From contig JALIGW010000014.1 in assembly GCA_023053685.1 (NCBI GenBank), positions 16,450,590-16,514,589 of the forward strand: DNA of 64,000 nucleotides, given 5' to 3'. Shown here in pieces: positions 1-64,000 of the stretch. Origin of the DNA: Diadophis punctatus similis (lineage: Eukaryota > Chordata > Lepidosauria > Squamata > Dipsadidae). A program made the translations under genes and the position numbers. The notes beneath the pieces are model-generated. The model had not been told where the DNA came from. It worked only from the letters and a program-made list of their open reading frames with translations, and did no database searches. Within the stretch, counting starts at the first letter, position 1; every line of letters starts with the position of its first letter.

Positions 1-916
1 GGGACTTGCCACAGTAATCAGGCCTTAGGATTAGCCCAGTTGAACCTAACCTTAGTTTATTTGGAGCTCTGGCCGAGAATAACCGCCTGCAGGGAGCAGG
101 TTTAACCATCTTTACGTGCTTCCAAAGATTAATAAACCCCTTAGAAGGCTCTGAACTGCTGACTTGCTCTCCGCACAGTGTGGGGAATTACCACGAGTTG
201 CGTCATTAGCTGGAGCCGAAATGAATTTGTTCTTGTTGGTGAGCATTGATAACAACTATTCATGGAAGAGAGAAATGTCTCAGGATCCGGCCCAGTCTGA
301 GGCTTCCCAGTAAGCCAGAAAAAAACACAGGAATGCATTTGTTGGAACGCTCATTTGGCACTCTCTGCAAATGTATTTATTTACTGTATTTATGTATCAC
401 TTCCTAGGCTGGAGTATCTTGAAGTGATTTACAATACAAACAGCAGTAAAATACATACTAAAGCAAAACAAAACAAAGCACTTTAATTAAAAAATGATGT
501 TTGGTGGTGGTGGTGGACGATTCCAGGAAGTTCTGGGGGAAGAAGTGAGTTTTCAAGAAGGATTAAAAAAGGTTTTTGCAGGTGAATTCTGAATTTCCAA
601 GCAGCAGAGGGGGAGGGGGAGGAGGGGGAAGCTTCCATATCCTACCTGCCGATAGCTCTCAGAAGATACTCTGTGGCCCTTGGCACATGCAGGACCTGAC
701 CAAATAAGAAGCAGTGAGAAGGACTGGGGAGGGCTCCTGCCACTAGTTGTAGCTGCGTAAACCCAGCTCAGAGACTGACTGAAGCTGGCACAATGGCTTA
801 ACTGAGGAGTAGCTTTGCACAGCCAGGAGCCCCATTTGGCCCTTTGGCCCTTGCGGTCTCTGCTGGCACTTTCTGGGCCAAATTCCCATCTGCTTCCCTC
901 ACTCAGGAGTTCTAGG
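1..916. other. Unassigned sequence, no gene seen
   Basis: No convincing coding region or intact repeat. Around 369-460 a TATTTATTTA stretch followed by a weak 'cttcctaggctggag' block resembles the decayed 3' end of an L2-type LINE in reverse orientation. The open frames at 141-338 and 553-1020 (minus) match no family I know. Confidence 0.5.
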
Positions 917-924
917 GAGCAGAT

Positions 925-1216
925 CAGTGGTGGGTTCCTACTGGTGCGGTCCACTCTGCCGCACCGGTAGCGGCAGGCCGATGACGTAATTTGCGTGCGA
1001 CACTGGTCTGTCGTCTTCACTGGTCCGTTCGCACGTCACCATCTTTTTTTCAGAATTTTTTGACTTTTTTTGCTTCCTGCGCATGCGCGGAAGCAAAATC
1101 CCACGAGGGGACGCGTGCGCACGTGCGAGATTTTGGTGTTTTTTTGCTTCTGCGCATGCGCTGTGGAGATGCGCGCGCAGCGCACTGGTAGCAACTTCGA
1201 GAGCAACCCGCCCCTG
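925..1216 (+). mobile_element. hAT MITE, Ac-type, short GTGGGTTCC family
   Basis: The 292-bp element starts CAGTGGTGGGTTCC and ends AACCCGCCCCTG. It is flanked by the 8-bp duplication GAGCAGAT at 917-924 and 1217-1224. It carries no transposase. The interior holds GC-rich blocks with TGCGCATGCGC palindromes at 1078 and 1151. The copy at 5658-6076 is the same family. Its right TSD is also the left TSD of the next element. Confidence 0.85.
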
Positions 1217-1224
1217 GAGCAGAT

Positions 1225-1839
1225 CAGTGGTGGGTTCTTACCAGTGCAGTCCACTCTATAGCACTATAGCGGCCCGCTGGTGATGTCACAGTACCGGTGC
1301 GGTCAGTTGCCGATGCCTGGGCGCCGCCATTTTAAAAAAAAAATCTTCTGCGCATGCCCAGAAGCCGAGCTTTTGGCACTGCACATGTGCTGCCTTCCTA
1401 CGCCACAGTGAGTCCAAGCAGGGGAGGATGTCTGAGGGAGCGCGTGAGATGCTGAAAGAACGGGCGGCAGGAGCTATTCCATTCCCCTCCCTTCAGCAGT
1501 CTGAGAAGCCACGAATGCGCGGTGATGATCCTAGGCATTTTCGCATGTTTGAGGCTTCTTGAGCTGCTGAGGGGAGGGGGAACAGGCGGCAGGAGCCTAG
1601 GATCATAGAATGGGGAGAAGCATTCAGGCCGGATGGAGCCTCCTAGAAGAACCGCTGCCGCGGTCTTGCTGCTCCCGCTGCGGGAGGCTGCGTTGCGGGT
1701 GGGCAATGCCCCCCTGCTTCTCCGGCTGCTGCCAAGCTCCCAAGGCCCACGCCCACCCAGCTACATGGCTGGCAAGCCACACCCACAAAATAAGCCACGC
1801 CCACAGAGTGGTAGTAAAAAAATTAGGAACCCACTCCTG
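1225..1839 (+). mobile_element. hAT MITE, Ac-type, long GTGGGTTCC family
   Basis: The 615-bp element starts CAGTGGTGGGTTC and ends AGGAACCCACTCCTG, flanked by GAGCAGAT at 1217-1224 and 1840-1847. It shares its ends with the preceding MITE but has a different interior. It is the same family as 8508-9300 and 14667-15308 and holds a single copy of the segment that became a 123-bp tandem repeat in the 8.5-kb copy. The open frames inside are not protein genes. Confidence 0.88.
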
Positions 1840-1847
1840 GAGCAGAT

Positions 1848-2427
1848 CCAATGCAAGCCTCTGGGTTGTCATAAGAGCACCTGACTTGTGGCTTACGAAA
1901 CCCGATCCCTTGGGCTCTACTCAAGATTCAACAACTAGCTGAGAACAGTGGACCCTCTGATGCCTGAAAAAGGAGGAGACCCCATGTCCGAGACTTTGCT
2001 GAGCTAACCGCAGCCTGCTGCTATGACTCACCACCAAATTTTCCTTTGAACCCCGGTCTGCTGAAGGATGAGAGCTCTAACCGTCTTCATTAATGACTCC
2101 TTGTTGTTTGAAGCTCTTGGGGGATGTAATGGGAAGAGGGAATGACCCTGGAAGGCAGCAGGAAGAGCCACAACACAAACAATGGTCTAATTGACAAAAT
2201 CTGGGTCCGAAGGAGGGGTGGGGTGGAAGAAGCATATCCCAAGGAATCATCCATGTTTCGGGAGAGTAAAAGTAAGAGTGGGAAGAAATACTTTCAGTTT
2301 CACAAGATTCTGTTGCTGTCATCTTACAATAAATGTAGTATTACTATTCACGGTTGGTGCTTTTTGTCTGGATTGCCTCAAAAGGCTGACAGGGCAGCAT
2401 AATCTGCAAAAATTATACACATTTTCA
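1848..2427. other. Unassigned sequence, no gene seen
   Basis: No recognisable repeat or gene. The sequence is of moderate complexity, and the short open frames (2142-2402, 2191-2433) have no family signature. Confidence 0.4.
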
Positions 2428-2435
2428 TTCTAGGA

Positions 2436-2970
2436 CCGTGGTGGCGAACCTATGGCACGCGTGCCAGAGGTGGCACGCGGAGCCATAGAAGCCGGCACGC
2501 GAGGGTTGCCCACCGGCAAACCGGAAGTGCAAAAAAACGCACTTCTGGTTTGCCGGTGTGCTGTTTTTTGCACTCCGGAGGGTTCAGGGAAGCTCCCTGA
2601 AGCTCCGGAATGCAAAAAACTACAAAACGGACAAACCAGAAGTGCACTTTTCCGCACTTCCGGTTTGTCCGTTTTGTAGTTTTTTGCATTCCGGAGCTTC
2701 AGGGAGCTTCCCTGAACCCTCCGGAGTGCAAAAAATAGCATACCGGCAAACGGAAGTGTGTTTTTTCGCACTTCCGGTTTGCCGGTTTCGTCGTTCCAGG
2801 CTCCGGTAAGCCTTTGTGCGGGGGTGGGGGTGTGTGCGCATGCGCAGGGGGCAGCATGGGGGGGTGTTGTGCGCATGCGTGGGGGGGAGGAAATGGGTGT
2901 GGGCACGCGAGCGTGCGCGAGCGCGCCCCCCATTTTTGGCACGCGAGCCGAAAAAGATTCGCCACCACTG
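2436..2970 (+). mobile_element. hAT foldback MITE, Buster-type, GGCGAACC family
   Basis: The 535-bp element begins CCGTGGTGGCGAACC and ends GATTCGCCACCACTG, with a perfect 8-bp TSD TTCTAGGA at 2428-2435 and 2971-2978. The middle is a large palindrome centred near 2650, with arms of roughly 80 bp running about 2570-2645 and 2655-2730 and rich in CGGAAGTG and CGGAGGG. It is related to the copies at 43840, 44733, 46107 and 51190. It is non-autonomous. Confidence 0.88.
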
Positions 2971-3017
2971 TTCTAGGACATTCTTTGGGAAGGTGTCTAA
3001 GGTCACAGTTGCAATTG

Positions 3018-3112
3018 TGAGGTCCCTGTTTATTTATTTTATTTATTTATTTGGTAGCTTTTCTATGCCGCCCTACTCCCGTAGGACTCAGGGCGGCGTT
3101 CCTCTGTTCCTC
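3018..3112 (-). mobile_element. L2-type LINE 3' end fragment
   Basis: A (TTTA)n stretch is followed by 'ctatgccgccctactccc' and 'aggactcagggcgg', the reverse complement of the 3' terminus seen on the 48366-49080 copy and, in plus orientation, at about 21918-22062. Only the last 90 bp or so remain. Confidence 0.7.
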
Positions 3113-4138
3113 TTTTAATGTCTAGAAAGCTGGGAACCTATGGTGGTCGTTGGGGCAATCCAAGGGCAGACCTCTCTCGATCAGCTGGTGTCTTGGTGTA
3201 AGACACCCTTATGTTTTCAACCATCAGTCAACCGGGTTTGTCCTGCCACCCAAAATACACAGAGAAATGTCAATCATTTCCCCCACTTTTCGAGGGTTAA
3301 AAGAGAGCTGATTTTGTAGACATTTTGGCAGCCATGATTTCATTTTCCCAGAATCTGGTATTGTTCTGAACTATCCGAGAGAGAATAACAGCCACAGTTT
3401 CTACCAGAAGGTCCTCAGAGCAGCTCTGAACATTCGGAGAACACAGAACAGTGGTCATCACCACAGCAGGAATCCAGAACAGTTTTGGGGTCACAAACAC
3501 AGTGAACTAATGAATATGGACGTTTGCAGACAAATGTCAGTGAAATGGATTCATAACAACATGAGGGTGTTTTTAAAGGTTGTCTAATTAAATGGGTGAG
3601 ATCTTTAACTTCTTGAAGGAGTGCAGTCCAAAAAGGAATCTCGCGTACACTGTGGGCTTAGTGTGATTTAGACATTAAGTCACTGCTTCAGATCTGAAAA
3701 TTGATCTAATCTGGAGAAGCTGCTTCACGCATAGATGCATCAGCGTCAGGCAAACCGGATTGGAGGGTGTCTGATTTGATTTGGCCATTTGAATGGTCAA
3801 TTCAATTTAGGAAGCTGATTGAATTGCCTCCTAATCTCCGAGCTGAATATTTGCGCAGGTCTTTTTACAGCCCTAATAATATTTGACAGTTGAGGACACA
3901 TGGTTTAAATATCAGATCTGTGAAAGGCAATGCTATTGTGAGAGATCAGAATGCCTGCCTAAATCAAATAATAATGCAGCCGATCCAATGGTGCTTTTGA
4001 TTTGAGGCATCTAGTGCCTTTTCCCAGAAGGGCGATTTCCCTGGGAATCCAAGGGAGATGCCTACCAACTGCTGGGCCATATTATCTCTTGATGCATCAT
4101 CACAACATAGATTGGCAGCTCTGCCCACCTGGATGTGC
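3113..4138. other. Unassigned sequence, no gene seen
   Basis: AT-rich unique-looking DNA. No repeat family, splice-bounded exon or RNA gene recognised. The minus open frame at 3297-3500 has no family signature. Confidence 0.4.
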
Positions 4139-4396
4139 AAGACAGCATTGTTGCAAGCACAGTGAGGATTGTGTCCTATGGGGAATCCCATAAGTATGAG
4201 ATCTGGAACAAGAATGCCGGCTGAATTCATCACGTCAACCACTAGCAGTATCCTTGCTCATGCTAATATATATATTTATCTATATACTGCTAGTGGTTGA
4301 CGTGATGAATTCAGCCGGCATTCTTGTTCCAGATCTCATACTTATGGGATTCCCCATAGGACACAATCCTCACTGTGCTTGCAACAATGCTGTCTT
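4139..4396. repeat. Perfect 112-bp inverted repeat with 34-bp loop
   Basis: Bases 4139-4250 and 4285-4396 are exact reverse complements, compared base by base, around an AT-rich spacer at 4251-4284. About 25 bp of the inner-arm and loop sequence recurs a third time at 4413-4437, just before the ATCT microsatellite. The arms show no terminal inverted repeats or TSDs of a known transposon. Transcription would give a 112-bp hairpin RNA. The perfect identity indicates a recent origin. Confidence 0.95.
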
Positions 4397-4444
4397 ATAT
4401 ATATATATGAATATGAGCAAGGATACTGCTAGTGGTTTGCATGA

Positions 4445-4544
<100 letters not shown>

Positions 4545-5474
4545 ATCTATATCTCTCCTGGCTTCACCTCACTCTCTCCCAGACCAGTTAGCTCTAAGGG
4601 AATGGGTCCCACAGTGGAAGGAACAATGCCTTACGGGTATGACCTCTTATTCTTCAGGTATTGTTTTTGCCATCTTGAGCATTTTCGAGAGAGGCTGCAC
4701 TGTAAATTCCACAGAAAATATCTGTACATTTTCATCACTTGTCTTTGTCCTTGGATCACTTCATTTATTAAAAAAAAACAACCCAGGTTTCTGCTGCCTT
4801 TCAAGCAGGGTGTGGCAGCCAGGATCTTGGGGTTCTCAGGGAAGGGGGTTCTGGCCTCCCCTCGGTCGCAGCAACTGCTCTGGCTTTCCCTGGGCACCAT
4901 TGCAGGAGGGAGCCACTGGGGGGCAGTGGTACCTCACTAATGTCCTGGAGGTCGGCTGCCTTAAGCCCCTCAACTTGTGGTTTCAATAAGCCCCTCTTCT
5001 GAGCACGCACACCAGCCAGACCTCTCAGGGCTCATTTCCGCTTGGAAACCCCACCTAATCCTTTTATTATAAGGTTAGAGCTCTTCTCAAAATAACAAAT
5101 ATGTTTCATTTTTAATTTCTCCACCAACGCCTTGCCTCATCCTCTGCCCTCCAGGGAAGGCAGCTCGGACTCCTGTTGGGGTCCACACCTCAGCAAGCAG
5201 CTCCTTCCTGGGGTCCCTTGTCCCTTCCTCTTTGCTCCCCTGTTCCTTGTAGGCCACAACGAGGGAACCTGAGCCTGGTGTGAAATGAGCAAATCACGAG
5301 ATTCTCCTTGCACCTCCTGCACACACACAATACATGATTCTGCTCACGTAAGGTCATTTGGCCAGGCCAGCTTTCTTGTGGGGAAATAATAGTGGTCTTT
5401 CCACCACTAAAGGGGGGTGGGGGTTGTGGTAGTGGGGAAAAGGGATTCAGTGATCTAAACAATTATGGACCGAG
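4545..5474. other. Unassigned sequence, no gene seen
   Basis: No repeat family recognised. There is a C/T-rich patch near 5100-5260. The open frames at 4631-4900 (minus) and 5190-5462 (minus) resemble no family. Confidence 0.4.
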
Positions 5475-5693
5475 TCAATTAATCTCCAGGGGTTCCATTT
5501 AAAACGGACCCACAATGTCCAGAATTAACCTCCTTCCACTTGAATCTGGTCAACAGAATAAACAGAAACTTCATTTCCATCATTGACCAATAAAAACACA
5601 CTCAATAAACCAAACAAAGCAAAGTTAACCCTTAATCTTTGTGGGCAAAACTTACAGCAGTGGTGGGTTCCTACCGGTGCGGTCCACTCTACC
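5475..5693 (+). repeat. 219-bp segment duplicated at 9849-10067
   Basis: This block spans 183 bp of local flank plus the first 36 bp of the hAT MITE beginning at 5658. It reappears, without gaps and with 8 differences (about 96% identity), inside another MITE at 9849-10067. Because the duplicate crosses the MITE junction at the same base, this locus type is the likely donor. Confidence 0.9.
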
Positions 5694-6076
5694 GTACCGG
5701 TAGCGGCCGGCCGATGACGTAATTTGCGCGCGTCACCGGTCTGTCGTCTTCACCGGTCCATCGCACGTCTCCATCTTTTTTTCAGAATTTTTTGGCTTCT
5801 TTTGCTTCCTGCGCATGCGCGGAAGCATAACATTGCGAGGGGACGTGTGCATGCGTGAGATTTTGGTGATTTTTTGCTTCCGCGCATGCGTGGAAGCAAA
5901 AAAAAATCACTGAAATCACACACACACACGCGTCCCCTCATGAGATTTTGCTTCCGTGCATGTGCGGAAGCAAAATCGCGTGAGGGGCACACATGCGTAG
6001 CGTGCGCATGCACACATGAAACGTGGAGATCCACGTGCAGCACACCGGTAGCAACTTCGAGAGCAACCCGCCCCTG
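5658..6076 (+). mobile_element. hAT MITE, Ac-type, short GTGGGTTCC family
   Basis: The 419-bp element runs CAGTGGTGGGTTCC to AACCCGCCCCTG. Its flanks ACTTACAG and GTTTACAG match at 6 of 8 positions, so the TSD is diverged. The interior has three near-palindromic GGAAGC-bounded hairpins around GCGCATGCGC-like cores (5810-5825, 5877-5898, 5951-5972). It is a longer relative of 925-1216. Confidence 0.82.
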
Positions 6077-6084
6077 GTTTACAG

Positions 6085-6891
6085 GTAATGTAGGAAATAG
6101 ACTTTCATCCTGCGAATAAAAATTATTGGAGTGCCCTGGGAATTGAATTAAAAAGGGGGAATCGTCTGGTGGCGAATGTCCCTGTAGAACTAACAATACA
6201 AAGGAGAACAGGATCAGGTATCTGTGGCCCAGATCAAGCTAGATCACTATTAAGCCAAAGGATTAAGACTAAAGAGAAACCGTTGCTTTTTCTCATGATA
6301 TAATTGCAAATAAACACATTTTAACTCCTCTACGAGCTTCATGGCACACCACAGTTCCCAAATTCAGAAGAGGATTGCCATTAGTCCCATTTGATAATCT
6401 CCCCCCAGCTGGGTTGGAAGGGAAATAGAGGGAAACCTCTCGGGAAACTCAAGAGACACAGGTGCCCTAGAAACCACATCCTACGTTGTCTCGTATGCCA
6501 GGGCTGATTATACCCTTTTTAAAACTCGATTTCCAAGGCACTCCAACTTTATTTGCTTTATTTGTTAGATAACCAGGATAAAATGTCTATGTCTTTAAAA
6601 GTGGTAAAGTTCTGCTGTATTATAGGTAATATAATATAAGCTTTGCTCGCAAAGGGTTGCCAAGAGTCTTTGATGTTAGAGGTTAACTTTGCTTTCTTTG
6701 TTTTATTGCATGCATTTTTATTGGTCAATGAGTGAAATGAAGTTTCTATCAGTCAATGGATCTATGTTGGACACTCAGACCTTCAGAAAAAAGAGCTGGG
6801 AGGAAAAAGGGATTCAACAAGCAAAAGCCTCTGTTAAAGAATCCTCAGGGGAGGCCAGAGAGCCCAGAATGTGCTTCTCAGTTGCTGATTA
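6085..6891. other. Unassigned sequence, no gene seen
   Basis: AT-rich DNA with no recognised repeat or gene. Confidence 0.4.
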
Positions 6892-6899
6892 GCTGCAAC

Positions 6900-7844
6900 C
6901 AGGGGTGGGTTCTACTTACTTTCCCTACCGGTTCGCATCGTATCGGAAGTGTGTGTTGTGGCTTGCCCGTGTCCCATGCAGCTGGTCGAGGATCCGGAGG
7001 ACCTAGAGCCACCCGTGGTGTGGCACTATCACCCTGTGTATCTGGCACCTGAGTCTGACAACGATGAGGACTCAGTGCCAGAGGAGGAAGACTAGCCAGG
7101 GCCTTCTGCACCTTCTCAGCTGGTGCAGAGTGAGTCCTCAGAGGAGGAGGAGCCTCTGCTGGATGCTAGGGCACGGAGAGCAGCTAGCAGATGGGATCGG
7201 CTTTACAGCCGGAGGTCTCCTCGCAGGTATAGTTGAGGGCTAATGGGCCACACCCTCAGGCTATTTAAGTCCTGGAGCAAGCCTGAATTGTTGCTGGAAG
7301 CAACACCTGTGTTCTGCGAGCATTCAAGACATCTTTGTTCCCGCTCTGAGTTCTGTATTTGGAAATTTCATCTCATTTGCTTTTGGATTCCGGGATTCCT
7401 GCCAACTCCAGTGAGTAACGAGATAAGAACTAAGTAATTGCCAGCTTTGTTTTAAACATTTGAACTCTGGCTGAAAAGCTCACGAAGATAATATTCACCC
7501 AGACTCTAGTGCCGTTTGTTTCTGGACTTTGAAAAAACACTGACACTTTACTAAGAATATTTATTAGTAAAACTTCTTGATTTCTTTTGGCAAACGGTTG
7601 TGTGCATGTCTTTTCTGGGGATTCCTGTGCTGGGACACAACAGTGTGCACGCCACCATCACATCGTGCAAATACCACCCTGCGCATGTGCAGAGGGTTCT
7701 TTGCAAGCCCATTTCACGTAGCAGCGACTGGAAAACCGGTTCAGGGGCATGGCCAGCCGACCATCGATGCAGTTTGGCGAGCAGGGGCAAATTCCTGCCA
7801 CCGGTATGGGAGAACCGGTCTGAACCGGCAGCAACCCACCACTG
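6900..7844 (+). mobile_element. hAT MITE, Ac-type, interrupted by a solo LTR
   Basis: The ends CAGGGGTGGGTTC and CAACCCACCACTG are flanked by a perfect 8-bp TSD GCTGCAAC (6892-6899, 7845-7852). Only about 250 bp belong to the hAT, including CCGGTTC blocks. The remaining 689 bp are an LTR inserted at 6954-7642. The LTR is therefore younger than the hAT. Confidence 0.88.
6954..7642 (+). mobile_element. Solo LTR of an LTR retrotransposon or ERV
   Basis: The 689-bp unit begins TGTTGTGG and ends GACACAACA, a 7-bp terminal inverted repeat with canonical TG...CA. It is bounded by the perfect 5-bp TSD GTGTG (6949-6953, 7643-7647). 'CTATTTAAG' near 7260 is a plausible TATA box. No internal gag or pol is present, so this is a recombined solo LTR. 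A short acidic open stretch near 6990-7095 lies within the LTR. Whether the family is Gypsy or ERV is undecided. Confidence 0.85.
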
Positions 7845-7852
7845 GCTGCAAC

Positions 7853-8499
7853 ACTAACCCAGGATGCCCAATCACCACCTGTCTGGCTCTGGATAAAACC
7901 TGTTTGGGAAAGAGCTGATGGGATTCCAGTTCTTCCTTGGAGACAGTGCGGAGGAGGAGGAGGAGGGAATACATTTTGGGTCCAAACTGGCATCTGACCC
8001 AGTTATTATAGCTGTCAAATAGCTCCAACTTGGTTATTGACTGATGGAATTCAATGTGTTGTGTGAACAGTCACTGGGAGGATGTGCTATGCCCACCACG
8101 CTGGCTGTGGCTGAAGTCTGTATACATGGGCCAGTAGGTGGGTGGGTGGGTGGGCTTCAGAAGATCCGAACCTTCTGCTTCCTATTAAGCAAACTTAACA
8201 AACAGGACTTTCAATAAAAACAGCAGCCTACAATGATACAAAACCTTTGATCTCAAGAGGATTCTTGCTATCTTATGATTAGAATTCTGCCTACACACTG
8301 CAGGTTTAATACATGCTGTGGTGGCTTCATTTACTCTTTTTAAAGCATCTTTCCGTCTTCCAAGTAGAAAGGTGAAATTAAGTAAGTTATCTTTAAATGT
8401 GTTTATATGATTGCTGCTTTACACTTCCTGCTAGCTACTCCCAGATAGGCTGATAGGATTATTTGAAGTTTGTATGCCAGTATGAAAGTCATTTTAAAC
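7853..8499. other. Unassigned sequence, no gene seen
   Basis: Unique-looking DNA with a short (GGGT)n run near 8131-8153. No gene recognised. Confidence 0.4.
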
Positions 8500-8507
8500 A
8501 ATACCAC

Positions 8508-9300
8508 CAGTGGTGAGTTCCTACCAGTGCGGTCCACTCTATAACACCGGTAGCGGCCTGCTGGTGACGTCACAGTACTGGTGCGGTTGGTTGCCGGTGC
8601 CTGGGTGCCACCATTTTTTAAAAAAAATTTTTTTAAAAAAATTCTGCTGTGCATGCCTAGAAGCCGAGCTTCCGGCACTGCGCATGCACTGCCTTCCTAC
8701 CCCACAGTGAATCCAAGCAGGGGAGGATGGTTGAGGGAGCGTGTGAGACGCTGAAAGAACGGGCGGCAGGAGCTATCTCAGTTCCCCTCCCTTCAGCAGT
8801 CCGAGAAGCCACGAACGCACGGTGATGATCCTAGGCATTTTTGCACATTCAAGGCTTCTCGAGCTGCTGAGTGGAGGGGAAATGGGCAGCAGGAGCTATC
8901 TCAGTTCCCCTCCCTTCAGCAGTACGAGAAGCCACAAATGCACGGTGATGATCCTAGGCATTTTTGCACATTCAAGGCTTCTCGAGCTGCTGAGTGGAGG
9001 GGAAATGGGCAGCAGGAGCTATCTCAGTTCCCCTCCCTTCAGCAGTACGAGAAGCCACGAACGCACGGTGATGATCCTAGGCATTTTTGCACATTCAAGG
9101 CTTCTCGAGCTGCTGAGTGGAGGGGAAATGGGCAGCAGGAGCTATCTCCATTCCCCTCCCTTCAGCAGTCTGAGAAGCCACGCCCACCCGGTCACATGCC
9201 CGGCAAGCCATGCCCACCTGGTCACATGCCCGGCAAGCCACATCCACAAAATAAGCCACGCCCACAGAGTGGTAGTAAAAATATTAGGAACCCGCCCCTG
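8508..9300 (+). mobile_element. hAT MITE, Ac-type, with internal minisatellite
   Basis: Starts CAGTGGTGAGTTCC and ends AGGAACCCGCCCCTG, with perfect TSD AATACCAC at 8500-8507 and 9301-9308. It is the same family as 1225-1839 and 14667-15308, but 793 bp long because a 123-bp internal segment is repeated in tandem. A second short duplication, of a 'gcccacc-ggtcacatgcccggcaagcca' type unit (two copies), lies at 9180-9240. Confidence 0.88.
8769..9137 (+). repeat. 123-bp minisatellite, three copies plus partial
   Basis: Units begin GGAGCTATCTC at 8769, 8892 and 9015, with a partial fourth at 9138. The period is exactly 123 bp and the units are nearly identical. The family's other copies have one unit. 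Since 123 equals 3 x 41, a long reading frame (8822-9301) crosses the array with a 41-residue period. This is a by-product of the period, not evidence of a protein. Confidence 0.93.
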
Positions 9301-9308
9301 AATACCAC

Positions 9309-9786
9309 CTATTGATTGTCACTGTTTTTGCTGGAAAATTGTATTCAGTTATTAAACACTGTCATAGTTTAGAATAGCTCCAATGATTAAAATATTTGAT
9401 AGACAGTATTATTTGTTTTTATTTTTTTAAAATCAAGATTAGTATACAATAGACATACTCCAAGAGAAATGGTTTGAGGAGCCTATCCCTGCCTCTCTGG
9501 CTAAGGGTTCTGCCCCAAGGTGAAACCCCAGATGACGAGACTCAGTGGCTGTGGGAATGGGAGGGGGGCTCTTGTGCGTTTTCTCCCCTCTTCTCCTCGG
9601 CTGCTGTTCTGGGCTCTTGCTGTGAGTGTCATCCAGCAGTCCAAAAGGATCTGTGAACCAGATCCCAAAAAAGTTGGTCACTCACTTTATGAAAGTGCAA
9701 AAGACCAACTTGGTAATTTTATTTGTTTGTTTGTTTATTTATTTATTTTATTCAAAGCAGAGAGATATTTTCAAAAAAGATTGTCT
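9309..9786. other. Unassigned sequence, no gene seen
   Basis: No repeat family or gene recognised apart from a short TTTG/TTTA-rich run at 9717-9750. Confidence 0.4.
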
Positions 9787-9794
9787 CTGTAGAT

Positions 9795-10107
9795 CAGAGG
9801 TCTTCAAACTTGGCAACTTTAAGACTTGTGGACTTCAACTCCCAGAATTCAATTAATCTCCAGGGGTTCCATTTAAAACGGATACACAATGTCCAGAGTT
9901 AACCTCCTTCCACTTGAATCTGATCAACAGAATAAACAGAAACTTCATTTCCATCATTGACCAATAAAAATACACTCAATAAACCAAACAAAGCAAAGTT
10001 AACCCCTAATCTTTGTGGGCAAAACTTACAGTAGTGGTGGGTTTCTACCGGTGCGGTCCACTCTACCACTCCACAAGTCTTAAAGTTGCCAAGTTTGGGG
10101 ACCCCTG
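9795..10107 (+). mobile_element. hAT palindromic MITE, Buster-type, carrying a foreign patch
   Basis: The left arm CAGAGGTCTTCAAAC to 9850 and the right arm ending TTTGGGGACCCCTG at 10107 are flanked by a perfect TSD CTGTAGAT (9787-9794, 10108-10115). The family is palindromic, as in the clean copy at 50813-50941. Here the hairpin centre is replaced by the 219-bp segment copied from 5475-5693. Confidence 0.88.
9849..10067 (+). repeat. 219-bp copy of 5475-5693 inside a MITE
   Basis: Gap-free alignment with 8 mismatches to 5475-5693. It starts at the shared TCAATT and stops in the first 36 bp of the donor's hAT, at CCACTCTACC. MITE sequence resumes with CCACAAGTCTT. It shows no transposon ends or TSD of its own, so it was copied in, not transposed. 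Confidence 0.9.
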
Positions 10108-10253
10108 CTGTAGATGGACTGATAGCATGATTGTAGAATTGACATTGTATAACATTAATAAAAGATTCCAAGCAAAATATCTTGAGTTTTTGTTATTATA
10201 TTAAAAAAATGAATAAATATGAATTTTTGAGCTTAGTAGCAAAGTCTCAACTA

Positions 10254-10400
10254 CAGGTAGTCCTTCATTTACAACAGTTCATTCAGTGACAATGCACTGA
10301 AAAAAGTGACTTATGACTGTTTTTCACAGTTACGACCTTTGTAGCATGCACTGATGGCTCAACACGTCTTACAACTCTGGGTGCTTTCCATTGTAGCCTA
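10254..10400 (+). mobile_element. Fragment of CAGGTAGTCC DNA-transposon family
   Basis: Starts CAGGTAGTCCTTC and continues with 'aaaaaagtgacttatgac', matching the left half of the fuller copy at 42919-43315. The right end is lost. Confidence 0.65.
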
Positions 10401-11169
10401 GAAACAATTCCTCCGAGGAAGAAGACAGGGGCACAGCAAAGGGATGTTAGCAAGTGAGTGTCTCTCTGGTGGAGCTTTAGAATGTCAAAGGACCCCTCCT
10501 TTCCTCCAGCCCTTCATATTGCTAGTATTATTTATAATAATTATTAATTAAATTTATCTGCCACCCATCTTTTTTTTCTCAATTTTTTAATTTTCTCCAT
10601 CACTTTATATACAATTCAATACACATATACCTTAAGATATTACAATAAAAAATACATATTTGTTCAATATAATCAATCATTCAAAAATCAGTATCTTATT
10701 CAACACTTGCCTCATCAGTCATCAGTCTGTTCTATTACACTCCCCGCTCTCTATCTCCAACTTCTCCTCCTACTTTCTAACTCCTTCTCTCCTCCTCTAG
10801 CCTTTCTACACCTTCTCTTCCTCCCCTTCTACTTCCGCTTTCACTTTCTTTGCCTTTCCTTGAGTGCTTTTATACAAACTCATTTTATATTTGACAGACT
10901 GATGCTAATCTCAATTTTAAACTAATCATATCTCTTTTTAAAAAAAAACATTATAGTTATATTGCTATTCTTTTTATGTTATTCTCTCTTCTAAGTACAT
11001 GCTGCTATTCCCATCTTACCTCTCCCCCCCAAAAAAATAAAAATAAAATCTAATTTTCTAGTTTTGTCATCTGGGATAATCTGCCACCCATCTTGTGGTT
11101 GGAGGTGACTGTGAGCACATGCTGCTAACTCAGGATCCTGCCTCTTATACTCAGCCACACTGAAGGAGG
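10401..11169. other. Unassigned sequence with pyrimidine-rich tract
   Basis: AT-rich DNA followed by a C/T-rich stretch at about 10741-10865. The reading frame over it (10707-10925) is low complexity and not credible as a gene. Confidence 0.45.
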
Positions 11170-11177
11170 GTCTGGAA

Positions 11178-11605
11178 CAGAGGTGGGTTCCTGCCAGAGC
11201 TGTCCAGTACGGAGCTCCGGTAGGGAGCAGCCGATTGCGCAATTTTACGCGCGACCACTCCGGAGCCCTCTCCGCCGGTCCGTCACACGCATCACCATCT
11301 TTTTCGGTGATTTTTTGGGCGATTTTGCTTCTGCGCATGCGCGGAAGCAAAATCTCACCGAAATCTCACGAGGGGATGTGCGCAAGATTTCAGCGAGATT
11401 TTGCTTCCGCGCATGTGCAGAAGCAAAATCTCGCTGAAATCTCTCTCTCTCGCGCTCATCCCCTCACAAGATTCCGGCGAGATTTTGCTTCCGCGCAGAA
11501 GCAAAATCATGTGAGGGGGCGCGTGCGCGTAGCGCGTGCGCGCACCCGAATCATGGAGATGTGCGCGCAGCGCACCGGTACCGGTAAGTAAGCAATCTGC
11601 CCCTG
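11178..11605 (+). mobile_element. hAT MITE, Ac-type, GTGGGTTCC group
   Basis: The 428-bp element runs CAGAGGTGGGTTCC to CAATCTGCCCCTG with perfect TSD GTCTGGAA (11170-11177, 11606-11613). The interior is a series of GATTTTGCTTC...GAAGCAAAATC inverted pairs that can fold into multiple hairpins, one loop centred on TGCGCATGCGC (11332). Confidence 0.87.
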
Positions 11606-11909
11606 GTCTGGAACCATTTGCTGTGATACCCTGTTATGGTTCCCAGCAACGGCTTGGAAAACCCACTGAAAGAGTGCCCCCCCACCTCTTTGACAAGCGC
11701 ATTCGCCTGCATGCAACTGTGGTTTTAGATTTACCTCTCCTTATACTCCGTTGGAATCTGCCATCTTGTAACTGAACTCCCTTATTTCTGGCCTTGTACC
11801 CTGGACTTCCAAGGAGGAGCAGCTTCACCTCCTTCTGTGTTGCCTTTTCCTACCCCTCCTCCTCAACTCTGGTCTTCTTAACCGACAGCACCCTTCCCAG
11901 GGTCTAGGA

Positions 11910-12034
11910 CAGTGTCAACCTTGCGGCCAGATGTGTCATGCGCTGGCCACGCCCACCCTCGGTTTAGCGAAGGGGGAAAAAAGTCACGATACGTCACCTG
12001 ACGACAACGTGATGCCACGAGTTTGACAGCCCTG
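11910..12034 (+). mobile_element. Short hAT MITE, Buster-type
   Basis: The 125-bp element runs CAGTGTCAACCTTGC to GAGTTTGACAGCCCTG with perfect TSD GTCTAGGA (11902-11909, 12035-12042). It contains a 'ggccacgcccacc' block. There is no coding capacity. Confidence 0.85.
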
Positions 12035-12119
12035 GTCTAGGACAATTCAGCACAGCCAAACTGGTGTGGCCAACTCCTCACAGACATCTTGCTATGGCCA
12101 TCTCACTGGGGCCAACTTG

Positions 12120-12340
12120 CCGTGGGGCAATTCATTGTGGGACAAGAGTTACACTAATATCAAAGAAATGGTGGAATAGAATCATTTTTAAAAAGGATGG
12201 AAAAGGAGGGATGAAATGAAATGCGAATGACAGAAATCACAATAATTTTAATCACTTTAATTTGAATTGTTGAATTGTCCCACAGAGAGTTTTCCCGCAG
12301 TTAGTTGGCCATGCAGAGTTGGCTGAACCCAGTTTTCCCA
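12120..12340 (+). repeat. Unnamed dispersed repeat, copy 1
   Basis: From ACAAGAGTTACACTAATAT near 12143 the sequence parallels 34378-34592 ('gaaatggtggaatagaatca', then 'gaaatgcgaat'). Both copies are bordered by repeated GGCCAACT/GAGTTGG motifs, which suggests a small DNA transposon with GC-rich ends. The family is not recognised. Confidence 0.6.
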
Positions 12341-13338
12341 TTCTGCCCTTCCCAGTCCTTTAGGCTCTCTCCATAAGACCTGATTTCTCATTTCTGAATC
12401 TCTTCCAGTTGCTCTGAATTCTTCCTAAAATATTTAAATTCCCAGAACATAGTTCAACATAGGATGAAGTATAAATTTTCTCCCCTAGTTAGGAAATCAT
12501 CTTTCTATAGATGAAGTTATTACTGCTTTTTTTTTTTGGACACAGCCACACCACATTTCTGACTCATATAAACGAAATAGTTTAGAACCCAATTCCATTC
12601 CTACATCTTTTTCAAAAATTTGAAACCAGGTGCTTTGTCATCTTGCATTCATTTCATTTTTATTTCTTAAGTGAATTGTCTTGACTAAGTTTCAGATTTC
12701 AGGCCGTTTCTGTTACCTATTAAGATAATTTTGGATTTTATTTATCTAGAGTATTATAGCTGTTCCATCCAGTTTTTCACCTGGGCGCAGACCTGACAAA
12801 TGTTTCCTCCACCTCTGGATCCAAACCCTTCACAGGAGTGTTGAGAGTTCAGGAGCCAGGACTGAGCCTACGGACCAGGTGTGAACATTCGTAACCCAGG
12901 TAGTTCTGCCTCTGACTGGGAAAAGCTCAGAGAGACACGTGGTCAGCAGGCCGGGAATAAAACACCTGGCATTTTCCGAACCTCCTGAGTAAATTCCAAT
13001 TTTCCAAGCCATAGTAGGCAATCTCAGTTATAACTATTAAATTCTTCTGTAACAATAATTCAGATTCCTCTTATTTATTTTCCCATGCTCTGAACTTGTG
13101 CGTTCAGGCAGCAATAGCCACAAATCTTGCAAGTTCATGTTTTTTTCCACTGATTTTTTAAAATGAGTCATTTAATAGGCCCCATTTCAGTAATGTTTGC
13201 ATTTCTTTCTTCTAAGTTCTTACATCAGGATTTTCTTCTTCAACCTTCACAGAATTCAGCTTAAATTCAGCTTTATGAATCCAACTCATCATCATGCTTT
13301 GGCAAAATATATCTTTATCAGTCCTTGTGGGAAGCAGC
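12341..13338. other. Unassigned sequence, no gene seen
   Basis: AT-rich DNA, no repeat or gene recognised. Confidence 0.4.
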
Positions 13339-13343
13339 CTATC

Positions 13344-13990
13344 TGTCATGCCCCCATCAGAGCCTGAAGCCGAGGGAGATTGGGGGGAATCCTCATTGGC
13401 TTTGGAGGAATGTGGGGAGGGGCAGGCCGGGGCAAGCCAGGGCCCCTCAGGATCGGGACAGCTTGTTAGCAGGGGGGCAGGATGACTGAGAGAGGGCAAG
13501 CAGTGGACATGAGGAGCGACGGAGCTCAGGCGATGAGCAAGGACCACCCCCTCCTGATCCCTGAGCAGGGAGAGTGGAGAGAAGGTGGGAACAGCTCAGG
13601 CAGACCCAACCACTCGGGAGGAGAGTGTCCCGCCCCTCTTCACAAGGCACACCTGGGGACTGAAAATTAAGAAGGTGCCATGGAGAGGGGCATTTGTCAG
13701 GAACAAACGCTGAATTGGTAAAGTTTGGTGTGCTGGTACAAACAGTTGGAATTTGCAGTACTGCTTGCTTCTTCTTTACTTCTGGACTCAGTGTCTTGTT
13801 CCTGACTTTGTGGACTAATTGTTTGTTCCTTGTTTCGTGGACTCCTTTCCCTGCTCCTTTGTTTTGCTGCTGCTGTGTGTGGGTGCGCTTTGCTCTGGGA
13901 CTTACCAAGAACGTGGGAGCTTTTGGGGGGAAATTTGGAGCATTAAAGGGGAGTTTGAAATCTCAGCATGCCTTGTCCCGGGTCATCACA
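13344..13990 (+). mobile_element. Solo LTR
   Basis: The 647-bp unit begins TGTCATGCCCCC and ends GGTCATCACA, giving TG...CA with an imperfect inverted repeat. The flanks CTATC and TTATC match at 4 of 5 positions. 'ATTAAAG' near 13943 may be a polyadenylation signal. The 3' half has several GTGGACT/CTTGTTCC degenerate repeats. No internal retroviral genes. The reading frames inside (13447-13908 minus, 13694-14134) are incidental. Confidence 0.72.
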
Positions 13991-14035
13991 TTATCCCAGA
14001 CCATGGTGCCCAAGATCAAATCTTTCCCTCATTGG

Positions 14036-14400
14036 AATATAGAACATGGAATAATAGAGTTGGACGGGACCTTGGAGGCCTTCTGTCCAACCCCCTGTTC
14101 AAGCAGGAGACCCTATACTATTACAGACAAATAGTTGTCCAGTCTCTTCTTAAAAGCCTCCAGTGATGGAGCACCCACAATTTCTGAAGGCAAGCTATTC
14201 CATTGGTTGATTGGTCAGAAATTTCTCCTTAGTTCTAGGTTGCTTCACTCCTTGGTTAGTTTCCATCCATTGTTCCTTGCCTTCTGGTTCTTTGGAAAAT
14301 AGTTTGACCCCCCCCCCCTTGCCTTTGTAGGAGCCCCACAAATATTGGAACACTGCTATCAGTGGCCATTCCCTTGCTGTTCTTCTCTGCCCTTCTGGGC
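14036..14400 (-). mobile_element. CR1 LINE 3' end
   Basis: Reads in reverse the CR1 3' region also seen at 32056-32525: 'agagttggacgggaccttgg', then 'ttaaaagcctccagtgatgg' and 'tctccttagttctaggttgc'. It is 5'-truncated and diverged, with a poly-C run near 14310. Confidence 0.8.
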
Positions 14401-14666
14401 CTTTCCTAAGGACTAGAAGGATGAATGAGGAGAGATCCCATCAAATCTTGAGCTTCTTTTCTCCATCGTTAAAGTCCATGGGGATGTGCTGGTCTGTGCT
14501 CTCTGCATGAATTGACAGGAAAGGAGCTTGTCAGTGGAGCTGACAAGTCAATCCCATCACCAGTTTGAATGTCTGTCTGGCAGGCAGCAGACCCGATCAG
14601 CCAAGGAGTGTGGCCAGCACATGTTCAGCTCATAGTAGTGATTGGTTGGCTATCATGGCTCTTCAT

Positions 14667-15308
14667 CAGTGGTGGGTTCCTACCAGTGCGGTCCACTCTA
14701 TAGCACCGGTAGCGGCCCGCTGGTGACGTCACAGTACCGGTGCGGTCGGTTGCCGGTGCATGGGCGCCGCCATATTTTTTTAAATTTTTGTTTACATTAA
14801 AAAAAAAATTTCTTCTGCGCATGCCCAGAAGCCGAGCTTCCGGCATTGGACATGCGCTGCCTTCCTATCCCACAGTGAGTCCAAGCAGGGGAGGATGGCT
14901 GAGGGAGTGAGTGAGACGCTGAAAGAACGGACGCAGGAGCTATCTCCATTTCCCTCCCTTCAGTAGTCTGAGAAGCCATGAACGCGCGGTGATGATCCCA
15001 GGCATTTTCGCACGTTTGAGGCTTCTCGAGCTGCTGAGGGGAGGGGGAACGGGCGGCAGGAGCCTAGGATCATCGAATGGGGAGAAACATTCAGGCCGGA
15101 CGGAACCTCCTAGAAGAACCGCAGCCATGATCTTGCTGCTCCCGCTGCGGGGGGCTGCGTTGCGGGTGGGCAATGCCCTCCCCCGCTTCTTCAGCCGCTG
15201 CCAAGCTCCAGAGGCCAACGCCCACCCGGTCACATGGCTGGCAAGCCACACCCACAAAATAAGCCACGCCCACAGAGTGGTAGTTAAAAAGTTAGGAACC
15301 CGCCCCTG
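14667..15308 (+). mobile_element. hAT MITE, Ac-type, long GTGGGTTCC family
   Basis: The 642-bp copy runs CAGTGGTGGGTTCC to AGGAACCCGCCCCTG with perfect TSD CTCTTCAT (14659-14666, 15309-15316). It closely resembles 1225-1839, with a single copy of the 123-bp segment. Confidence 0.9.
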
Positions 15309-15316
15309 CTCTTCAT

Positions 15317-16040
15317 GCACCCTCCCCATTCTTTTGGAATCTCCCGTCCCCCCCATTTATGGGACACTTTTCTTTCCACTAAAGTTGCACTTTCTCCTGT
15401 AAGAACCTGGAAGCCATTTCTGAGCTTCAGCAGTGCGCTGGAACTCCTGCATCTCTGGTTTGTCCCTCTTAATCCCCTGGTCTTTCCTTTAGTGGAGCCC
15501 CAGGGGACTTGCTTCCTCTGTCAGTTACTCATTAGCCGTTTCTTTGCTTGTTATAACAAATCTTTGTCCTGTGATAGAGGCTGAAGTGTGGATAATCACT
15601 GCTCCAAGGTGCACCTTTTCTCCATAGGCCATTACAAATATATGCTAGATATTCAGAGAATAACATAAATATATGTAAAATATATCCATGTATATATTAA
15701 TCTCTGTTCGTTATGTTGACATCAAAAGTTGGAAAAGCTTTTATTTTTTCTTATTCAGGCTTACACTTAGTGCTGACTTACAGAGAAATACTGCTAGGGA
15801 TTCCTCTAAAACCATCCTGATGAATGAGCTTAGAGCTCAAAGCATTGTTAGAGACCCCACACGCCCACTTCATGGTCTGTTTCTGTTGCTCTCCTCTTCG
15901 AACCATTTCTAGCAGGACTACCAGATTCTGTAACAGCTTTGTTCCCTAGGCCATCTGTCTGGGAAACTCGCAAGATTCGTATTTCTCGCCACACATCAAG
16001 CTAGACTGTGTTGTTTCTCTGTGTTATATAATATATGTGG
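15317..16040. other. Unassigned sequence, no gene seen
   Basis: No repeat or gene recognised; AT-rich from 15640. Confidence 0.4.
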
Positions 16041-16044
16041 GTGC

Positions 16045-16045
<1 letters not shown>

Positions 16046-16116
<71 letters not shown>

Positions 16117-16164
16117 TTCATTCATTCATTCATTCATTCATTCATTCATTCATTCATTCATTCA
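16046..16164. repeat. Compound (TTTA)n-(TTCA)n microsatellite
   Basis: About 72 bp of TTTA followed directly by about 46 bp of TTCA. The motif switches by one base with no interruption. Confidence 0.97.
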
Positions 16165-16197
16165 TTTAGTCATGTTTATGTAGTATATATTGGAGGT

Positions 16198-16790
16198 GGT
16201 GATCCTTTGAGAGCTGAATGCAACAAAAACTTCAACCTCAGATTATCTACCATAATCTGAACTACGCCGCCTTCAATCTGACCTAAGTGTAGCTCACAAA
16301 ATTATCTGCCACAATGTCCTACCTGTTAACGACTACTTCAGCTTCAACCGCAATAATACTCGAGCTCACAATAGATACAAACTTAATGTAAACCGCTCCA
16401 AACTTGATTGCAAAAAATTCGACTTCAACAACAGAGTGGTTAATGCCAGGAACACTTTACCTGACTCAGTAGTTTCTTCCCCTAACCCCAAAAACTTCAA
16501 CCTCGGATTATCTACCATCGACCTCACCCCATTCCTAAGAGGTCAGTAAGGGGCGTGCATAAGGGCACAATCGTGCCTACCGTTCCTGTCCTAATGTACC
16601 CATATATTCATACCTCTTTTACTCTTATTCATGCTTGTAATATTACATATATATTCAATCATGTTTTACTGTTTAAACTTTGCATAATCATATATGCTTG
16701 ACAAATAAAACAAATACAAATACAAAATTTCATCTTAATGTATGCCAATTAGCATACATTCAAAGTGACAATAAAGTTATTCTAAGTTTC
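16198..16790 (+). mobile_element. CR1/L2-group LINE 3' end with ORF2 terminus
   Basis: In the plus frame from about 16260 the translation includes VAHKIICHNV, then FNNRVVNARNTLPDSVVSS, ending LTPFLRGQ and a stop near 16549. This is the C-terminal tail of a LINE ORF2, downstream of the reverse transcriptase. The 3' UTR follows and ends in 'gacaataaagttattctaag'. Minus-strand relatives lie at 22686, 42249 and 56975. It is strongly 5'-truncated, with a repeated 'aacttcaacctc.gattatctacc' block at its start. Confidence 0.8.
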
Positions 16791-17480
16791 TAAGAATTCT
16801 CTCGCTAAACTCTTAGCTGTCCCTGATCAAGAACCAATTCCTTCCTAATGATTACCAAGGTGACGTTAAAAGATAGAAGAATAACAATTGTTGTCCCTGA
16901 AAAAAAAAGGTTGTTATAATGAATTCAACTATTCACAAAGAGACAGGACAATGAACTAATGATTTGGATTGGGCAAAGCTTTGGGGTGGGGTGGGGGCTT
17001 TGCTTTGCCAAAGCTGCTTTAAAAAAATCGATGTGAAGGTGCCGTGTTGTATTACCATGCTTCTGCTAGTCAAGTTTGTGGGGTGATGCCAAGCATGATG
17101 CTTAGGCCATTATCGTTTGTTTCTACCATGCTGGAAATGGTCTCTCTCTTGTTTTGTGAGAGGAAGAGAGTCACGGGACAAAATGGCACCTCACCCAACC
17201 AAGAAGCCTGAAGTAAATGGCTGGCAATGACACACTGCCCCCCCCTCCCAAGTTCCCCTCACTGACAAAATCTGGACTGCTTTGGGAGACCCTTCAGCTG
17301 GGGCTTTCTAGGGCCTCTCGCTTGTTTGTTTGTTCCACTGCAGACTTCCAAATTGCTGATTGCTCGAAGCCTTTGTTCCTGCTTTGCCCCTCAGCCTATC
17401 TCTTCATCAACCATCAACAGACACAAGGAATGGTGTTTAGACTTCACATTCTTGATGAAAGTCAAATGCCAAAGCTCTGC
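16791..17480. other. Unassigned sequence, no gene seen
   Basis: No repeat or gene recognised. Confidence 0.4.
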
Positions 17481-17482
17481 AG

Positions 17483-18530
<1,048 letters not shown>

Positions 18531-18532
18531 GG

Positions 18533-18697
18533 GCAGGGAGTGGAGAGAAGGGGAGGAGAAGGGAAGGAAGGAGAGGACAGAGAAGGGGAAAGGAGGGGCA
18601 GGGAGAAGAGGAAAGCAGGGGATGGGAGGGCAGGGATGGAGAAGAGAGGGGAGAGGAGAGGAGAGGAAAATGGGGAGGAGAGAGGAAAATCTCTTAG
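18533..18697 (+). repeat. Purine-rich (G/A) tract
   Basis: About 165 bp composed almost wholly of G and A on the plus strand, built from GGGGA, GGAGA and GAAAGG units. It is imperfect and not a clean microsatellite. Confidence 0.85.
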
Positions 18698-18730
18698 TCA
18701 GAGAGCAGTGTGAGGACCATTCAAATCCTT

Positions 18731-19242
18731 TGTTAGAACCTTGTTCAAACGATTGGGTGTGTTAATATATGATTAAGCCACAAATCAATGTTATGTGTAT
18801 ATTGCTTTAAATGCATTGTGGATGATTACTATATAAGTAAGCAAGAGAGCATGCTCAGTGTGGTTGATGGTTTATGGTTGGTGGTTTAGTGTGGTTTAGT
18901 GTGGTGAGTGGTGTTTGACGGTGTGTTCCGGATTGAAGACTCTCTGCTGCTTTACTGATGAGTAGATTACTTTATGACTGTGTGGAATTGCTGTGAAGAA
19001 GAAGAGTAACTATCTGTAATAGTATAGAATTGAGTGATAGCTGTAATCTTTGTTTGTGAGTTAAAACAAAGATAGGCAAGAAGAAGAAACTTCGCATTGA
19101 CTGAATAACTGTGTATGACTTGGACTTCCTATTTAACTTTGCTACTATTCAAGTAAAACTATTTTGTACATACTAAAGATATTCTGTTTATTGACTGAAT
19201 AGCATCCATATCAAACTGCAACACCATTACTACAACACATTT
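18731..19242 (+). mobile_element. Possible solo LTR, boundaries uncertain
   Basis: Starts TGTTAGAACC and could end CTACAACA (TG...CA). It holds 'ACTATATAAG' near 18830 as a TATA candidate and an AT-rich 3' part. No matching 5-bp duplication was found, so this is inferred from layout only. Confidence 0.35.
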
Positions 19243-20017
19243 CGCTGTGTATGTGCTTAACAGCACAATAACTCCTTAACATCCTTGACCACAAAGCTGT
19301 CACCACTTTCTGTCACATTTACTTATTCTCTCTGTCTTTCAAGATGGACAAATAATTCTGACTGGTTTATTCTAGTTTTGCTCAAGACTTTCTATTCTGT
19401 TTTCTTATTAGCTGGCAATGGGAAAGAGGCTATTGTGAAACTTCAAACATAAATTTCCATATAAATATTATTTGAATGTATTTTGCAATAGAACCTGCAA
19501 AACAGACAGGTAAGTTCTAATCCTCCCATTCCTTTCCGAAGGGCAGGTGTGGAACAAATTAGTTTGCATCCGAACGAACAAAAGCTGAATTATTCAAGGA
19601 GGCCTTGGGCAGGAAATTACAAAACTCTACCCTGTTCGGCAAGCTCAATTAGCCACATTACACCGTGCATGTACATGGTTTTGTGTTCTTCCTCCCCTTT
19701 CTCAGTTTGTAATTGCAAGAATATTCCCAGGAGTGGAATCTCCCAGGGAGTTGGGTCAGCTAATGTTGCTTTGCCGTATCATCAGCTCCATGCAACTTCT
19801 CATTAATCCCTAGATAATGTTCTGAATTAGATGATTAACAATTCCCAAAGTACCAGCTTGGTTCTGTTTCCTGCCACTCTGCTGCCTTCAGCGTTGCTCA
19901 CTGCTAGATAGAACGAAGAGGTTTGCCTTCTATCCAGATGATACTGAAGCATGCTAGCACAGCAGGAAGGGAACAACATCTTTTTGTGTTTTGTTCCCTT
20001 TTGTGTCATCCAGAACA
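19243..20017. other. Unassigned sequence, no gene seen
   Basis: No repeat or gene recognised. Confidence 0.4.
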
Positions 20018-20260
20018 TAGCAATAGCAATAGCACTTAGACTTATATACCGCTTCATAGTGCTTTACAGCCCTCTCTAAGCGGTTTACAGAGTTCAGCAT
20101 ATTGCCCCCAACAATCTGGGTCCTCATTTTACTGACCTCGGAAGGATGGAAGGCTGAGTCTACCTTGAGCCGGTGAGATTTGAACAGCTGAACTGCTGAA
20201 CTAGCAGTCAGCTGAAGTAGCCTGCAGTGCTGCACTTTAACCATTGTGCCACCTCGGCTC
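20018..20260 (-). mobile_element. Sauria-type SINE, near full length
   Basis: In reverse orientation it shows the tRNA-like head (GAGCCGAGGTGGCACAATGG), a B-box-like element, the 'ggttgactcagccttccatc' type body and a (GCTATT)n tail at the left. About 243 bp. A pol III retroposon, not a tRNA gene. Confidence 0.85.
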
Positions 20261-20709
20261 CTTTCCCCACCTCTGATGGTGCTCAGATATTAGGTTGAAT
20301 GACTAAGTTCCACTCCATGTTAGCATCTGCTCTTGTGGGCTTGTATTCTGGGATAATGCTTTTCATATGGGTGAAACTGATAGAAAACATTGCCAGGGCC
20401 TCATATCATGCAAAAGCTTTGTGCACATTTTCTTTTTTTTCTTGAGGTACTTCTGGTGGAATTTTAATAGAAGAAGAGGCCGTGGAACCTGAATCCACAT
20501 TCAAAGGATTTTTTTCCCCTCCGGGAATGAAGCAGCCTGATTGGTCTTGAGCGTTGGACAGAAGGTGGGCTTCATCTGCCCCTCTGCTTCAGACAGCAAA
20601 ATGCATCTCCCTTGAGTTTCTACCAGGGTTTGCAGTTGGTCTTCAGAAAGCATCCTCAGGTGCTTCAGAAGTTCTTTACATTTTATGGAAAGATCGGTGG
20701 TTCATTAGG
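20261..20709. other. Unassigned sequence, no gene seen
   Basis: No repeat or gene recognised. Confidence 0.4.
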
Positions 20710-20717
20710 GGTTGAGG

Positions 20718-21058
20718 CAGGGGTGGATTCCTCCCGGTTTGGACCGGTTAACCAGAACTGGTAGCAACCCACTGGTGATGTCACGATGACCTCACGAACC
20801 CGGTTCGGTTGGTGCCGGTCCGTGTGCGCCACCATCTTTTTTTTAAAAAAAATTGAATCTTTTTTCTGAGCATGCGCAGAAGCCGAGTTTCTGGCACTGT
20901 GAATGCGGTTGCCATCTTGTTTTTGGCTTTTTCCCCCCTCTGGATTTTTCGGCACTGCGCATGTGTGCGCATGCAAAGCACGTGTGCGCCCATGAGGCAC
21001 GCCCACGCGGTGCGGGAGGAAGCAAACTGGCAGCGAGGTAAGTTAGAACCCACCCCTG
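20718..21058 (+). mobile_element. hAT MITE, Ac-type, GTGGRTTCC group
   Basis: The 341-bp element runs CAGGGGTGGATTCC to GAACCCACCCCTG. The flanks GGTTGAGG and GTTTGAGG match at 7 of 8. It has CCGGTT motifs near the left end, as in 41621-41877. It is non-autonomous. Confidence 0.83.
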
Positions 21059-21066
21059 GTTTGAGG

Positions 21067-21575
21067 ATTTAAGTTCTGGATTGCCAGCATAGTTGATTCC
21101 TCCTAGCTGTTGATTTCTCTCTCAAGGGTCAGGGTTCGGGATTGAAAAAGAAGCCACATAAGGGGGCAAGGACAGGGTGTGAGTGGCTCAAACTATACAC
21201 AATTTCAGATCCAAATAACAGCTGTGTCCCTTTAACGGAATGTGTGAATGACCTTGGGGTACGAAAGGAAGAGATGCTGCCCAGGAAACAATCCAAGAAG
21301 AGAAGAGGAGCCCCTGGTTGCTTGAGGGTCAGAGGAAGGAAGCACCTGCCCTACATGGATCAATTAGTGAAAAGTGGAGGTGAGGGTTTGTGCCTTCAGA
21401 CTTGCAAGATTGATGTCAGTTCTACTTGGAAGAAGGCTATTCAGCGGAGACACGGAGGTGGTACAAGAGGTGAAATTAAGGATCAATAGTGGGAACAGGG
21501 TATTTCAGGCAAACACTGTTTTTTGTTAATTCAGGATTGCTGAACAGCTTTGAGGAAAGGCTCTAAAACTATTAT
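21067..21575. other. Unassigned sequence, no gene seen
   Basis: A 115-codon open frame (21142-21489, plus) is uninterrupted but has no recognisable domain, and I do not call it a gene. Confidence 0.4.
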
Positions 21576-21576
21576 G

Positions 21577-21680
21577 AGGAAGGAAGGAAGGAAGGAAGGA
21601 AGGAAGGAAGGAAGGAAGGAAGGAAGGAAGGAAGGAAGGAAGGAAGGAAGGAAGGAAGGAAGGAAGGAAGAAAGGAAGGG
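21577..21680. repeat. (GGAA)n microsatellite
   Basis: About 100 bp of GGAA units, nearly perfect until 21670. Confidence 0.97.
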
Positions 21681-21696
21681 GGAAAGGCAGGGAAGG

Positions 21697-21896
21697 TAGC
21701 AATAGCACTAGACTTATATACGACTTCACAGTGCTTTACAGTCCTCTCTAAGCGGTTCACCTCAACAATCTGGGTCCTCATTTTACCGACCTCAGAAGGA
21801 TGGAAGACTGAGTCAACCTTGAGCTGGCCAGGATCAAACCCCTGGCAGTCGGCAGAATCAGCCTGCAATACTGCATTCTAACCACTGGGCCACAAC
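21697..21896 (-). mobile_element. Sauria-type SINE, decayed
   Basis: Reverse orientation with tail TAGCAATAGCACTAG, then the CTCTCTAAGCGG and GGTCCTCATTTTACC body. It is about 40 bp shorter than the 20018 copy, with the head partly degraded (ending CCACTGGGCCACAACG). Confidence 0.8.
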
Positions 21897-21917
21897 GACT
21901 GATGGAAGGAAGGAAGG

Positions 21918-21973
21918 ATTATGTTGTATGCCGCCGTGAGTCCTACGGGAGTTGGGCGGCATATAAAAACGAC

Positions 21974-22064
<91 letters not shown>

Positions 22065-22117
22065 GGAAGGAAGGAAGGAAGGAAGGAAGGAAGGAAGGAA
22101 GGAAGGAAGGAAGGAAA
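21918..22117 (+). mobile_element. L2-type 3' end with (AAAT)n and (GGAA)n tail
   Basis: 'gtatgccgccgtgagtccta' through 'gggcggcatataaa' matches, in plus orientation, the 3' end seen in reverse at 3018 and 48366. It continues into about 85 bp of AAAT units, then about 55 bp of GGAA. The long AAAT array probably grew from the LINE's own tail. Confidence 0.75.
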
Positions 22118-22685
22118 ATACATTAATTGCAATATGATGCTTCTAATATGAGACAGCACCTTTTCTTCATGTCCTTCTTTTGCAATCTGTTCTGTCACTT
22201 GGGCATTCCATTTCTTTTTCAGACCTCCTCCTTCAATGTCTATTTCCAACTGAACCAAAAAGCTGGATCTCTGCATAAAATACAGCATTTCTCGCTCTCT
22301 GTGCTTTGCAAACAGTTGCCTTTATATAAAATTGATCTAAAAACAGGAAGCTCAGAGAGCTGATAAACTTTCTTCCTGAATTGGATACTGCTTAGAAAAC
22401 CATCCTCTCTTACTTTCTTTCTTGGTTGATTTTAGGGTCCGGTTCAGAGCAATAACTCTGGCATTCTGAGGAACAGGAACATGCAGAGAGATAGCTGAGT
22501 AAATATGCTGGCATTTGGTGAAAAGAGCATTCAGCCAGAATTAAGATCTGCCCAAATATAAATTGATCCAGTGGCATGCCAGGCTGAAACCGGTCTGCAT
22601 TTATGCAAGAATTTCAGCCTGCATTCAATTATCCAGATGCTCTGGGGCAGCTGTCCTGGTGTGTGGAAGAACAAAAAAAGGCTCT
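22118..22685. other. Unassigned sequence, no gene seen
   Basis: No repeat or gene recognised. Confidence 0.4.
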
Positions 22686-23165
22686 GGGGGATTTATTTTT
22701 TTATTATTTTTATTTATTTGTCAAACATGTATAGGATAGTAGTAATTTGTATAAACATAAGTAAAAAGTAACGATAAAAGAGGACAATAGGACAGAAGGA
22801 CAGGGACGGTAGGCACAGTGGTGCGCTTATGCACGCCCCTTACAGACCTCTTAGAAATGAGGAGAGGTCTACTGTAGACAGTCTAAGGTTAAAGTTTTTG
22901 GGGTTTGGGGAAGAAACCACAAAGTCAGGTAGTGCATTCCAGGCATTGACCACTCTGTTGCTGAAGTCGTATTTTCTGCAGTCGAGTTTGGAGCGGTTTA
23001 CATTGAGTTTGAATCTATTACGTGCTCGTGTATTGTTGCGGTTGAAGCTGAAGTAGTCATTAACAGGAAGGACATTTTGGTATATGATTTTATGAACTAC
23101 ATTTAGATCAGATCAGAGGCAACGTAGTTGTAAATTGTCTAATCCCAGTATTTCAAATCTGGTGG
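22686..23165 (-). mobile_element. CR1/L2-group LINE 3' end
   Basis: The reverse-strand reading includes VVSSPNPKNFNL and ends SFLRGL before a stop, then the 3' UTR 'ggggcgtgcataagcgcacc'. It is nearly identical to 42249-42765 over about 480 bp and related to 16198-16790. 5'-truncated. Confidence 0.82.
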
Positions 23166-24319
23166 AATAAGGTATTTTGTTGTGAGCAGAGGAGTGAAGG
23201 ACTCTTCTTGTGAAATATTTCCCCAAAAGCAGGTCTCCTTTCTCGCAGCAGACCTACCCAAGAGTCGATGGGCGCTTTCCCCTCTTGCTCCCAGCCAGCC
23301 CTTCCACACAGCCCTTCCCAAAGGGCTGGAGCCTTGACTTCTGGATGCCACGAGCTCTGTCCCCTCCCTTGCTTGCGATTCCTAGGAGAAGATGCCTCCC
23401 TCAAAGTTGGCATTTTCACATCTGGGATGTCTTTTGCCCAGAATCCCTCTGCCAAGATGAGCTTCTCTCTTGAGGGAAGAGAGCGCGGGCCCCTCTTTTC
23501 TGAGGGCAGGCCACAGGTTCTGTGCCCATCTCATCCATCATTCCCTGCCCTGTTGCTCTCTTTCAGGGAAATCTGAAAATTTATGGAGCTCTTTGGGATG
23601 GAACCCTAACCTTTCCAATGCAAAATGGAGTTATTAAGGCTATAAATCAGTTAAAAGTATTTGCAATGGTTCAGTCTTCATCTCTTCTAACTTCTAGAAG
23701 AAGTAACTTCTCAGGTAAGTTTTCATATTAGCACAACTGCACTTAAGCAGCATGAGCTATGCCTGGCATGCAGACGATCCCACATTTATCCAGGAAAGGC
23801 TGGAAAAAATCTTTCCCGGAATCCTGCAAAATTGCTGCCATTCAGCATTTGACGAGACTCACCAAGAGAGGTAAATAATCTGCCTCAATACACTAAACTC
23901 ACTTTTTCTGAAAGAAAAACATTTGTCATAGTGGACAAATGCATTCATTAGCACAGAAATATCAAGTATGACCTCAGCATCACTACAGAAGGTTGCGGTG
24001 CTGGGAAAGGAGGAGGCAAGAGAAGCCTTGAGAAGCAGGTTGGACTAAAAGACCCTCAAGGTCCCTTCCAGCCCTCAAATCCCATGAGGACGACCGAAAG
24101 CCAAGGGGATGGACTGGGCTGCAGGGACAATGGAGACATCACTGGAAGTGCTTAAGGACCAGGTTAGGGAAGGACCATCATGAAGGACCATCTCTACGTT
24201 GTCACAAAGAATCAACAACACAAGCAATCCAGGATTGACCAGCACTGAGACAGATAGCCTCTGGAATTGGAAGACCTTCCTTTGCTGAAGGTATTTCATA
24301 GATGACTATCTCTAGGGGA
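23166..24319. other. Mostly unassigned, with a short CR1 tail
   Basis: No gene recognised. At about 24038-24085 a 'ggttggactaaaagaccctc' stretch is the terminal piece of a CR1 3' end, plus orientation. The rest has no recognised repeat. Confidence 0.5.
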
Positions 24320-24558
24320 TAGCAATAGCACTTAGACTTATATACTGCTTTTCAGTGCTTTAAAGCCCTCTCTGAGCGGTTTACAGAGTCAGCATATTGT
24401 CCCCAACAATCTGGGTGCTCATTTTACCGATCTCGGAAGGATGAAAGGCTAAGTCAACCTTGAGCCTGGTGGGATTTGAACTGCCAAATTGCAGGCAGCC
24501 GGCAGGCAGCAGAAGTAGCCTGCAGTACTGCACTCTAACCACTGTGCCACCTTGGCTC
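24320..24558 (-). mobile_element. Sauria-type SINE, near full length
   Basis: Reverse orientation: (AGCAATAGC) tail at the left, body with CTCTGAGCGGTTTACAGAG, and a tRNA-like head ending CACCTTGGCTC on the right. Confidence 0.85.
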
Positions 24559-24887
24559 GATGCTATAAAAGTGGTTTCCAACACTGGAATCTGTGAATCT
24601 GGAAACACTAGATGGTCTCCAAGATACATCACCAAGCATGCATTCACTCAGTTCCTTTGGGTAGAAGCCATTGTCTGGGTACTGGCTACCTTGGTTGCAG
24701 TCTTGAAGCAAACAAGAAGCAGTGCACCATCATACAATCACCTTCTTCTGGTGACTCCATACTGGGAGTATTGATGCTTGCTTTTTTTAAATTTGCCTAT
24801 GGGGTTATAATGATTTTTTTGAACAAATGGGGAAGAAATTTGTTTGGCTTATCTCTCTCTCACACACCTAGTTTCCTTAACCATTAT
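24559..24887. other. Unassigned sequence, no gene seen
   Basis: No repeat or gene recognised. Confidence 0.4.
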
Positions 24888-25200
24888 TAGAATAGAATAG
24901 AATAGAATAGAATATAGAATATAGAATATAGAATATAGAATATAGAATATAGAATATAGAATATAGAATAGAATAGAATAGAATAGAATAGAATAGAATA
25001 GAATAGAATAGAATAGAATAGAATAGAATAGAATTCTTTATTGGCCAAGTGTGATTGGACACACAAGGAATTTGTCTTTGGTGCATATGCTCTCAGTGTA
25101 CATTAAAAAAAACATTCATTAAGAATCATAAGTTACAACACTTAGTGATAGTCATATGATACTAAACAAGCAATCAAATCATACTAGGAAACTAAATAAA
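24888..25200 (-). mobile_element. CR1-like LINE 3' end with (AATAG)n tail
   Basis: Read on the minus strand, the 3' UTR 'ccaatcacacttggccaata' plus 'aagaattc' leads into a 140-bp ATTCT array (24888-25031), including a block of the variant AATAT-AG. The same 3' UTR occurs at 54950-55110 in plus orientation. Matches the pattern reported for snake CR1-like LINEs that seed microsatellites. Confidence 0.82.
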
Positions 25201-25202
25201 AC

Positions 25203-25580
25203 AATATAACATAACATAACATAACATAACATAGCATAGCATAGCATAGCATAGCATAGCATAGCATAGCATAGCATAGCATAGCATAACATGAGCCGAG
25301 GTGGCGCAGCGGTTAGAGGCAGTACTGGAGGCCACTTTAGCTGACTGTGATCCGCAGGTCAGCGGTTCAAATGTCCCGGCTCAAGGTTGACTCAGCTTTC
25401 CATCCTTCCGAGGTAGGTAAAATGAGGACCCAATTGTTGGGGGCAATATAAATATACATTGCTTACTGGTGTAAACTGCTTAGAGAGTGCTTGCACTGTG
25501 AGGCGCTATATAAATCTCACAAATAAATAAATAAACATAACATAACATAACATAACATAACATAAAACATAACATAACAT
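25203..25580. repeat. (AACAT)n/(AGCAT)n pentanucleotide array
   Basis: 25203-25292 is AACAT changing to AGCAT units; AACAT units resume at 25531-25580. The array is split by the SINE at 25293-25530. Confidence 0.93.
25293..25530 (+). mobile_element. Sauria-type SINE inside a pentanucleotide array
   Basis: Plus orientation, beginning GAGCCGAGGTGGCGCAGCGG with a B-box-like GCGGTTCAAATG. The body is degenerate and ends AAATAAATAAATAA, directly joined to AACAT repeats on both sides. Confidence 0.85.
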
Positions 25581-25607
25581 AACCAGTTAATCCTTAACTG
25601 TTATTTA

Positions 25608-25842
25608 TCCTATTTATTTTTTGCCTTCAAGTCAGGTTTTGACTCCTGGTGCTTTCCTGGAGCAGCCCTGCAGTTCTCTCGGCAAGGTTTTTGGGAAGTG
25701 GTTTGCCATTGTCTGCTTCCAAGGGCTGAGAGAGAGAGAGATTGGCCTGATGTCACCCAGTTGGCTTCCTGCCCAAATCAGGACTAGAACTCACCGGCTC
25801 CTTGTCTCTAGCCTGGCGCTTTAACCGCTACCCTGAACTGCT
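25608..25842 (-). mobile_element. MIR/CORE-like tRNA-derived SINE
   Basis: Read in reverse, the head is near 25842 with a B-box-like segment (GGACTAGAACTC on plus). The body has 'gaagtggtttgccattgtct'. It resembles 26995-27228 and 62488-62735. Confidence 0.65.
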
Positions 25843-26814
25843 TGTCCTCCCCCCTTCCTTAAATGCAGCCCGACAGCCTTGTGGGAGGAGAGCTATGGTG
25901 GGCTTTGGTAGCCAAACCCCAGAAGGAGTTTCTTTTCCAGGAGATTTTATGAAGAGGCGGAAGCTTTTCTGCATCTGATGAAGCTTTTGCCTTTTAATGA
26001 AATTGGTTAATCAGAAAAGGCACTTGCAGACTCCTGATTTGATGCAACCTGAAGGCAGTTATAGAGTGATTGCTATATTTCCCTGAAAGCAGATTACATC
26101 TCACAAGTGTATACAAAGATGACTCTGTTTGGGGAAGGTGTGGCTGAAAGGGAGCATATTATGGGAAATTCATGCATTTCACAGGGAACGCACGTATAAA
26201 AATAGGGGCATCCTGATATAGCATGGAAAACTCTATATATCGGAGGAAATGGGAAGAAAAATATGTATAACAGGAGAAATATCCACGAGCTTTTAGGCAC
26301 ATTCTTTCTCCTAACTGATATGAAAAAATGAGTGAAACTAGATTTGACCAATTCTTCGCATTTCACTAGTTTCACCCACTGACTGAATGGGGATCCAGTC
26401 AGCCAGTCCAGGCCTCAAAGCCCCCCCCCCCATTCTTGCTAGTCTTTGCAGAGGGGCTGGGACAACTGGAGAGGACCCTTCAGTGGACGTGAAACATTTG
26501 GAGACCCATCAGAACCTGCGGATTCTTCCTTGGAAAGAGAGAAACTCGGGGAGGGGAAGCGAAGCCCAAGCCGACTGAAAGGATGAAGGATGGCAGGACA
26601 TTCATTTCTCCCCCTCCATGCTGAGCGTCCAGCCTCTGGGAAGGGGAGGAAGGTGCTGGGGAGGGTCTGGCAGGGCTGTGGCTGCCTCTGGCGTCTTTGC
26701 GCCCAACGTGCTATGACAGCCACAATGCAGAGGAGAACTTCTGGTGCTGGCGATGCTCACAGCAACTTCTCTCTGCTGAAGTTTAATGATTATGGATGGA
26801 CCTTTGGGAAAGAA

Positions 26815-26816
<2 letters not shown>
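25843..26816. other. Unassigned sequence, no gene seen
   Basis: No repeat or gene recognised. The open frames at 26439-26723 (minus) and 26590-26919 are low-information, the latter running into the CA repeat. Confidence 0.4.

Positions 26817-26893
<77 letters not shown>
26817..26893. repeat. (CA)n microsatellite
   Basis: About 77 bp of pure CA dinucleotides. Confidence 0.98.
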
Positions 26894-26894
<1 letters not shown>

Positions 26895-26994
26895 ATCCCC
26901 GACCTGTAAAGGCTGGTAAGGAGCTGCATGAAAAGGCCAGTGTGTGGCTCAAGTGCCAAAGGATGTCTCATCACAAGTGTTTGCTTCGTGCATT

Positions 26995-27228
26995 TATTTA
27001 TTCATGTAGGGTCCTTGGAGTCAGTTTTTCACTCCTGCCTGGACAAAATCCCTGCAGTTTTCTTGGCAAGCTTTTTCGGAAGCAGTTTGCCATTCCCTGC
27101 TTCCTGGGGCTGAGAGAGAATGACTGGCCCAAGGTCAAGAAGCTGTCTTTGTGCCTAAAGAGGGACTAGAACTCATAGTCTCCCGCTTTCTAGCCTGGTG
27201 CTTTAACCACTGCACCAAACTGCCTCTT
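26995..27228 (-). mobile_element. MIR/CORE-like tRNA-derived SINE
   Basis: Shares 'gaagcagtttgccattccct', 'ctggcccaaggtcaagaagc' and the AGGGACTAGAACTC B-box-like block with the 25608 copy. Head on the right. Confidence 0.68.
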
Positions 27229-27281
27229 CCCATGTGCTTTTTATATTGGACTAATATTAATCCTCTCTGGTATTCAGTCAG

Positions 27282-27617
27282 GAGCCGAGGTGGCGCAGTG
27301 GTTAAAAGCAGCACTGCAACCTACTTCAGCTGACTTCTAGTTCAGCAGTTCAGCTGTTCAAATCTCACTGGCTCAAGGTTGACTCAGCCTTCCATCCTTC
27401 TGAGGTCGGTAAAATGAGGACCCAGATTGTTGGGGGCAAGAGGCTGACTCTGTAAACCGCTTAGAGAGGGCTATAAAGCACTATGAAGTGGTATATAAGT
27501 CTAAGTCAGTGCTTCCCAACCTTGGCAACTTGAAGATGTCTGGACTTCAACTCCCAGAATTCCCCAGCCAGCGTTTGCCAAGGTTGGGAAACACTGGTAA
27601 GTGCTATTGCTATTTAA
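27282..27617 (+). mobile_element. Sauria-type SINE split by a MITE in its tail
   Basis: Starts GGAGCCGAGGTGGCGCAGTG, with B-box-like TGTTCAAATCTC and a full body to GTATATAAGTCTAAGT at 27506. Tail GTAAGTGCTATTGCTATT resumes at 27597 after a 90-bp MITE. Confidence 0.9.
27507..27596 (+). mobile_element. 90-bp hAT MITE, Buster-type, in a SINE tail
   Basis: CAGTGCTTCCCAACC to GGTTGGGAAACACTG. The left flank GTCTAAGT corresponds to GTAAGT on the right, an 8-bp TSD that lost two bases. It is an internally deleted relative of the 129-bp palindrome at 50813. Confidence 0.83.
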
Positions 27618-30125
27618 TTGAAGGTTCATTTCACTCTGGGGCAGAAAGCTCTGTGCCTCCTCACTGGTGCCACTGGTAACGCTCCTCCTGCAAGGGCGGC
27701 ATTGAGCTGAACACTGTGGCAGAATGCATTCTGCTACCACAGAAAGAGCCATTCCCTCTGTGTGCCCAATGCCATTTCCATCCCATACCCAGATCTGAAT
27801 CCTGTCTGCTCCAGATAATTCACTTCCTTGGGGGTCTTCTGAAGCTCCTTCACCCAACCACCTTCCTTTAAATGGGGAGATTAGATCCTGGATGAAAAAT
27901 GTGAGGTCCAGTGGGGGCTTCTTGAGGAGGGGGCAAACCAAAGCCTCCTCAAGAGGCCAAAGAACAATCCTCTCATTCATTGGCCTTTGTGTGTGAGTGT
28001 GTGGGGGAGCTTTTAGTTGTTGGGTAATTTGTGTATGCATTTGTGGTTTGCCTGTAAGTTTGTCTGCAGTTTTGTGGTTTCTTTCCCTGGGATATTTCAT
28101 AATACATTTCATTTGCTCATCATTTGCTTTGTAAGTGTTTTTGAAAAGGGGTTTGCATGTGTATTTTTGGGTTTCTTTGTGTGTTACATATTTCATTTAT
28201 ACCCGTCCTTTCTGTTTCGTTGAGTACTCAAGGCAGCTCATACAATTTAAATATATACTGATAAAAATCCATCTGGACTGTGATGTCAAAAGAGATCTTC
28301 GAACTATCCTCTGGTCCCTACAGGCATCAGCTCAACTGACTTTCCCCGGTTTCTTTCTGTTCCTGTCCTGGACAACTGAACATTCCCCATCATCAAACAG
28401 CCGGAGGCTCCCCACGGTACCCCAGAAACTTTGAGGCTTCAAAGGTCTTTTTGTCTCTTTACTGTCGAGTTTACACATGTTTAATTTGTTGTCTTCTGGT
28501 TTTATCGGCTCCCTGTTATTTGATTGCATCTCACAGACCAGTTGTATTGAGCTTCCATGTTCCATCAGCCTTCTTCCTTTAATGATTTTCCAATTATGGA
28601 GGATACAGGCAGCCTTCAAGGGTTTCCAGGATAACTGCTCAATCAAGTTCCCTGTCGAGTGTAGAGGTCATGTCCTGATTTTGGACTTAGTCCATAACTT
28701 AAATAGCCAGCAGATAATATAAGTAACATCTGTGAGTGAATTGCTGGTCATCAGAGGAAAAATACCTCTCTTCCAAGCTTCCTCCTTGAGTCGCTAGCAG
28801 AACAGGCCGTAATTAGGTGGGCTGCAACTGAGGAACTTCAAAGCAGTCTATTAAACTCCTGTCTCATCTTAAATTGCTTGTAAGCTTAAAAGCTCTTTCT
28901 TGCGATTTAAATGATTACAGAGCTGCAGCAATTAAAATGGTTGGGCTGCTTTGGAAACAGCTGTTGAAGACTAATGTGCAAAAGGAATAAAGCAGCCTCA
29001 ATGCTTGGATAAATAATGCGCTAAGGAATTCAGATTGGCTGTTGAAAGGGAATAAAGAAGTTCAAGATGAAATGATCCTGGTTTTACACAGAGAAGTAAC
29101 TGGTGGCTCATGCTGAGCTAGGTGGGTTTTTGTGCTGCGTAAGCAAAGCTTCCTGCCTGAGATTCTCCCCTGATAGCCTAAATACAAGCTGGATGTAGAA
29201 GCGGGGTCCTCGCTGAACTTCCTCCTCCATTCAGATCCAAAGTTATGACACAATATTGACTCCCCTCTGGACAAGTTGGCTCTCTGGATGCACCAATGCA
29301 AAGACTCCAAAACAGGCCACCTGCCCTGGCAGGGCTGTCTCCATCAGCAGTTGCACTGATACCTTTTGTGCCAGCTGTGGCTTTGGGGAGGCCTCCAAAG
29401 GCGGCCCCACCTGAAGTGTGCTCCCAAGCATCCCCAGAGCATCCTGGGTTTGCTGATAACAATTTCTAGCTGACTCAGCTGAATCCTGGCTTCAGAATGA
29501 CCATCTTATAAGCCTCATAAAATGATAAATGGCGGGGAGACTTAGTCTGTTTCTCTAGAAATCAGAAGCCAAGTATTCATTTTGTTCTGTCTTCCCGTAT
29601 TTCATCAACTAATTGTATCAAATACCTCCTGCAATACTAAAAATGCAAGTAAATCCACCAAATGAGCTTGAGAAATCTTTGGAAAGTTACCTTATTTTAA
29701 AACTAAAAGAAAACCCAGACAATGAAGATACTGTAAATATAAAAGCCCACAAACGGCAGATATATGACTTTTGAGTCATTATATCCTTTGCCCATGGAAG
29801 CCAATGATGTTTTCTACAGTCTCAAGTTGAGAAGCCAGCAATTTTCCCCGCTTGCCACTTGGTTCACATCGAGTTTGCTTTATGTGTTCAAATGCAGCTT
29901 CCAACCTGTAGGAGCAAATGTCAGCCTAAATAAACAAGAGGCACAAGGCTTCCTTGGCCTTCCTTTCCAAGTTGCTGTCCTGAGATTTTTTTTTCTTTTC
30001 CAGATTTTATGTAATAGCCCTGCCCCTTACAGATACTTTAAACAATCCCAGTAATCAATCCTCAGATTTGCTTTGTTTCCAGATTTTAGCTGATGACTGG
30101 GGAGGCTTAGTGAATATAATGATAT
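27618..30125. other. Longest stretch without recognised repeats, no gene seen
   Basis: About 2.5 kb in which I recognise no transposon. The minus frame at 27501-28196 begins in upstream SINE/MITE sequence and has no domain. 28800-29060 is AT-rich, non-repetitive and looks like the kind of DNA in which conserved non-coding elements occur, but conservation cannot be judged from one sequence. Confidence 0.4.
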
Positions 30126-30270
30126 ATAAAATATAATTTAAAATGAGCGCATTTTAAATTATATTTAAATTTAATATATTTAAATTTAAATATAATTTAA
30201 AATGAGATGGCGCAGCAATTAGAGTGCAGTACTGCAGGCCACTTTAGCTGACTGTGATCCGCAGTTCAGG
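30126..30270 (+). repeat. AT palindromes fused to a SINE head
   Basis: 30127-30170 contains AAATATAATTTAAAATG, a short GAGCG-type centre, and its inverse. A third copy of the motif at 30190-30203 runs into GAGATGGCGCAGCAATTAG, the first 65 bp or so of a Sauria-type SINE head truncated at about 30270. Confidence 0.7.
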
Positions 30271-30589
30271 AGACTTCCAAGGAAAGCCCAAAAATAGTCC
30301 AGTTTCTTTCCTGAAAAAATGGAATAGGTTGCCTATTTTCCTTAAAACAAAAATCCAGACTTGAAATATCTGTTCATTCCAATGATAAAGGCATTCCTCT
30401 GTGTAATAAAATGGTCACAGTGTTTATTTAACCCCATTCTGACAGTCGTTGGCATAATACAGTAGAAAAAAAACCTTCGTATTGTATTTCCAAATAATTT
30501 AAGACATTTGAGGTTTGGAGTATTTGGCCCATATGAATTCTTACATTCACATAGATCCTTATAATGACCCAGTTTAGATAAATGTACCT

Positions 30590-31018
30590 TAAAATTTTGA
30601 ATTGATGAATAACCAGTGGAACAACTTGCCTCCAGAAGTTGTGAATTCTCTGACACTGGAAGTTTTAAAGAAGAAATTGGACAACCATTTATCTGAAATG
30701 ATATAGGGTTTCCTGCCTAAGCAGGGGGTTGGACTAGAAGACCCCCAAGGTCCCTTCCAATTCTATTCTATTCTATTCTATTCTATTCTATTCTATTCTA
30801 TTCTATTCTATTCTATTCTATTCTATTCTATTCTATTCTATTCTATTCTATTCTATTCCATTGCATTCCATTGCATTGCATTGCATTGCATTCCATATTT
30901 CTATTCCATTCCATTCCATTCCATTCCATATTTCTATTCTATTCTATTCTATTCTATTCTATTCTATTCTATTCTATTCTATTCTATTCTATTCTATTCT
31001 ATTCTACTCTACTCTGTT
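30590..31018 (+). mobile_element. CR1 3' end extending into (ATTCT)n array
   Basis: 'accagtggaacaacttgcct' through 'ggttggactagaagaccccc' is the CR1 3' end. From 30759 it continues as about 255 bp of ATTCT units, with a central island of ATTCC/ATTGC variants (30856-30920). Confidence 0.88.
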
Positions 31019-32050
31019 CTATTCACTGAAATAAGTAGCTTGTTTTTTGTTGTTTTTTAAAGGGTGAAAGAATCCAGATTTAAGATTCTCCTATTTATTC
31101 CCCTCATTCTTATTATACAGATGTACATTTAAGTCAAGAAATAAAATTCTTTGATTTCATTTGTACTTTCTGGGAGTCTGTGGAAGCCAGATTTGAGCTG
31201 CAAAAATCTTGATGGTCACAGGATGACAGAAAAAAGATACAGAATAAAGTCTCAATCATATTTTGCTACTTAAACAAGGTCTAAGTAATCACTTTAAAAA
31301 TGTTTTTGCAAGAAATGTGTGCAGAGGTTCATGCAGATTTTTAAGGAAAAATGCAATATTGTAAGAAACACGATAGAATAATTTGTGTTTAAAAATGCAT
31401 AGTATAGAAAACTGAACAATTAGCTTTACAGAACGGTTTGTGTGCAACTAGACAATCCCTTAGTTTATTTATTTTTAATGTGTCTTAAATGTATTACAAT
31501 ATAGTTAAGTACCATAGCCACATATATAAGTGGAGTTCTCTCTGTGTGTATGTGGGCACACGTGTGCGCCTATTTGTGTGTGTTTCTTGACCTCAATGCC
31601 CTTTGCCTTGAGAGGCTGTGTGTCCGTTGCACTCTCGCACTTTCAAGACCTGGGCAGGTTTTTGAAAACAGAGGAGCTGCACTGTTTGTGTGCAAAAGGG
31701 CTTCATGCTAGAAAATTCCTGTGGGTAATTTCCAGGCTAGTCTGCATGCAGCCCCTCTCAGACTATCCCCATATCCAGGACAGAACTGGCACCCTCCGCG
31801 CTCGGTTAAGTTAGCAAAAATAGAGCTGGAGGTTTATGTATTAAATATCAGCAAAATCAGAGGGCAGAAATAAGGAAAAAGGGAGAGAAAGACACGTACA
31901 ATTGGCAAGAATACAAGAATGTCTCTATCTATCCTTAAACTTAAACTGCCAAAACTTCCCAGGAGGCCTGGGATAGTCCATGGGAGCCGAAACTCAGAAG
32001 GGGTCTGGAACAACCTTTGGGTGTAGCCCATTTTATCAAAACCCCAAAGT
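31019..32050. other. Unassigned sequence, no gene seen
   Basis: No repeat or gene recognised. Confidence 0.4.
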
Positions 32051-32055
32051 CGCCA

Positions 32056-32525
32056 CGATGTAAAAAGGATGTTGAGACTCTAGAAAGAGTGCAGAGAAGA
32101 GCAACAAAGATGATGAGGGGACTGGAGGCTAAAACATATGAAGAACGGTTGCAGGAACTGGGTATGTCTAGTTTAATGAAAAGAAGGATCAGGGGAGACA
32201 TGATAGCAGTGTTCCAATATCTCAGGGGTTGCCACAAAGAAGAGGGAGTCAAACTATTCTCCAAGGCACCTGGGGGTAGAACAAGAAGCAATGGGTGGAA
32301 ACTAAACAAGGAGAGAAGCAACTTAGAACTAAGGAGAAATTTCCTGAGAGTTACAACAATTGATCAGTGGAACGGCTTGCCTCCAGAAGTTGTGAATGCT
32401 ACAACACTGGAAGTTTTAAAGAAGATGTTGGATAACCATTTGTCTGAAGTAGTGTAGGGTTTCCTGCCTAAGCAGGGGCTTGGACTAGAAGACCTCCAAG
32501 GTCCCTTCCAACTTTCTTATTTCTA
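32056..32525 (+). mobile_element. CR1 LINE 3' end with open ORF2 C-terminus
   Basis: An uninterrupted frame (about 32059-32457) reads [16 protein letters not shown], then YEERLQELGMSSL, RRIRGDMIAVFQYL and a terminal LDNHLSEVV, the C-terminal region of CR1 ORF2 after the reverse transcriptase. It is followed by the 3' UTR 'ggcttggactagaagacctc'. It is the best-preserved CR1 here, but only about 130 codons, so non-functional. Confidence 0.9.
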
Positions 32526-32641
32526 TTTCTTTTGTGAACTGCAGGCCATCCAACGCATGGAGGAGGACTGAAATTGGGGTGTGGCAGGAAGTGGGAGAGA
32601 AAGGAGGACCAGAGAGAAGACAGGCCAGTTGGACAGGTGAT

Positions 32642-32835
32642 TTTTTCCCCCCAAACGGCAAGTGGACTTTCTTGGTTTTTTCTTTGAAAACATCTCGCTT
32701 CTCATCCAAGAAGCTTCTTCAGTTCTAACTGACTGGTGGGGAATAGAACTGAAGAAGCTTCTTGGATGAGAAGCAAAACATTTCCAAAGAAAAAAAACAA
32801 GAAAGCCCAGTTGCCTTTTGGGAAAAAACCCCACC
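32642..32835. repeat. Foldback repeat with TTCTCATCCAAGAAGC arms
   Basis: The left arm (about 32653-32728) and right arm (about 32747-32822) are inverted copies around an 18-bp spacer. The inner 28 bp pair perfectly, and the outer parts (GGACTTTCTTGG / CAAGAAAGCCC) are diverged. Family not named. Confidence 0.75.
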
Positions 32836-32837
32836 TT

Positions 32838-33017
32838 TGGGTCCCCAACCTTTGCAGCTTGGTGGCCTGGCTGGGGGGCAGGAGAGGGGAACCGGGACCA
32901 TCGCTTGTGTGAGTGGAGTTGCGTGTGTGAGCCGGCCTGCCTCTCCCACAGCTCAGTTCCAAATGGGCCATGGCCCAGTAGTGGCCCATGGCCTGGGGGT
33001 TGGGGACCTCTGCCATA
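32838..33017 (+). mobile_element. hAT-like MITE, GTCCCCAACC ends
   Basis: The left end GGGTCCCCAACCTTTG and right end GGGGTTGGGGACCTCTG are inverted. Internal 'ggcccagtagtggcccatgg'. No TSD could be matched, and the left terminal CAG is lost. Confidence 0.65.
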
Positions 33018-33780
33018 ATGTGGCAAGAGTGAAGGATTCAAGCCTTATCAATTAACAATTGGAATGTGTTGAAAATTGGATGTGTTTGTTAAGGAGTCAG
33101 CTAAGGGAGTTTGCAGTCTTTGATGAATCTCTTCATCAATTCAGCAATCTCTTGCTCAATTATGCAAGGAAAGTATCCTTTTTCCGGGATGGCTAATTTT
33201 AGATCTGTATGTAATGAAGTAGCCTGCAAGGTTGTAATGTTCTAATATGGCTTTGTCCTTTCTTTGGTGCTGAAGTCAAATTAGTGGCCATCCATTCTTT
33301 TGCACAAATTCCGGGCTGTTTGTCCTATGCAGGATCATGAAAGGCTGTGCTGGCAGATGATGGCCAGGATCACATCACCGGAAGAGCCTCTAATTGAGTT
33401 GCTGGGCAGAACCACTGGAAGCAATACCGAACTGTAGACAACTGCCTGGGACAGTCTCATAGGGAGGGGCTGTTGGCCAGTCCACGTTGAGCCCTTCCTT
33501 TGCATGATAGCAATGAAAGAGATACAGCAAGTGAGACACCCAGTCCAGTCAGCCTCCTCCGTCCTGAACCACAAACAGAACAATTGGAGGAGGGGGAAGA
33601 TGCATCATCTACGACAACTCACCACGGGACAAGTTGCCGCAGAACAAGTGTCAGGCCTGGAAGCCATCTTAGGCATTGGATCTTCAGGCCTGCCACATTT
33701 AGTGCTGTGGGAAACTGGGAGGGGGGATTGTATGGAGCTGGGGAGATATATAGTCATAATAACATTCCTTTCTCCTAGAG
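33018..33780. other. Unassigned sequence, no gene seen
   Basis: No repeat or gene recognised. Confidence 0.4.
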
Positions 33781-34121
33781 CAGGGGTCAGCAACCCGTGG
33801 CTCTGGAGCCGCATGTGGCTCTTTCATCCCTCTGCTGCGGCTCCCTGTCGCTCAAAATAGGTGTCACAACCACCAATATGCGACACCCGCCGGCATGCAA
33901 TTTATTGAGCTTTTCTACCCCTAGTAGGCCAACCATGGATAAATCCAAGAAAAGAAAAGTTTCAGAAGAAAACAGAATGTTTAATTCAACTACATATGCT
34001 AGTTTTGTGGCTGCTCAGGAAATAGTCAGGCACAGGAAGGCTTTTGTGGCTCCCGGTGTTTTCTTTTCTCTGGGAAATGGATCCAAATGGCTCTTTGAGT
34101 ATTTAAGGTTGCTGACCCCTG
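33781..34121 (+). mobile_element. hAT deletion derivative with transposase start
   Basis: The 341-bp element runs CAGGGGTCAGCAACC to GGTTGCTGACCCCTG with perfect TSD TCCTAGAG (33773-33780, 34122-34129). An ATG at 33935 opens a frame reading MDKSKKRKVSEENRMFN, which looks like the basic N-terminus of a Charlie-like hAT transposase. After about 30 codons it loses that character: the BED finger and the catalytic domain are absent. A direct link between MITE and its autonomous parent. Confidence 0.87.
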
Positions 34122-34377
34122 TCCTAGAGTCAAGGTCACTCTGCCCTGCACCTGGAGGGGTGTGGCTGGGAGGCATCTCCAGTTGGGACGGTGCATTGAT
34201 TGGACCATGTGATGGACATGTGGGTGCTGGGGACTTTCTTTTGGGTGGGGAAAATCCAGAAACTTTCAGATTCGGGTTTTCTCAGATGTGCCAATATGGC
34301 ATCTCTAATAAAATGGAACTTTGAGGAAATCCATAAGCCTCGGAGTCTTCTTTTGTTGGGGGTGTTACTTGGAACCT

Positions 34378-34592
34378 TGACAAGAGTTACACTAATATTG
34401 AAGAAATGGTGGAATAGAATCATTAAAGAAAGGATGCCAAAGGAGGGACAAAATGAAATGCGAATAACAAAAATAAAATAATGTTTTTAATTATTTTAAA
34501 TAATTAAATTGAATTGTTTAATTATCCCTGCATGGTGATGATGAGTTGGCCATGGCGAATTGACCGTGGGGAGTTGGTTGTGGGGAGTTGTT
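34378..34592 (+). repeat. Unnamed dispersed repeat, copy 2
   Basis: Parallels 12120-12340: ACAAGAGTTACACTAATAT, 'gaaatggtggaatagaatca', 'atgaaatgcgaataac', then AT-rich DNA and GAGTTGGCCATGG at the right. Confidence 0.6.
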
Positions 34593-35369
34593 AAGAACTC
34601 AGACCATGCCGAACCCATTCAGGTCAAAATCAGCTCTGAGATCCTCCTCCTCTCAGTGCTATTTATGCAAATCCTCAACATTCCTTCCCCCCAAGCCACC
34701 ATCCGGTACTGTGAAGCCCTCCCCTCTCAGCTGGACATGGCTTAGATTGTCTCTTCCGGTGGCAGCGTTTCTCTGTGCTTGGCTTTCTCAGCGTCTCATG
34801 TAACAGGACGTTAATCGCCGGCGTCAGGCATTGAACTGCTGATAAGAGTTTGTTGTGTTGGCAACCATCCATCCCCCGTCCAGTGTCTCTCCCTCCCACC
34901 AAGGTGCATATGTTGGCCTTGGCACGACACAGGCCCTTCAGAGGGCTACCTGGACCTTGGTCTCCCCAAAGCTTTGGGCAGCCACCCCCCTGCCTTCCTT
35001 GCAAAGAGATCTGCCTTTGGCTGCAGGGACCTTCCTTCGCAATCTGAGGAGGAAGCCACTTCTGCTCCTTCTGACCTTTGAAGAGAAGAAAGAGGCCACT
35101 TTTTTTTCTTTTTAAGGTACAACTTGTCCGAGTCTTTGCCACTCTGCCCAAAATAGGGCTATTTTTACACCATGAATAGGACTTAAGTACTAATATAGCC
35201 ATTACAAATTAATTTTCAATGTTGTCTGTTGAAGATATTTCTGCTGTAGGAATGTGCTCAAGAAGTCAAAGCCAAATAGGACATTCAATGCTAATGATCC
35301 TTCTCCAGTTAGAAAAGACAGATCTTGGACAATTGGAACATATTCTTATGGACTATTATTTTATTAAGA
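34593..35369. other. Unassigned sequence, no gene seen
   Basis: No repeat recognised. A 175-codon minus frame (34675-35202) lacks any recognisable domain and is not called. Confidence 0.4.
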
Positions 35370-35535
35370 TTTCCTTCCTTCCTTCCTTCCTTCCTTCCTT
35401 CCTTCCTTCCTTCCTTCCTTCCTTCCTTCCTTCCTTCCTTCCTTCCTTCCTTCCTTCCTTCCTTCCTTCCTTCCTTCCTTCCTTCCTTCCTTCCTTCCTT
35501 CCTTCCTTCCTTCCTTCCTTCCTTCCTTCCTTCCT
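35370..35535. repeat. (CTTC)n microsatellite
   Basis: About 165 bp of essentially perfect TTCC/CTTC units, the longest tetranucleotide array in the window. Confidence 0.98.
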
Positions 35536-35589
35536 GAACCTAGCTCCTTTTTTGACTAATACTTTGACTAATATATGCTTTGACAGAAG

Positions 35590-36115
35590 TATCAAGATCA
35601 TGTGAAGTATTACAACCGCTTTATAAAACCCTAGTAAGAGCATACCTGGAAAACTGCAACCGATTTTGGTCAAAAAGATGTTGAGACTTTGGAAAATGTT
35701 CAGAGAAGAGCAACTAATGATCAAAGGCCTGGAGACCAAAACATATGAAGAACGGCTGCATGATTTGGGTTTGGCTAGTGTAAAGAAATGAAGAATCAGG
35801 GAAAACATGATAGCAGTGTTCTGATATTTGAGGGATTGCCGCAAAGAAGAGGGGATTCAGCATATTTTCCAAAGCACCAGAGGGCAGGACAAGAAACAAC
35901 GGTTGGAAACTAATCAAAGAGAGAAGGAACCTGGAATTAAGGAGAAACTTCATAACAGTGAGGACAATTAACCAGTGGAACAGCTTGCCTTCAGAGGTTG
36001 TGGGTGCTCCATCACTGGAGGTTTTTAAGAAGAGACTAGACAGTCACTTATCTGAAATGGTATAGGATTGGGGTTGGACTAGATGACCTTCAATGTCCCT
36101 TCCAGATCATTCATT
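35590..36115 (+). mobile_element. CR1 LINE 3' end
   Basis: 'gatgttgagactttggaaaa' through 'ggttggactagatgaccttc'. The ORF2 C-terminal frame is broken by stops near 35790 and 35825. Starts about 55 bp after the CTTC array. Confidence 0.87.
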
Positions 36116-36302
36116 CTAATCAACTAGCTGGGCAGAAAAATTGGAAACAATACTGTGCTGAGGGAAACTGAGTAGTGTGTCACTATTCAGCCAAGCTGAA
36201 GATTCTATTGTTGCACAAGGCTGATCCTTAGAGCCGCCCCCCTTCCCCCAGTTATAATTCTGTGGGATTTTGGAACTACTTTCAAAACACAGATATACAA
36301 CC

Positions 36303-36735
36303 TGTCAAGGTTCCAAATAGTAGTCAAGCAGAAATCAGAGTCCAAGGCAAATATTTCACCAAAGTTCCACGTTAATGCAGACACCATGTTGGCAACGCAT
36401 GGGAAAACCCAAATCTAACTTGTCTCCCAAGTTCCCTCTCAATAGGAAACGGGCACTCCTTGTTCCCCACCCCTAACTGGGTCAGGTTGCCCGCTAAACG
36501 TCTGCCAGCATGGCAACCTCTCCGCCCAGTTCCTTGCAGGTGCTGGACAAAAGATGACCTTGGAGAAGTAACAAAGAATGTGCTATCTGTAGCTTCTCAC
36601 ACTCACTGCATTCCCCCTCCCCACTTCCATGTAGAACGTTCTTCTATGTAGAAGGGCAACATCACAAGAAGAGCATATCCTACCAATTCACAAAAGAAAA
36701 CAATAAGTGAGAGTACAGAGGATTAAGTAAATGAT
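36303..36735 (-). mobile_element. 3' LTR of chromodomain Gypsy element
   Basis: On the minus strand the element ends CCTTGACA at 36303 (TGTCAAGG on plus). Two purine tracts could be the polypurine tract setting the LTR start: one at about 36614-36628 and one at 36741-36757. The inner LTR edge is therefore unresolved. No 5' LTR is present. Confidence 0.6.
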
Positions 36736-36736
36736 C

Positions 36737-38392
36737 TTAACCACCCCTCCCTCCCCCAGGGGGCTCCTTCGGCTTATCCGGATATTTGTTATGGAAATCC
36801 TTAAGTAGCCTGTCTGCCTTAACTTTCCAACTATTGATCCATGTGGATTCAGCCAACGAATACCCTTTCCAATGGATAAAGTACTGAAGGCGGCCCCTAA
36901 AGAGCCTAGAATCTAGGATTTTTTTCACTTCATAGTGTCTTTCCCCCTGAATTACTATGGGTGGTGGTGGGGGAAGGGTTAGTAGCCTAATGTTAGCTTG
37001 CTTCACTGGCCTAAGTAAACTACTATGAAACACTGGGTGTATCTTTCCCAATATTCTTGGCAGCACCAATTGCACTGTGACAGGATTGATTATTTTTACT
37101 ATCGGGAAGGGTCCTAAGAATTTTGGACCTAGCTTTTTATTGGGTATCCTCAAGCAGATATATTTTGTTGATAAGTAGACCTTATCTCCCACTTTGTAAG
37201 GGGGCTGAATGGCTCTATGTTTGTCCACTTGCTTCTTATATGTCTCTGCAGCTTCCACCAATGCCTTTTTTTGTATTTTCCCATCCCCTCTTTAGTTCTT
37301 CCATCCATTCCATTAGGGACATTGATGTGGGGGCTTCTGTGGGCAATTCTGGCATTGGGATGAACTCTTGTCCGCTGGTGACCTGGAAAGGTGTCAATCC
37401 GATGCTGCTGTGTACTGCATTGTTGGACGCTACTTCTGCAAATGGTAGCAGCTCCACCCAGTTGGCTTGCTGGTAGTTCACATAACAATGAAGATACTGT
37501 TCCACCATGGAGTTTGCTTTTTAAGCTGCCCCGTTAGTTTCCGGATGGAACCCTGAGCTAAGGCCTTGAGTGGATCCTATGGTGCACAGGAATTCCCTCC
37601 AGAACTTAGCGGTGAATTGTACGCCTTGGTCAGAAATGATCCTCTTTGGTACTCCGTGCAAGCGGTAGATGTGTTTGAGAAAGAGTTTTGCTAAGTGCCT
37701 TGCTGACAGCAACCCAGAGCAGGCAACGAAGTGTGCTTGTTTGGAGAATAGATTGATGACCGTCCAGATCACCGTATTCCCTTTGCTCTCTGGGAGCTCT
37801 ATGATGAAATCCATCCTTATCTCTTCCCAAGGCTTAGTGGGGTTGGCCACCGGCTGCAGAAGCCTAGGTGGTTTTCTTGGTCTGTGCTTTCCTGTGGCGC
37901 AGATGGCACAGCTCTTTACATAATCCTCCACTTCGGATTTCATTTTTGGACAGCAAAATTGCCGTCTCGTAAGGTGGAGGGTTTTCAAGAATCTGAAATG
38001 TCCTCCCAGCTTAGAGTCGTGACTTTGTTGGAGTACTTGCAACCGGAGCTCCGCAGGCACGTACAACTTGGATCCCTTCCAAGCTAGTCCATCCCTCATG
38101 GTCAGGATTTCTTTGTTCTCATTTGACCAGGGGTCGTTGGGCAAGGCCGCTTTAAATTTGTCTATCCACTCCTCATGGCTCCGGGCACTCAATCATCTGG
38201 ACTGAGCTCTGGTGAGGACCGGAGCTGCGAGCTCCCCCTCTGCGATGGAAGGGTTTGATGGAAGTGATGAGGGGATGACTGAATGGAATTCCTCCTCCCT
38301 CTGGCTGTCGTATTGTGGCTTCCTGGACAGGGCATCTGCCAGCAAATTCTTTCCCCCCTGGGATGTGCTTTAGTTCAAATTTGAATCGCCTA
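36737..38392 (-). pseudogene. pol: Ty3/Gypsy chromovirus pol fragment, disabled
   Basis: Reading leftward from 38392: the end of RNase H (ADALSRK-type motif), the integrase zinc-binding region (H..H then CAICATGK), the catalytic core with the first Asp in MDFIIEL and the second in IISDQGVQF, a C-terminal GPF-like domain (KLGPKFLGPFPI) and a chromodomain (YEVKKILDSR...FIHWKGY). Breaks seen: an extra G in a C/G run at 38353-38358, TGA at 38193-38195, TAA at 37522-37524 where the third catalytic residue (Glu) is expected, and a one-base shift in a 7-A run near 37265. Protease, reverse transcriptase and 5' LTR are missing. An inactive relic. Confidence 0.9.
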
Positions 38393-38475
38393 AGGCAAGG
38401 GTTGGAAATTGCAGCTCGCGAGCCACAAGCGGCTCTTTGGGCCCTCTGCCACGGCTCCCTGTCCCATCACTGACT
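38393..38475 (+). mobile_element. Left end of a GTCAGCAACC-type hAT, decayed
   Basis: 'caagggttggaaattgcagc' then 'ccacggctccctgtc' parallels the left 75 bp of 33781-34121. The right end was not found. It abuts the truncated Gypsy sequence and may mark the truncation point. Confidence 0.6.
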
Positions 38476-39785
38476 GCCCCGCCCCTTGCCTTTCCTCCCC
38501 TTGCCTAGCCCAGGGGATCTTCCTTGTTTCCAAGTGGACTACGCGGCAGGATGTCAAATGTTGCATTCTCCGGCATCCGGAATGCTCCATGCAGGTCTGA
38601 AACCCCTTGCCTGCCTGCCTCTAGCCTTTGAAGGGGAGAAGGAGGGCACCCGCGGGTGGTGGTGGTGGGGGCTGTAGGACAAGCTATGGGGCTCATCTCC
38701 CCGTCTCACAAGGATTGGATGGTTCGCCTCGGAGCCTGCCTCTCAGAGCTGCACGTGCTTCCTCGCTCGCTTGCTCTAGCTGGGGAGGTGGGGGTTAAGC
38801 CAAGAGTCTGAACGCCTCCCCTGCAAGAAATGAATCATCTCCCCGAGCCAAAGTCCAGAGCAGCCTCACACACCAGAAGCATTGAGGAGGGGCAGCAGCG
38901 GCTGGCGTTGGCAGATGGCCTACAGTCTTGACTTCAGGAAAGCCCTGGCAACGTAGAAATGCTTGTCTGTGATGGAGATGGGCTGGAAATGAGCCTGCAC
39001 TCAGAAAACTCACTTCTGGCACTCATTCACTCTTTCCACTTATTCCTCTACCTGTGGACTCCCAGAACTGAAGGCCAACCTGAAGCAAAGGCCAGGCTCA
39101 GATGCCACACTAAGTGGAGAAACAAACTGAAAAAAACCTCAAGGACTCCCTTGGTCTTTGTCAACCTGGTCTGCCTGGATTGTTTTGCCATGTGTCAGCC
39201 ATGAGAGTCAAAGGGGTCTGGTCTGCTTTTGTTGCATTTCCAACAGTTATTAAGCTGGGCACCTGATGCTTAAGCTTGTATGTCACTGACCTGAAAGGGC
39301 CAAGCACATGACGAAAGGCATACGAGTGCTACTCCATCTGTCACTCAAGACTCAGCGCCCAGATCCTGCCACCCATTCTTAGAACTTAACCAGAGCTTCC
39401 CATCGTCTTCCAAGGGCATCAGAAGGATGGGAGATTTTGTGGGGAGATTGGAGGCTTTCCAGAATTAACTTTTTGAAAGAAGTCATTTGTCTTAATCATC
39501 CCAGTTGATTTCATAATCGGGTTGACAAACGTGCTTCACCTGGAGGCATTCAAATAAAGGAGTTACTCCTTTTTATAACTGGGTTATAAAACCTGACTTT
39601 CTTCTCTCCAGACGTATAAATCAATCAATCTCATAATACTGCCATATTATAATTTTTCTCTCTATACTGCTCTTATTAAATTTTAGACCTAGTAGAGCAG
39701 GAGATATTGCTGATTTTGATAGGCATAATCAAATTGTAAACATCCTCCTAATCTTTCCTAAGATAATGTAATTATTAGCAGCCAA
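38476..39785. other. Unassigned sequence, no gene seen
   Basis: GC-richer to 38900, then AT-rich. No gene or repeat recognised. Around 39460-39780 the AT-rich non-repetitive character resembles 28800-29060. Confidence 0.4.
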
Positions 39786-40712
39786 TAAAGCTAATGCAAT
39801 TCTTGGTTGAATAAACAGAGGCAGCAAATCAAAATCAAGTGAGGTATTAGTACTGCTTTATAAAGTCTTAGTAAGGCCCCACCTGGAATACTGCATCCAG
39901 TTTTGGTCCCCACATTACAAAAAAGATGTTGAGACTTTGGAAAAAGTGCAGAGAAGAGCAACTAAGATGATTAAAGGCCTGGAGACTAAAACATATGAAG
40001 AACGGCTGCAGGATTTGGGTTTGGCCATCTAGTGATATGATAGCAGTATTTGAGAGGCTGCCACAAAGAGGATTTATTTTCCAAAACACCAGAAGGCAAG
40101 ACAAGAAACAATGGATGGAAACTAATTAAGGAGAGTGTCACGATGTGAATAATTGCCAGTTGTGCATCTCTATTATTTCTAGATTTACTGTATTTCCTAA
40201 TCAAGCAGACATGTGATATGTTTTACTATGCATGCGTGCATTCCAGGAGTTTTTGTCTCCTCCTACCTCTTCTTCTCCTTCGAAGCCTCGCCCGAGGCAG
40301 ACGTGAACTCCTTAGCTGAGAAGATGTAGCTTATTAAAGGTTTATTCTTTTGTTACTTTTGTTACTTTTGTTACTTTTGTACTAAAATAAATATTTTGTT
40401 AATTAGAATTGAATCTCGGTTTTATTTTCTAAGTATGAATGACTTCAGGGAAGCAAGATCCTAAATCGCCTCTTGATAGGAAAATTCCTATCTGTCAGAG
40501 AGAAGCAACCTGGAATTAAGGAGAAATTTCCTAACAATGAGGTTAGTGGAACAGCTTGCATTCAGAAGTTGTAGGTGCTTCATCCCTGGAGGTTTTTAAG
40601 AAAAGACTGGACAGCCACTTGTCTCAAATTGTATAGGGTCTTCTGCTTGAGCAGGGAGTTGGACTAGAAGACCTCCAAAGTCCCTTCCAGCTCTATTCTG
40701 ATCTGATCTGAT
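39786..40712 (+). mobile_element. CR1 LINE 3' region split by an LTR
   Basis: CR1 ORF2 C-terminal sequence from 'ggccccacctggaatactgc' to 40135, then an LTR (40136-40497), then 'agaagcaacctggaattaag' to the 3' terminus 'ggagttggactagaagacct'. A deletion around 40035-40070 removes part of the frame. Confidence 0.9.
40136..40497 (+). mobile_element. Solo LTR inside CR1
   Basis: The 362-bp unit begins TGTCACGATG and ends CCTATCTGTCA, flanked by a perfect 5-bp TSD GAGAG (40131-40135, 40498-40502). It has 'CTTATTAAAGG' (possible TATA), AAATAAA at 40385 (polyadenylation signal) and a tandem TTGTTACTTT x3. A fragment of the same family lies inverted at 42772-42868. Confidence 0.86.
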
Positions 40713-41274
40713 TCCCCCCCCCAAAAGTTAGGTTTTTGATTCTCTTCTCAGCAAGGAGTTACATCCTTTTATTCTACCCCAACTGGGCAACTTTGTACTG
40801 CCTGTGGTACCTTTCTGTCAATCAAAAATACTATAATCAATGGTTGCCTCAGTATGGCACAAAAAGTTCTCTTGATTTTTATAATAACAATGATGATGAT
40901 CAAATTTGGTTTTTTTTAAATTCCTGTTAGAAATATTAGAGATGTCATTTTAATCTCCATTAAAGGGCAGCTGGAGATCATTCAAGATCTGCTCCCTGAG
41001 TATGGGGATGGCCCACCCAGATTTGCAGCCCCACTTTTGCTACGTCACTGATGGACTGAATAGGCCAGCAGAAATCATTCCTTTTGAGAATCATCCATGA
41101 GCAAAGGCGCCAAAGGCTGACCACAAGGCCAGACTCAATTTGGAAATTTAAGGAGGATATACTTTGATTTGACTTTGGTGGCTGGCAACTCGGCTGTGAT
41201 GAGGAGCTCCATGAAGGTGTCATGTTCCTGGAAGCCCCACCCCCCACCTTTAAAGACATCTTCCATTGATTGCT
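40713..41274. other. Unassigned sequence, no gene seen
   Basis: No repeat or gene recognised. Confidence 0.4.
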
Positions 41275-41521
41275 AATAGCAATAGCAATAGCACTTAGAC
41301 TTATATACTGCTTTACAGTTCTTTACAGGCCTCTCTAAGCGGTTTACAGAGTCAGCCTCTTGCCCCCAACTATCTGGGTCCTCATTTTACCCACCTGGGA
41401 AGGATGGAAGGCTGAGTCCACCTTGAGCCGGGTGAGATTTGAACTGCCAAATTGCAGTCAGCCAGAAGTCAGCAGAAGTAGCCTGCAGTACTGCACTCTA
41501 ACCACTGCGGCACCGTGGCTC
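41275..41521 (-). mobile_element. Sauria-type SINE, near full length
   Basis: Reverse orientation with (TAGCAA)n tail at the left and the tRNA-like head ending CACCGTGGCTC at the right. Confidence 0.87.
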
Positions 41522-41620
41522 ATCAAAAGAATCAGTAACCCATTTATCATAAACCCATCAATCATAATGCCAAGTCCCCTTTTCATCCAAGGTTGCTCCA
41601 GACAGTAATTCTCTCAGGAT

Positions 41621-41877
41621 CAGAGGTGGGTTCCTCCCAATTCGGACCGGTTCTAAAGAACCGTTAGTAAATTGGTGGCCTAGGTTGCTAGAACCAGCAG
41701 CGACCCAGGCCTGCCACGGCCCTGAGCCGACTCTCCTGGTGGAGCTGTAGGCGCCGCCATCTTGATTTTAGCTTCTGCGTTTGTGCAGAAGCTTTTTTTT
41801 AAGTACTGTGCATGCGCGCACCCATGCAGCACGCCCCTGAGAGAACCGGCAGTGGGAGAAACCAGAACCCACCCCTG
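41621..41877 (+). mobile_element. hAT MITE, Ac-type, GTGGGTTCC group
   Basis: The 257-bp element runs CAGAGGTGGGTTCC to CAGAACCCACCCCTG with perfect TSD CTCAGGAT (41613-41620, 41878-41885). It has GGACCGGTTC near the left end, as at 20718. Confidence 0.88.
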
Positions 41878-41885
41878 CTCAGGAT

Positions 41886-42248
41886 CTCCTCCAATGAATG
41901 GACTTGGGAGTGAGCTTGGAGAAGGAAGGGGGGGAGAGAAGCATCCAGAGTGATAAGATATGACAGTTGCTGTGAGTAAAACTCTGCTATGCTCTTGATG
42001 CAGCTTCATTTGTATTTTGAGGTAGAAGCAAAAGTCCCTTTGTTAAGGGGAGAAAAAAGCCCCATAGAGGCGATGTGGATCTTTTCCTTGGAATTCAGAC
42101 AGTTAGAAATAAAACCGAGATTAAAAGTCTAATAGAAAATATTTATTTCGGTACAAAAACAATAAATCCTGATTGTTACATCTTTGCTAATAAAATGCGA
42201 CTGCTCCAGCCAGAAGGCAAGTCAAAAGCATTAATGGAGAATTAGGAA
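41886..42248. other. Unassigned sequence, no gene seen
   Basis: No repeat or gene recognised. Confidence 0.4.
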
Positions 42249-42765
42249 TGTGGACATTTTATTTATTATTATTTATTTATTTGTCAAACATGTATAGGAT
42301 AGTAGTAGTTTGTATAAACATAAGTAAAAAGTAACGATAAAAGAGGACAATAGGACAGTAGGACAGGGGCGGTAGGCACAGTGGTGCGCTTATGCACGCC
42401 CCTTACAGACCTCTTAGAAACGAGGAGAGGTCGACTGTAGACAGTCTAAGGTTAAAGTTTTTGGGGTTTGGGGAAGAAACCACAGAGTCAGGTAGTGCAT
42501 TCCAGGCATTGATCACTCTGTTGCTGAAGTCGTATTTTCTGCAGTCGAGTTTGGAGCGGTTTACATTGAGTTTGAATCTATTACGTGCTCGTGTGTTGTT
42601 GCGATTGAAGCTGAAGTAGTCATTAACAGGAAGGACATTTTGGTATATGATTTTATGAACTACATTTAGATCAGATCGGAGGCGACGTAGTTGTAAATTG
42701 TCTAATCCCAGTATTTCAAGTCTGGTGGAATGAGGTATTTTGTTGTGAGCAGAGGAGTGAAGGAG
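42249..42765 (-). mobile_element. CR1/L2-group LINE 3' end
   Basis: A close copy of 22686-23165 (same truncation zone, few substitutions), with an ORF2 tail reading SFLRGL on the minus strand. Its left border is TTTATTTATTTG, the element's A-rich 3' end. Confidence 0.83.
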
Positions 42766-42771
42766 TACAAG

Positions 42772-42868
42772 AACATCATATCACGTGTTCTGCTTGTATT
42801 GGAATGTACCATTATATTAGATAGGGATGCATCACCCTGCATATGCATACAACTGGCAATATTCACAC
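42772..42868 (-). mobile_element. LTR fragment, related to 40136-40497
   Basis: 'caactggcaatattcacacc' plus GTGACA at the right end is the reverse complement of the start of the 40136 LTR. Only about 95 bp remain. Confidence 0.65.
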
Positions 42869-42918
42869 CGTGACACCCTTTTACCCTAAAGAATGTACCC
42901 TAAAGAGCCATTCAGACT

Positions 42919-43315
42919 CAGATAGTCCTCGACTTAACATCAGTTGACTTAGTGATTGTTCGAAGTTACAACAGCAGTGAAAAAAGTGACTTATGACAAT
43001 TTTTCATACATATGACCGTTGCAGCATCCCCATGGTCACATGACTTACATTCGGATGCATGACAGCTGATTCACGTTTATGACAGTTGAAGTGTCCCGGA
43101 GTCACGTGATCCCCTTTTGCAACCTTTTGACAAGCAAAGTCAATGGGGCAGCCAGATTCATTTAACAACCGTGTTACTAATTTAACAGCTGCAATGATTC
43201 ACTGAACGACCATGGCAAGAAAGGTCATAAAATGGGACAAAACTCACTTAACACATTTCTCACTTAGCAACATGAATGTTGGGCTCAGTTGTGGCCATAA
43301 GTTGAAGAGTACTTG
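42919..43315 (+). mobile_element. CAGGTAGTCC-type DNA transposon, non-autonomous
   Basis: The left end CAGATAGTCCTCGACTTA and right end TAAGTTGAAGAGTACTTG are inverted repeats 397 bp apart. The interior is full of TTGTTAAG/ACTTAACA-type motifs and 'gacaagcaaagtcaatgggg'. No TSD was matched. The superfamily is not certain. Confidence 0.7.
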
Positions 43316-43744
43316 CATTTGCTTCTCTCCTCTTGAATATTTGGCATTTCAGATTCAGGATTTCTATCCTGCTTTTCCCTTAGGAATTCAACGCCACGTC
43401 CCTCCTCTGCTTGGTCGCAGGCGCTATCGTCTTATGATGTAGGCCGGGCTGAGTGAGAGTCATTCTCCCAACATCACCAGCTGAGTTTCTTTGAGCGAAT
43501 GTAGCCTTGAATTTTGTTTCTCTTGGTTCTGGTTCAACTTCTTAACTACAGAATCAAAAGCCTGGAGAAAAATCACATTGTAGCATCTCAGCAATTATTC
43601 CTCCATTTCCTGGTCAGGTCTTTTTGTTATTTGTTGATATAAGGGCTCCCTGTATTTGCTTCCTTGGAAAAGATATTCAAATGTCAGGCTATGTCTATAG
43701 TTACAGAGACAGGAGCCATGCAAGCTAAGTAATTCCCTGTGATC
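43316..43744. other. Unassigned sequence, no gene seen
   Basis: No repeat or gene recognised. Confidence 0.4.
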
Positions 43745-44345
43745 AGCCAATCAACCAATGGAACAGAAGTTGTGGGAGCTTCATGACTGGAAGCTTTCAA
43801 GAAGAGACTGGACTGCCACTTGTCAGAGATGGTGTAGGGCAGTGATGGCGAACCTTTTTTTCCTCAGGTGCCGAAAGCATGTGTGTGCACGCTATCGCAT
43901 ACGTGTGAGTGCCCACACCCATAATTCAATTTCTGGGGAGGGCGAAAGCAGCTTTCCCCGCCCCCCCGGAGGCCCTCTGGAGGCCGGAAATGGCCCATTT
44001 CCTGACTTCCGGTGGGCCCAATAGGCCAGTTTTTCACCCTCCCCAGGCTCCAGAGGCTTCCCTAAAGCCTGGGGAGAGTGAAAATGCCCTCCCCTGCTCC
44101 CCCAGAGGCCCTCCAGAAGCCGAAAACACCCTCCCAGAGCCTCCGCGTGAGCCAAAAATCAGCTGGCTGGCACGCACATGCGTGCTGGAGCTAAGCTAGG
44201 GCAACGGCTCACATGCCGGCAGATATGGCTCCGCGTGCCACCTGTGGCACGCGTGCCATAGGTTCGCCATCACTGGTGTAGGGTTTCCCGCTTGATTGGG
44301 GGGGGGGTGATTGGACTAGATGACTTACAAGGTCCCTTCCAATTC
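43745..44345 (+). mobile_element. CR1 3' end split by a hAT
   Basis: CR1 sequence 'gaagagactggactgccact' up to GGTGTAGGG (43839), then the hAT at 43840-44275, then GTGTAGGGTTTCCCGC and 'tggactagatgacttacaag'. Confidence 0.88.
43840..44275 (+). mobile_element. hAT MITE, Buster-type, GGCGAACC family, in CR1
   Basis: The 436-bp element runs CAGTGATGGCGAACC to GGTTCGCCATCACTG with perfect TSD GTGTAGGG (43832-43839, 44276-44283). The interior has paired CCTCCGGAGG/GGAGAGTG blocks. Confidence 0.9.
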
Positions 44346-44365
44346 TGTTAATCTGTAATCTGTAT

Positions 44366-45160
44366 CTGATATACTATAGAAGTGAAAGTTGGACTTTGAA
44401 GAAGCAGAATAGGAAAAGTATTGCTGGTTTTGAACTTTTGTGTTGGAGAAGAACCCTAAGAATAGCAGATAGCCAAAGAAACACAGCAATGCATCTGCAA
44501 CAAATTGACCCAGAGTTTTGGGTCAAGGCACAAATGACCAGGCTTGGATTATCCTACTTTGGACCCATTAAGCAAAGACCCAGCTCTTATTAAGTGGATT
44601 AATAAGACCCAGGATTAAGTGGAAGGAAAGAGAAGAACCGGAGGACTAGCAGCAGCAAGGTGGATAAGCACAGTTGCAGTAGCAGAAGGGTGCTGAAAGA
44701 CTGAGACCATCATGGAGAAGATGTATCTAGGTCAGTGATGGTGAACCTTTTCTGGTTCGCGTGCCCACACCCATTGCCCCCCCCCACATGTGCACAATGG
44801 GCAAACCGGAAGTGCGGAAAAACACACTTCTGGTTTGCAATTGGGCTGTTTTTTGCACTCCGGAGGGTTCAGGGAAGCTTCCTGAAGCCCCGGAATGCAA
44901 AAAACGGCAAAATGGGCAAACCGGAAGTGTGGAAATGCACTTCCAGTTTGCCCGTTTTGCCATTTTTTGCATTCCGGGGCTTCAGGAAGCTTCCCTGAAC
45001 CCTCCGGAGTGCAAAAAACAGCTCACCGGCAAACCGGAGTGGGCAAAGCTCGCGTGTCCTCTGCTATGGCTCCGCGTGCCACCTGTGGCACATGTGCCAT
45101 AGGTTCGCCATCATGGATCTAGGTGGTACTAGGAGTCGAAAACCAGCCTTCTCTAGACAG
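44366..45160 (+). mobile_element. Bov-B (RTE) LINE 3' end split by a hAT
   Basis: The plus frame reads WTLKKQNRKSIAGFELLCWRR, then RIADSQRNTAM, PEFWVKAQMTRLGLSYFG: the C-terminal end of an RTE/Bov-B ORF. After the inserted hAT (44733-45116) the 3' UTR continues 'ggtactaggagtcgaaaacc'. An internal deletion follows the YFG motif. Confidence 0.85.
44733..45116 (+). mobile_element. hAT MITE, Buster-type, GGCGAACC family, in Bov-B
   Basis: Starts CAGTGATGGTGAACC and ends GGTTCGCCATCATGG (the last bases altered from CACTG), with perfect TSD ATCTAGGT (44725-44732, 45117-45124). The interior is the same CGGAAGTG/CGGAGGG palindrome as 2436-2970. Confidence 0.88.
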
Positions 45161-46098
45161 GCCAGTCTTTGCATAAAATGGATACTTTGAGCCTAGTTAT
45201 TTATATCTCAAATGAATGCGTGGAAACATATTCCACTCAACTAAGATTCAAGGGAATGAAGGAAAAAGTGATTATTCACATACAACAACACTTGCAGAGA
45301 TCCCCATTAGTGGAGCTCAACTGCATTAAAATTATGAGGGATCTGGGGCCACCAACCAGGAATCCACAAAAGTGGATGTGACACATTTTGCTGGCTTCCA
45401 TACAGCATGATTTGCTTGTAAGATCAACCAAAGGAAGATGATCCATTTTGGGAGAATTATAGAAATAGAATAATCAACGAGGTCCAATTCCACAATTGCA
45501 TTTCAAAGGTCTGGACCACAGGCAAAGATCAGGGGGCAGGGGGAATGCAATTTGCTTTTTAATAGGTATTTCTTGGGCATTTAAAATGTGAAAGAAGTGC
45601 TGCTTTTGCAGAGATTTAAGGCACCCATTTCACCTTTAAACCTCTAAAATGCAGAAAGGTTGAGAATATAGATCTTGGATACTCCAGTAATGTCGTATCT
45701 CTTTAAGCCTGTGTACAGAGTCAAAACATTTTTTTTTAAAGCGTGACCCTTGGCTGCAAGAAAACTTTGCACTTGTGTCCTAAAGAGTTTTCACAAAATA
45801 ACAAAAAGAAGATGGAGAGGAGATGAAGGCAGCAGCAGCAGCTCAGCCATATTGCCCCAAGATGAAGTTGGCTCAGGGCAACTGAAATGGCTGATGCAAA
45901 GGGGCCCACAGGTGGTGCCACCCCCCTCATCTCTGATGCCACAGACAGCACCCTGGAAATGGTTTCAATTGCCCAGGAGGATGGCATTATTCAGGGGGTG
46001 TTCTCTATAGTTGTCAGAACTAATTATCAAGCTGAATTGTGAAGTTTCCTGTTTGGGAAAATCAAAACAAAATAATAACAATTGCACTGAGCCTTATA
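45161..46098. other. Unassigned sequence, no gene seen
   Basis: No repeat or gene recognised. 45180-45380 contains an open frame (45169-45381) without a known domain. Confidence 0.4.
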
Positions 46099-46106
46099 GA
46101 CTAGGG

Positions 46107-46728
46107 CCGTGATGGCGAACCTATGGCGCATATGCCACAAGTGGCACGTGGAACCATATTGGTGGGCACGCGAGCTCAGGTACACGCGTGTGCCGGCCAG
46201 GTGATTTTCGGGCCTTCTGGGCCCACTGGGAGTCGGGAAACAGCCTGTTTTCAGCCTCCGGAGGGGGTGGGGAAGGCCATTTTTTGCTCTCCCCAAGCTC
46301 CAGAGCTTTTCTAGGAGCCTGGGGTGGGGGCCAAAAATGGCCTTCCCCACCACCCCAGAGGTCCTCCGGAGGCCGGAAATGTTCCATTTGCCGACTTCTG
46401 GTTGAATCAGAAGTTCCGTTTTTTTGCTCTCCCCAGGCTTCAGAGCCTTTCTAGGAGTCTGGGGAGGGTGAAAACTTGAAATGGGCCATTTCTGCCCTCT
46501 GGAGGGCCTCCGGGGGGTGGGAAGGCCATTTTCGCCCTCCCCAGGCTCCTAGAAAGGCTCTGAAGCCTGGGGAGAGCGAAAAACCGGCGTGCCATCGCGT
46601 GCCGGGAGCGGGTGTGTGTGTGTCACGCGCGCATGCACAGGGGGGCTGCATGGAATTATGGGTGTGGGCACGCACGTGCGCCCCCCCACCCTTTTGGCAC
46701 GTGAACCAAAAAAGGTTCACCATCACTG
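46107..46728 (+). mobile_element. hAT foldback MITE, Buster-type, GGCGAACC family
   Basis: The 622-bp element runs CCGTGATGGCGAACC to GGTTCACCATCACTG with perfect TSD GACTAGGG (46099-46106, 46729-46736). The interior has three inverted modules of GGGAAGGCCATTTT and TCTAGGAGCCTGGGG type. Confidence 0.89.
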
Positions 46729-46736
46729 GACTAGGG

Positions 46737-47402
46737 TGATAAACAAGCCAGGTTTTTGAGCTTTGTAGGTCCTTAGTGGCACCGAGCCCTTCCTCACATT
46801 TCACTGAAAATATTGGTGACAGCAAGCATTTTGAATAGAGATCTTGGTGACTCGTTTATGTCATCCTGCTTAAATTACCAGCCTGCAGGGAGAGTGTTGA
46901 GTCTGACCTTGGCCTTTGATGTAATGAGACGATGAGTCAGGCGGCCCTCTTGCTTCTGGAGTCTTGGAAAATGCAGCGCTGCGCTTCCTACTGAATATTG
47001 TCTCTGGAAAGTCACATGGCAGAATACTTAGGTGAACATCTCCACAGGTGTCTGGTGAGGCATTTTAACTAGAGCTGGGGATTTGTGCATGCGAAAAGGT
47101 CCCACCAAGGAGACATTATGCTCATTGTGAAGGTCACCATTTCAAAGTTCTTAGGATAAATGCAAAACATAACTGAGAAAAGGCTGCATGTCTTTTGTCC
47201 CTGTCCCAAAAATGACATCTGGAGGGGATCGCACTTGCCAGAGGTTGCAGTTCAAGGAGAAACGTGGTTTCGTGGATTGGCTTATGGCCACCAATAGGGA
47301 GGGAACCAAACCTAAGGACTGGGACTTTGGTTACAGAGACCATCCTGGGCTTTCAGCTCCCTCTGAAAAACTCTGGAGGGAATTTTAAGTTATCTTAACT
47401 TA
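46737..47402. other. Unassigned sequence, no gene seen
   Basis: No repeat or gene recognised. Confidence 0.4.
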
Positions 47403-47404
47403 AG

Positions 47405-47622
47405 AGATGTGGTGGCGCAGTGGTTAGAATGCAGTATTGCAGGCTAATTCTGCTGACTGCCGGCTGGCAGCGGTTCGGCAGTTTGAATCTCACCAGGCTC
47501 AAGGTTGACTCAGCCTTCCATCCTTCCGAGGTCAGTAACCCAGACTGTTGGGGGCAAGAGGCTGATTCTGTAAAGAGAGGGCTGTGAAGCAGTATATAAG
47601 GCTAAGTGCTATTGCTATCTTA
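47405..47622 (+). mobile_element. Sauria-type SINE with internal deletions
   Basis: Starts GATGTGGTGGCGCAGTGG with B-box-like CAGTTTGAATCTC and tail GTGCTATTGCTATC. The body lacks the AAATGAGG and TAAACCGCTT blocks, so about 25 bp are deleted. Confidence 0.86.
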
Positions 47623-48365
47623 TAGCTGCAAAGCTACACGAGGGCTTTTTAACTGCATTTTTAAGAAATGTGAAAAATGTCTATAATCTCCTGCAATTTT
47701 CCCCACGGATTACAGTCCTGCTTTGGAATGTTATCAGAAGAACAGGGCGATTATCTAATAAAATAGATAATTAATAAATTACAAACAGCTCTGCCAGGTG
47801 GCCACATTTCTTCCTGGCGACAGACATCCAGGTGGCTCCCACAGAAAGGGCTGCCCAAGAAAACAGAGCAAGTGGTATAATGGAGAGGAATAATACCAAT
47901 CTAGGGCTGGTTTTTTTTTTCCTTCCTAAAAAAGCCATAGCTAAGCAGTCCATGCCTGGAGCTTCCTCAAAGGCACATTAATGTTAATGCTGGGCTCCCG
48001 AGTTGGAGAAAGGTACCTGCTGATTGTAGACAAGGTGGGGGATTTTCATAGAAAGTCATCATTCAAAATGCGTTGAGGGGAAGAGCAAGCACGGCTCCTA
48101 CCTTCCTGGTGGCTTATTAATTCCAACTGGGAAAGAGGCTCCTTGGGCATCAGAGTCTCCCACCGCTGCCTCCATAGAAGAGGGACCCCCTCCCCCCCCA
48201 GGCCTTCTGGAGGAGGAAGAGGGTGCTGGGGATGGAAACCGATATTGGGGCACGGTAATGGGACCCCTGGGAAGTGATTTGCCCTTTTCATTCCTACTGC
48301 TTATGACTGAATTCAGCCCCACCCCCAATCTGCTTTAGCCTCACTGGCTCCTGGCTCTCCTGGCT
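47623..48365. other. Unassigned sequence, no gene seen
   Basis: No repeat or gene recognised. Confidence 0.4.
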
Positions 48366-49080
48366 CTTTGACAAATATTTATTTATTTATTTATTTGGCA
48401 GTTTTTCTATGCCGCCCTACTCCCTCAGGACTCAGGGCGGTGTACAACATTTTATGAAAACTCCAAACAAATAATTAAAAAGGCAATTTTAAAAACAATT
48501 TAAAAAACATATAAACACCATACATACATGGGGGAGACATCAGATATAAAGTCGTCTCAAACTCACCCCGCCTGCAGGAAGAGCCATGTCTTAATCGCTT
48601 TTCGGAAGGCCAGCAAGGTGAGGATGATTCGGATCTCTGGGGGAAGTTGGTTCCAGAGAGCAGGGCCCCCCACAGAGAAGGCCTTCCCCCTAGGCCCCGC
48701 CAGTCGGCACTGTTTGGCTGACGGGACCTGGAGGAGACCCACTCTGTGGGCCCTAACCGGTCGAAGGGAAGTATGAGGCAGAATGCGGTCCCGGAGATAG
48801 CCTGGTCCTAAGTCATGTAGGGCTTTAAAGATGATGATCAGCACCTTGAATTGTACCTGGAGACTAATGGGCAGCCAATGCAGCTGGCGGAGTATAGGTG
48901 TTACGTGGGTGTACCTTGAAACACCCACCACAGCACGCGCAGCTGCATTTTGCACCAGTTGTAGTCTCCGAATACTCTTCAAGGGCAGCCCCATGTAGAG
49001 CGGGCAGAATAAGGCAGAATCAGAGCCAAGCCATAACTTGATCCGGCAGTAAAGCGTGAAATACACCATAGCCTGTTTGG
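48366..49080 (-). mobile_element. L2-type LINE 3' end with ORF2 C-terminus
   Basis: The minus frame (about 49060-48563) reads GLPLKSIRRLQLVQNAAARA, then HVTPILRQLHWLPI, FKALHDLGPGYLRDRI, GKAFSVGGPALWNQLPPEIR and ends TWLFLQAG. These are hallmarks of the L2/CR1-clade ORF2 C-terminus. The 3' UTR ends 'gggcggcatag' into (AAAT)n. About 160 intact codons, 5'-truncated. Confidence 0.9.
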
Positions 49081-49882
49081 ATATTATGGTTATTATTCCT
49101 CTGCGAGGTTTCGTCCTGCCTTTTTCTTTAGTGTCTTGGGTACCCATCTTCTTTCTTCTTGGAATTGTACCTGTAGGGCCCAGTATCCCAAGTGGTCAGG
49201 CAACAGGAATGCCAGTTTAGGAGCGTTTTGCTTTATGAGAGATCTGCAGGAAAACCTGTCAGGTCAGTTGATCTAATAGGCAACCTGCTTGTCTTGGAAC
49301 ATAGGAAAGACACACATATGGATGACATCATTTTGGTTCATTATCTATGATTCCCTTTTTTTCTCTTAGTTATGTGGCAGTAGAACATCACTTCCCTGCA
49401 ACAGTCTACCCGTATTTATCACAATTGGAACACCTTCCAACAGCCTCACCAATTGTTGTACAACGTATTGAGAAGATTTCATTTGCCTTGTGGTCAATGT
49501 CAACCCCCAAGGGTGGACGGGATTATCCATTATAGCTATTTATTTTTATTTTATTTTAGGTTTTCAAATGCTGCTTATTTTTATTTTTATTCTCAGTGCT
49601 ACTAGTTAAAATAGTCTTTATTAAATTGTTTTCCATATAAAAATGTTTGGGGGTCGATGAACAATCTGAAACTTCCTGAAGGTTTTGATGAGCTGAAGAG
49701 TTTGGGAACCCCTGCCTGAAATAGACGGGGCGAAAACAGAGCAAAGTTAAAGTACCTGAAAGTACTTAGTTGCTGTGAAATCAGAGAAGAGCCCAGAAAT
49801 TGCGCAGTGGTAAATTAAACCTGAGCTGTTGTGTTTTGCACAGTCCATGATAAACAGCAGCGGCTTCAGACTCTGTTACTTA
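49081..49882. other. Mostly unassigned, with a hAT-like right end
   Basis: No gene recognised. GTTTGGGAACCCCTG ending at about 49712 looks like the right terminus of a hAT of the TTCCCAACC type; its left partner was not found. Confidence 0.45.
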
Positions 49883-50210
49883 CCGTATTTTTTGGAGTAT
49901 AAGACGCACCTTTTTCCCCCCTAAAAGAGGGTGAAAATCTGGGTGCGTCTTATACACCGAATGTAGCCCTACCCAGCCTCTGAAACGGAGCTTTGCAAGG
50001 CTAAAACAACCTCTCAAACGGAGCTTTGCAAGGCTGAAAAAGCAGCCTTTAAAATGGACCTTTGCAAGGCTAATATACCTGTTCCAGGCTCTTTGCTAAG
50101 GACGCTAGCCAAATTGATGCTGGTAGGCAGAATTTTTTTTTCTTATTTTCCTCCCCCAAAACTAAGGTGCGTCTTATACTCCGGTGCATCTTATATTCCG
50201 AAAAATACGG
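49883..50210. mobile_element. TA-flanked MITE, CCGTATTTTT ends
   Basis: The ends CCGTATTTTTTGGAGTATAA and its inverse (finishing GAAAAATACGG) flank 328 bp, bordered by TA on both sides. GGTGCGTCTTATA repeats as sub-terminal inverted and direct motifs. A 45-bp unit with GGAGCTTTGCAAGGCT occurs about three times inside. The TA target suggests a Tc1/mariner-like or related transposase; no coding sequence. Confidence 0.78.
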
Positions 50211-50212
50211 TA

Positions 50213-50804
50213 TATTTGGAGTTGGTTTGTGTCACCTTTTGACTGAGAGAGAAGCGGAGATCCAGCACACACTATTTTCTGCTCAGCTGATGGAGAAGCA
50301 TTCCCCCCCCCTGCATGCAGTGCCAGTCTGCCCCTCTCTTCCTGGGGTGACTCTGCAGACTTAGGGGGTACGGTGGCTTTAGGGCCCTGAAATGGGTTCT
50401 GCCTGGCCTCCGGATCCCAAGTCTGCACACCTCCTGAAGGATTCAGAAACAGCCACCTCCATTCAGAGATCCTCCCAGGGAAAGCTCCTCTCCTCCTCTC
50501 CACCCCCCCCATGCCCCCAGCCAGGGCCCTCCGTTGTGATTGCTGAGCATGACATTCATTTGGAATGGAACCAATTCCCCAGAGACCTTCTGTCGACATC
50601 TGAGTGCAGCCTGCAGATTTCCTGAGGGTAAATTTATTCAGCCTCGGAATGAATGAAGCATCTATATCAACCTTTCTGGGAGCTCCCTGCTAGGGAGTGT
50701 GGAAGAAGAAGGGGTGACATGGATGCTGAAGCAATTAGGACTCCCCTGACCTCTCTTAGTTCAGGCTCCCAGCTTGGCCTCCAAATTAGAGGCTTCCTCT
50801 GTTC
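50213..50804. other. Unassigned sequence, no gene seen
   Basis: No repeat or gene recognised. Confidence 0.4.
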
Positions 50805-50812
50805 CCTTAAAT

Positions 50813-50941
50813 CAGTGTTTCCCAACCTTGGCAACTTGAAGATGTCTGGACTTCAACTCCCAGAATTCCCCAGCCAGCGAATGCTGGGGAATTCTGGGAG
50901 TTGAAGTCCAGACATCTTCAAGTTGTCAAGGTTGAACACTG
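50813..50941. mobile_element. 129-bp palindromic hAT MITE, Buster-type
   Basis: CAGTGTTTCCCAACC to GGTTGAACACTG with perfect TSD CCTTAAAT (50805-50812, 50942-50949). The two halves are near-perfect inverted copies over about 60 bp each, meeting at GCCAGCGAATGC. Confidence 0.93.
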
Positions 50942-51189
50942 CCTTAAATAAATCTTCTCCCTGGCTGTGAAGACAATTTGAAGGGTACGTTTGGTGACAG
51001 CAACAGAAGGCTGTTATCACTGGGACTATACCCTGCTCAGCTTCTGCTTTAGCCGTTGCAGAGCAAGTGGACTTTAGCCAAACCCATCATTAATCTTGGC
51101 TACTTGGCAGTAACTTTGCCTTGTCCTGCACTGCAACCTGCTTGATTGACCTGTAATTAAGCAGGGAAGCCAAGGGACAACTCCTAGAC

Positions 51190-52976
51190 CCGTGATGGCG
51201 AACCTATGGCACGGGTGCCACAAGTGGCACACGGAGCCATATCGGTGGGCACGCGAGCTCAGGTCCGGTGCACATGTGCGCACTTGCTGGCTGATTTTCA
51301 GGCCTTCTGGGCCCACTGGGAGTCAGGAAACAGGCTGTTTCCAGCCTCCAGAGGGGGTGGGGAAGGCCGTTTTCGCCCTCCCCAGGCTCCTAGAAAGGCT
51401 CTAAAGCAGTGGTTCCCAACCTTTCTAATGCCGCGACCCATGCCCCGCCCCTGCACCCCCACCGCGCCCCACCCCGCCACTGCCATTTGGGTTCTTTTAC
51501 CCTCTGCGCATGCGCAAAGCTTCTGTGCATGCGCAGAGAGTAAAATAACCCAAATAATGGCATCCGGGCGAAGTCTCCGCTTGCTTCACATGTTGCCTCT
51601 GGGAGCTTTTGGAGCCCCATCACAAAAGCTGTGCACGACTTCGGCGGGGCCAGGACAGGCAGCTGTTTTTTATTTGGAACCCTCGCGGGTGCAAATGCAA
51701 CAGTACAGAGGGGGAATTTGCAAGTGGTGGCAAAGGGGATCTTCCAAGGACGTTTCCGTTCTGGGGGGAGCCCCCCCTCCTCTTCGTTCAGCCCCCGGGA
51801 GCAGAAGCCAGGATTGAAGCCAGCTTGGGGGAGGAACGAGAGAGGGGAGGCCAGCCAAAGAGGCGGCGGAGGCGGTGGGCAGGATCCCGCAAGCAGCAGC
51901 AGCAACAGCGGCAGCAGCAGCCGAAGGGCAGCCGGGGCAGAGCCGGGCTTCCAGCTGCCACCTGTTGCCATGTTCCTCGCTTTGCTCCGCCGGCTTTGCG
52001 CGCTTGGCAGCGGCTAAGTGGGGCACAGCCGCCTGGAGAGAATGTGCCAAGGAATGCTTGGCTCTGGCGCACGCAATGGAGGAGCCCCCGGGGCTGCAGG
52101 CGCCTCGCAAACGGGGCAATCCCTTGGCGGCTGCCACGGCCACCCCCGCTCACCTCAGCACCCACCTGCGGTCGGCCGCTGTTACAGCTGTTGCTGCTGC
52201 TGCTCGCAGGGTCCCACCGGCTGGCCGCCGCCTCCGCCACCTCTTTGGCTGGCCTCCCCTCTCTTGTTCCTCCCCCAAGCTGGCTTCAATCCTGGCTTCT
52301 GCTCCCGGGGGCTGAACGAAGAGGAGGGGGGGGCTCCCCCGGAACGGAAACGTCCTTGGAAGATCCCCTTTGCCACCACTTGCAAACTCCCCCTCCGTAC
52401 TGTTGCATTAGAACCCGCGAGGGTTCCAAATAAAAAACAGCTGCCTGTCCTGGCCCTGCCGAAGTCGCGCACGCCTTTCGCGACGGGGCTCGAAAAGCTA
52501 GCAAAGGCAACACGCGAAGCAAGCGGAGACCTCGCCCGAATCGGAGACTTGGCCTGGATGCCGCCATTTGGGTTATTTAACCCTCTGCGCATGCGCAGAA
52601 CGCTTTGCGCATGTGCAGAGGATAAAAGAACCCAAATGGCGGCGGCAAGGTGGGTCGCGGTGAGGGCGCGGGGGTGGAGGTTGTAGGGCACAATATGGCC
52701 AGGCTTGTGGCAGTGGGGGGGGGCTGAAGATGCCGGGGCGACCCCTGGGAAATGGTCATTCAACCCCCAAAGGGGTCGCGACCCCCAGGTTGGGAACCGC
52801 TGCTCTAAAGCCTGGGGAGAGCAAAAAATGGGCATGCCATTGCATGCTGGGAGTGTGGGGGTCATGCACGCATGCGCAGGGGTGCATGGAATTATGGGTG
52901 TGGGCACGCACACACGTGATCCCCCGCATCCCCCCCTTTTTTTGGCACGCAAACCAAAAAAGGTTCGCCATCACTG
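51190..52976 (+). mobile_element. hAT MITE, Buster-type, GGCGAACC family, hosting a SPIN-like element
   Basis: Starts CCGTGATGGCGAACC and ends GGTTCGCCATCACTG. The flanks TCCTAGAC and TCCTAGGC match at 7 of 8. Removing the insertion at 51407-52802 leaves about 390 bp, similar to 46107-46728. Confidence 0.87.
51407..52802 (+). mobile_element. SPIN-like hAT foldback element, 1.4 kb
   Basis: Ends CAGTGGTTCCCAACC and GGTTGGGAACCGCTG with perfect TSD CTCTAAAG (51399-51406, 52803-52810). The sub-terminal CCGCGACCC and GGGTCGCGACCCCC match the SPIN hAT family. Two arms of over 400 bp (about 51480-51915 and 52190-52642) are inverted copies around a 280-bp GC-rich centre with CAG/CTG-rich edges. The many long open frames (e.g. 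51609-52433) are mirror translations of the arms. No transposase motif seen. Confidence 0.85.
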
Positions 52977-52984
52977 TCCTAGGC

Positions 52985-53574
52985 CCTCGGGACTCTCCCA
53001 TGGCATCCTGTTGGTTGGTGAGTCTTCAGATTTAATCGAATCTCAGGAACACTCAGAGTCTGCAGTCCCTCGGACCCTCTGTTGAGTCTCCAGGGCAACC
53101 ACAGCTTTGGCTATCTCACAACTCCATCATTTTACTGAATGCTCTGCTCCAGTGAAACCAATTGCTCTGGAAAATTCTCTTTCCTCAAAACTGGTAATGT
53201 CAGGCCCAAAGAACCAGGAACAGAACACGGAGTTACTTCTGAGTAATTTCTTTACTGTTGTTTATCTACAGACGGAATCGTGCCAGACTAAAATAAATTT
53301 CTACAGTATATCACTGTAGATATATCTGTGAACTGCTAGGGAGGGTCCGTCTTTGCCCTCTTCTTGCTGACCAGACGTTCCAAGCTCTTCTGTTTCTTAG
53401 TCTTCTGAGAAAGAGCCCATCCTCCTGTGACTCTAGGTTACCTTCCATCTCAGGTAGAAAACCATGTGTGAGAACTTTCCTGTCCTCCCATTAGCTTGTG
53501 CACCTTTGGCAATGCAGTTTCTCCTCTGGTTCAAAAGGACCTTGGCTTTCCAATGGAAAGAACCCCCTGTCTCC
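52985..53574. other. Unassigned sequence, no gene seen
   Basis: No repeat or gene recognised. Confidence 0.4.
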
Positions 53575-53582
53575 GCCTAGCC

Positions 53583-54156
53583 CAGTGGTTCCCAACCTGG
53601 GGGTCGGGACCCCTTTGGGGGTCGAACAACCATTTCCCAGGGGTCGCCCTGATATCCTCAGCTCCCCCTCCTGCCACAAGCCTGGCCATATTGACTCAAC
53701 TCACCCGAGCCCTTCGATTGGTCGGGAGAGGTGCCATTTGGTGAGAGGCGTTTGTGATGCCTGGCGGCCGAGCTTTGACGGCATCAGCTAAGGGGCCAGC
53801 TTTGCTTTGAATTCTGGGAGTTGAAGTCCAGGCACCTTAAAAGTTGCTGAGATTGAGAAATATTGTTGTACACTTGTTGGTTATCAAGTCTAAATACAGA
53901 AATAGACTTGTTGTGGAAGATGATATTCCTTGTGCTCTTGCAAAGACTGGCCCGAGAATTTCTGATCTGGCATAATTGCATATTGTTTTTGTGATTAATC
54001 GCTATGCTTTAATTATGTTCAATTTGTAACGATTCATAACAGTAGCAAAATTACAATTATGAAGTAGCAACAAAAATAATTTTATGGTTGGGGGGTCACC
54101 ACAACATGAGGAACTATATTAAGGGGTCGCAGCATTAGAAAGGTTGGGAACCACTG
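53583..54156 (-). mobile_element. SPIN-family hAT MITE, with half-MITE inside
   Basis: Read on the minus strand: CAGTGGTTCCCAACCTTTCT, then GCGACCCCTTAATATAG, 'ttcctcatgttgtggtgacc' and 'gctacttcataattg'. This closely follows the known SPIN 5' end. Perfect TSD GCCTAGCC (53575-53582, 54157-54164). At 53809-53867 the right half of a CTGGGAGTTGAAGTCCAG-type palindromic MITE is embedded, ending in a decayed AATATTG. Confidence 0.85.
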
Positions 54157-54164
54157 GCCTAGCC

Positions 54165-54490
54165 TGATCCTGTTTCCCCAAACTGCCCCTTAGCTTCCTC
54201 TTTCGTGTTTGAGCCCTTCAGGGGCAGGGATTGGGCCAAGCAGGGCACCATTCCCTGCCGGAAGGAATGGGGTTTAGCTCCAGGGTCTTGGATTTCTATC
54301 CCTTGAGACCTTGCATGTAAGTCTGGGGTCCCAGACCCTGCTGGCTTTCAGAAGTTGCGAGGCCTCCCTCTTCTGGGACTTTGGGAGATTCCTCTCCCTT
54401 TGTGGAAAGGGAGCACCTTAATGATGTGCAATCAGGCAAAAGCCATCTGTTTTATTTGGGTTTACTGTTTGATTTGATTCAGGAGGCCAT
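54165..54490. other. Unassigned sequence, no gene seen
   Basis: No repeat or gene recognised. Confidence 0.4.
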
Positions 54491-55125
54491 GTTATTCAAC
54501 CTGGGCATGCAGATCCAATCATGGAACCATTTACCTCTATAACCGTCTGGTTTGGTTCTGCAACCCAACAAGACAGACACAGACTTCAGAGGATACTCAG
54601 AACTGCAGAAAAAACAATTGCTGCCAACCTGCCTTCCATTGAGGACCTGTATACTGCACGAGTCAAAAAGAGAGCTGTGAAAATATTTACTGACGCCTCG
54701 CATCCTGGACATAAATTATTTCAACTCCTACCCTCAAAACGATGCTATAGAGCACTGCACACCAAGAGAACTAGAACAGTTTTTCCCCAAACACCATCAC
54801 TCTGCTAAACAAATAATTCCCTCACCACTGTCAAACTATTCACTAGGCTTCATTACTATTACTATTAGTTTTTCTCATCGTTCCTATCACCCATCTCCTC
54901 TCACTTATGACTGCAGGACTGTAACTTGTTGCTTGTATCCTTACGATTTATATTCATATTGATTGTTTCCTGATTGCTTACTTGAACCCTATGACAACCA
55001 TTCTTGACAAATGTATCTTTTCTTTTATGTACACTGAGAGCATATGCACCAAAGACAAATTCCTTGTGTGTCCAATCACACTTGGCCAATAAAGAATTCT
55101 ATCTATCTATTCTATCTATCTATTT
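54491..55125 (+). mobile_element. CR1-like LINE 3' end, microsatellite-seeding type
   Basis: The plus frame (54521-54808) reads ITVWFGSATQQDRHRLQR, then AEKTIAANLPSIEDLYTARV and SHPGHKLFQLLPS: the C-terminal part of a LINE ORF2. A 300-bp 3' UTR ends 'ccaatcacacttggccaata' AAGAATTCTATCTATC, matching 24888-25200, but here the tail is only a short TATC/TATTC run. Confidence 0.83.
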
Positions 55126-55700
55126 CAGTCCAGAAAAGAAGGGATTTCATGCACAGAATCCAAATCAGTTCAACAATTTAAAATTGACCTGCCATTGGAT
55201 TAACAAAATCTGCTTGATTTAAGGACTCAAAGGAATAATCTTCCAATGGAAGCTTTGAGCAAAATCTTTATTTATTGCAGTAGTTATTTATTTCCTTAAA
55301 TTTATATAGCTACCCACTTCAACAGGTGACCTGCAGAATCTAATATTAATTAAAACACGGACCAAACAAAATGGCCTGAACTTAAACCAGTCGTTACAAC
55401 CATTCTTGGTAAGCTGCTCAGAATCACCAAGAATGGGTTTGGAGGTCATATAAATTGTCTTAATAAATAAATAAAAATAAATAAACCTGGCATGATGGCC
55501 CCCTCATTGACCCAGCCCCGGGGACCAAATTCTAAGGCTTTTTGGAAACCCAGCAGGCATGGGGTCCCTGCTTTTCTTGCATGGCTGTACCACTCTGGCC
55601 TGGCCCAAGGCATACGGGCACTGCCCTCCAGGTGCAGAGGGACTCACTTAGTCCCTGGGAGGGTGTGCAGGAGTTAACAATCAAACCTGAAATTGATCCA
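55126..55700. other. Unassigned sequence, no gene seen
   Basis: No gene recognised. An AAATAAATAAA stretch at 55461-55483 after 'ggaggtcatataaattgtct' resembles a LINE or SINE 3' tail. Confidence 0.4.
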
Positions 55701-55703
55701 AGG

Positions 55704-55962
55704 GGTGGTGGTGGGTCAGAGAAGGAGCCGAGAAGACCTACTCATCTGAAACTTGAATATGACTCAAGGATATATATATATATATATATATTCAATTAAC
55801 AGAGTTGGAAGGGACCTTGCAGGTCATCTAGTCCAACCCCCTGCTCAAGCAGGAGACCCTTACATCTGCCTCTACCTAGGATTGAACTCACAACCTCCTG
55901 ATTGTGAGGCAAGAGATCTACCTCTAGGTGGTGGTGGGTCAGAGAAGGAGCCGAGAAGACCT
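55704..55962 (-). mobile_element. SINE with CR1-like tail between 36-bp direct repeats
   Basis: 55704-55739 and 55927-55962 are identical 36-mers. Between them lie an (AT)n run and a minus-strand SINE: 'gttggaagggaccttgcagg' is its CR1-like 3' tail and GATTGAACTCACAACC its B-box-like region. The direct repeat could be an unusually long target duplication. Confidence 0.65.
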
Positions 55963-56974
55963 CAAATGCCTGAATTCCTGGGGAGCTTTAGATCTCATGG
56001 CCCCAACCACATCATCATTCTACTTCATGGGGTTGTTGTACAGGTGAGAATGGCTGCAGAGAGGCCAGCAAGATTTTTTTTTAAAAAAGTTGCCAAATGG
56101 ATTATGCGACTATAAGGCGATTTGACACCGACGACAAACTTCTAATTTAAGCACCTTCAAATTTCCATTTATTCAATTCCCTCAGTTGCCACTCAGCTCT
56201 GACATTTGTTTATCACCCTTCATGGTTTTTTATATTCTGCATCAATTAAGCATGTCAGAATAGCAAAAGGTAATGAGAAGGAAATTGCCGGGGCTCTTCC
56301 AAGGTGAGCCGGGCAGGGATTTTGCCAAGGGGGTCCTCGTGGGTGAAGGGAGCCTGAGGAGGCTCAGGGGCTTTGAGGAGGAGGGGGGGAAAGCAGAGGG
56401 GGGAAAAGATCTGGATTCTGTAAGGCTCCAAGGAGCTGCACTGGCTGACCTGGAGCTCCCATGGCTGCCCCCCCCCCGGGAGCTGCCCCCCCTTCCATCT
56501 TCAGGAGGAAGAGGCTGCATTTTGTGTTTAAAGATTATTTAATACATTGCTAGTAAGTTGCCAGTAAATAACAGAAAGCTGAAAAAGTGACACGCACGGA
56601 GATATTGCATCAGGGAGGGTCTGTGTGGTTTCTCCCCTGGGACTGACAAATCAGTCCAGTCCTCTGCTGAACATGGGAGAGGGAGGCACAGTGGAAGGGC
56701 TCCCCATGGTCTCTTTCGGTTGGGGCTGTTGCAGATTCCCTGCTGAAATGGAGCAAGGAGCTTCTAGGGGAGGGGGAGGACGACTCTGGCCGACCCCACG
56801 GCCTCAACTGGAGGAGAAGGAAGGAAAGGCAACTGCCACTAGCAGAGAACTGGGGTTGGGGGGTTGGGGGGAGGCTTGGCTGTGGTTGTTCCAATGCTCG
56901 GGGGGGGGGTGTATGATCCAGTACAGGCGATGGGCCCGGCTGAAAAATGGGGCTACTCTGGAGGGAGCTCCCAG
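55963..56974. other. Unassigned sequence, no gene seen
   Basis: No repeat or gene recognised; G-rich between 56330 and 56520 and between 56750 and 56950. Confidence 0.4.
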
Positions 56975-57130
56975 GCAATATTTTTATTTTATTTATTTAT
57001 TTATTTTTGTCAAGTACGTGTTGGTAATATACATAGATATAACATTGTTTATATACATAAGATGAGTACTGATAAGAGGGAACATTAGGAGAGGGACGGT
57101 AGGCACACTGGTGCACTTATGCACGCCCCT
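56975..57130 (-). mobile_element. CR1/L2-group LINE 3' UTR fragment
   Basis: 'tagatataacattgtttata' through 'gtgcacttatgcacgcccct' is the same 3' UTR as 22686-22850 in the same orientation, with its (TTTA)n end on the left. Confidence 0.75.
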
Positions 57131-57616
57131 GTTTTACTTTTACCACTGTAGGAAGTTAGTACCCACCCCCTCCTAGAAAAATGAAATATCCTAGGAAATA
57201 TTGAAAAAGGAAAGAATATGTTTCCCTGAATGAGGAAAGGAGAAACATGTTTTAAATACAAAGCAGCTTCCTGCAGCTCACCCATTCCTCCCACCCTTGT
57301 CAATGGGCCATCAAGGAATGGCCTAGCCCAGCTCATTCCCCCCACCTAGCCTGAAACAGTATTTTACATAACAAGCACCTACAGGAAGAACCATAATAGG
57401 AATCCCAAAGCCCTTTCATTACACCACATGGGACCTGGGAAGATTACATCAGTCAAGCCTAGGACTTGGGACAGCCCACAAGAGTTGCCCCAGCATGCCC
57501 CTGGGGGTCTGACAGCCAATGGAATACATTTCTATATAGGAACAGGAAACTAAGAGGTGGGATCCAAGAGAGAGTATAAAGCAAGGAACTCAGCATCTCT
57601 TCTCTCAGGGTGAAAC
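57131..57616 (+). promoter_or_regulatory. Possible LTR U3 with TATA box, truncated
   Basis: Starts TGTTTTAC directly after the LINE fragment. 'GAGTATAAAGCAAGGAAC' near 57575 followed by 'ctctcagg' looks like a retroviral TATA and start region. There is no 3' LTR end or TSD; CR1 sequence begins immediately afterwards. Weak call. Confidence 0.35.
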
Positions 57617-57716
57617 TCAGCCATTTGTCTGGAATGGTATAGGATCTCTTGCTTGAGCAGGGGGTTGGACTAGAAGACCTCCAAGGTCCCTTCCAGCTCT
57701 GTTATTCTGTTATTAA
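57617..57716 (+). mobile_element. CR1 LINE 3' terminus
   Basis: 'ccatttgtctggaatggtat' to 'ggttggactagaagacctcc' and TTATTCTGTTATT; only the last 100 bp. Confidence 0.85.
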
Positions 57717-58460
57717 TTGGGAGAAAAAGAGCAACATTTCACTGCTGACTTGTATCACTGAGAGGTGCTACTACTGGCGATTAATGGTGGTGCCAATGAA
57801 AGATCCCCAAGTAAAAGTAAATGGCAGGACATCTGTCCTATAACTGATCCAATCCACAATTCTGGGCCAGAAAAATTTCCCTCCATCTGTTCTGGGCCCT
57901 GAAAAGAGTTGCTGATGGCCCACACACCTTTGCACCTCTGGGGTTGTATCAATCTGTCACCGTGGCTTATAAACTGCTCGATAAACCATCGCTGACAGAG
58001 TATTGCAAGTTCTAGGCCTGCCCTGGCCCAGGCTCTGTGATTTTTACAGTTTCCAGAATTGTGTTGCTGAAATTCAACAGCACAGTAGAAACTTGCAGTT
58101 GAATGGTTTCATCCTTTTTGCAAGCGAGTAAATAAGAGTCCTTAAATCCCAGAAGAGTTTCTCTACTTCATAAATTCCTGAAAACGAAATGTTCGCAACA
58201 ATGGAGGTAATAAGAAAAAACGGTTCAGCCTGGTTTCAGCATGCTATGACCATTGTGGTTTCATAGCCATGAGGATTGTCCTGGGACCCACCCTGGCCTC
58301 TAGGCCATATTTGGCCTTTGAGGACTCGGGAGCTGCACCTCTCAAAGGAATGGTGGGTCAGGAGGACACCCAACTTTATTGTCATCTCTGCCCCCCCAAG
58401 ATTAGTTCATAGGATTATTCCCCATTCAGGTCAGGGTGAGGAAGGTCTTGCTCAAAGTGA
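57717..58460. other. Unassigned sequence, no gene seen
   Basis: No repeat or gene recognised. Confidence 0.4.
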
Positions 58461-59240
58461 CCAGATTTTTTTATTTTTAAGCGGGACCGGCATTTGTTTT
58501 GCCCTCTGCGCATGCGCAGAACGCTGCGCATGCGCAGAGGGCAAAACAGCAAATGTCGGCGTCCAGGTGAGGTGGGGGGGAGAGGGGGGGAGGCGGGAAG
58601 GCGCTTGGATGCCTGGAGCTCGCGACAGGTAAGCTGCCGGCTGCCTCCTTTCCCCGTCTCCCGCCTCCCGTTCGTTGCTTGCCAGCCCGGCCGAAGGGGA
58701 GGTGGGAGGCGAGGAAAGGCCTCCCGAAAGGGAGGCGGGCTCCCGAAGGGCTGCCGGCTCCCGAAGCCGAAGGGGAGGCCTTTCCTTGCCTCCCGCCTCC
58801 CCTTCGGCCGGGCTGGCAAGCAACGAACGGGAGGCGGGAGACGGGGAAAGGAGGCAGCCGGCAGCTTACCTGCTCCAAGCATCCAAGCGCCGCGGTCTCC
58901 CGGTCGCCCGCCCGGCCCCAGGGCAACGGCGGCAGCGAGGCGACGGGGGGAAGAAAGGGGAGGGGGACGAGGAAGGGCTGTTTGCGCCGCTCATAAGCTC
59001 AAAGCGGCGATGGCTCCTCGTCCCTCACCCCTCCCAACAGCAGCGGCGCCTCCGAGGGCGGGGCTAGGGATGGGGCGGGGGAAGGAGAGGAGGAGCAGCC
59101 TCCCTTCCCCCTCCCCCCAGCTTCCAGCCGCCGCCGGAGGAGTCAACAACGCGGGACGCACGCACGCCGCCAACGCCGCCCACGGCCGGCCCGAGCTGAG
59201 AGGCCTGCTGCCTTTCAGGCCGATTTTTTGAAAGAATGCC
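58461..59240. repeat. GC-rich foldback / CpG-rich island
   Basis: Two TGCGCATGCGC palindromes (58507, 58525) form a hairpin. Two arms of about 100 bp (58627-58735 and 58765-58870) are near-perfect inverted copies containing GTAAGCTGCCGGCTG/CAGCCGGCAGCTTAC. 58900-59215 is CpG-dense with GC boxes GGGCGGGGC (59057) and GGGGCGGGGG (59074). Open frames are mirror translations. It could be the core of a GC-rich foldback transposon like 51407-52802, or a promoter CpG island. No transposon ends or first exon were identified. Confidence 0.55.
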
Positions 59241-60164
59241 CTAGTCGTGATCTACCGGTGGTTAATGCCATTTAAGGCCCAGGGTCACCAGAACTGCCCT
59301 TTCCGACGCTACCTGGGAAGATCCTTCAGCCTTTGCTCACCTGCCAGTCCCTGATCTGAGTGGGTTGTGCCGAGAACACATCAAGTGTCCGGGACTTTCT
59401 TCCGCCACTCTTGATTTGGAATCTTGATATTCGGAAGGCCACCAGAAAATGTGGAAAAAGCACAGATTAGGGATGTCCAGGTATATCTTTTGATCCCTTG
59501 AAGTCCTTGAATTCATTTTGGTTTTATCGTATCAGATTTGAAGAATTTCATTTGAAATTATGATGGGACACATCTTAAATATCTTCATAATTCCCCAGAC
59601 CTTGTTCTAGTTCCTTATTCATGCTGGTCAATCAAAGACAGGATATGCCACGTGGCTTTGAGATGACTAAATTTCAGATATTTCGTAGTGTAAAGAGCCT
59701 CCCTAGGAAAACTTAACACAGTGAATCGCTTTTTATTATTTTTATTGCTAAAATTATCAAAGAAAAACAGAGGGACTAGAATAATTTTAAAAGCCAAGCG
59801 AAAGAGATGCTCTTGATAGAATTGGGACAGTGGCATCTTCATTTGGTTCACAAGAACAACCAGCTAAAGAAAGTTGGTGGTTTCAGATAACTCAGGGGCA
59901 AAGAGAGTTTTGATTTTGAAGGACTTTTCAATTGTTTTCTGATATTGGCAAAATAATTCTGAACAAGAGGCACAGCGTAGAAATGTGTAATTTGTATAGC
60001 AATGGCAATGTATTTGGAAATGACCCAAGGAGATAGGAGGGAGAGCTGCAGACAGGCCAATCTTCAAGCAAAAGAGGTCTTAATCCACAATAGGAGATAA
60101 GGTTTTACATTTTACAAGAAAAACCAAATGCACAGGTGTAGAATATGTGGTACCTGGCTCAACA
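59241..60164. other. Unassigned sequence, no gene seen
   Basis: No repeat or gene recognised; if 58900-59215 were a promoter, a transcript could run either way. Confidence 0.4.
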
Positions 60165-61125
60165 GCAGTAACTGTGAGAACAATCTAGGAATCCTAGGAG
60201 ACAGTTACTTAAGTATGAGCGAGCAGTGTGCTGTGGCTTCCAAAAAAACCCAGCTCAGTCCTAGACTGAATCACAATACAGGGATAGAATTAAGTTCACG
60301 AAAAGTTATAGTACCACTTTATATAATGAACTACAGTAGTGAGACCAGTTGGAATAATGTTTCCAGTTCTGGTCACCACAATACAAAAAAAGATGTTGAG
60401 ACTCTAGAAAGAATGCAGAGAAGAGCAACAAAGATGATTAGAGAGCTGGAGGCTAAACTGTACAATGAATAGTTATAGGATATAGGTATGTCTGGCCTAA
60501 GTAAAAGAAGGATTTGAGTGACATAATATCCAGGACTTGAGGGCAGTGGTGAAATCCAATTTTTTTTACTACCGGTTCTGTGGGCGTGGCTTGGCGTGGC
60601 TTGGTGGGCGTGGCTTGGTGGGCGTGGCTTGGTGGGCATGGCAGGGGAAGGATACTGCAGAATCTCCATTCCCACCCCCCTCCAGAGGAAGGATATTGCA
60701 AAATCCCCATTCCCTCCCCACTCCTGGGGCCAGCCAGGTATTTGCTCATTCTCCAAACTACTCAAAATTTCCGCTACTGGTTCTACAGAACCTGTCAGAA
60801 CCTGCTGGATTTCACCCTGCTTGAGGGGCAGTCACAGAGATGAGGGGGTGACTTAGTTTGAAAGCACCTGAGGGCAAGACAAGAAGCAATGGGTTGAAGC
60901 TCATTAAAGAGAGATTCCACCTGGAACTAAGGAGGAATTTCCTGATAGCGAAATCAAAGGAACAGCCTCCTGGAGCTGAGTGTGCTTCATTGCTGGAAGT
61001 TTTCAAGAAAATATTGGACATCCATTTGTCCAGGATGGTATAAAGACTCCTGCCTTGAGCTGGGTGTTTGACTGGTCTAAGACTTCTAAGGTCCCTTCCA
61101 GCTCTGTGAGTCTACAATTCTAACT
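60165..61125 (+). mobile_element. CR1 LINE 3' region split by a hAT
   Basis: CR1 ORF2 C-terminal sequence with [18 protein letters not shown] near 60396-60455 (stop soon after), then the hAT at 60544-60819, then 'aagcaatgggttgaagctca' to the 3' end 'ctaaggtcccttccagctct'. Diverged and interrupted. Confidence 0.86.
60544..60819 (+). mobile_element. hAT MITE, Ac-like, GTGAAATCC ends
   Basis: The 276-bp element runs CAGTGGTGAAATCC to GGATTTCACCCTG with perfect TSD CTTGAGGG (60536-60543, 60820-60827). The left part has a tandem GGGCGTGGCTTGGT repeated three to four times. Confidence 0.88.
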
Positions 61126-61302
61126 TGTCCAATCAAGAACCCCATTGACAGCTGCTTCCTGCAGACATGCTACTGCAAAGCAGAGAAAGCAATCTTTGCC
61201 AGTTTTGGGGTGACCTGCACTGCATGGCTCCTCTTTTCCTCTTGTTTGCTAGAAAGAGAAGTAGGTACTGGCAAGGCAAAGAAGACTCATGGCTTCCAGC
61301 TC

Positions 61303-61389
61303 AGAGGCTCCCTCCCTCCCTCTCCCTCCCTCCCTCCCTCCCTCCCTCCCTCCCTCTCCCTCCCTCCCTCCCTCCCTCCCTCCCTCCCT

Positions 61390-61444
<55 letters not shown>
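61303..61444. repeat. Compound (CCCT)n-(CT)n microsatellite
   Basis: About 95 bp of CCCT units (with CTCTCC variants) then about 48 bp of CT. A pure pyrimidine tract on the plus strand. Confidence 0.97.
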
Positions 61445-61452
<8 letters not shown>

Positions 61453-61612
61453 TTCCTTTGGACATGCTTAACACGGGAATGGAAGGTACTTTGTCCACCT
61501 GACCTCTTTGTTCCTATTTAGTCCATGTTTCTCCTGACGATCACCTCAAGAGGAGAGACCCAGCAGACAAATGCCATGCTTTATGTTTCTACTAAAACTG
61601 TATTTCATCTTT

Positions 61613-61912
61613 CATTGAGGAACCCAAGCACCGGTACGGACCGGTTCGGGTGAACCGGTAATTCCGACGATCAGCTGGCCCCGCCCCCCCTGCCCTATCC
61701 TGTCCTATATTTTCTTCATTCTGCCTCAGCTGATTCGCGCGGCACAGCTGATTTCCAAGCCTCTGCTGTTCTACTTACCAGGGCTGCCTTAGAAGGTAAG
61801 CAGCTGAGCTTCAAATTGCTGTATTTTGAATGCTGTGGTCAAGCGTGTTAGGCACACAAGCGCGCATGAAGCGCACAATCACCGAACCGGTTGTTAAAGC
61901 GGTTGCAGCCCA
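61613..61912 (+). mobile_element. Decayed hAT with ACCGGTTC ends
   Basis: CACCGGTACGGACCGGTTC near the left and AACCGGTTGTTAAAGCGG plus GCAGCCCACCACT at the right resemble the 6900-7844 family. Terminal bases are diverged and no TSD was matched. Confidence 0.55.
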
Positions 61913-62487
61913 CCACTAAAAGCAGAGAGCAAAGCCTGAGGATAATGGGCGGTTAGATGGGAGAGAAGCCCATCCATGAAATTGGAGGAAATAAAGATAC
62001 TTGTTTCAGATTGTTTCTCTTCAACTTTCAACTTGCCTTCCCTTCTCATCCTATTGTTGCGGGCAGAAAATCAGGGACCAGGATAAGAGGTCAAAGGCCC
62101 TGTGAGTTTATTGCATGTGACCTTTACACAGGAATTTGATCTACTGACAGTCAAGGCAAATTGGCAAAGACTCAATGGATTTTAAGTGGTGTGTGGACTC
62201 AGGTTTCTTCCTGGGATGTAGTGATTCCAAGCTGATGATGCAATTGACATCTCCTCCCTCAGGCTCAGCCTGGTCATCTCCTACACTTCTCTCCCATCAG
62301 CCTCATTTCTCTCTTTGGATGCAAAAGCAGGAGAGTGGGTTTATTTGTAGGAGGGACATAAAGGAACAGAGAGAGGAGAATTCTGACCTGTTTTGGAGTT
62401 GCCAAGTTCTGCAGAAGACATCTGTAAACCGAGGAGGGGGAAGGTATAAGAATGTTTTGTATAGTCTAAGTCCAGGAAAACCCATTC
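61913..62487. other. Unassigned sequence, no gene seen
   Basis: No repeat or gene recognised. Confidence 0.4.
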
Positions 62488-62735
62488 ACTATTTATTTGT
62501 TTATTTGTATCCCACCTTTATTATTTTTAGAAATAACTCAAGGCAATGAACACATCCAACACACATTCCTCCTGCTCTTTTCCTCACAACAAAAACCTTG
62601 TGAAGTGAGTTGAACAGAGAGAGAGGAACCGGCCCAAGGTCACCCAGCTGACTTTCATGGCTCAAGCAGGACTTGAACTCAGGGTCTCCTGCTTTCTAGC
62701 CTGCTGCCTTAACCACTAGACCAAACTGGCCTTAT
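62488..62735 (-). mobile_element. MIR/CORE-like tRNA-derived SINE
   Basis: 'ggcccaaggtcacccagctg', then GGACTTGAACTCAGG (reverse of a B box) and 'ccttaaccactagacc' near the head on the right. TTTATTTGTTTATTTG at the left is the tail. Confidence 0.75.
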
Positions 62736-62881
62736 CAAAATGGAGAAGGTGTAAGAATATTGTCTCCATTTTGTCTTTGCTGTTTGTCTGCTTGTGTAAC
62801 CTGAAATATTTAGATGTACAACAGTTTTTTTAAATGACCTCTATGAATTGCCTCAAAAGCAGACTCTTTAAAATACAGCTA

Positions 62882-63509
62882 CTGTATTTTTTGGAGTATA
62901 AGACGCACCTTTTTCCTCCCTAAAAGTGGCTGAAAATTTGGGTGCGTCTTATACTTCGAATGTAGCTTTTTTTCCAGCCCTAACTAGGTGCTAACAGATC
63001 TTCCCAGCTCTTACCTTGCAGGCTTTTTCATTGTTACTCTCTCCAAAGAATGTTTTTCCAGCCCTAAGTCTTTGCAGGTTTTTTTTTTCATTGCTCTACT
63101 TGCTCCAAAGAAGTTGTTTTCTAGCCCTGACCAGGTGCTAACGATCTTCCCAGCTCTTACTGGCTTGCAGGCTCTTTCATTGTTACTCTCTCAGAAGAAT
63201 GTTTTTTTAAGTCCTAACCAGGAGATAAAATAATGTGCTGAAGCTGCTCCCAATAAGTTTTTTTCTAGCCCTAACAAGGTGCTAACGATCTTCCCAGCTC
63301 TTACTGGCTTGCATGCTCTTTCATTGTTACTCTCAGAAGAAGGTTTTTTTAAGTCCTAACCAGGGGATAAAATAATGTGCTGAAGCTGACCAGACTAAGG
63401 ATGCTAGCCAGATGAATACCTGGTAGGCAGATTGTTTTCCCCTATTTTCCTCCCCAAAAACTAAGGTGCGTCTTATACTCCGGTGCGTCTTATACTCAGA
63501 AAAATACGG
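62882..63509. mobile_element. TA-flanked MITE with internal tandem repeats
   Basis: Ends CTGTATTTTTTGGAGTATAA and ...AAAAATACGG, bordered by TA; same family as 49883-50210. It is 628 bp long because a module containing CTAACGATCTTCCCAGCTC and TCATTGTTACTCTC occurs three to four times with a period near 130-180 bp. Confidence 0.78.
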
Positions 63510-63511
63510 TA

Positions 63512-64000
63512 TATCATTTGAATGTTTTCAAGTGAATCTTTGCTTTTTTTTAAAAAAGGCATTATTTTAATAAGCAGTATTATCAGAAAAAAACCCCATA
63601 ACAATCCAAAGTGCATATCACTTCTGCAGCTAATACAATTTGCAAGCCAGGATGAATGCCAACAATTGAGCAAGTTGAGTGGGCAGGGAATAAATCCAAT
63701 GTTTGTTGATTCCCTGCTCCCTTTTAGCCAAGCTTACCATCTCTTTCAGCCTTTATAAACAGAGGCCACTTCAGAAGGCAAGATAGGACCTTCTGTATTC
63801 TGATATCCAAACCCTGGATTATAAAAAAAAAACACGTAACTGATCACAAGCTAATTATAATCCGTGTGACATTGCTGCTTAAAAAGACCAGTGCGATATT
63901 TGGCTGCAGCAACAAAAAGTCAAATTTCCAAATCACAGGAAGTAATTGTTCCACTTTCTTTTATGTTGGCCCAACCCTGCCTCAAGTACAAGATCCACTT
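63512..64000. other. Unassigned sequence, no gene seen
   Basis: No repeat or gene recognised. Confidence 0.4.

What the first reader, a model, noticed from the sequence alone, without database searches (positions are those of the whole stretch)
9849..10067. 219-bp patch copied from 4.4 kb away into the centre of a MITE
Bases 9849-10067 match 5475-5693 without gaps and with only 8 differences. The donor block spans ordinary flank plus the first 36 bp of a different hAT, so the copy was made after that hAT had inserted. The host MITE (9795-10107) keeps both arms and a perfect CTGTAGAT duplication, but its palindromic centre has been exchanged for the patch. The patch has no ends of its own. The likely route is repair of a break at the MITE hairpin (or an aborted excision) by strand invasion and template switching, with short overlap at TCAATT.
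Basis: partly seen in the sequence, partly recalled or inferred. Interest (0 to 1): 0.78.

Follow-up and report, generated by a model that had tools for sequence, protein, structure and literature searches.

The report
Local DNA patch inside broken transposon
A small hairpin-forming transposon in this animal genome lost its middle and was mended with a 219-base copy of DNA from 4.4 kb away; this is a clear example of an already described kind of repair accident.

Summary
Window 9849-10067 matches 5475-5693 over 219 of 219 bases without gaps, with 8 differences. Among scored candidates the genome has no other full-length copy, and the left junction plus unique stretch has two candidates, donor and patch. 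The host is a near-perfect palindromic MITE with exact ends and a perfect 8-bp duplication; intact relatives are mostly 106, 135 or about 142 bp.

Direction is clear: the block is continuous with its surroundings at 5475, including a hAT inside an older repeat, but is framed by MITE arms at 9849. Of four polarisable differences, two arose at the donor and two in the patch, which argues against an assembly slip.

This matches the single-copy 'Pack-TIRs' of animals (Tan et al. 2021, PMC8277862): a new member of a known kind. A weaker lead: of 12 incomplete copies among 22 in the 264-kb block, 7 have a break within 5 nt of their own palindrome axis, but the host does so only if it was a 106-bp form.

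The parts
9787..9794 (.). left target-site duplication CTGTAGAT
   Evidence: the same 8 bp lies on both sides of L055, L057, L061 and L066, though the query that picked those copies fixed the last six bases
9795..9850 (+). left arm of host hAT-like MITE (56 bp; the last 2, TC, are shared with the donor)
   Evidence: 56-base exact prefix of an intact copy (L060); the 60-mer 9789-9848 occurs exactly at 33 other places among 40 scored of 973 candidates
9849..10067 (+). the patch: 219-bp copy of 5475-5693
9849..9935 (+). part of patch copied from low-copy DNA (donor 5475-5561)
   Evidence: 9835-9934 gives two candidates in the genome, donor and patch
9936..10031 (+). part of patch copied from an old dispersed repeat (donor 5562-5657)
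   Evidence: many copies at about 76-91% identity
10032..10067 (+). part of patch copied from the first 36 bp of the donor-side hAT
10068..10069 (.). AC at the right junction: 2-nt filler, or one substituted MITE base
   Evidence: suffix match to the MITE stops at 38 (mismatch at 39, match at 40)
10070..10107 (+). right arm of host MITE (38 bp)
   Evidence: 38 of 38 identical to intact copies
10108..10115 (.). right target-site duplication CTGTAGAT
5475..5693 (+). donor block
5658..6076 (+). hAT-like element at the donor; 8-bp flanks ACTTACAG / GTTTACAG agree at 6 of 8
   Evidence: sequence; 22 hits to its first 83 bp in the sequence held

Best explanation
A double-strand break arose inside a palindromic hAT-like MITE already sitting at 9795. 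Central sequence was lost: about 12 bp if the host was a 106-bp form, about 41 bp if a 135-bp form. The left end was extended by copying 219 bp from a template 4.4 kb away in the same orientation, and the new strand was joined to the trimmed right arm by end joining. The likeliest trigger is breakage at the hairpin tip: the left junction lies 0.5-2.5 nt past the axis of the 106-bp form. If the host was a 135-bp form the junction lies 12-14 nt short of the axis. Shown: anatomy, single donor, direction, loss of the centre. Inferred: copying in place, the trigger, strand invasion or fork switch, end joining.
For: Ungapped 219-bp copy with one donor. A donor placed at random in 1.78 Gb would lie within 4,374 bp with probability 4.9e-6, so copying was local. 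Host keeps exact ends and an 8/8 duplication. An intact relative folds into a near-perfect hairpin: -65.5 kcal/mol, z = -17.1. In the 264-kb block 12 of 22 MITE copies are incomplete; 7 of these 12 have one break within 5 nt of the axis of their best-matching form. A 2-bp left overlap and a nearby donor match animal Pack-TIRs: median overlap 2 bp, 160 of 281 within 15 kb, the majority of those under 5 kb (PMC8277862 section 8).
Against: A 2-bp overlap is expected by chance in 16% of junctions. The right break is 38 bp from the outer end, not at the axis. The original host length is unknown; against its best-scoring relative (142 bp) the left break is 15.5 nt from the axis. Of the 12 incomplete block copies, 3 (host included) stop at base 56 from an end, near the axis of the 106-bp form only, and 2 (33936, 67241) are broken near an outer end; L013:939, outside the block, stops at base 46. 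Host arms carry no private change in 94 bp (P = 0.15 if as old as the patch, computed on 102 sites), so there is no sign of a long wait between insertion and breakage.
Confidence: 0.85

Rival explanations
1. Same copying, but the break came from transposase: the MITE began to excise, the gap was refilled from a sister or homologue from both sides, and one strand switched to the 5475 template (abortive gap repair). This differs from the main reading only in the trigger, so the two odds overlap.
For: The family looks recently active: 33 other exact 60-mers among 40 scored and perfect 8-bp duplications at 15 of 16 fetched copies with a right end of their own. No private change in 94 bp of host arms, so the patch may have followed insertion closely. 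Abortive gap repair is considered for Pack-TIRs in PMC8277862.
Against: Refilling from both ends need not stop near a palindrome axis, yet 7 of 12 incomplete block copies have a break there. Tan et al. found internal breakpoints more compatible with breaks inside the element.
Confidence: 0.35
2. The MITE picked up the 219 bp elsewhere or at a neighbouring site, then hopped to 9795 (replication-fork switching followed by transposition).
For: The element keeps both ends and a perfect duplication, so it could have inserted whole.
Against: Single copy. The donor is 4.4 kb away, which needs a very short hop. Tan et al. report that multicopy Pack-TIRs lay far from their parental copies.
Confidence: 0.07
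3. Assembly error joining two places.
For: No reads could be examined.
Against: The two copies differ at 8 sites and have different flanks; changes fall on both sides by family comparison; no N in the window; the patch is framed by a MITE with a perfect duplication.
Confidence: 0.02
4. The 219 bp is a repeat family with its own ends that inserted into the MITE.
For: 96 bp of it is an old dispersed repeat and 36 bp the start of a hAT.
Against: Only two full-length places; the stretch with the left junction has only two candidates; no duplication of its own at the junctions; it cuts a hAT at base 36.
Confidence: 0.01

Closest known systems
Single-copy Pack-TIRs of animals (Tan et al. 2021, Nat Commun 12:4280, PMC8277862)
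   Same: Foreign DNA between two arms of one TIR element, one unique donor over 90% identical and of equal length, donor under 5 kb away, short overlap on one side, internal breakpoints, hAT host (208 of their 370).
   Different: The donor runs into another hAT, so their survey filter (no TE within 100 bp of the parental copy) would probably have discarded it. The host is a fully palindromic MITE; 'mite', 'hairpin' and 'palindrom' have no occurrence in the paper's main text.
Templated sequence insertion polymorphisms of the human genome (PMC5110952; title and start of abstract seen)
   Same: Sequence templated from elsewhere and inserted.
   Different: Their abstract speaks of a distant template and seemingly random sites; here the template is near and the site is inside a MITE.
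Palindrome breakage and repair (review PMC7999016, passages)
   Same: A long palindrome forms a hairpin or cruciform; breakage gives hairpin-capped ends that are opened and repaired.
   Different: Breakage itself is inferred here, not seen.

Membership tests
Pack-TIR (Tan et al. 2021) | 100-5000 bp of internal sequence between two arms of the same TIR element | tested here: met
   219 bp between arms of 56 and 38 bp
Pack-TIR (Tan et al. 2021) | both arms cover at least 10 bp of the element's termini | tested here: met
   both exact ends present, CAGAGG and CCCCTG
Pack-TIR (Tan et al. 2021) | unique parental copy, identity at least 90%, length ratio 80-120% | tested here: met
   96.3%, 219 to 219, one other place
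Pack-TIR (Tan et al. 2021) | survey filter rather than definition: no TE within 100 bp of the parental copy, used to exclude segmental duplication | tested here: not met
   the donor enters a hAT at 5658. The purpose of the filter is met another way: no MITE arms at the donor
Pack-TIR (Tan et al. 2021) | intact element at the same site in outgroups (their evidence for gap filling, not a definition) | not testable with these tools
   no relatives of this genome are held
hAT MITE | 8-bp target-site duplication | tested here: met
   host 8/8; 15 of 16 fetched copies with a right end of their own 8/8, one 4/8
hAT MITE | short element made of terminal inverted repeats | tested here: met
   106-146 bp; three forms self-complementary at 96 of 106, 124 of 135 and 136 of 142 bases
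hAT MITE | mobilised by a hAT transposase with matching ends | not tested
   no autonomous partner was sought; the name hAT rests on 8-bp duplications and CAG...CTG ends (recalled features)

The most novel reading that the evidence does not exclude
In this genome the centres of palindromic hAT MITEs are recurrent break sites. Copies repeatedly lose one arm from the axis outward and are joined to, or patched with, other DNA. A recently active MITE family would thus double as a scattered set of natural hairpin-break reporters, of which this patch is the one with a traceable donor.
Probability: 0.25. Interest if true: 0.5.

Novelty: new member of a known kind. Interest (0 to 1): 0.3.

Why it matters
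It is a clean, roughly datable example of how a DNA transposon can take up neighbouring sequence, most likely without jumping, here in a very short, fully palindromic element. If breaks at the palindrome axis prove general, an abundant family of near-identical copies would give a natural experiment on how vertebrate germ cells break and mend hairpins: which templates are used, how far away they lie, and how the ends are closed.

Tried and rejected
Rejected: repeat family, chance match, segmental duplication carrying the MITE (no arms at the donor), donor and patch reversed (the hAT and the old repeat are continuous only at 5475). The overlap TCAATT was rejected.

Self-comparison of the 264-kb block listed 29 local pairs by my cut-offs; four others with hit depth 1 were looked at only at their edges.

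Corrected on re-checking: a first count by hand gave 8 of 9 foreign exits within 4 nt of any of three axes. It covered selected copies, and the tolerance was set after looking. It left out L013:1989 and b198466 (both diverge past base 56), b153860 (alignment failed), and 33936, 67241, 77344 and 77965 (not given to that script). L001, L002 and L004 were left out of family comparisons because they lie in the window.

Full report
What is there. Window 9849-10067 and 5475-5693 agree over 219 bases without a gap, with 8 differences, 7 of them transitions. Outside these limits similarity stops at once. The genome holding the window has 1.78 Gb in 419 contigs. The 219 bp has two full-length places there; the other 38 matches listed are either about 54-83 bp of an old dispersed repeat or 35-48 bp at a hAT start (40 of 878 first-look candidates scored). 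The stretch 9835-9934, left junction included, has two candidates in all, the patch and the donor. The right junction could not be searched alone.

Donor side. 5475-5561 is low-copy. About 5562-5657 is part of an old repeat whose copies are about 76-91% identical to it; in L006 and L012 it is followed by sequence that at the donor lies beyond the hAT. The hAT at 5658-6076 therefore sits inside the old repeat; its 8-bp flanks agree at 6 of 8. The block is continuous with its surroundings here, so this is the donor.

Host side. The patch is framed by the arms of one MITE, 9795-9850 and 10070-10107, with CTGTAGAT on both sides. Twenty relatives were fetched out of the 40 scored matches to the 60-mer 9789-9848. 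Sixteen have a right end of their own: four are 106 bp, one 121, six 135 and five 140-146; 15 of the 16 have perfect 8-bp duplications. CTGTAGAT recurs on both sides at L055, L057, L061 and L066, but the query fixed GTAGAT, so how strong the target preference is was not measured. The intact 135-bp copy at L039:5566-5700 folds to -65.5 kcal/mol (shuffles -14.9, z = -17.1). The forms are near-perfect palindromes, with axes at 53.5 (106 bp), 68 (135) and 71.5 (142).

What was lost. Host arms of 56 and 38 bp leave 12 bp missing if the host was a 106-bp form, 41 bp if 135 and 48 bp if 142.

Junctions. Intact MITEs mostly read AGAATTCTCC or AGAATTCTGG; the donor reads CGAGTCAATT. They share TC only, not TCAATT. 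Overlap of 2 bp or more is expected in 16% of random junctions. On the right, the MITE match ends after 38 bases; AC stands between it and the donor copy, either a 2-nt filler or one substitution in a blunt join.

Time order. By family comparison the patch keeps the common letter at donor sites 5597 (T in 17 of 25) and 5632 (C in 11 of 14), and the donor keeps it at patch sites 10032 (C in 20 of 20) and 10044 (C in 20 of 22). The other four differences could not be polarised. Changes on both sides fit an old copying event and not an assembly fault. Per-branch divergence is about 1.9%; at recalled neutral rates of 1-3e-9 per year this is very roughly 6-19 My. The host arms show no private change in 94 bp; 1.9 would be expected on 102 sites for the age of the patch, P(0) = 0.15, so a long wait between insertion and patch is not indicated and not excluded.

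Do other copies break at the centre? A mechanical recount used six full-length forms and took the best match per place. In the 264-kb block (5 kb of it N) there are 22 MITE copies by my grouping, 10 complete and 12 incomplete. Of the 12, seven have one break within 5 nt of the axis of their best-matching form (3793, 22387, 74072, 77344, 77965, 127507, 240108, in block numbering). Three (the host, 153809, 198474) stop at base 56 from an end, which is near the axis of the 106-bp form only. Two (33936, 67241) are broken near an outer end. Among the 20 fetched relatives four run into foreign DNA: L052 at base 54, L051 at 55, L062 at 64 and L065 at 70. L065 lies 2 nt from its own form's axis; L051 and L052 lie within 2 nt of the 106-bp axis only; L062 is 4 nt from the 135-bp axis and 7.5 from its best form's. 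L013:939 stops at 46, away from any axis. Limits: the 20 were chosen for a match through base 54, the form of a broken copy is uncertain, and no null model was run on this recount. Two block copies (74072, 240108) run into what looks like the end of a common LINE (name recalled). Whether any of these fillers are local copies is unknown.

Reading. The simplest account is a break inside the MITE, loss of some central sequence, extension by copying 219 bp from a template 4.4 kb away, and end joining. A donor that close has probability 4.9e-6 under random placement. Hairpin-tip breakage is mildly favoured by the axis pattern; the family's apparent recent activity keeps aborted excision open.

Comparison. 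Tan et al. 2021 (PMC8277862; outline, sections 7, 8, 12 and 14 and a word search) found 370 Pack-TIRs in 100 animal genomes, 208 of them hAT. Of 281 unique ones 160 lay within 15 kb of the parental copy, the majority of these under 5 kb; overlap had a median of 2 bp; breakpoints lean to the interior; they infer gap filling without transposition for most single-copy cases. The present case meets the definition, but its donor touches a TE, which their filter excludes. Palindrome breakage is reviewed in PMC7999016 (passages only). The passages seen of PMC3517528 on Mar, a hAT MITE family of Drosophila, speak of origin by internal deletion and not of captured filler.

Verdict. Real, well explained, and of a known kind; the possible centre-break hotspot is the part worth following.

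Noticed in passing
window -25928 (C46:16424661) and 140108 (C46:16590697), outside the window in the fetched 264-kb block: Two further MITEs are interrupted near their palindrome centre by what looks like the end of a common LINE-like repeat; the second also lost about 38 bp of its other arm.
   Followed up: partly
L051-L070, MITE centre: The MITE family has discrete length forms (106, 135, about 142 bp) that differ mainly at the palindrome centre, as if central deletions had founded new subfamilies.
   Followed up: partly
L055, L057, L061, L066: Four MITE copies on different contigs share the host's 8-bp target duplication CTGTAGAT; the query fixed six of the eight bases, so the preference was not measured.
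   Followed up: partly
window 22696-23201 and 42258-42764: 507-bp pair at 97% identity, 19.6 kb apart, with hit depth 1 in the 264-kb block; possibly two copies of a repeat.
   Followed up: partly
150522-150789 and 161224-161491 in window numbering (beyond the window, C46 block): 268-bp pair at 99.6% identity, 10.7 kb apart, sharp edges, hit depth 1 in the block; could be another local templated copy.
   Followed up: partly
window 6676-6747: Inverted copy of the same old repeat that the patch contains, about 1 kb from the donor.
   Followed up: no
C46:16445590-16450589: Exactly 5,000 N directly left of the window.
   Followed up: no
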